A stretch of DNA of 28,207 nt from a virus: positions 1-28,207 of the IMG/VR virus record IMGVR_UViG_3300044612_001750; one strand, 5' to 3'. The notes below the pieces were generated by a model. It was given only the letters and a program-made list of their open reading frames with translations, did no database searches and was not told the DNA's origin. Below are positions 1-28,207 of this stretch, one piece after another (position 1 is the stretch's first letter; each line of letters starts with the position of its first letter). A program made the position numbers and the translations under genes.

Positions 1-1
1 C

Positions 2-340
2 GCGGTCGGTCGCGCCCTGGTACGCGGGCAGAAGGCGGTCCGCGGTCGGATCTTCAACGAGAGTGGCCCCACCTTCATCGCCGACGTGTGCGTCGAGAGT
101 GAGAAGGGTGAGCTGTTCGCCAGCATCATCTGCAAATCGAGCCCGCGCGCAGACCGGCTGCAGCTCGCACTGGCGGAGGCGATGATCGGCCAGCAGAAGA
201 CCGGGCACCCAGTCATCACGGTCGTCCCGTACCTGATCGTCGACGCAGCGGTCAACGAGGTCGTCGGGCAGTTTATGACGCTCGGGTACGCGCTGACCAC
301 AATCGCCGGCATCCCGGAAGCCTTGAAGGCAGTCAAGTAG
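2..340 (+). CDS. Unknown phage protein, 3' end only
   Basis: An open frame enters the window at base 2 and stops at 338-340, giving 112 visible residues. The start lies upstream, so the GTG at 86 should not be taken as the start. The visible part is mixed alpha/beta in character (segments such as VITVVPYLIVDAAVNEVVG and LGYALTTIAGIPEALKAVK) and lacks a motif that I recognise. It is followed by a short dyad (TTTCCGG at 350-356, CCGGAAA at 360-366) that could end transcription, although no T-tract follows. It precedes the long non-coding control region and is probably the last gene of an upstream unit. Function unknown. Confidence 0.6.
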   Translation, partial: AVGRALVRGQKAVRGRIFNESGPTFIADVCVESEKGELFASIICKSSPRADRLQLALAEAMIGQQKTGHPVITVVPYLIVDAAVNEVVGQFMTLGYALTTIAGIPEALKAVK

Positions 341-349
341 GTGCCGGGG

Positions 350-366
350 TTTCCGGTTCCCGGAAA
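350..366 (+). terminator. Short dyad after the first gene
   Basis: TTTCCGG (350-356) and CCGGAAA (360-366) form a 7-bp stem with a 3-nt loop, ten bases after the stop at 340. There is no U-tract, so termination activity is uncertain. Similar TTCCGG/CCGGAA pairs recur in the intergenic DNA of this window (for example 1729-1758). Confidence 0.3.
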
Positions 367-389
367 ACGGGAAGCCTGGGCTCCTGGAA

Positions 390-444
390 GGATACTCGAA
401 AGGATACTCAGGAGGGTGGTTGGGGGATATGTGGAAGGATACTC
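390..444 (+). repeat. Three GGATACTC direct repeats
   Basis: GGATACTC occurs at 390-397, 402-409 and 437-444. The first and third are identical over 11 bases (followed by GAA), and the first two are 12 bp apart. This spacing suggests a protein-binding array, but no cognate protein is identifiable here. Confidence 0.5.
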
Positions 445-472
445 GAACGGAAACCAGGGCGCAATGTGGGGC

Positions 473-496
473 AGGTTTCAATGAACGTTGAAACCT
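473..496. repeat. Perfect 9-bp inverted repeat
   Basis: AGGTTTCAA (473-481) and TTGAAACCT (488-496) surround a 6-base loop (TGAACG). There are no mismatches. It could be an operator or an RNA hairpin. A second perfect hairpin begins three bases later. Confidence 0.6.
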
Positions 497-498
497 GG

Positions 499-524
499 GC
501 TCCTGGGGGTTTGTACCCAGGAGC
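499..524. repeat. Perfect 9-bp inverted repeat, second of a tandem pair
   Basis: GCTCCTGGG (499-507) and CCCAGGAGC (516-524) surround an 8-base loop. Its 5' arm overlaps the second copy of the 13-bp direct repeat CCTGGGCTCCTGG (494-506; first copy 375-387), so this element grew from, or shares, a repeated word. Confidence 0.6.
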
Positions 525-727
525 AAGGCGTCGAGATGCAATCCAGTTGCGGCTGGAGGCCTCGGACAGGGCCGTTCAGGGCCGTTGAAAATGTGTCGGA
601 AAATTTGACGGCCCTGTGCTAAGTGTCGCTGGGTTCCGGGGTTCCGGGGGAAAAACGCCCACAGGGCCATCAGGGCCATCAAAAATAAACCGCGGCCGGG
701 GGGACTGTGGCGCTGCGGCACTATTGG

Positions 728-756
728 TTGGGGTATATACATGAATAAAATATATT
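728..756 (+). promoter_or_regulatory. Candidate promoter in the AT-rich block
   Basis: TTGGGG (728-733), a 17-base spacer and TATATT (751-756) predict a transcript start near 763. The run from 731 to 769 is strikingly A+T-rich against its GC-rich surroundings, so it may equally be a DNA-unwinding element. Confidence 0.35.
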
Positions 757-818
757 ATATAGGATATAGCCTACACGGCCCTGTACCCCCCGGCAGCGTT
801 TGGGAAAGCCTTGTTTGA
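741..818 (+). CDS. Possible 25-residue small protein
   Basis: ATG at 741 opens a 25-codon frame ending with TGA at 816-818, beginning MNKIYYIGYSLHGP. It lies within the AT-rich block and the iteron array, without a Shine-Dalgarno sequence, and the candidate promoter at 728-756 would start transcription downstream of the ATG. It is most likely chance, and is listed only because nothing else is coded here. Confidence 0.12.
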   Translation: MNKIYYIGYSLHGPVPPGSVWESLV

Positions 819-862
819 CGGCCCTGATGGCCCTGTCGGCGTTTGGGCCTCCCGGCCGCCCC

Positions 863-892
863 TTGCCGGCGTATCAGGGTTTCGGGTACACT
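863..892 (+). promoter_or_regulatory. Promoter of the small terminase gene, leaderless type
   Basis: TTGCCG (863-868), an 18-base spacer and TACACT (887-892) are followed by exactly six bases and then ATG at 899. A normal initiation distance puts the first transcribed base at the A of the start codon. The six-base distance is the same as at 2586, 8269 and 25979, which supports both the promoter and the chosen start. Confidence 0.5.
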
Positions 893-898
893 GGGCCC

Positions 899-1498
899 AT
901 GGCCGCCAAGTCTTTGTTCTCCGATGCCCACCGCGAGATGATCCACGAGCTTTACATGCGTCGCATGATGCAGCCGGCTGCGATCACGACCGCGCTCAAC
1001 GACCGATTCAAGACCAGCTTCGCGCTCGTCCAGGTGCAGCGACTCATCAACGCGCGTTGGTCTGGCCGCCGCAAGCGGCTGCTCAATCGCGTGCGCGCCG
1101 TCGAGAAGATGACCGACAACCAGCTCGTGACCGAGCACACGAAGAAGAATCGCGCCGCGCTCGAACGTTGGTCTGGGAAGGCGGAGAAGCTCGCGGACAA
1201 GGCCCTCGATCACGCGCTCGCGACTGGCGACGCGCGCACGATGTCCGCCGCATCTGCCACGGCGAAGAACTCGATCTCCATGTTCCGCATCTGCTCGGGC
1301 ATCGATGGTCCGGCCCAGGGCGGACGCTCCACGTTCAACTTCAACTTCGGCAACATCACGCCGACGCCTGCCGGCGCTGAGATCAACGTCACGCCTGTGA
1401 ACGCTGAGAGCATCGACGATGACGAAGAGCCCGAGGACTTCGGCGACGGTGATGACGGCGACGGACCTGAGGGTGATGGCGAAGAGGATTCAAAGTAA
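899..1498 (+). CDS. Probable terminase small subunit
   Basis: A 199-residue protein starting MAAKSLFSDAHREM. An earlier in-frame ATG at 800 would read through the iterons and the promoter, so 899 is preferred. The first 60 residues resemble the helix-turn-helix DNA-binding domain of small terminases (an AHREMIHELYMRRM helix, then AAITTALNDRF and VQVQRLINARW). A basic, helical middle follows (RRKRLLNRVRAVEKM), and the C-terminus is very acidic (runs of D, E and G from about residue 170). Small terminases recognise the packaging site and load the large subunit. The iteron array directly upstream could be the target. The assignment rests on fold-like pattern, size and genome position. The large subunit gene is 9 kb away, which is unusual. 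Confidence 0.55.
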   Translation: MAAKSLFSDAHREMIHELYMRRMMQPAAITTALNDRFKTSFALVQVQRLINARWSGRRKRLLNRVRAVEKMTDNQLVTEHTKKNRAALERWSGKAEKLADKALDHALATGDARTMSAASATAKNSISMFRICSGIDGPAQGGRSTFNFNFGNITPTPAGAEINVTPVNAESIDDDEEPEDFGDGDDGDGPEGDGEEDSK

Positions 1499-1816
1499 GC
1501 GGTGAGGGTGCGCCAGCTTAACAACCAACCCTGTCGGACAGTCAGATGTCGACCCCGACCATGTGCCCTGGCGACATGAGGCTGGTCTCTTCAGCCCCTC
1601 ACACGAGGGCACTAACACAATCGATGCGGTATTGTTGACCCCCTCAGACCCCCCTGCCGCCCACCCCCGGCACCCCCCGGAATCGGGGCCGCCGGCCCCT
1701 CGCGCTCTCGCCTTACAAAGCGCACCCCGGTTTCCGGTTTTCTCGGTATCCCGGAACCCTGTCATCCCGGTCTCCAGGCACCCCGGCCTCCATTTTTTGA
1801 CCTCAACTTGCGTACG

Positions 1817-1882
1817 CTTTGTGTTAGATCACCGGGTATCCGGGAAACCGATACGCCGTGTATCCACTCTTCTAACACAAAG
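1817..1882. repeat. Perfect 12-bp inverted repeat with nested GTATC/GATAC words
   Basis: CTTTGTGTTAGA (1817-1828) and TCTAACACAAAG (1871-1882) are exact reverse complements separated by 42 bases. Inside, GTATC (1836-1840), GATAC (1850-1854) and GTATC (1860-1864) can pair in alternative ways. A TTGACC box lies just upstream (1797-1802). As RNA this would fold into a long hairpin; as DNA it could be a cruciform or paired operator. No T-run follows, so it is not a simple terminator. Confidence 0.6.
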
Positions 1883-1928
1883 GATTCCTGGACTCCCGGG
1901 CTCCGGCGCACAATCTCCCGGTAGTCAC

Positions 1929-1957
1929 TTCACACCTCGCCTGTTTTCTGGTAGTGT
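1929..1957 (+). promoter_or_regulatory. Weak candidate promoter before the tRNA cluster
   Basis: TTCACA (1929-1934), a 17-base spacer and TAGTGT (1952-1957) predict a start near 1964, about 50 bases before the first tRNA-like gene. The transcript would need 5' processing. Fit to consensus is moderate. Confidence 0.25.
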
Positions 1958-1983
1958 GTTGTGAGTGGGATTCGCGGCCTGAC

Positions 1984-2012
1984 TTGCGCGACAGCCTGGG
2001 GTTCTTTACACT
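1984..2012 (+). promoter_or_regulatory. Candidate promoter at the first tRNA gene
   Basis: TTGCGC (1984-1989), 17 bases and TACACT (2007-2012). The -10 is identical to that before the small terminase. Its usual start would be about 2019, three bases inside the predicted tRNA (2016). Either initiation is unusually close or an upstream promoter is used. Confidence 0.35.
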
Positions 2013-2015
2013 TTT

Positions 2016-2164
2016 GGAGGGGTGGCGGAATGACAGACGCAGCGGCATGCACTGCCGCCGGGCGCCGGAGACGTTCGAGATCGCTACCCGACACTCTACG
2101 ACTGTGACAGGTTCGCCTTCCTCACCGTAAGCTCTTGCAGGTTTGAGTCCTGCCCCCTCCACCA
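2016..2164 (+). tRNA. Unusual class II tRNA-like gene, anticodon GCA, with oversized variable region
   Basis: The acceptor stem GGAGGGG (2016-2022) pairs perfectly with CCCCTCC (2154-2160), followed by A73 and an encoded CCA (2162-2164). The D-arm has a 3-bp stem (GCG 2025-2027 with CGC 2038-2040), and its sequence resembles tRNA-Leu. The anticodon arm has a perfect 5-bp stem (GCGGC 2042-2046, GCCGC 2054-2058) with loop ATGCACT, giving anticodon GCA (2049-2051) for cysteine codons. C37 is odd. The T-arm is GCAGG/CCTGC (2137-2141/2149-2153) with loop TTTGAGT. The variable region is 78 nt (2059-2136), far above the usual 10-20. It contains a CGGG/CCCG pairing and a TTCG-capped hairpin (2104-2125). 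Total length is 149 nt. G19 and C56 are absent. It may be a working tRNA with an insertion, a decayed one, or a tRNA-like RNA. Confidence 0.5.
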
Positions 2165-2172
2165 ATTTCCGT

Positions 2173-2249
2173 TGCGGGATAGTTCAGCCCGTTAGAACGC
2201 CACCCTCATAAGGTGGAGGCCGCCGGTTAGAATCCGGCTCCCGCATCCA
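2173..2249 (+). tRNA. tRNA with anticodon CAT (Met or Ile2)
   Basis: A complete 77-nt cloverleaf. Acceptor TGCGGGA (2173-2179) pairs with TCCCGCA (2239-2245), then T73 and encoded CCA (2247-2249). The D-stem is GTTC/GAAC (2182-2185/2195-2198). The anticodon stem is CCACC/GGTGG (2200-2204/2212-2216) with loop CTCATAA and anticodon CAT at 2207-2209. The variable loop is AGGCC. The T-stem is GCCGG/CCGGC (2222-2226/2234-2238). The T-loop is TTAGAAT, with A at position 56 instead of C, and the D-loop has GT where GG is expected. CAT may read AUG (Met) or, if C34 is modified to lysidine, AUA (Ile). The T1-A72 pair and T73 are unusual for elongator Met, so identity is open. Confidence 0.85.
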
Positions 2250-2255
2250 ATTCAC

Positions 2256-2354
2256 GCCTCCGTAGTGTACAAGGCTCAACCCAGTTAATACCTGGGCTCA
2301 AGCACTCCGGGATCTATCCCCGGCAGCGCGGATCTCCAGTCCGCCGGAGGCACC
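2256..2354 (+). tRNA. Degenerate or unusual tRNA-like structure, anticodon loop with AAT
   Basis: GCCTCCG (2256-2262) pairs perfectly with CGGAGGC (2345-2351), followed by ACC. Directly inside the 3' arm, GCGGA/TCCGC (2328-2332/2340-2344) makes a 5-bp T-stem. An anticodon-like arm, CCCAG (2280-2284) and CTGGG (2292-2296), carries loop TTAATAC (AAT at 2287-2289). A long variable arm contains the hairpin CCGGG/CCCGG (2307-2311/2319-2323). However, the D-arm pairs poorly and the T-loop (TCTCCAG) lacks the conserved TTCRA pattern. The perfect acceptor and T-stem are hard to dismiss, but it may be a decayed tRNA or a tRNA mimic. Confidence 0.3.
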
Positions 2355-2391
2355 CTTTCCGCTCGACGGCGCCGGTTTCCCCGGCACCCCG

Positions 2392-2421
2392 TTGACCTCG
2401 TCTCCAGAACACTGATACGTT
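2392..2421 (+). promoter_or_regulatory. CTGATA-type promoter driving a non-coding transcript
   Basis: TTGACC (2392-2397), an 18-base spacer and TACGTT (2416-2421). The spacer ends with CCA-N5-CTGA, the signature shared with the promoters before 2586, 8269 and 25979. Six bases after the hexamer the predicted start is G2428, which is not a start codon but the first base of a perfect hairpin. Confidence 0.5.
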
Positions 2422-2427
2422 CGGAGC

Positions 2428-2503
2428 GCGAGATCTACTCGCCCCGCGAATAATGAGCGGGCTGGAGCTTGCCCGGCGCCTCACGGCTCTGAAGCTCCCA
2501 CCA
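2428..2503 (+). ncRNA. Candidate small structured RNA with three hairpins
   Basis: From the predicted start at 2428 the sequence folds as three consecutive stems. These are GCGAG/CTCGC (2428-2432/2438-2442, 5-nt loop), CCCGC/GCGGG (2443-2447/2457-2461, 9-nt loop) and GGAGCTT/AAGCTCC (2464-2470/2492-2498, with a GCC/GGC inner pairing). The third ends in CACCA (2499-2503), like a tRNA acceptor end. An A-run and a C-rich stretch follow, and the 3' end is uncertain. No frame of useful length starts here. It could be an ncRNA or a structured leader of the downstream unit, although the gene at 2586 has its own promoter. Confidence 0.35.
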
Positions 2504-2550
2504 AAAACCCCGGGCACCATCTCCGCGGCTCACGAAACCTCGGTACCCTC

Positions 2551-2579
2551 TTACGCCGACTCCAGAAAGCTGATACGTC
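2551..2579 (+). promoter_or_regulatory. CTGATA-type promoter for the gene at 2586
   Basis: TTACGC (2551-2556), 17 bases and TACGTC (2574-2579). The spacer contains CCA (2562-2564), five bases, then CTGATA (2570-2575), so an extended -10 TGN is present. GTG at 2586 lies exactly six bases beyond the hexamer and would be the first transcribed codon. Confidence 0.5.
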
Positions 2580-2585
2580 TATGGC

Positions 2586-2927
2586 GTGGAAGCGTTCATC
2601 ATCAAGCGGGGCGATACTCTCCCGTCACTCGCGGCGACTTTGACCGACGAGAATGGTCCGGTGGACCTGACCGGAAAGACCGTCCGCTTCGTGATGCGTC
2701 CGCGCAAGTGCCCTGGCGTCTCCCAGTCGGTCACCCCGACAGTCAACCGTGCTGCGGTCGTGACCATCGCCGTCGATGGCGACGTGCGGTACGATTGGCA
2801 GGAGGCTGACACCGCCGCGGAGGGCGCGTACGAGGCCGAGTTCAAGGTGATCGACAGCATCAACCGTGTGTCCACGTATCCGGACCGTGGATTCATCCCG
2901 GTCGTCATCGGCCGCGCGCAACAGTAA
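2586..2927 (+). CDS. BppU-like baseplate or fibre accessory protein
   Basis: A 113-residue protein with GTG start, chosen because the promoter places transcription start on this codon. A nearby ATG at 2581 is in another frame. The pattern is FIIKRGDTLPSL near the N-terminus, then PVDLTGKTVRFVMRP, a DVRYDW strand and GAYEAEFKVID, ending GFIPVVIG. It strongly recalls the N-terminal beta-domain of BppU-type baseplate upper proteins, often found as free-standing genes of about 110 residues in phages. That domain normally attaches receptor-binding proteins to the tail. It is followed after three bases by the next small gene, and heads the unit that contains the fibre-like genes. Confidence 0.55.
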   Translation: MEAFIIKRGDTLPSLAATLTDENGPVDLTGKTVRFVMRPRKCPGVSQSVTPTVNRAAVVTIAVDGDVRYDWQEADTAAEGAYEAEFKVIDSINRVSTYPDRGFIPVVIGRAQQ

Positions 2928-2930
2928 GCC

Positions 2931-3113
2931 ATGCCCGCCGAGATCGATAACACTGTTGGCCGGGACCGGATGGTCACCGTGCCTGTGCCCCGCCGGTACG
3001 TCGAAAACTTGACCGCAGTATACCCCGACAGCGGTGGGGTTGAGTACCTGTTCACCTTCGCCGGATCGGTGATCCGCAACTTCTCGGACGACCCGTTCGA
3101 GCTTTTCCCATGA
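2931..3113 (+). CDS. Small phage protein of unknown function
   Basis: A 60-residue protein starting MPAEIDNTVGRDRM, three bases after the preceding stop and overlapping the next start by ATGA (3110-3113). Predicted beta-rich (VTVPVPRRYV, VEYLFTFAG) with no signal peptide or membrane segment. No family recognised. The tight spacing and overlap support a real gene co-translated with its neighbours, and position suggests a small baseplate or fibre component. Confidence 0.55.
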   Translation: MPAEIDNTVGRDRMVTVPVPRRYVENLTAVYPDSGGVEYLFTFAGSVIRNFSDDPFELFP

Positions 3114-3403
3114 GCACTTTCAGCGATCTTCCCGTCCGTAGTGACATCCAGGATACGGACAACCTCGTCGGCTACCGGACCGCGGCTGCGGCCGGTGAAG
3201 GCCGGTGGACTTTCCTCGTCCTGAAGACAGCCATCCTGGCCGGCGCCGCCGGGATCCAGGTCGTGTCACCGCCCGCCAACAGCGCCGCCTCCGGCGCGTA
3301 CGGGCAGATATCATACGACAACGGTGTGCTCGGGATCTACGTCGGCCGCGCCGGGGTGGGTGGTCCGAACTGGATTTTCATCAACACTTTTGAACGCGCC
3401 TGA
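3110..3403 (+). CDS. Small fibre-associated protein, unknown
   Basis: A 97-residue protein starting MSTFSDLPVRSDIQDTDNL; its ATG overlaps the previous TGA. The C-terminal half (SGAYGQISYDNGVLGIYVG, then GPNWIFINTFERA) resembles the short repeats seen in phage fibre and head-decoration proteins, where a dataset-like label is followed by an aromatic strand. No catalytic motif. Three bases separate it from the next gene. I infer a virion surface role from composition and context only. Confidence 0.5.
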   Translation: MSTFSDLPVRSDIQDTDNLVGYRTAAAAGEGRWTFLVLKTAILAGAAGIQVVSPPANSAASGAYGQISYDNGVLGIYVGRAGVGGPNWIFINTFERA

Positions 3404-3406
3404 CCC

Positions 3407-5110
3407 ATGAACACTGTTCGAGCCATCTTCGTCGCCATCGTGGCGGCCCTTCTGCCTTCCGCCGCCCAGGCCGCCGCGTGGGATCTGCGCATGATCCAGT
3501 ACGACGCGAGCAACCGTTCGCGCGAGGTTGTCATCGCGCCAGCCGCTAACAGCCTGCTCGGATTCAGCGGCACCAAGGGCCTCGTGAACATCACGGCGGG
3601 CGCGAACATCACGATCTCCGGCAATCAAATTTCGGCGACGGGCGGAGGCGGCGGCGGGGTCGGCGGCAACTTCACCGCTGTCGGGAATATCCTGTCGTCC
3701 TCAGGCAACGTGACGATCCAGAGCGCATCCGGCCAAAACATCGTGCTCGCGGCCGGTGCGGGAGCATCGACTTTGCTAGGCAACGTGAACGCGACGAGCG
3801 TCAACGTGACGGCGTTTGGAGGCGCGACCGCCAACGGCCAGCTTCTCATCGGCGACATCAGCGGACCCTTCGTCACGGCGGTGCCGACTGGAGGGGCGGG
3901 AGTGAACATTGTGGCGGGTCCGGGCTCGCTCGCGATCAACTCGACCGACGCGCGCAATTTCATCGTCGGGGCCACCACGATCACCACCAACGCGACGGGC
4001 AATATCACGTTTGTAGAGGGCAGCGGCGTGTCTCTGTTGGGCAACAACACGACCAAGAATATCACGATCAGCTCGTCAGGTGGTGGCGGCAACGGGACTC
4101 TCAGCGCAGGAATAGGAGCACTTTGGCCCACGGCTGGAATCGCGTCTCCCCCGACGGGTTTTTTCGAGGCCGGGCTCTACGGCACAACCGCGCAGTCGGC
4201 GGTAGGGAGTTGGTCGATCATCGTCGCGTCCGGCGGCACGGTAGCCACGCCTACCGTTGATGTCGCGCCGGGGGCGGTAGCCAGCGGCACCGTCGTCACG
4301 TTCAGTTCCGCGACTTCCGGGCTGACTAACTTCCGCAGCACCACGAACGGCACCGACCCGAGCTACACCGTCGGCACGGCGGGGAACACGGTGACGGTCA
4401 CGTCCAACACCACCATCGAAGTAGTCGCCAACAAGCAGGGATGGATTACGTCACCAGTCGGTTCGTTCGCGTACACGATCACTGCGGGCATTCCTACGCC
4501 CGACCTTCTCCACTGGCCGCTCAATGGGCCTCCTGGAGCGACAATAACAGCTTCAGTTGGCCCCGGAAGCACGACAAATACAGGCACGCTCAATAATGAC
4601 TTCCTGGCCATGGCTGTTGGAAACGGGACATTTCAGTCTTCAGCTAATGTCACCTACAGCACGAACATCGTGACTCTTGCGCTGTGGCTTAGGGTTCCAA
4701 ACCTCACAAACTACGCACCAATACTTCGCTCTCAATATATCAACGATGTCCCAAGGTGGGAGCTTTCGCTTGATGGCGGATGGCTCCGATGCGCAGTAGT
4801 TGGCGCGACTGGTTATCGAGGCGAAAGCATTTACGCGCCTATCGGTACAGCAACGTGGGGTCATATTGCTGTCGTCTTTAGCAACTCCACAGCGGCAGGG
4901 GATGTTAAGCTCTACATCAACGGAGCCCTAGCTTCACCTGATATAACTAGCGACGACAAGACAGGCACGGCGAATTTCGCGGCAGGGCTCATTTCTGTGA
5001 AATCCATATTCGCAGACAACGCAGCCTTCGACCTCGACGACGTCCGGCTGTACGCTGGCGAACTGACTTCTGGACAGATATCAGCGATTCACGCAGCAGG
5101 CAGACCTTGA
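3407..5110 (+). CDS. Secreted-type multidomain protein with LamG-like C-terminus
   Basis: A 567-residue protein. Residues 1-22 form a classical Sec signal peptide (MNTVRAIFVAIVAALLPSAAQA, cleavage after AQA). Residues about 25-260 are low-complexity beta repeats rich in G, N, T and V, with glycine runs near 78 and 229. Residues about 269-355 resemble a chitobiase-like C-terminal domain (NGTDPSYTVG motif). Residues about 364-563 look like a LamG/concanavalin-type carbohydrate-binding domain (VTLALWLRVPN, WGHIAVVFSN, VKLYINGAL, LDDVRLYAGELTSGQI). Base composition becomes visibly more A+T-rich from about 4530. Repeats and lectin-like end suit a fibre or adhesin. The signal peptide is unexpected for a virion protein assembled in the cytoplasm and suggests export. 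No enzyme motif is evident. Confidence 0.7.
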   Translation: MNTVRAIFVAIVAALLPSAAQAAAWDLRMIQYDASNRSREVVIAPAANSLLGFSGTKGLVNITAGANITISGNQISATGGGGGGVGGNFTAVGNILSSSGNVTIQSASGQNIVLAAGAGASTLLGNVNATSVNVTAFGGATANGQLLIGDISGPFVTAVPTGGAGVNIVAGPGSLAINSTDARNFIVGATTITTNATGNITFVEGSGVSLLGNNTTKNITISSSGGGGNGTLSAGIGALWPTAGIASPPTGFFEAGLYGTTAQSAVGSWSIIVASGGTVATPTVDVAPGAVASGTVVTFSSATSGLTNFRSTTNGTDPSYTVGTAGNTVTVTSNTTIEVVANKQGWITSPVGSFAYTITAGIPTPDLLHWPLNGPPGATITASVGPGSTTNTGTLNNDFLAMAVGNGTFQSSANVTYSTNIVTLALWLRVPNLTNYAPILRSQYINDVPRWELSLDGGWLRCAVVGATGYRGESIYAPIGTATWGHIAVVFSNSTAAGDVKLYINGALASPDITSDDKTGTANFAAGLISVKSIFADNAAFDLDDVRLYAGELTSGQISAIHAAGRP

Positions 5111-5114
5111 TTCC

Positions 5115-7769
5115 ATGAAACGATTCCTCGCACTTCTTTTCGCCAGCGTTCTATCGGTTTTCGCCCAGACTTGGGCACCTCCAGCCACAGGCCAAGGTGA
5201 GTGGACAGTCGGCCAAGCTGCCGGGACTCCCGGCGGCACCGGAATCCCCGGTGGGATCGACCAGTACCTAGCAGGCGGCGTGAATGATCGTGCCGTCACC
5301 GGCACGGTGCGCAACGTCACTGCAGCTCCGTACAACGCCGATTCAACGGGCGTCGTGAGCGCCAACGCTGCGGTCGCGGCGGCGTACGCTGCTGCTAATC
5401 CTGGCGACGTGATTTACTTTCCGCCCGGCACTTATCGCTTCGATTCGAGGGCGCTCTACATACAGAATAAAGACAACGTAACTATTCGTGGAGCTGGAAG
5501 TGGCAGCGTTACGTTTGTAATCGCGACGACACAGAGTGTATTTCAATTTGGATCGCCTGGAATTCCCGACCAGTCTCCCAAAATCGTCACTGGCACAAAG
5601 ACCAAGGGAACGCGCACGTTGACCGTTGATGAAACCTCGCTCTACACAGTCGGGGACCACGTCTCCATCGCCTACGAAAACGAAGTCAACAATGCCCGCA
5701 TTCAGGCTGGAGCACCGCCAGTGTGGACTTCCTTGGGGTGGCCGGAAGCTCGCCGGATGTATGCTCGGGTTACTGGGAAAACGGGCACGACGGTCACCAT
5801 TGATCCTGCGTTACCGGCAGACGCGACCAACCTTGAGCTGAAGATCTACCGATATGCTTTGGCTGGCCAAAACTGGATCACGTCTGGCGTTGGTTTTGAG
5901 GGGTTCTCCGTTTCCTACGCCTCTTCCAGCCATCCACCAGCCGTTATTGCTATCACGGCTGCGGAGTATTGTTGGGTGTATGATGTCAAGTTCTTGAACT
6001 GGTCGATGAACACAGCCAACGGTTCCGCCATTGGGATTGGCGATTCATACCGTTGTGAGATTCGCAAATGCGTGTTTACCGCTGCCCCGAGCGTCAGCTC
6101 GGACGGAGCTATCGGATTTGGGAGCATGACCAGCTCGGCAATCTACGACAACATCATCACCGGCGGATGGGGAACTTGGATTTACGACAACGGAAATTCG
6201 TTCAACAACGTCTACGCATACAACTATGCACCAGATCTAGGCTCGGACCTCCACAACGCGCACCCGATGTTGAACCTTGTGGAGGGCAACTACGCCTACA
6301 ACCATGTCGCGGACGGCTACCACGGCAGCTCGTCAGACAACACCGTCTACGGTAATTATTTCTACGGTGGAGGCACAGGGCTGGCGGGCTGGTATTCCCT
6401 GATGCTGCACCGATTCACGCGGCGTCATGTCGTCGCTCGAAACTTCTTCGGTCAAGATGGAGTAAACGCCGCACGCATCATGTGGGGCCAACCAAATTTC
6501 AATTTGGACGCAAACGGATTTGCTGGACCGACTGGGCTGTCAAATCAAGTTGGTCAGGTTGATCGAAGCCAGCCGGGGTACGCTCCTAACACTTACGTGA
6601 TCCAAGCGGGTGACGTGGCCGTTGGGGATTTCTGGTCCGACTGGGAAACTTCTGCTACGCTGACGACGCGGGTGAGCAACACCGTAGGAATCTTCACCGT
6701 GTCGGGCGGCACTTGGTTCACAGGCGACGCGGCAACTGGTGGGAGAATTTGGCCCCGCGTCTGGTGGAACAACAAGTCGACGGGTATGGGGGCCATCGGC
6801 TCGTCTTACGTCACGGCGGTCGCTGGAAACTCGGTCACGATGGACTTTGGCTCAGGTTCACTTCCGGCTGAATTGACGGCTGTGAAACTGTATCAAGGAC
6901 CGGGTGGCTGGCAGGAGCGCGACTTGGATGTGCAGGCAAGCTCGACGGTGACGCATAACTATTTCGCTGCTGGCACCGGAACGGGGGCGATCCAGAATAG
7001 CTCTGGCTCCACGTTTCCGGCCTCGCTGGCGTGGTCTGCAAAGCCAGCTTGGTTTGGGTCAAAGCCGTGGCCAGTATTCAACGTTGATAGCGCGGCTACG
7101 GCTGACGTTTCGCGACTCCCGGCCGCTCATCGTGCCATCAACGGAAACGAGGACTATCTCGGAGGCGCGGCGACGCCCCAGTATTCACCGGCTCCCGGCA
7201 CCTATGGGTCCGCACAGACGGTCACGATCACGACGGGCTCCCCGGCACCTTACACGATTTACTACACTATTGACGGCAGCACGCCAACCACGAGCAGTCT
7301 GGTTTATTCTTCTCCGGTGACCCTTCCCGGCGCGACGACGACGCTGAAGGCTATCACGGTTAAGTCCGGTTTGTCCGACAGCTCCGTGCAAAGTGGAACC
7401 TACACAATCGGCGGCGTACCAAATGCGCCATCCAGCCTCGGAGCGACCCAGTTCAGCTCATCTCAAATCAACCTCGCGTGGACCGATAACTCCAACAACG
7501 AGACCGGGTTTCGCATTGAGAGCAGAGTGGGCACTAGTGCGTGGGGCACGGTTACGACGACGGCTGCGGGAGCGACGACATACAACAACACCGGGCTCAC
7601 GGCTTCGACGACTTACGATTATCGCGTTTTTGCCATCAACGGTTCAGGCGACAGCACGGCCAGCAACACGGCATCGGCGACCACGCAGCCAGAAAGCGGT
7701 GGTGGTGGTGGCGGCGGTGGTGCTGCGACGATTCAAACCCTCAACATCGGGACTCTCAACATCCAATGA
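5115..7769 (+). CDS. Secreted beta-helix protein (tailspike/depolymerase-like) with chitobiase-like and FN3 domains
   Basis: An 884-residue protein. Residues 1-18 (MKRFLALLFASVLSVFAQ) form a signal peptide. Residues about 70-480 have the pectate-lyase-3/tailspike right-handed beta-helix look, opening with NADSTGVVSANAAVAAAY and PGDVIYFPPGTYRFDS, then coils such as NVTIRGAG, GYHGSSSDNTVYGNYFYG and RRHVVARNFFG. Residues about 684-768 are a chitobiase-like C-terminal domain (YTIYYTIDGSTPTTSS). About 769-858 are fibronectin type III (INLAWTDNSNNETGF, YRVFAING). A glycine run and the tail IQTLNIGTLNIQ end the chain. Such helices in phages bind and often cleave surface polysaccharide. Catalytic residues cannot be assigned. 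The signal peptide, AT-richer codon use and bacterial extracellular domains suggest capture from a bacterial genome. Its TGA overlaps the next ATG. Confidence 0.72.
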   Translation: MKRFLALLFASVLSVFAQTWAPPATGQGEWTVGQAAGTPGGTGIPGGIDQYLAGGVNDRAVTGTVRNVTAAPYNADSTGVVSANAAVAAAYAAANPGDVIYFPPGTYRFDSRALYIQNKDNVTIRGAGSGSVTFVIATTQSVFQFGSPGIPDQSPKIVTGTKTKGTRTLTVDETSLYTVGDHVSIAYENEVNNARIQAGAPPVWTSLGWPEARRMYARVTGKTGTTVTIDPALPADATNLELKIYRYALAGQNWITSGVGFEGFSVSYASSSHPPAVIAITAAEYCWVYDVKFLNWSMNTANGSAIGIGDSYRCEIRKCVFTAAPSVSSDGAIGFGSMTSSAIYDNIITGGWGTWIYDNGNSFNNVYAYNYAPDLGSDLHNAHPMLNLVEGNYAYNHVADGYHGSSSDNTVYGNYFYGGGTGLAGWYSLMLHRFTRRHVVARNFFGQDGVNAARIMWGQPNFNLDANGFAGPTGLSNQVGQVDRSQPGYAPNTYVIQAGDVAVGDFWSDWETSATLTTRVSNTVGIFTVSGGTWFTGDAATGGRIWPRVWWNNKSTGMGAIGSSYVTAVAGNSVTMDFGSGSLPAELTAVKLYQGPGGWQERDLDVQASSTVTHNYFAAGTGTGAIQNSSGSTFPASLAWSAKPAWFGSKPWPVFNVDSAATADVSRLPAAHRAINGNEDYLGGAATPQYSPAPGTYGSAQTVTITTGSPAPYTIYYTIDGSTPTTSSLVYSSPVTLPGATTTLKAITVKSGLSDSSVQSGTYTIGGVPNAPSSLGATQFSSSQINLAWTDNSNNETGFRIESRVGTSAWGTVTTTAAGATTYNNTGLTASTTYDYRVFAINGSGDSTASNTASATTQPESGGGGGGGGAATIQTLNIGTLNIQ

Positions 7770-7978
7770 CCACGCCCACCGACCTAACAGGCATTCCGCT
7801 CCAGTATCAGGTCTACATCACCTGGGGTTTGATCGCAGCCAAGTATCTCGCGGAGCTGTATTCCAGCGTGCGCGCGGGCGGCGGCCTCCGGCGGATCATC
7901 TTCGCCTTCTGGTTCGGCGAGCAACTGCCGAAGGTCGTGGCCAAGGATTACGAAAACGAACTCCGCGGAGAAAAATGA
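7766..7978 (+). CDS. Small membrane protein, possible holin-like
   Basis: A 70-residue protein starting MTTPTDLTGIPLQYQVY. ATG at 7766 overlaps the stop of the beta-helix gene, and its own TGA overlaps the lipoprotein start at 7975. It has a hydrophobic stretch (YQVYITWGLIAAKYLAEL), a glycine turn, a second aromatic stretch (RRIIFAFWFGEQLP) and a charged tail. Size and layout, followed by a small lipoprotein, recall lysis cassettes (holin plus outer-membrane spanin). However, no endolysin is adjacent, and the first segment is more amphipathic than a typical holin helix. Alternatively it anchors or exports the secreted proteins upstream. Function is not established. Confidence 0.55.
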   Translation: MTTPTDLTGIPLQYQVYITWGLIAAKYLAELYSSVRAGGGLRRIIFAFWFGEQLPKVVAKDYENELRGEK

Positions 7979-8214
7979 AACCTCGAACCCTCGCCATCAT
8001 TCTCCTGGCCGCCGTTCTATCCGGTTGCCAGAGCACCAAGATCACCGACCCGGTTACCGGCGTCGTCTTCGAACAGAGCACCTTCCTGATGAGCCAGGGC
8101 CCCAAGGACGTGTCGTTCAACGACGGCGTCAGGTCTGTCACGGTGAAGACTGCCGCCAAGGACCAGACGGCGGTTCTGAAGGCATTCACCGCGGCGCTCT
8201 CGGTCGCACCGTAA
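7975..8214 (+). CDS. Small lipoprotein
   Basis: A 79-residue protein starting MKPRTLAIILLAAVLSGC. This is a lipoprotein signal peptide with lipobox LSGC, cysteine at residue 18. The mature part (KITDPVTGVVFEQSTFLMSQ, then DVSFNDGVRSVTVKTAAKDQ) is about 60 residues without proline runs or coiled coil. Position after a small membrane protein would suit an outer-membrane spanin, but an inner-membrane partner is not evident. A GGAG four bases before ATG is one of the few Shine-Dalgarno-like sequences in the window. Last gene of the secreted-protein module; a dyad follows at 8220-8246. Confidence 0.6.
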   Translation: MKPRTLAIILLAAVLSGCQSTKITDPVTGVVFEQSTFLMSQGPKDVSFNDGVRSVTVKTAAKDQTAVLKAFTAALSVAP

Positions 8215-8219
8215 CGGAA

Positions 8220-8246
8220 CACCCGGCACCCCATTGTCCGGGTGCC
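8220..8246 (+). terminator. Dyad closing the secreted-protein module, overlapping the next promoter
   Basis: Two mutually exclusive 7-bp stems are possible: CACCCGG (8220-8226) with CCGGGTG (8238-8244), or GGCACCC (8225-8231) with GGGTGCC (8240-8246). The gap before the next gene is only 54 bases. There is no U-tract, so it may be a weak terminator or a regulatory fold. The -35 of the next promoter (8234-8239) lies inside it. Confidence 0.35.
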
Positions 8247-8262
8247 AGCGTCCTGATAAACA
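8234..8262 (+). promoter_or_regulatory. CTGATA-type promoter for the tail fibre at 8269
   Basis: TTGTCC (8234-8239), 17 bases and TAAACA (8257-8262). CCA (8245-8247), five bases, then CTGATA (8253-8258) repeats the shared signature. GTG at 8269 is exactly six bases downstream, again predicting a leaderless message. Confidence 0.5.
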
Positions 8263-8268
8263 GGATAC

Positions 8269-10257
8269 GTGTCCGGCATCGTACCAGACGAGGTCTTGCT
8301 TGCCCGGCTCCGAAAGGAGCGGGAGGCGCGCGAGCGTGAGCTGGCGGCCCTCCGCGGCGAGCTGTTCGACCTGAAGGAGAGCCTGCGCGAACTCCGCGCG
8401 GCGTTCCGAAAGCAGGTTGGGAACAACACCATCGACTCGTCCGCTTTGATCTCAGTCGCCGAGCGAGTCCTGGCGAGCCCGGGTTTCGCCCTGGCCGAGC
8501 GGATCGACCGGATCGAGGCGACTGTCAGCGGTGACGGCGTCGACTCTTCGGCGTGGATCGAGGAGATCCGGCGAGCCATCGCGACCGCGGAGTATTCACT
8601 CGCCGAATACTCGCTGACGGCGACCGCCCGGTTCAACCAGTCCATCGCTTCCGTCAGCACGCTCCTGTCCTCGTACGCGACGACCGCGTTCGCCGAGGCG
8701 AAGAAGGCCGAAGCCATCGCAGCGTCGACCGCCAACGCTTCGGCGGCGATCACGACCGCGCTGACGTCCTACGCCACGCAAACGTTCGCCGAGGCGAAGA
8801 GGGACGAGGCGATCAGCGCCGCCGCAGGGGACGCGACCGCAAAGGTCGCCATCGAGTCAGGGGTCCGCGCGACGGTCGACGGGTACTCGGCGGGACACCA
8901 CCTGATTCGCGTCAACGCAGGCGGCAAGGTCGCGGGCATGAAGATCAGCGCAGTGTCTGACCCGAGCGGATGGACGACCACCTCGAAGTTCGCGGTCTCC
9001 GCGGACGTGTTCGAGATCGGGCCGGCGTCGGCGGATCCGGACGCCACCGCGGTCGCCCCGTTCACCTTCAGCTCCGGCACCCTCCAGCTCAACGCCCTGA
9101 TGGTCGTGAATGGGCAGACGCTCAACGACATTCAGGCGAACGCCGCCCAGCCGCAGATCACCTTCGTGGGCGATTTCGCCTCGGCCCCTTCGCCGTCCGG
9201 CTACCCGGTCAACTCGATCTACCGTAACACGACTGACGACAACCTCTACATCCGGACGAACATCTCGACCTGGGCGCTGTGGTTCGTTGCCGGCGTCCCA
9301 GGTGCCTCGGTCGAGATTGAATATAGCATCGACGGGTCCACCGCGTGGCACTCTACCTTTACTACAGGCGACCTGTATATGCGGCAGCGGGTCGGCTCGG
9401 GATCCTGGTCCCCCGCCATCCGGATTGTCGGGTTGACCGGATCCACCGGACCGACCGGATCTCCGGGCCCGGCCGGCGCGACCGGCCCCGCGGGTGCGAC
9501 CGGCCCGAGCGGTGACCGCGGCAGCAAAGCATTCTATGCGTCCGGGTCTTCATGGAGTGATGCGACCGCGAACAGCGCGATCACGGGCGTTGGGCTGGTC
9601 AAGGTGCTGCTCGATCAGGTCACGATCTCCAACGGTACGAACTTCGCCGAGACGCGTTTCTGGGATGGCAGCTCGTGGGCGACCATCGCCCAGGTCATCA
9701 ACGGAAACCTACTCGTCAACGGCACGGTCGGCGCCGCGAAGATTTCGGTCACCACACTGTCTGCGATCACGGCGAACCTGGGCACCGTCACGGCGGGAAC
9801 CATCACGGCGAGCGCGTCGCTCGATGTTGGATCTTCGGCAAAGCGTGTTCGAATCGACTCCACCAACGGGTTCAAGGCCGGCGACGGTTCTGGTTCGGTC
9901 ACCATCGACGCGCAGACGACTGAAGGTAAGCTGCAGATTGCAGGCCCGTACCCCGCCCGCATTTATGGCGGCAGCGCGGGAGCGGGCGTAACCGTGGGTG
10001 GCGGCGGCTCCGAGTCGGGACTGTTCGACAATGGACTGCTGCGACTCGCGGGCATGAACGCGTGGTATCTGTCGTCCGGCGCCGTCCGCTCTGACGCCAC
10101 AGTCAACCTGACCGGCACCGTCAACGCCACCGGCGTCCTGAATCTGGACGTCGGCATCAGCTACTCCGGCAGCAATCGGATCTCTTTCTATTGGGACGGC
10201 TCCAACGTCCGCGCCCGGGTCGATGGGTCGTTGCAAGGCACGATCCCGAATCCTTGA
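8269..10257 (+). CDS. Collagen-containing tail fibre / tail-tip protein
   Basis: A 662-residue protein; GTG start set by the promoter. Residues 1-60 are a charged coiled coil (ARLRKEREARERELAALRGE). Residues about 110-195 hold alanine-rich near-repeats (SYATTAFAEAKKAEAIA and SYATQTFAEAKRDEAIS). Then comes a segment like the C-terminal region of lambda J-type central fibres (RVNAGGKVAGMKISAVSD; FEIGPA). Residues about 389-420 are Gly-X-Y collagen triplets (GPTGSPGPAGATGPAG). A further J-like stretch (NGNLLVNGTVGAAKIS) leads to a beta-rich C-terminus (SNRISFYWDGSNVRARV). This is a trimeric fibre that probably contacts the cell. No signal peptide, unlike the two large genes upstream. Confidence 0.75.
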   Translation: MSGIVPDEVLLARLRKEREARERELAALRGELFDLKESLRELRAAFRKQVGNNTIDSSALISVAERVLASPGFALAERIDRIEATVSGDGVDSSAWIEEIRRAIATAEYSLAEYSLTATARFNQSIASVSTLLSSYATTAFAEAKKAEAIAASTANASAAITTALTSYATQTFAEAKRDEAISAAAGDATAKVAIESGVRATVDGYSAGHHLIRVNAGGKVAGMKISAVSDPSGWTTTSKFAVSADVFEIGPASADPDATAVAPFTFSSGTLQLNALMVVNGQTLNDIQANAAQPQITFVGDFASAPSPSGYPVNSIYRNTTDDNLYIRTNISTWALWFVAGVPGASVEIEYSIDGSTAWHSTFTTGDLYMRQRVGSGSWSPAIRIVGLTGSTGPTGSPGPAGATGPAGATGPSGDRGSKAFYASGSSWSDATANSAITGVGLVKVLLDQVTISNGTNFAETRFWDGSSWATIAQVINGNLLVNGTVGAAKISVTTLSAITANLGTVTAGTITASASLDVGSSAKRVRIDSTNGFKAGDGSGSVTIDAQTTEGKLQIAGPYPARIYGGSAGAGVTVGGGGSESGLFDNGLLRLAGMNAWYLSSGAVRSDATVNLTGTVNATGVLNLDVGISYSGSNRISFYWDGSNVRARVDGSLQGTIPNP

Positions 10258-10261
10258 TCTT

Positions 10262-10480
10262 ATGTCCCAAAAGCGAGTATCCACGAAGCAACTACAGGAA
10301 ATGCGAGCCAAGTACGTCGAAGCGGTCACCAGCATCGATTCGCGACGAGCCGAGGTGGCGAAGTATGACACGAAGCTGAAAGACGACCGGATCGCGACCC
10401 TCGGCGCCATCCAGGCTGTCGACCAGCTCATCGCCTCGATCACGCCGCCCCCGGCGCCCGAGGCTGCGCCTGCGAAGTGA
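10262..10480 (+). CDS. Small coiled-coil protein upstream of large terminase
   Basis: A 72-residue protein starting MSQKRVSTKQLQEMRAKYV, four bases after the fibre stop. The body is helical and charged (VTSIDSRRAEVAKYDTKLK, IATLGAIQAVDQLIASI) with a Pro/Ala tail. Its TGA overlaps the GTG of the terminase gene (GTGA, 10477-10480), so the two are probably translationally coupled. It could be a small virion or packaging accessory. An earlier in-frame ATG at 10223 lies inside the fibre gene and is disfavoured. Confidence 0.55.
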   Translation: MSQKRVSTKQLQEMRAKYVEAVTSIDSRRAEVAKYDTKLKDDRIATLGAIQAVDQLIASITPPPAPEAAPAK

Positions 10481-12228
10481 TCTACTACGGACTCAACTTC
10501 CCCGACGAGATGTCGGAGGCGATGGTGGAACTGTGGTGCTACGCGAACCCAGATAACCCCGGGCTCGCCGCCGGGCCCGGCAAGCAGGTACACCTGAAGA
10601 ACGCCATGATGCTCATGTGGCCCCACCTGTACGCGGGTGAGGTCGAGCCGGGCGTGCCGCGGTGGCGGGACGACCTGGAGCTGCTGACCTGGGCGTGGTG
10701 TAACTACAAAATCATCTCGGTGATCGGTCACGCCTCGGCCGCGAAGACGCACACGTTCGGGCACATCGCCGCCGCGAGCTACATCGCCGACTCTCTCAAC
10801 TCGATCATCACGCTCACGTCGACCCACTTGACGGGTCTGCGCAAGCGTCTCTGGTCGGACACCGTCTCGGCGATCAAGACCGCGAACCTGGGCAATGGCG
10901 TTCTCGGAGGTCACCACTTCGACATCCGGACGCACGACATGACGATCCGGCCTGCGGGCTCGAAGGAGGACAAATATGTCATCGAAGGTATTGCGACTGA
11001 CCGTGGTCAGGACGCTGTCGAGAAGATCCAGGGCACGCACTCTCGCCGCCGCCGCTACGTCTTCATCGACGAAGCGCAAGGTACGCCGGGCGCGATCTTC
11101 GAGGCGTCGTCGAATCTGATGACCGATCCGGATTTCCGGATCGTGATGCTGGCGAATCCAACAAAGCGATACAGCACCTTCGGCATGTGGTGCGAGCCGG
11201 AGAACGGCTGGAACAGTATCGACCCCGACATCGACCAGCACTGGATGACGAAGAAGGGTGGCATCTGCATCCGCCTCGACGGGATGAAGTCGGCGAACAT
11301 CAAGTATGGTCGCACCGTATTCCCGTTCCTGGTACGACAGGACTACCTCGACAGCGTCGCGAAGGCGTTCGGCGTCGACTCACCGCGGTGGTGGACGTTC
11401 GTCCGCGGGTGGTTCGCCCCCGAGGATTCGCTCGGCATCATCTACCCGGGCTCGGTTCTGAACAAGGCCGAGGCCAAGATCGCGTACGACTTCAAGCCCA
11501 CCCCGATGGCTGCGCTCGACCCGGCGTTCGAGGGCGGCGACCAATGCTCTCTCGCGCTCGGGGAGTTCGGCTCGGCGAAGGGCTCGAAGTGGGCGATGAA
11601 CGTGACGAAGATCATCAACATCAAGGTCGCGGTCACTGAGACCTCGGACCCGATGGACTTCCTGATCGCGAAGGAAGTCATGCGCGTCTGCGTGGAGCAC
11701 GGCGTTGCCCCGGAGAACTTCATCATGGACGTGACCGGCGCCGGCCGCGGTGTCGCCGCGATCTTGGAGAAGGATTGGTCGCGTTTGATACAGCGGTGCA
11801 ACTTCGGTGGAGCGGTCACGACCCGGAAGATGAAGCTGTCCGACGTCGAGACCTCCGACCAGTTGTTCGACCGCTTCGTCTCCGAACTCTGGTGGGCCGG
11901 TCGAGCGTGGATGGAGGAGGGGCTCGTCGGCAACGTCACGCACGAGTTCAAGACCCTCCGCGAGCAACTGTCCGCCCGCCAATACGAGACGGTCAAAGAC
12001 AAGAAGATCTCCGTCGAGCCGAAGCGTGAGATGAAGGAGCGGCTCGGGTATTCGCCCGACGAGGCCGACGCGTTCGTGCTACTGATCGAGCTTCTCCGCC
12101 GCAAGGGCGCGACCGCGGGAAACATCAACAGCGCGACGACCGGCAACCGCCGCGACCCGCAGCGGAAGACCGCCGTCCGGTATTCGCGAATCGAGAACCC
12201 AGACAAAGCGTACATGCACGCAGCTTGA
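10477..12228 (+). CDS. terL: Terminase large subunit (packaging ATPase and nuclease)
   Basis: A 583-residue protein, the usual size for large terminases. ATPase domain: Walker A variant GHASAAKT at residues 84-91, with A where the second glycine is usual; then ITLTSTH near 111-117; Walker B YVFIDEAQ at 194-201, including the catalytic glutamate; and MLANPTK as motif III-like coupling. C-terminal RNase H-like nuclease: ALDPAFEGGDQ (first acidic residue), MDVTGAGRGVAAIL (second) and GYSPDEADAFVLL (third), the standard triad pattern. The enzyme cuts concatemeric DNA and pumps it through the portal. GTG start overlaps the preceding stop; three bases separate its stop from the next gene. Confidence 0.9.
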   Translation: MIYYGLNFPDEMSEAMVELWCYANPDNPGLAAGPGKQVHLKNAMMLMWPHLYAGEVEPGVPRWRDDLELLTWAWCNYKIISVIGHASAAKTHTFGHIAAASYIADSLNSIITLTSTHLTGLRKRLWSDTVSAIKTANLGNGVLGGHHFDIRTHDMTIRPAGSKEDKYVIEGIATDRGQDAVEKIQGTHSRRRRYVFIDEAQGTPGAIFEASSNLMTDPDFRIVMLANPTKRYSTFGMWCEPENGWNSIDPDIDQHWMTKKGGICIRLDGMKSANIKYGRTVFPFLVRQDYLDSVAKAFGVDSPRWWTFVRGWFAPEDSLGIIYPGSVLNKAEAKIAYDFKPTPMAALDPAFEGGDQCSLALGEFGSAKGSKWAMNVTKIINIKVAVTETSDPMDFLIAKEVMRVCVEHGVAPENFIMDVTGAGRGVAAILEKDWSRLIQRCNFGGAVTTRKMKLSDVETSDQLFDRFVSELWWAGRAWMEEGLVGNVTHEFKTLREQLSARQYETVKDKKISVEPKREMKERLGYSPDEADAFVLLIELLRRKGATAGNINSATTGNRRDPQRKTAVRYSRIENPDKAYMHAA

Positions 12229-12231
12229 TAT

Positions 12232-12864
12232 ATGGCACTCATCAAATCGTTTCGCGTGGTCCCGCCGGGCGGCTGGCGATATGTTCAGCCCGACACCGCC
12301 ACCCGGTTCTTCGCGGACTTCTCGTACGACGACCTCCGGGCCCAGGTGCTCAAGCACCGAGAATATAAGGGGCTCCCGGTCGACACCATCGACCAGGACA
12401 TCCAGCGGCAGATGTGTGAAGGCCTGAGCTGCGACCACTGCAAGCCGGAGCCCGGGGAAACGTACACCCCGGTGCGTGACCTCACATCGTCCCTGACGAC
12501 CGAGATGGCTGTCCGCCTGGGCACCTCAGTCACGAAGGCCCTGACGAAGTTCATCCTCGGCGGCCTGGAGTTCGTCCCGAAGGCCGAAGCGGAGGCCCGC
12601 GCCGCCATCTGCCGGAGCTGTCCCTTCAACAAGCCAGCGTCCCTGTGCTCCTGCTCGTCCGTCTACGGGATGGTCGAGAAGCTCATCCCCGCGGACCGCA
12701 AGGAAATCGGGGTGTCGGTGTGCATGGCTTGCGGGTGCTCGCTGCAGGCGAAGGTCAATCTCCCGGCCGACGTCATCCAGGCATCCCTGGCTCCGGACAC
12801 CGTGTTACCCAAGTGGTGCTGGCAACGAACTCCCGGTACCCCCCTGACAGGTAGTGGGTCGTAG
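12232..12864 (+). CDS. Cysteine-rich, probably metal-binding phage protein
   Basis: A 210-residue protein starting MALIKSFRVVPPGGWRYV. The N-terminal 60 residues are globular. Cysteines cluster as CEGLSCDHC (about residues 62-70), CRSCPF and SLCSCSS (about 127-142), CMACGC (about 164-169) and one before the C-terminal WQR. These CxxC pairs fit two zinc sites or an iron-sulfur cluster, but no family name is certain. It sits between large terminase and portal, so a packaging or head-assembly role is plausible. Its 3' end carries the candidate promoter for the portal gene. Cysteine codons are both TGT and TGC. Confidence 0.6.
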   Translation: MALIKSFRVVPPGGWRYVQPDTATRFFADFSYDDLRAQVLKHREYKGLPVDTIDQDIQRQMCEGLSCDHCKPEPGETYTPVRDLTSSLTTEMAVRLGTSVTKALTKFILGGLEFVPKAEAEARAAICRSCPFNKPASLCSCSSVYGMVEKLIPADRKEIGVSVCMACGCSLQAKVNLPADVIQASLAPDTVLPKWCWQRTPGTPLTGSGS

Positions 12865-12872
12865 GATACAAC
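12844..12872 (+). promoter_or_regulatory. Candidate promoter for the portal gene
   Basis: CTGACA (12844-12849), 17 bases and TACAAC (12867-12872). The predicted start near 12879 leaves an 8-base leader before ATG 12887. The same TACAAC hexamer with the same spacing occurs before the gene at 22472. Confidence 0.4.
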
Positions 12873-12886
12873 GGTTCCTGACACCG

Positions 12887-14932
12887 ATGGAAACGAGCCA
12901 ACTGACGGAACGCCGAATTGCCGATGCACCTGCCGCCCGCACCCTGTGGCGGAAGCTGCGTTCCGACTCCGAACCCCGCCGCGAGAAGTGGTCGCAGGTT
13001 CAGAACCAGATCGACGGCGCCCCGCCGATGTCGACCGCCGCCCTCGTCGAGAGCGGTCAGGGCTGGCGTTGCAATGTGAATTTCCGCGACGCTTCGAGTA
13101 CGCTTGAGCAGGTGCTCGTCAGCTACTGGCGGCTGTTGCACGACACGACGAACCTCGCCGCGGTTTCGGTGCTCACCCAGGGCGACCCGAACTCCGAGCG
13201 GTGGGAGCAGATCTTCCAGACCAACTTCAATCGGTTCAACGATGACTGGGGCGCGGACTACGTCCGGAACTACCTCCTCTTTTCGCTGAACCACGTCAGC
13301 TTCGGCGTGGGCATCGCGTTTTGGAACGACAAGTTCTCCCCGCGGTGGGAAGCGGTCCGCCTCGGCGAGATCGAGGTTCCCGCCCGCGCGAAGGCGAGCG
13401 TCGAGAAGCTGCCCGTCGCCGGCATCCGCCAGGAGATGGAGTTCGAGTCGCTGTGGGAACTCGTACGCACGCCCGAGAAACGGACGGCGTCGGCCGCCAT
13501 CGGCTGGAACGTGCCGGAGCTGCAGAAGCTGCTCGCGAACGAACTGCTGAAGCGTGAGGGCGACAAGAGCGCAGTGCTCGGGGAGGCTGACCTCCTGGAG
13601 TTGCAGCGCACGATGCACAACAACTCTCTCGGCGCGACCGCCGGCCACAACCCGGTCTCGCTGGTTCACCTCCTGGTCAAAGAGCACGACGGCAAGATCT
13701 CTCGCTGCGTCTTCGCGGAGTCGGACGACGACAACAACGCTTTCATGTTCGACGATTCGAAGGTCGAGCGTCCGACGTCGATGAATCACGTCCTCGGCGC
13801 TGTGTTCTTCGACGCTGGCAACGGTGACTGGTGGGGCGCGAAGGGTTTCGGCGTAAAGAACTACCAGCTCGCCCAGGTGACCAACCGGCTGAAGTCTCGC
13901 GCGGTCGACCGCACGCTGCTCGACGGTCTGAACTTCCGCGACTTGTCCGAGGGTGGGCGAGAGACCGTCCCAATCGTGAGCATGGGGCCGTTCAACTTCC
14001 TGCCCCGAGACATCGAGCAGGTGCAGAGCTACCCGACCGGCCGCAGCATCCTGGAGACGATTGAAATGCTGGAATCCCAGAGCGCGTACAACAACGCGCG
14101 GTACCGGGACCAGGGTCGGCAGATCGCGCAGACCGACACGGCGACGCAGGCGAACATCCTCGCCAACATGCAGAGTCAGGTCGACGTCGCCAACGCGACG
14201 CTGTACCTGCGGCAGATCGCGCGGAATCTCTTCAACGAGCAGTTCCGCCGGCTCCGTCTACGGGGATCTCCGGACGACGACGCGAAGCATTTCAAGCAAC
14301 GCTGCCTCGACATGGGCATGCCGGAAAAGGTTTTCTTCGAGGCTGAGATCGCGATCCGCACTGGCTCGGACCCCGGCGCCGCGAACCTTCTGCTCCAGGG
14401 CGAGAAGGCTCTCCAGGGAATGCAGATGCTCCAAGAGGGAAACAAGCGGTGGTTCGCCGAGAAGTGGGTCGCCGCGAACTTCGGCGCTCAGGCGGTCAGC
14501 AAGGCTTTGCACCCGGTCGACGCGACGTCCGACATCAAGTCCGTCCGCTTCGCCACCATCGAGAATTCGGAGATGGGCCAGGGCATGCCGATGCCGGTCG
14601 ACCCGCAGGACAACCACGCCGCGCACGTCCCGCAGCACGTCCAGCCCCTGGAGGTCATCGTCCACAATTACGACGCCACCGGACGGATCGACCCGAACGC
14701 GCTCATCGCGCTCCAGTTCGGCGTCCCCCACCTGGAGGCGCACTTCGAGTACCTCAAGCAGGACAAACTGCAGGAGGCGGTCTTCAAGGAATTCTGGCCG
14801 CGGTTCACCGCCATCCGCTCGGGCGCGATGGGGATCTTCCGCACCGTCGAACGAATGCACAACGAAGTCAGCCAACAGCCGCAGCCAGGGTTCGACCCGG
14901 CCGGCGAGGTTGGCGCCGCCGTGCCTCAGTAA
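12887..14932 (+). CDS. Portal protein
   Basis: A 681-residue protein. ATG at 12887 (METSQLTERRIADAP) is preferred over an upstream GTG at 12854, which overlaps the previous gene and the -10 box. The length, helix-rich composition and position between terminase and scaffold match portal proteins of short-tailed phages. Segments include SSTLEQVLVSYWRLLHD and WGADYVRNYLLFSLNHVSF near the start. A long glutamine-rich helical stretch (QGRQIAQTDTATQANILANM) lies near residues 410-430, as in the portal crown and stem. The C-terminus is Pro/Gln-rich. Portal dodecamers form the DNA channel and nucleate the capsid. Assignment is by pattern and context, without a catalytic motif to confirm it. Confidence 0.75.
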   Translation: METSQLTERRIADAPAARTLWRKLRSDSEPRREKWSQVQNQIDGAPPMSTAALVESGQGWRCNVNFRDASSTLEQVLVSYWRLLHDTTNLAAVSVLTQGDPNSERWEQIFQTNFNRFNDDWGADYVRNYLLFSLNHVSFGVGIAFWNDKFSPRWEAVRLGEIEVPARAKASVEKLPVAGIRQEMEFESLWELVRTPEKRTASAAIGWNVPELQKLLANELLKREGDKSAVLGEADLLELQRTMHNNSLGATAGHNPVSLVHLLVKEHDGKISRCVFAESDDDNNAFMFDDSKVERPTSMNHVLGAVFFDAGNGDWWGAKGFGVKNYQLAQVTNRLKSRAVDRTLLDGLNFRDLSEGGRETVPIVSMGPFNFLPRDIEQVQSYPTGRSILETIEMLESQSAYNNARYRDQGRQIAQTDTATQANILANMQSQVDVANATLYLRQIARNLFNEQFRRLRLRGSPDDDAKHFKQRCLDMGMPEKVFFEAEIAIRTGSDPGAANLLLQGEKALQGMQMLQEGNKRWFAEKWVAANFGAQAVSKALHPVDATSDIKSVRFATIENSEMGQGMPMPVDPQDNHAAHVPQHVQPLEVIVHNYDATGRIDPNALIALQFGVPHLEAHFEYLKQDKLQEAVFKEFWPRFTAIRSGAMGIFRTVERMHNEVSQQPQPGFDPAGEVGAAVPQ

Positions 14933-14935
14933 TTT

Positions 14936-15277
14936 ATGCTGTCCCGCATCCTCCGATTCTTCCGGCCCCGTCCGCCGGAAGTCATCGTAGTGCCCCAGGC
15001 ACTACACGCACCTCTCACCGCCCGCGAACGCGTCGAGATCGACGACTGGTTTCGTCACCCGATCACCGCCAAGGTTCTCGCCCTCATGGAAGCCCGGCAC
15101 CCCGGAGTAGGGATGCCCGGCGACCTGACCCGGCCCGTGAGCCCGCACGACGCGCAGCACGCGGTCACCTACATCGCCCGCGTCCGCGGATGGGAGCTGT
15201 ACCGCAACCAGCTCCTCGCCCTCACCGCCACGCCGAAGGCCAACGCAGACATTCCCGAGTCCTACCCGAACCAGTAA
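14936..15277 (+). CDS. Unknown head-region protein
   Basis: A 113-residue protein starting MLSRILRFFRPRPPEV, three bases after the portal stop and six before the scaffold start. The N-terminus is short, hydrophobic and basic; the rest is helical (ARERVEIDDWFRHPITAKV, DAQHAVTYIARVRGWELY). No motif that I recognise. Placement between portal and scaffold suggests a small head-assembly protein. High confidence that it is a gene, low for function. Confidence 0.6.
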   Translation: MLSRILRFFRPRPPEVIVVPQALHAPLTARERVEIDDWFRHPITAKVLALMEARHPGVGMPGDLTRPVSPHDAQHAVTYIARVRGWELYRNQLLALTATPKANADIPESYPNQ

Positions 15278-15283
15278 ACCACC

Positions 15284-16525
15284 ATGCTACCCGCCGACAC
15301 CGTCACCGACACCACTGAAACCGCCGAGGGTGAGAGCCACCTCGACGCCGCCCGCGCCTTCCTCGCCGACGACACGCAGGCCCCCACCAAGCCCGCTCCC
15401 GAGGCGACCAAGCCTGAGCCGACCAAGCCTGAGCCGACCAAGCCGGCCCCGGAAAAGTTCAACCCCCTCGCCGACGTCGTGAAGCTGCCCGGCGCCAAAG
15501 ACGCCGCGAAGCCCGACGCCGCCCCGGCCGCCGACCAGACGCCCGAGGACATCGCCAAGGGTCTCGCCGAGCCCCGGGCCGACTCCAAGTCCCACGCCGG
15601 GTGGCAGGAGCTGAAGAAGCGGGCCAACGAGGAGCGGGTCGCCCGCCTCGCCGTCGAGAAGGAGCGCGACGCCCTGAAGGCCCAGGTGAGCACGCAGCCC
15701 AAGGCCGCCGTCGAAGCCACGAACGCCCGTATCCAAGAACTGGAGACGCAGGTGAAGACCTACTCCGAACGCCTCAAGGTGATCGACCTGAAGTCGCACC
15801 CGGAGTTCGAGGACAAGTACGTGAAGCCGCAGCAGGCGGCGAAGGCCAATCTCGCCAACATCGCCAAGGGCGACGAGGTCGAGGTCAACCTGGATGAGAT
15901 GCTTTCCCTCAAGGGCAAGGCGTTCAACCAGCGGGTCAGCGAGACGCTCGACTCGCTCACCCCGTACGCCCGCGTCAAATTCCAGGCCGCCCTCGACAGC
16001 TACCTCACCGCCACCCTGGGCGCCGAGGAAGCCCTGACGAAGGCCGACGAGTTCCTGAAGACGGCGAAGCAGAATGGCGGCGCCCGCACGCGCGCAGCGT
16101 TCGACGGCGTGGCTGCGAACTACCAGGGCGTTTTCGCCCCGGCCCAGGCCGACGAGAAGGCCGCCCCGGAAGCGCAGCAGGAGGTCGCCACGTACAACGA
16201 GGCCCTCGCCGGCATCAAGTCCAAGGCGGAGGCGTACGCCTTCGGCCAGCTCGACGAGGCTGGTGTCGCTGACATCGCCCACAAGGCGGCCCTCTACGAC
16301 TTCACCCTGGCCCACGGTCTCCCGCTCATCGGGAAAAAGTTCGAGACGCACATGGCGAAGCGGGAGGCGTACATCGCCGAACTCGAAGGCCAAGTGAAGT
16401 CTCTCCGAGCTGCCGGCCCCACGGTCAACAGCGGCTCCGGCGCCCCGGCACCCGTGTCGTCTGGTGAGCCGGAGTCCCACCTCGAAGCTGCCCGGAAGTT
16501 CCTGGCGAACCAGAACTCCGGCTGA
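15284..16525 (+). CDS. Capsid scaffold protein
   Basis: A 413-residue, highly charged, Ala/Glu/Lys-rich protein directly before the major capsid gene, as expected of a scaffold that fills the prohead and is removed before DNA entry. The N-terminal 65 residues are disordered with near-perfect KPEPT repeats (15-bp DNA repeats near 15410-15440). The middle is coiled coil (ELKKRANEERVARLAVEKER; NARIQELETQVKTYSERLK). Two similar short elements, ESHLDAARAFLADD near the N-terminus and ESHLEAARKFLANQ at the C-terminus, bracket the chain. A strong terminator follows. Confidence 0.75.
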   Translation: MLPADTVTDTTETAEGESHLDAARAFLADDTQAPTKPAPEATKPEPTKPEPTKPAPEKFNPLADVVKLPGAKDAAKPDAAPAADQTPEDIAKGLAEPRADSKSHAGWQELKKRANEERVARLAVEKERDALKAQVSTQPKAAVEATNARIQELETQVKTYSERLKVIDLKSHPEFEDKYVKPQQAAKANLANIAKGDEVEVNLDEMLSLKGKAFNQRVSETLDSLTPYARVKFQAALDSYLTATLGAEEALTKADEFLKTAKQNGGARTRAAFDGVAANYQGVFAPAQADEKAAPEAQQEVATYNEALAGIKSKAEAYAFGQLDEAGVADIAHKAALYDFTLAHGLPLIGKKFETHMAKREAYIAELEGQVKSLRAAGPTVNSGSGAPAPVSSGEPESHLEAARKFLANQNSG

Positions 16526-16554
16526 CCTCGTATCCAGTTCTCCAGGATACCCTG

Positions 16555-16588
16555 CGCCCCGGTCACCACGCCGGGGCGTATTCGTTTT
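16555..16588 (+). terminator. Strong intrinsic terminator between scaffold and capsid genes
   Basis: CGCCCCGG (16555-16562) and CCGGGGCG (16571-16578) form a perfect 8-bp GC stem with an 8-base loop, followed by the T-rich tail TATTCGTTTT. A smaller dyad (GTATCC 16530-16535, GGATAC 16545-16550) precedes it. It separates scaffold transcription from capsid transcription. Confidence 0.75.
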
Positions 16589-16763
16589 CCCGGTACCCCC
16601 TTGCGGACGCTTGACGGAGCGTGTATCCATGGTGTCAACACGATTCGATGCTGTACCCCGAGGGCTGGCAAACTCGGCGAGGAGTGACGCTTGAGATGGT
16701 GGGTGGCACCCGCTGGGACGCGTATTCAGCGCAGCCCTACAATAAACTCAACTCCTTTTCGTC
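16589..16763 (+). promoter_or_regulatory. Capsid gene upstream region with candidate promoters
   Basis: After the terminator the capsid gene needs its own promoter. TTGCGG (16601-16606), 17 bases and TATCCA (16624-16629) would give a leader of about 128 bases. A closer TACAAT (16739-16744) with a poor -35 would give a leader of about 13 bases. The stretch holds no supported gene; short frames through it conflict with the capsid start. There is no Shine-Dalgarno sequence before ATG 16764. Confidence 0.4.
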
Positions 16764-17975
16764 ATGGCTGACATCAACAACTACTTCCGGGGTCGGATCA
16801 ACCAGTTCCACTCCAACGTCTACGCGAAGCACACTCGCTCGAACCCGCACCGCAACCTCGTCGGCATGTCCGCGTTCGATCTGTCGGAGGGCACCGAGCC
16901 CATCGTCCGCACGCTGACCCACGAGCTGCCCACGTCGTACCCGACGAGCCTCACCGCCGTCGGCGTCTCGAACGGCACCGGCAACCCGCAGTGCGCCCCG
17001 ACCTCGACCACGATCAAGCGTGGCGAGACGCAACGCACCTTCACTCTGGCGGGCACCTCGTTCAAAACGGACGTCGTGTGTCTCTCCGACCTGAAGCGGG
17101 CCGAGAAGATGGCGCAGGCCGCCTCGGACTTCGAGCGTTCGATCAACGAGTACGTGGACGTGTGGTGGAGTGACTGGTATCGGGTGCAGAACATCAAGAT
17201 GGTCGACAACAAGGTGTCCACGGCGGCCTCCGGCGGCCTGGACATCAAGACCAACACCGAGGGCAATCACACCGATTGCGCGCTCCCGACCGCCGACCTC
17301 TCGTGGGACCACCTCACCGCCCTGTACTGGGAACTCGTGTACGCCGGCATCGCCGACGAACTCGCGGTCGGTCGTGACAGCAAGGGCCGTCCGATCCTCC
17401 CGCTCATCGCGGGCCCCGGCATCATCGCTTCGCTCTGGAAGGGCGACTCGAACGTCAAGGAGCAGGTCAAGTTCTTCGACTCCGCGAAGAACCTGCAGCT
17501 CCTCGGCTACGATGGCGCGATCAACGGCTTCCTCCCGGTGGTCGACCTCTTCCCGATCCGCTACGGCAAGATCACCACGGGCATCGAGTCGTCCGCCGAC
17601 CTCACGGAGGCGAACTTCCTGTACCCGACCGAGAACATCGACGCGACCACGGGCCGCACGCATCGCGTGCGCTCGGCGTACCGCACCGAAGCTCGCGGCG
17701 GTCTCGCTGAGTTCGAAGTTGCGACGATCCTTGGTCGCAGCGTGTGGGAAGCGAAGTTCGAGGCGGCTGACCCCTCCAACTTCAGCGGCATGAACTTCAA
17801 GCCGACGAACTACATGGGCGAGTTCCAGTGGATCGGCGGCGAGAAGAATCGCACGTTCCTCGGCGACAATGACCGCGGTAACCTCGGCTACTACCTCGCG
17901 GACATCCGCTGCGGTGCGAAGCCGATCTACCCCGAGCACGCCTTCTCCATCGTTACGAACGCCAAGCAGGCCTAA
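16764..17975 (+). CDS. Major capsid protein
   Basis: A 403-residue protein starting MADINNYFRGRINQFHSNV. The size, location after the scaffold and flanking terminators identify it as the shell subunit. It has the alternating beta-strand and long-helix pattern of HK97-fold proteins (for example RAEKMAQAASDFERSINEYV near residues 112-131 as spine-like helix, and AVGRDSKGRPILPLIAGPG). The C-terminal domain is aromatic and Gly-rich (NYMGEFQWIGGEKNRTFLG). HK97 fold is inferred, not shown. Strongly GC-biased, uniform codon use suggests high expression. Confidence 0.8.
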   Translation: MADINNYFRGRINQFHSNVYAKHTRSNPHRNLVGMSAFDLSEGTEPIVRTLTHELPTSYPTSLTAVGVSNGTGNPQCAPTSTTIKRGETQRTFTLAGTSFKTDVVCLSDLKRAEKMAQAASDFERSINEYVDVWWSDWYRVQNIKMVDNKVSTAASGGLDIKTNTEGNHTDCALPTADLSWDHLTALYWELVYAGIADELAVGRDSKGRPILPLIAGPGIIASLWKGDSNVKEQVKFFDSAKNLQLLGYDGAINGFLPVVDLFPIRYGKITTGIESSADLTEANFLYPTENIDATTGRTHRVRSAYRTEARGGLAEFEVATILGRSVWEAKFEAADPSNFSGMNFKPTNYMGEFQWIGGEKNRTFLGDNDRGNLGYYLADIRCGAKPIYPEHAFSIVTNAKQA

Positions 17976-17997
17976 GTCGCGACAGAGAATGAATCAA

Positions 17998-18038
17998 CGG
18001 GGCCGTTCCTCCAGGCAGGGGCGGCCCCGCTTTCTTTA
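17998..18038 (+). terminator. Intrinsic terminator after the capsid gene
   Basis: CGGGGCCG (17998-18005) pairs with CGGCCCCG (18022-18029), and CTTTCTTTA follows. It starts 22 bases after the capsid stop and ends 5 bases before the next ATG, so downstream genes probably depend on read-through. That would keep their transcripts below those of the capsid gene. Confidence 0.75.
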
Positions 18039-18043
18039 GCCGC

Positions 18044-18394
18044 ATGAGCACCGAACAAATCCAGCAGCTCTCCGACGATCTCTCCACGATCCGGAAGGTT
18101 GCGGACATGGCTCCACGAATGCACTCGCTGATGAAGCTGGTGATCGGCGCCATGATTGCCGCATCGATGGCCATCTCGTCCGTCGCTTTCTGGGTCAAGG
18201 TCACGACGGACCGGCTGGAGCGCGCGGAGACCAACATCACCTCCGTCGATACGCGACAGCAGCAAGCGGCGGCCGAGCTGTACGTGTGGAGGGCCAGCAA
18301 AGACGCGACCGACATCCGGCTCACGGTGGTCGTAGAAAACCAGCAGGAGATTCTGAAGGCGATGACCGCCCAGAAACTGAACCGCCCCGACTGA
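18044..18394 (+). CDS. Membrane-anchored coiled-coil protein
   Basis: A 116-residue protein starting MSTEQIQQLSDDLSTIRKV. One clear membrane segment (about residues 28-51: MKLVIGAMIAASMAISSVAFWV) follows an N-terminal helix and precedes a coiled coil (DRLERAETNITSVDTRQQQ and VVVENQQEILKAM). The layout resembles small hemolysin/holin-accessory proteins of the XhlA kind with reversed order, or a virion membrane-interacting protein. It lies immediately after the capsid terminator and 12 bases before a fibre gene. Function uncertain. Confidence 0.5.
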   Translation: MSTEQIQQLSDDLSTIRKVADMAPRMHSLMKLVIGAMIAASMAISSVAFWVKVTTDRLERAETNITSVDTRQQQAAAELYVWRASKDATDIRLTVVVENQQEILKAMTAQKLNRPD

Positions 18395-18406
18395 CCCCGA
18401 ACTACC

Positions 18407-19804
18407 ATGGCCGAGTGTGACTTTGATTCCGTCCCCCTGATTTCCAGCATCCCCGGCCCGCGTGGCGCGGCCGGTCCCGCGGGCGCACCCGGCTCGGCGT
18501 CGACCTCCGGCAAGAACGCGTACACGTACACGACCGCGCCGTTCGTGATGCCCGCCGCCCTCGCCAACGTCACGATCACCGTCGCGGACAACGCCTGGGC
18601 CGGCATCGGCCAAACGATTTTCATCGAGACCGCCGGGTACTTCCTGGTGGTGTCGAAGCCTTCCCTCGTATCGATGGTCGTGACCGCGCAGGCGGTGCCG
18701 ACGAACACCGCAGGCGGTGTGACCATCGTGACCAACAAGCTGGTCACGCCCGCGTCCATCGCGTACATCGACTCCTCGGCGATCTCCGACCTCGCGAACC
18801 GCGTGACAGTGCTTGAGACCTCGCCCGGCGGGATCCGGTCCTTTCGCAGCTCGACCACGCCCACCGCGCCGACCGGCGGGTTCCGCGTTGGCGATCTCTG
18901 GTTCCAGACCGACGGCGGCGGCGCGATCATCTCACAGTTCCGGTGGGACGGCTCCGGCTGGTTGGAGATCAGCAACGCTGACACCGCCGGCCTTGTCGCC
19001 AGTCTCGACGCCCTCATCGTCGGCGTGAACATCATCGATTCGACGGTCGACGACCTGAAGCAGGAGCACGTCCTCGTGGTCCTCGGCTCCGGCCCGACCA
19101 AACGCATCGCCGGCTATCGCGTGACCGTCCCCGGCGGCGGTGACGACGGCGACCCGACCGAGTTCGCCATCCAGGCCGACAAGCTCGTGCTGCTCGGCGC
19201 GGACGGCACCGGCAAGGATTCGCCGTTCTTCGTCTCCAGCGGGCAGACGTACATCAAGAACGCTTTCATCAAGGAACTCACGGCGCAGAACCTCGCGGTC
19301 ACTGGCAACCTGACCGGCTGGAACTTCGGCATCGCGAACCGCCTCTTCCACCCGACGTACAACACGAAGTTTTTCCGCTCGGTCGACTTCGGCACCTCGT
19401 TCGCTGACGGTCAGATCTTCGGCGCCGGCAACTGCCTCTCAGGTGCGTACGCGGGCGCCACCCCGGTCATCGCCTACGCCCCCGGTGCGGCCGGCTGGAC
19501 CTCGGGCGGCCTGACCGCATGCCCCGACAGCGACAACAAGGTCCGGGTGCAGATCCAGGGCCGGCTCATCGGCTACACGGGCGCGATCCTGATCTACGGT
19601 CAGGTCAACAGCGGCGTCCCATTCGCCCTGGCAGCCCGGTCCTCTGAGGACGGCGGCAACTCGTACATCGACGCCAGCCGAATCCTCACGGGTATCGCCC
19701 TGACGGATACGGTCAAGATCTTCGTCGCCCCCGCCGCAGGCGACGGGACCATCGTCCCGGCCACCTGCCGGTACGAGATCGATTGCACCTTCTACAACTG
19801 GTAA
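18407..19804 (+). CDS. Second collagen-containing fibre protein
   Basis: A 465-residue protein starting MAECDFDSVPLISSIPG. Residues about 17-31 are collagen-like triplets (GPRGAAGPAGAPGSAS), a common attachment or trimerisation element in head and tail fibres. The middle is beta-rich, with a short coiled stretch near residue 125 (AISDLANRVTVLE) and FRVGDLWFQTDGGG, typical of fibre repeats. The C-terminal 130 residues (AGNCLSGAYAGATPVIAYAP onward) form a compact, probably jelly-roll knob. It may bind receptor or decorate the head. Only one base separates it from the next gene's ATG. Confidence 0.65.
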   Translation: MAECDFDSVPLISSIPGPRGAAGPAGAPGSASTSGKNAYTYTTAPFVMPAALANVTITVADNAWAGIGQTIFIETAGYFLVVSKPSLVSMVVTAQAVPTNTAGGVTIVTNKLVTPASIAYIDSSAISDLANRVTVLETSPGGIRSFRSSTTPTAPTGGFRVGDLWFQTDGGGAIISQFRWDGSGWLEISNADTAGLVASLDALIVGVNIIDSTVDDLKQEHVLVVLGSGPTKRIAGYRVTVPGGGDDGDPTEFAIQADKLVLLGADGTGKDSPFFVSSGQTYIKNAFIKELTAQNLAVTGNLTGWNFGIANRLFHPTYNTKFFRSVDFGTSFADGQIFGAGNCLSGAYAGATPVIAYAPGAAGWTSGGLTACPDSDNKVRVQIQGRLIGYTGAILIYGQVNSGVPFALAARSSEDGGNSYIDASRILTGIALTDTVKIFVAPAAGDGTIVPATCRYEIDCTFYNW

Positions 19805-19805
19805 C

Positions 19806-20732
19806 ATGATCCAGCGCACCTTTGGACAAGTGAAGACCGAGCTGGCCCGTGTCGCGGGTCAGTCCGGCATGCAGGCAACCGACACCCGGCTGCGCGAGAT
19901 GACCAACCTCGCCCAGGAGCGGCTGAGTGTGCTCGGGGAGTGGCCCTACCAGTACGCCCGCGTGAAGTTCTGCCAGACCGGCGGAATCGTGTCCTTGCCT
20001 TCTGAATACGAGGCCCTCGTCCACACCGCGATCAACAGCGAGCCGGTTGAGATCCAGCCCCGCTGGTTCGAGTTCCTGGAGTTCGGCCCCGGCCCGGTGA
20101 AGAAGGACGGCTGGGCGAACCTGGGTCTCGACCTCGGTGAGTCCCCCGTCTCCAGGCAACCTGGGTACGATGGCGCCAAGGTGCGTGTCGTATCGACCGA
20201 CGGAACGGACGAATCGACCGTCAAGATTTTCGGGTACGATGTCGACGGCGTCCAGCGGACCGCGGACCTCGTGCTCCCGGACGCCACGACGACCATTGTC
20301 TGGTCGAAGATCACCCGGGTGCTGAAGCCGGTCACCGCGGGCGACGTGGTGCTCTCGTTCAAGGACGATTTCGGTGAGTACCTCGCGGCCTCGTATCGCC
20401 CTCGGGACACGTCGGCGTCGTTCCGCACGTACCACTTCACGGCGATTGCGGCCGACCAGACGAAGGTCGTCCAGGGCATCGTCCGCCGCCGCCTGCTTCC
20501 GATCCTCGACGACACCGACGAACTGTTCATCACGAACGTCGGCGCCCTCCGCCTCGGCGTGAAGGGCATCGCCCTCGAAGACAAGGGCGACCTCGCCGGC
20601 TCCGCCGTGGCCTTCCAGCTCGCGGTCCAGATTCTCCAGGAGGAGGCACGCCTCTACAAAGCCGGCCGCAGCAAGGCACCTTTGAACGTCCACCGAACCG
20701 CCGACCTGTCGGTGCGTCCGGACATCTACTAA
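19806..20732 (+). CDS. Head-tail adaptor / tail tubular-like protein
   Basis: A 308-residue protein starting MIQRTFGQVKTELARVAGQ. The N-terminal helical region with LGEWPYQYARVKF, a beta-rich middle and a C-terminal helical bundle (LRLGVKGIALEDKGDLAGSAVAFQ, QILQEEARLYK) match the layout of adaptor or tail-tubular-A-like proteins beneath the portal. The following gene looks like its usual partner. Assignment is from pattern and order; the sequence lacks an enzyme motif. Confidence 0.5.
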   Translation: MIQRTFGQVKTELARVAGQSGMQATDTRLREMTNLAQERLSVLGEWPYQYARVKFCQTGGIVSLPSEYEALVHTAINSEPVEIQPRWFEFLEFGPGPVKKDGWANLGLDLGESPVSRQPGYDGAKVRVVSTDGTDESTVKIFGYDVDGVQRTADLVLPDATTTIVWSKITRVLKPVTAGDVVLSFKDDFGEYLAASYRPRDTSASFRTYHFTAIAADQTKVVQGIVRRRLLPILDDTDELFITNVGALRLGVKGIALEDKGDLAGSAVAFQLAVQILQEEARLYKAGRSKAPLNVHRTADLSVRPDIY

Positions 20733-20733
20733 A

Positions 20734-22449
20734 ATGGCGAACCTCCAAGACTGGGTTCCGGACGTCCAGGCGACCGTCCTCGATGGGATGAATCGCGGCG
20801 TTGAGCCGGAACTCATCAACGAGAATCAGGCGCACCTTCTCCGCAACGTCTCGATCCGCGGCGGCCGGGTTCGGTCGCGCCCGCGTATCGTGAAACGCAC
20901 TACGCTGCCGGCGGGCCTGCTCCAGGGCGGCACCGTGTTCGGTCGCGTGTCTTCGGTCCTCGTGTCGGTCGGCGGTCGCGTGTACGAGCTGGACCCGACG
21001 ACCTGGACCTCTGCCGAGCGGACCGGCGCGGACGTCAACTCTCCGAACCAGCCCCGCGCGTACTTCTGTGAGACTGTCGGCACCGTCGTCATGCAGGACG
21101 CGCAGTCGCGCCCGTTCATCTACGACGGCGCTACGTTCCGCCGCAGCGCGGATGATGAGGTTCCGGTCGGCCGCGCGATGGCGTTCGGCAACGGTCGTCT
21201 CGCCGTGGTCGTCAACGCGGGCTTCGACGTCCGCATCGGTGACATCCGCCAAGCCGAGCACCAGACCGAGCTGAAGTTCACGGAGACGTACAACCTGACG
21301 GGCGGCGGCGATCTTTCGTTCCCCTCCGAGGTGATGTCGCTGTCGGTCCTCCCGGTCATCGACACGGGGAGCGGGCAGGGGACGCTCATCGTCGGCTGCC
21401 GCGATTCGGTCCACACGCTGAAGACGCAGATCACGCAGCGCGACCTCTGGCCCGAGGTCGGCTTCCAGACCGTGCTGCTCCCGAGCCGCGGTATCGCCGG
21501 CCACGCCGCGGTCGCCGCGGTCAACCAGGACTTGTACTTTCGGAGCAGTGACGGGCTCCGTTCAGTCCGCACCTCTACCGCAGACTATGACGCGCCGGGA
21601 CTCGCGCCGCTCTCGGTGGAGGTGCGGCACCGTTTTGAACATGACGCCTCGTTCCTCTTGGACGACGCGAGCGTCGTGTACTTCGACAACCGGCTCCTAT
21701 GCACGCACTCGCCCTTTGTCTATTCCTCGCGCTCGTTGTCGCAGGGCATAATCTCGCTGAACTTCGACGCGCTCTCTGGCCGCGGTCACAAAAGCGCACC
21801 CGCGTTCGACGGGGAGTGGGACGGGCTCATCATCGCCCAGATTTTCACTGGAAACGTCCGCGGCGTTGACCGCTGCTTCGCGCTCGGCCGCGACGCCGAC
21901 GGCTCGAACGGTCTCTGGGAGATCCTGCCCGAGACGGCCCAGCCGGTTGGCGACTCGCCGACCCAGGTGATCGAGACGCGCACCATGTTCGCCGGGCACC
22001 CTGGTGTCCTGAAAAACCTTCGACGCTGCGACCTCCAGTTCTCGGAGATCCTGCAGGATCTCTCCGTCCGGGTCTACTTCCGGCCTGAGAAGTACCCCTA
22101 CTGGGTCCGCTGGGATGAGTTCAACGTGCCAGCCGCCGCCGCCACGAGCTGGGGCAAGCCCCGGGCACGGCGCTCGCCGATCCTGTCCACCCGGACCGTG
22201 ACCGACAAGGTCGACGAGCAGACCGGCCGACTGCTTTCCGTGGCGACTGGGTTCCAGGTGCGGGTGGAATTCGAGGGGTTCGCCCGCCTCGATTTCCTCC
22301 AGGTCATCCAAGAGGGTGCCGACGGTATCGCGTACTCTGATACCCCGGTTTCCGGGGAACAGGTCGTTCTCACCGCGGCGCCTGACGGGACGGTCGATCC
22401 GGCCTTCTGGCACGCTCACCCCGTCTCCCCCTTGGCGGGTATCCTCTGA
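20734..22449 (+). CDS. Beta-propeller-like tail nozzle protein
   Basis: A 571-residue protein starting MANLQDWVPDVQATVLDGM. The opening (GMNRGVEPELINENQAHLLRN, then RGGRVRSRPRI) is the typical start of phage tail proteins in which repeated beta blades form a ring or nozzle (tail-tubular-B-like). Blade-like repeats include GRVSSVLVSVGGRVYELDP, DAQSRPFIYDGATFRR, FGNGRLAVVVNAG and FDNRLLCTHSP. It follows the adaptor by one base, supporting a joint role in closing the portal channel. A candidate promoter lies across its stop. Function is inferred from architecture. Confidence 0.5.
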   Translation: MANLQDWVPDVQATVLDGMNRGVEPELINENQAHLLRNVSIRGGRVRSRPRIVKRTTLPAGLLQGGTVFGRVSSVLVSVGGRVYELDPTTWTSAERTGADVNSPNQPRAYFCETVGTVVMQDAQSRPFIYDGATFRRSADDEVPVGRAMAFGNGRLAVVVNAGFDVRIGDIRQAEHQTELKFTETYNLTGGGDLSFPSEVMSLSVLPVIDTGSGQGTLIVGCRDSVHTLKTQITQRDLWPEVGFQTVLLPSRGIAGHAAVAAVNQDLYFRSSDGLRSVRTSTADYDAPGLAPLSVEVRHRFEHDASFLLDDASVVYFDNRLLCTHSPFVYSSRSLSQGIISLNFDALSGRGHKSAPAFDGEWDGLIIAQIFTGNVRGVDRCFALGRDADGSNGLWEILPETAQPVGDSPTQVIETRTMFAGHPGVLKNLRRCDLQFSEILQDLSVRVYFRPEKYPYWVRWDEFNVPAAAATSWGKPRARRSPILSTRTVTDKVDEQTGRLLSVATGFQVRVEFEGFARLDFLQVIQEGADGIAYSDTPVSGEQVVLTAAPDGTVDPAFWHAHPVSPLAGIL

Positions 22450-22460
22450 TCGGTTACAAC
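22432..22460 (+). promoter_or_regulatory. Candidate promoter for the gene at 22472
   Basis: TTGGCG (22432-22437), 17 bases and TACAAC (22455-22460). The predicted start near 22467 leaves a 5-base leader. It shares its -10 hexamer with the portal promoter. Confidence 0.4.
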
Positions 22461-22471
22461 ATCGTTGCCAC

Positions 22472-23335
22472 ATGCCCAGCATCGCTCTCCAACCTGCCAC
22501 CACTCCAGGCGACGCCGTCTTCCCTCCGGCGAACTGGGCGGTCCTGCTCAACTACGTCTCGTCCTACCTGCGCGTGTCGGGCCTGGAGAATCTGACCGGC
22601 GTCGTGGTCTCGGCGACCACCCCGGCCGCCGCCGACAACGACAAGCTGTGGCTCAAACGCGACCCCTCGACGACTCGGCCGCTCGGCATCCTGGCGTTCA
22701 CGAGTGGCGTGTGGCAGGCTCTCCCGGTATCGCTCCCGAGCGGTGAGGACGAGCCCGCGGGTGCGAAAGCCGGCGAGCTGTTCTTCAACACGAAGCTGGG
22801 CGCCGTCCGACTGTACAACGGCTCGCTGTGGACCACCAATCTCTGGCAGTCCGGCAACATTGCGGCCCGGCCCGAGAGTGCCGCGACGAACTACATCTAC
22901 CTCGACACCGAGATCGGCCGGCTCATCCGCTGGAACGGCTCGCTGTGGACGACGGTCGACGGCGGCGTCGGCGACGTGAAGATGGTCGACTACGCCACGG
23001 TCGAAGACGCGCTGAAGTTCAACCCTGGCTGGGAAGAGTTCACGCCGATGGCTGGTCGGTTCCCGATTGCGGCGTCCGAGTCGGGTCTCGCGCCCCAGGC
23101 CGAGGGCGGCCAGCAGCTCGAAGAGCTGAACATCAAGTGGTCGGCCAAGGGTCGCAGCGCCGAGGGCGGCGCCCGGCAGCCCGACGCGTCGTTCCTCGCC
23201 GAGCTGTCGATCAACGGTCAGTCCGCCCGCGCCGACGGCACGCGCATGGCTGGCCTCACCGACATCGGCAGCGAGAAGACGATCAAGCTCACGCCCCCGT
23301 ACAAGGCCCTGATCTTCCTCCGCAAAGCCGCCTGA
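22472..23335 (+). CDS. Fibre-like virion protein
   Basis: A 287-residue protein. ATG at 22472 (MPSIALQPATTPGDAVFPP) is chosen over an earlier frame start inside the preceding gene. Two internal repeats, LYNGSLWTTNLWQSG and RWNGSLWTTVDGG, are typical of beta-structured phage fibres and spikes. The C-terminal 100 residues hold a Glu/Gln-rich region (EGGQQLEELNIKW) and a final beta segment (TIKLTPPYKALIFLRKAA), which resembles the end of some phage receptor-binding proteins. Its TGA overlaps the next ATG. Confidence 0.55.
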   Translation: MPSIALQPATTPGDAVFPPANWAVLLNYVSSYLRVSGLENLTGVVVSATTPAAADNDKLWLKRDPSTTRPLGILAFTSGVWQALPVSLPSGEDEPAGAKAGELFFNTKLGAVRLYNGSLWTTNLWQSGNIAARPESAATNYIYLDTEIGRLIRWNGSLWTTVDGGVGDVKMVDYATVEDALKFNPGWEEFTPMAGRFPIAASESGLAPQAEGGQQLEELNIKWSAKGRSAEGGARQPDASFLAELSINGQSARADGTRMAGLTDIGSEKTIKLTPPYKALIFLRKAA

Positions 23336-23790
23336 TGCTTTCCGACGTATCCAGTATGCTGACACACGCCGCTCCGGCGGACCGGCTGAACCTCATCGCT
23401 CACGCGGTGAAGGCTGCGCCGCAGTGTCGCCACGAGCTGGACGTCGAGTTCACGCCTGGGATGATGCGCCGAACCTGCCGGATGTTCGCCGGCTCGTTCA
23501 TCGTCTCGAAGATCCACAATACGTGTCACCAGTGGGTCGTCACGAAGGGCCGCGCGAGGGTGTGGACCCCGACCGAAGGTGTGATCGATGTCGTCGCCCC
23601 GGCTTTCGGCGTCACCGCCGCCGGCACGCAGCGCCTGCTCTTCATTCTGGAGGACACCGAGTGGACCACATTTCACCCGACTGACAAGACCACCATCGAG
23701 GAGGTCGAGGCGGACATCATTGATCCGCAGCCGCCACTACCCGAATCGTTGAACGAAGGAATCAAATGTCTTGGATTTACGCAGGAATAA
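23335..23790 (+). CDS. Cupin-like protein of unknown role
   Basis: A 151-residue protein whose ATG overlaps the previous stop. The central part (FAGSFIVSKIHNTCHQWVV, KGRARVWTPTEG, IDVVAPAFGVTAAGTQRLL, ILEDTEWTTFHPTD) has the alternating short strands and glycine turns of a double-stranded beta-helix (cupin-like) fold. The histidines in KIHNTCH and TFHPTD could bind metal, although a full cupin metal set is not evident. Similar proteins are common in phage structural modules, usually unannotated. The 3' end overlaps the next gene by 25 bases. Confidence 0.5.
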   Translation: MLSDVSSMLTHAAPADRLNLIAHAVKAAPQCRHELDVEFTPGMMRRTCRMFAGSFIVSKIHNTCHQWVVTKGRARVWTPTEGVIDVVAPAFGVTAAGTQRLLFILEDTEWTTFHPTDKTTIEEVEADIIDPQPPLPESLNEGIKCLGFTQE

Positions 23791-24611
23791 CCGTTGTCGG
23801 CAACGTTGGCGGTGCGCTGATGAGCAAGCAGAAGGCCCCCGCAAAGGCCGACTTCAAGCCCGTCGACGTCGCTGACGAGCAGCAGAAGGCGATCCGCGGC
23901 AACCTCGCGAACTTCGAGGACGCGAAGACGCTCACGACGAAGGGGAACAACGCCGCGCAGTCCGAGGCGACCCGGATGATGGAGCTTGCGATGCCCGGCT
24001 TCGGCGCTCTGCAGAAGCGGCTGCTCGCCCAGGCCAACTCCGACCTGGACAGCCAGACGAGTCTCCCGTCCGACGTGCAGGCGAAGATCCAGCAGTTCGC
24101 CGCCGAGAAGGGTGTGACCCGCGGCACGAGCGGAAACTTCAACGGCTTCTCGCTCGTGAAGGATTTCGGATTCAACATGCTCGACTGGCAGCAGGCCTCG
24201 CGTAGTCGTGCTTTGAATACGCTGTCGACCGTCTTCGGCATGACGCCTCGCGTGAACCCGATGTCGCCGATGTCGATGATGGTCGACCCGAACGCCGCGA
24301 TCTCTGTGGCTGGTGCGAACTCGAACATGCAGTACAACGTCGACCAGTCGAACAACAATGCGTCGACCGCCGCCCGCAACCACAACGCCGCTCTCATGGG
24401 CAGCGCGTTCAAGGGTTCGGTCACGGCGATCGGCGGCGGTCTCGCAGGCGGCGCGGGCGGCGCAGCTCCCGCCGGATCTACCCCGGCCCCGATGGGCGCG
24501 GCCTCCGCGAACACCGGCCAGAAGTTCCAGCCGAGCATGCTCAAGACGAACACCCCGGCCCCGACCTACGGTCAGTCCGTCTTCGGCAACACCCCCAGCT
24601 ACCGTTCCTGA
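23766..24611 (+). CDS. Internal virion / ejection protein
   Basis: A 281-residue protein starting MSWIYAGITVVGNVGGALM, overlapping the preceding gene by 25 bases. A short hydrophobic N-terminus is followed by a polar helical body (DEQQKAIRGNLANFEDAK; GFGALQKRLLAQANSDLDS) and a Gly/Ala/Pro/Met/Asn-rich C-terminus. This resembles the smallest of the internal proteins that short-tailed phages inject with their DNA. It is the first of three such genes, separated from the next by two bases. Confidence 0.5.
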   Translation: MSWIYAGITVVGNVGGALMSKQKAPAKADFKPVDVADEQQKAIRGNLANFEDAKTLTTKGNNAAQSEATRMMELAMPGFGALQKRLLAQANSDLDSQTSLPSDVQAKIQQFAAEKGVTRGTSGNFNGFSLVKDFGFNMLDWQQASRSRALNTLSTVFGMTPRVNPMSPMSMMVDPNAAISVAGANSNMQYNVDQSNNNASTAARNHNAALMGSAFKGSVTAIGGGLAGGAGGAAPAGSTPAPMGAASANTGQKFQPSMLKTNTPAPTYGQSVFGNTPSYRS

Positions 24612-24613
24612 CC

Positions 24614-25930
24614 ATGCCCTTCTCCGAATTCCGTCCCAGCGGTGATGCCAACGCGCCGTTCACCGAGGCAATGCAGATGCAGAACCACTTCGGCTCGCTG
24701 ATGGACCGCGCGCAGCGCCGCCGAGTCGTCGAGCAGGATCTGAAGATGCAGCAGGAGCAGCACGCGTCGAACCTCGCGTCGACCTCGATCCAGCAGGACA
24801 GCGCACGCGCGCAGCTCGCCGGCAACCGCCTGAAGCTCGCCGAGGTGGAACGCACGACCGCGCGCAGCGCCGCCCTGCGCGAGAAGTTCAACCCGTCGGA
24901 GCTGGCCACGCGTGCGGAGGAGATCCGCAAGATGAGCGACCCGCAGGGGCAGCGCCGGGCGGCCTCGAAACTCAAGTCCGACTACGCTCAGTTCCACGTC
25001 GACCCCGAGCTGGGGCGCGTGATCGATGAGCACATCGACGGTCTGGAGCCTGTGATGGCGCAGACCGCGAAGGCAAACCTCTCTTCGAAGGCCGCCGACG
25101 GCAAGGTGCTCGCCACCCGCGCCGACGCCGCCGCCTTCTTCCCCGGCTACGCCGTTCGCGTGGACGTCGACCCGCACAGCAATCAAGCCGTGTTCGTGGT
25201 CGAGGACACCGTCGACCCGCAGCTCAACCAGCGCGCCGTCGCCGCCCTCCGCCTCGCCCAACTGAAGGGCGACCCGGCCGCGCTCGACGCCGTCCTGGAG
25301 CGTCCAGAGTTCCAGGCCCTGATCGGCGTCCCCGGTGAGACCGTCACCCAGTCGTATCAGGCCGGCATGACGGCGATCATCGCCCGCCAGAAGGCGGAGG
25401 TTGCCGCCCAGGCCAAGGCCGCCTCGACCGCCCAGACGACGCTGAACAACCAGCGGAAAACCTCGGCACTCGCCGTCCCCGGATACGAGGGCGAAGCGAA
25501 GACCGAGGTCGAGGCGAAGGAGTTCCGGGCAGAGAAGAGCGAGGTCGGCGGCGTCGTGACCGGCCTGAATGACGTCAAGGCCCTCGGCGCCGAATACTCT
25601 GGGAAGAGCTGGGCGTCCGACCCCCTGGAGAAGAACAAGCTGCAGCTCCTCGCCGCCCAGAAGGTCGGCATGATCGTCGGCGCCCTCCGCATCCCGATCA
25701 CGGGCCCTGGCGCCATGACGAACGAGGAACGCAAGTTCATCGAGAGCCTCGTGGGCAACCCGACGAAGATCTTCTCCATCCCGTCGAACCAGCAGGCACT
25801 CCTGGACTCGATGATCTCCAAGTTCGAGAAGCACCTGGACACCAAGGCGGCGGGGATCGGCCTCCAGGGTCGGTCCAAGACGGCCCCCAAGGGCCCGGTT
25901 ACCGGGGACGATGTGGCTGGGAGCCTCTGA
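24614..25930 (+). CDS. Internal virion protein, alpha-helical
   Basis: A 438-residue protein starting MPFSEFRPSGDANAPFTEA. The N-terminal 130 residues are long charged helices (QRRRVVEQDLKMQQEQHAS, NRLKLAEVERTTARSAALR). A mixed middle and an alanine/glutamine-rich helix (KAEVAAQAKAASTAQTTL) follow. A disordered C-terminus ends DDVAGSL. Composition and position suit an ejection or internal core protein. It ends 48 bases before the next gene, and that gap holds a promoter. Confidence 0.5.
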   Translation: MPFSEFRPSGDANAPFTEAMQMQNHFGSLMDRAQRRRVVEQDLKMQQEQHASNLASTSIQQDSARAQLAGNRLKLAEVERTTARSAALREKFNPSELATRAEEIRKMSDPQGQRRAASKLKSDYAQFHVDPELGRVIDEHIDGLEPVMAQTAKANLSSKAADGKVLATRADAAAFFPGYAVRVDVDPHSNQAVFVVEDTVDPQLNQRAVAALRLAQLKGDPAALDAVLERPEFQALIGVPGETVTQSYQAGMTAIIARQKAEVAAQAKAASTAQTTLNNQRKTSALAVPGYEGEAKTEVEAKEFRAEKSEVGGVVTGLNDVKALGAEYSGKSWASDPLEKNKLQLLAAQKVGMIVGALRIPITGPGAMTNEERKFIESLVGNPTKIFSIPSNQQALLDSMISKFEKHLDTKAAGIGLQGRSKTAPKGPVTGDDVAGSL

Positions 25931-25943
25931 GCCCGCCACCCCC

Positions 25944-25972
25944 TTGTGACGTCTCCACGGAGCTGATACCTT
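25944..25972 (+). promoter_or_regulatory. CTGATA-type promoter for the giant virion gene
   Basis: TTGTGA (25944-25949), 17 bases and TACCTT (25967-25972). CCA (25955-25957), five bases, then CTGATA (25963-25968) repeats the shared signature. GTG at 25979 is exactly six bases after the hexamer. Confidence 0.5.
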
Positions 25973-25978
25973 TCCGTG

Positions 25979-28207
25979 GTGACGCTCCAGGATTTCATCG
26001 CCACCCTCCCGCAAGACCGCCGAGACCGAGCCAAGAACGATCCTGCAGAGCGGGACTCCATCGCGGCCGAGTTCAACCAGTCGTCCGAGCTGCCTGGGGA
26101 CAAGGATTCCGGGGAACCGGGTAACTCTTTCGACGTTACTGACGTCGCCCAGGCCCGCGGGTTTGCCAAGGGCATGAAGCAGTCTCACCCGTGGCTGGCC
26201 GACAAGGTCCGCCACGCCCCGTCGCGCGAGGCCGGCTGGCAGGAGATGCTCGCCGTCGACCGCAAGCACAACGCCCGGTTCAAGACCGAGGGTGGCTTCC
26301 AGCACTCGGACACCGCCGACGAGAACGACCGCGACTACTTCCGCTGGGCAGTCGGCCGCGGGCTCGTGAACGCTCCGACCTCGACTATGGACAAGGTTGC
26401 CGCGGTCGGCCGCGGGCTGAAGAACATCGCCGTGGGCGCTGTGAAGACGGCGGTCACCGCCGGCAAGGCAATCTTCAGCGATGAGCAGTCCGACAAGCTC
26501 GCCGCGACCGTGGTCGATGGCGCGCAGCAGGGCCTGCGTGACGACTGGAAGACTCTCGGCGCGGGCGCGGCTTCGCTCCTCGCGGACGACAGCACCGACG
26601 TCGGCCTCGAAGCGCAGTATGCACTTTCCCGATACACGTTCGACCAGTCGAAGAACCAGACCGAGTGGCGCAAGAAGATCTCCGAGTCGTTCGCCGCGGT
26701 CGAGGTCGACCCCGAGTCGGTCGAGTTCGTGAGCGAAGCGTTCGACCCGTCGAACCTCGCGGGCGCCGGCCTCGGCCGCGCCATCGTCAAGGAGGGCACC
26801 CGGGTCGGCATGGGCGGGATCGCCAAGACGCTCGCCAAGGAGCGGACGCTCCCCTTTACGCAGGCCCGCAAGCGTGCGGTGCTCCTGGGGCAGGCTGACG
26901 AACTGATGCGTGACGCCACGGGGGCGTACGCTGACGTCGCCAAGGTCGAGGCCCGCCTCGCCGAGGTGAACGCCACCGTCGCCAGCAACCCGACCTTCGA
27001 CATCAAGGACGCTCTCCTGAAGGAAGCGAAGAAGTTGGAGGCCGACCTCACGACCGCACGCGCCGCGCATGCCGCGTCCGAGGCCAAGCTGGGCGCGAAC
27101 CGTGAGAGCGTGACCGCGATGCTCGACGCCGACGGTCGATCGCTCGCCGGCCGGGCCGCGACGGCAACCCTCGACTGGGCTGGACGCAAGGCGGAAGCCG
27201 CCGGCAACTGGCTGTCGTCCACCCGCCGGGGCATCTCGGAGACCGCCACGGGCGATCCGGACTCCATGATTTTTGACGCCGTCGCTGACGCCGCCCTCCC
27301 GGGCGCCGGAGCGGTGACGAACAAGGCCAACATCATCACGCGCCTGGGCCGCGACGCGCAGGCAATCGCCGGCATCGCCGCCCAGGGTGAGGCCACGCTG
27401 CCGTTCTTCCGCCGGCTGCGGCAGGCCCAAGGCGCCAGCAAGATGACCCAGTCGGCCGCCGCCTTCCTGGACTGGTCGAACGTGGCATGGGCCACCGACA
27501 AGGTCGGCAAAGTGGCTGCCGCGGGTGCCGCGGGTGCCCCGGTGTCCGGGGCTTTTGGATACGTGGCTTCCGGCGGCGACGCTGAAGCTGCGTTCGAGGC
27601 GGCCGGCGGCGGCATCGGTTTCGGCCTCGGCGGCGCTGCCTACGGTGCCTGGGAGACCTTCAAGGATCCCCGGTTCCGTCTTGACGAGCTGGTGGCGAAC
27701 CGCCGGGTCTTCCGTGACTGGTTGTCGGATCGCCCGGTGAACGGGGTGTCCCAGCTTCGGATCTTCGACCAGCTTCCGGCTGACGATCAACTGTCGCTGG
27801 CGACCTACGCCCACGCGCACCCTGAGGCGGCGTTCCGGTTCGTCAACGAGCCCGGGTCCGCGTCCGGCTATTACGACCGCGAGAGCAACGTCATCGTTCT
27901 GAACGCAGCCAGCAAGACCCCGCTCGCCGACGTGTTCCGGCACGAGGTCGCGCACTTCATCGAGCGGCACGGGCTCGAAGCCCAGGTCCGCGAGGCCTAC
28001 CTCGGCAACGCCGAGAAGGGCGTCATCGGCGAGTACACGGCGCTCGACGGCAACGGTCAGCCGGTGACGGAAGAGATCACGGGCCCGGACGGGCAGCCGA
28101 CGAGCCGGTACGTCCTGAACGAAAAGGGCAAGGAGCTGAAGTCGTCATATGAGGCGAAAGTCCGCGCAATCGACCCCCAATTCGTCGCATCTGACGAATA
28201 CTTCGCG
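25979..28207 (+). CDS. Very large internal virion protein with zinc metallopeptidase motif, 5' part
   Basis: The frame opens with GTG at 25979 (read as MTLQDFIATLPQDRRDRAKN) and has no stop in the remaining 743 codons. The N-terminal part includes DVAQARGFAKGMKQSHPWL and AGWQEMLAVDRKHNARFKT. Residues about 300-400 are coiled coil (DVAKVEARLAEVNATVASN, LKEAKKLEADLTTARAAHA). A Gly/Ala-rich, possibly membrane-interacting segment lies near residues 500-560 (AAAGAAGAPVSGAFGY). An HExxH zincin motif, RHEVAHFIERHG, lies at about residues 654-665 and is preceded by a strand (NVIVLNA), as in many metallopeptidases. Giant injected proteins with peptidase or murein-cutting domains are known in short-tailed phages. 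Whether this one acts on cell wall or virion protein cannot be told. Confidence 0.65.
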   Translation, partial: MTLQDFIATLPQDRRDRAKNDPAERDSIAAEFNQSSELPGDKDSGEPGNSFDVTDVAQARGFAKGMKQSHPWLADKVRHAPSREAGWQEMLAVDRKHNARFKTEGGFQHSDTADENDRDYFRWAVGRGLVNAPTSTMDKVAAVGRGLKNIAVGAVKTAVTAGKAIFSDEQSDKLAATVVDGAQQGLRDDWKTLGAGAASLLADDSTDVGLEAQYALSRYTFDQSKNQTEWRKKISESFAAVEVDPESVEFVSEAFDPSNLAGAGLGRAIVKEGTRVGMGGIAKTLAKERTLPFTQARKRAVLLGQADELMRDATGAYADVAKVEARLAEVNATVASNPTFDIKDALLKEAKKLEADLTTARAAHAASEAKLGANRESVTAMLDADGRSLAGRAATATLDWAGRKAEAAGNWLSSTRRGISETATGDPDSMIFDAVADAALPGAGAVTNKANIITRLGRDAQAIAGIAAQGEATLPFFRRLRQAQGASKMTQSAAAFLDWSNVAWATDKVGKVAAAGAAGAPVSGAFGYVASGGDAEAAFEAAGGGIGFGLGGAAYGAWETFKDPRFRLDELVANRRVFRDWLSDRPVNGVSQLRIFDQLPADDQLSLATYAHAHPEAAFRFVNEPGSASGYYDRESNVIVLNAASKTPLADVFRHEVAHFIERHGLEAQVREAYLGNAEKGVIGEYTALDGNGQPVTEEITGPDGQPTSRYVLNEKGKELKSSYEAKVRAIDPQFVASDEYFA

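Follow-up and report, generated by a model that had tools for sequence, protein, structure and literature searches.

Compensated replacement of the G19-C56 elbow pair in two adjacent phage elements and across phage tRNAs

The window, by which we mean the whole stretch of DNA analysed, is a virus record of 28,207 bases and belongs to a tailed phage, whose terminase gene lies at 10477-12228. About 1.1 kb between the end of an open reading frame at 1498 and the start of the next at 2586 contains no obvious gene, and it houses two adjacent elements (Table 1). A first-pass annotation had called both of them phage tRNAs. That description suits element 2, a sound tRNA, but element 1, with a variable region of 78 nt, is better described as tRNA-like. 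Conservation of the tRNA cluster in the nearest phages was ruled out, as TerL relatives lack it; two TerL relatives encode unrelated tRNAs with G19-C56. The TerL sequence shares only about 25% identity with cultured relatives, and a portal search for cultured relatives of the phage returned none. Searches for relatives of the neighbouring 113-residue protein and for a sigma-70 promoter near the tRNA cluster were likewise negative. A direct repeat of 33 nt (76% identical, 2388-2420 and 2546-2578, CTCCAGAA..CTGATACGT) is situated upstream of the gene at 2586 and is perhaps a phage promoter or regulator site.

Table 1. Coordinates of the elements in the window and of their parts
Feature	Position	Strand	Remarks
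Element 1, type-II (Leu-like) tRNA-like element	2016-2164	+	145 nt plus encoded ACCA
Element 1 acceptor	2016-2022/2154-2160	+	perfect 7-bp
Element 1 D-arm, Leu-type	2025-2040	+	
Element 1 G18 A19	2032-2033	+	direct reading; Leu-type D-loop alignment with L222 and L540
Element 1 anticodon arm	2042-2058	+	perfect 5-bp stem, loop ATGCACT
Element 1 variable region	2059-2136	+	78 nt
Element 1 T-arm	2137-2153	+	perfect T stem
Element 1 T-loop TTTGAGT	2142-2148	+	T54-T55-T56 at 2142-2144; U55 2143, U56 2144
Element 2, tRNA, anticodon CAU, encoded CCA	2173-2249	+	ARAGORN; Rfam RF00005
Element 2 G18 U19	2191-2192	+	G18 2191, T19 2192
Element 2 T-loop TTAGAAT	2227-2233	+	T54-T55-A56 at 2227-2229; U55 2228, A56 2229
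Element 2 discriminator base U73	2246	+	
Element 3, candidate degenerate tRNA-like element	2256-2351	+	acceptor GCCTCCG/CGGAGGC

Element 2 scores 66 bits against the RF00005 covariance model, for which the gathering score is 29. It has a 7-bp acceptor, T33, a 7-nt T-loop with U54, U55, R57 and A58, and a CCA end. In place of G19-C56 it carries U19-A56, which retains the potential for Watson-Crick pairing. It is not an initiator tRNA-fMet: U1 and A72 are paired, without a 1-72 mismatch, and the anticodon stem is CCACC/GGTGG. From general knowledge of tRNAs, the codon read by element 2 is most likely AUG, or AUA if C34 is converted to lysidine, but this is not certain because U73 is unfavourable for MetRS and IleRS. 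A U73 before the CCA is unusual for a CAU tRNA, and the nearest relative has A73.

Element 1 was detected neither by ARAGORN with default settings nor by Rfam, even at E<=10. At an 80% threshold ARAGORN does call it, but as a different fold of 85 nt, and calls made at relaxed thresholds were discarded as noise. The free fold is not more stable than that of shuffled sequences (z +0.83). However, when 362 kb comprising the window and its relatives were screened for strict cloverleaves (7/7 acceptor, 5/5 T stem, 5/5 anticodon stem, T33), exactly elements 1 and 2 were recovered, and three shuffles gave none. Element 1 therefore has the stems of a cloverleaf and a 3' CCA. The anticodon loop is not a usable one, with C37 in place of a purine, and the variable region is oversized. 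Because of these two features, element 1 is regarded as tRNA-like and, judged from general knowledge of tRNAs, probably does not decode. A selenocysteine tRNA or a member of another Rfam family was sought at E<=10 without a match, and a YrlA match at 2131-2200 (23 bits, gathering score 69), which runs through a T-arm and then a D-arm, was dismissed as chance.

Oversized phage tRNA-like elements are not confined to the window: 18 were found in a 6.25-Mb scan, compared with none in a shuffled copy, and element 1 alone among the 18 has a regular 7-nt anticodon loop. Among Leu-type phage tRNA-like elements, those of L218, L278, L540, L225 and L021 have anticodon loops that are enlarged or missing, and four of the five share the acceptor AGTCAGG/CCTGACT. 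A further Leu-type element (L222, minus strand, 91 nt) has A19-U56 and a 15-nt anticodon loop that holds ACCTCCT, the anti-Shine-Dalgarno core. Insertions of about 50-70 nt, too short for typical group I introns, occur in the anticodon loops of two phage tRNAs (L465:2869-3477 and L587:3941-4070).

Directly downstream of element 2, a possible third element of degenerate, tRNA-like character has an anticodon-like arm (CCCAG TTAATAC CTGGG), a variable arm and a T-stem-like arm, with neither a D-arm nor a canonical T-loop. Its fold has a z score of -3.26, and 1 of 200 shuffles was equally stable; Rfam gave no tRNA match.

The G19-C56 pair at the tRNA elbow is near-universal and is regarded as an invariant of tRNA structure. 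Direct reading bears out what had first been noticed in the window, namely A19-U56 in element 1 and U19-A56 in element 2, with G18-U55 kept in both. The assignment of positions 18 and 19 is clear, since there is a single possible G18 in the D-loop AGCCCGTTA, and GAATGACAGA aligns with the Leu-type D-loop GAATTGGTAGA. Misassignment of position 19 was ruled out on the same ground and by the agreement of a scan from the D side, and no alignment was found that places another base there. Both elements fit the set of compensated swaps, in which base 56 is not C, its Watson-Crick partner is at 19, and G18 and U55 are kept.

Viral contigs were searched from the T-loop side and from the D-loop side, and the counts were pooled and de-duplicated. 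Among 1,602 viral tRNAs with assignable bases, 122 are without C56; as the contigs were partly picked for A56 or U56, these counts describe coupling and not prevalence. A Watson-Crick partner occupies position 19 in 109 of the 122 (57 U-A, 48 A-U and 4 C-G), and 9 are G-U; the pooled counts are 1464 for C56-G19, 57 for A56-U19, 48 for U56-A19, 4 for G56-C19 and 9 for G19-U56. When base 19 was shuffled 20,000 times, the maximum was 74 Watson-Crick pairs, compared with the 109 observed. The compensation first read from the two elements extends to phage tRNAs at large, in which the two positions covary over 15 isotypes and all four Watson-Crick combinations occur. Changes at 56 unaccompanied by 19 are rare (2 A56 with GG in the D-loop, the 9 G19-U56 and 1 G56 with GG). 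Another 13 A56 tRNAs have ambiguous loops with two possible G18, all of which contain GU.

The searches from the two sides give the same picture. From the T-loop side, CAU tRNAs with A56 nearly all have GU at 18-19; where base 56 is U, most have A19 and a few are G19-U56 wobbles. From the D-loop side, D-arms with U19 were sought with base 56 unconstrained; this gave 66 loci, and A56 was present in all 62 complete tRNAs, every one of them CAU. A single CAU family (TAGCTTAG..AAAGC) contains both U19-A56 and A19-U56 (L587, L590), and a cyanophage CAU family has G19-C56 in S-SKS1 and U19-A56 in L048, L052 and others. A scan for Leu-type D-arms with A19 yielded few tRNAs. Compensation is not absolute in elements of this type, because L538 and L540 combine A19 with C56, in contrast to the A19-U56 of L222.

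Overall the swap is uncommon, at well below a few percent. When viral CAU tRNAs were gathered regardless of base 56, none of 106 had A56 or U56, and U56 was present in 2 of the 523 other tRNAs on those contigs, so that 629 tRNAs gave 2 T56 and no A56. For this reason, chance would not be expected to place two swaps side by side. By comparison, contigs with a U19-A56 CAU tRNA contain 225 other tRNAs, of which 10 are swapped at 19-56 (odds ratio 12, p=2e-4 against the 2 of 523). The annotation had taken the two swaps of the window to be independent compensations; the swaps are real, but they need not be mutually independent, given that swaps cluster within phages.

Swaps recur in phages and are near-absent from the bacterial genomes sampled. 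Among the CAU tRNAs of 694 Pseudomonadota and Bacteroidota genomes, none with a swap was detected; seven non-C56 pattern matches were not tRNAs according to ARAGORN, and their number is near the level of the reversed-pattern control. Four test genomes gave about three C56 CAU matches each. In a wider genome scan, 7 of 119 matches were tRNAs, of which 4 keep G19 and are uncompensated and 3 have U19, on two MAG contigs.

The swap is also found in named phages. All seven T4-like phages read have a tRNA-Arg(UCU) with U19-A56 (Escherichia phages P896, RZ, VR7, teqskov and e11/2, Shigella phage Shfl2 and Salmonella phage UTK0003); the listed host of RZ and teqskov is E. coli K-12 MG1655. The homologous tRNA-Arg of NBEco004, kv_tblp8 and Aeromonas phage 65 has G19-C56.

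Other departures from the canonical elbow occur in phage arrays. These include T-loops ATCGTTA, with A54/U58 for U54/A58, and TGCGA, with G55 and often A18 G19, and several T-loop variants can share one array. Ten arrays each contain several non-standard T-loops (L069, L076, L123, L125, L139, L175, L254, L274, L419 and L429), of the types ATCGTTA (54-58 swap), TGCGA with A18, TCCGA and GTCGGAA. The A54-U58 and G55-A18 re-spellings are apparently compensated, as would be the mark of a constraint to keep the fold, and they suggest that phages in general keep the elbow and change its spelling. A long variable arm is unusual for tRNA-Ile, and 27 unique phage tRNAs of at least 85 nt combine such an arm with the anticodon UAU (L048:4938-5027, L092, L100, L083, L562, L549:1405-1495 and others); they often directly adjoin a CAU tRNA with U19-A56.

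The observations to be explained are the covariation, its recurrence over isotypes and phages, the phage bias and the clustering within phages. They are probably accounted for by compensated drift, with recognition of the elbow relaxed and pairing enforced. Bases 19 and 56 would have to pair for the D- and T-loops to interlock and the L to form, a shape that RNase P, EF-Tu and the ribosome would need. Phage tRNAs, used for one infection, may escape part of the cellular requirement that fixes G-C, which would be imposed by modification enzymes and by whatever else reads the G19-C56 face. The G-C pair could then drift to A-U via a G-U wobble and, by less direct routes, to U-A or C-G, after which pairing would hold the new bases in place. 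Against drift, there is no wobble step from G-C to U19-A56, yet U-A is the commonest swap in searches made partly for A56. The fixation of U19-A56 in the T4-like phages read, together with the missing wobble route, hints at selection rather than drift.

Selection had also been proposed by the first-pass annotation, perhaps for escape from a host nuclease or modification enzyme that reads the elbow. Selection to keep the pair follows from the covariation of 19 and 56, whereas escape has no specific support. An altered elbow face would here block a host enzyme that reads G19-C56 and cleaves or modifies tRNAs, and during infection the phage tRNA would replace the damaged host tRNA. Swaps are indeed recurrent, phage-biased and long-kept, and they cluster within phages, but usually only a minority of the tRNAs in an array is swapped. 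We know of no elbow-specific defence nuclease, and a literature search for an elbow-reading nuclease or a matching defence found none. Many partners bind the G19-C56 face, which is exposed (PMC4810234), and changes in the anticodon loop of phage tRNAs set a precedent for escape, although the paper that reports them is silent on the D- and T-loops (PMC10264068). Compensated drift fits the swaps at least as well, and we consider it unlikely that phages systematically re-spell 19-56, with the L-shape kept and the face presented to host factors altered, because a host tRNA-targeting defence or quality-control factor recognises G19-C56. If they did, recognition would take place on two fronts, at the anticodon loop and at the elbow.

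Still less probable is functional tuning, in which a swap would adjust the affinity for one elbow reader, such as EF-Tu, the ribosomal L1 stalk or L5, RNase P or TruB/TrmA, and alter turnover, modification or use with no role in defence. The U-A pair is strongly biased to CAU tRNAs and the A-U pair to Arg and CAU, a distribution biased by the CAU searches, and U19-A56 is constant in the T4-like tRNA-Arg(UCU). Tuning would favour one preferred new face, but there are three alternative pairs, two of them in one CAU family. That both elements are degenerating remnants with random elbow changes is very improbable: element 1 has its oversized variable region, C37 and no Rfam match, element 2 has U73, and a degenerate third element adjoins them, but every stem of element 2 is perfect, as are the acceptor, anticodon and T stems in element 1, both encode CCA, and 19 and 56 changed together in each, where decay would change 56 without 19.

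The U-A, A-U and C-G pairs of phages, set against the G-C of the cells sampled, separate two possibilities, that the pair is needed for the fold or that its identity is needed for stacking partners. Closely related tRNA genes with and without the swap in E. coli phages make a direct test possible. Annotation tools and tRNA mimics tuned to G19-C56 may undervalue swapped genes. Suppressor tRNAs engineered to have altered elbows are known. The open-access literature searched yielded no description of 19-56 swaps in tRNAs of phages. In a review of the elbow, the G19-C56 face is treated as a surface for recognition, and phages are not mentioned (PMC4810234).

Among sequenced phages, the nearest sequence to element 2 is the tRNA-Met of Roseobacter phage DSS3P8 (83.8% over 79 nt), which in contrast has the canonical G19-C56, A73 and a D-stem GAGC/GCTC. 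The tRNA-Met(CAU) of Acinetobacter phage vB_AbaM_ME3 shares both the anticodon and U19-A56 with element 2, and it adjoins a type-II tRNA-like element that has A56 and whose anticodon arm is poor; however, its acceptor and D-stem sequences differ from those in the window, and the order of the elements is reversed. The T4-like tRNA-Arg(UCU) resembles the window elements in being phage-encoded, in keeping G18 and U55 and in its encoded CCA, and it has the U19-A56 of element 2. Unlike element 2, it is of the Arg isotype with A73 and belongs to another lineage, the Straboviridae of enterobacteria. The phage tRNAs with altered anticodon loops described by van den Berg et al. (2023), who do not mention D- or T-loops (PMC10264068), also depart from host tRNAs at a recognition site, but there the change is in the anticodon loop, whereas in the window it is in the elbow.
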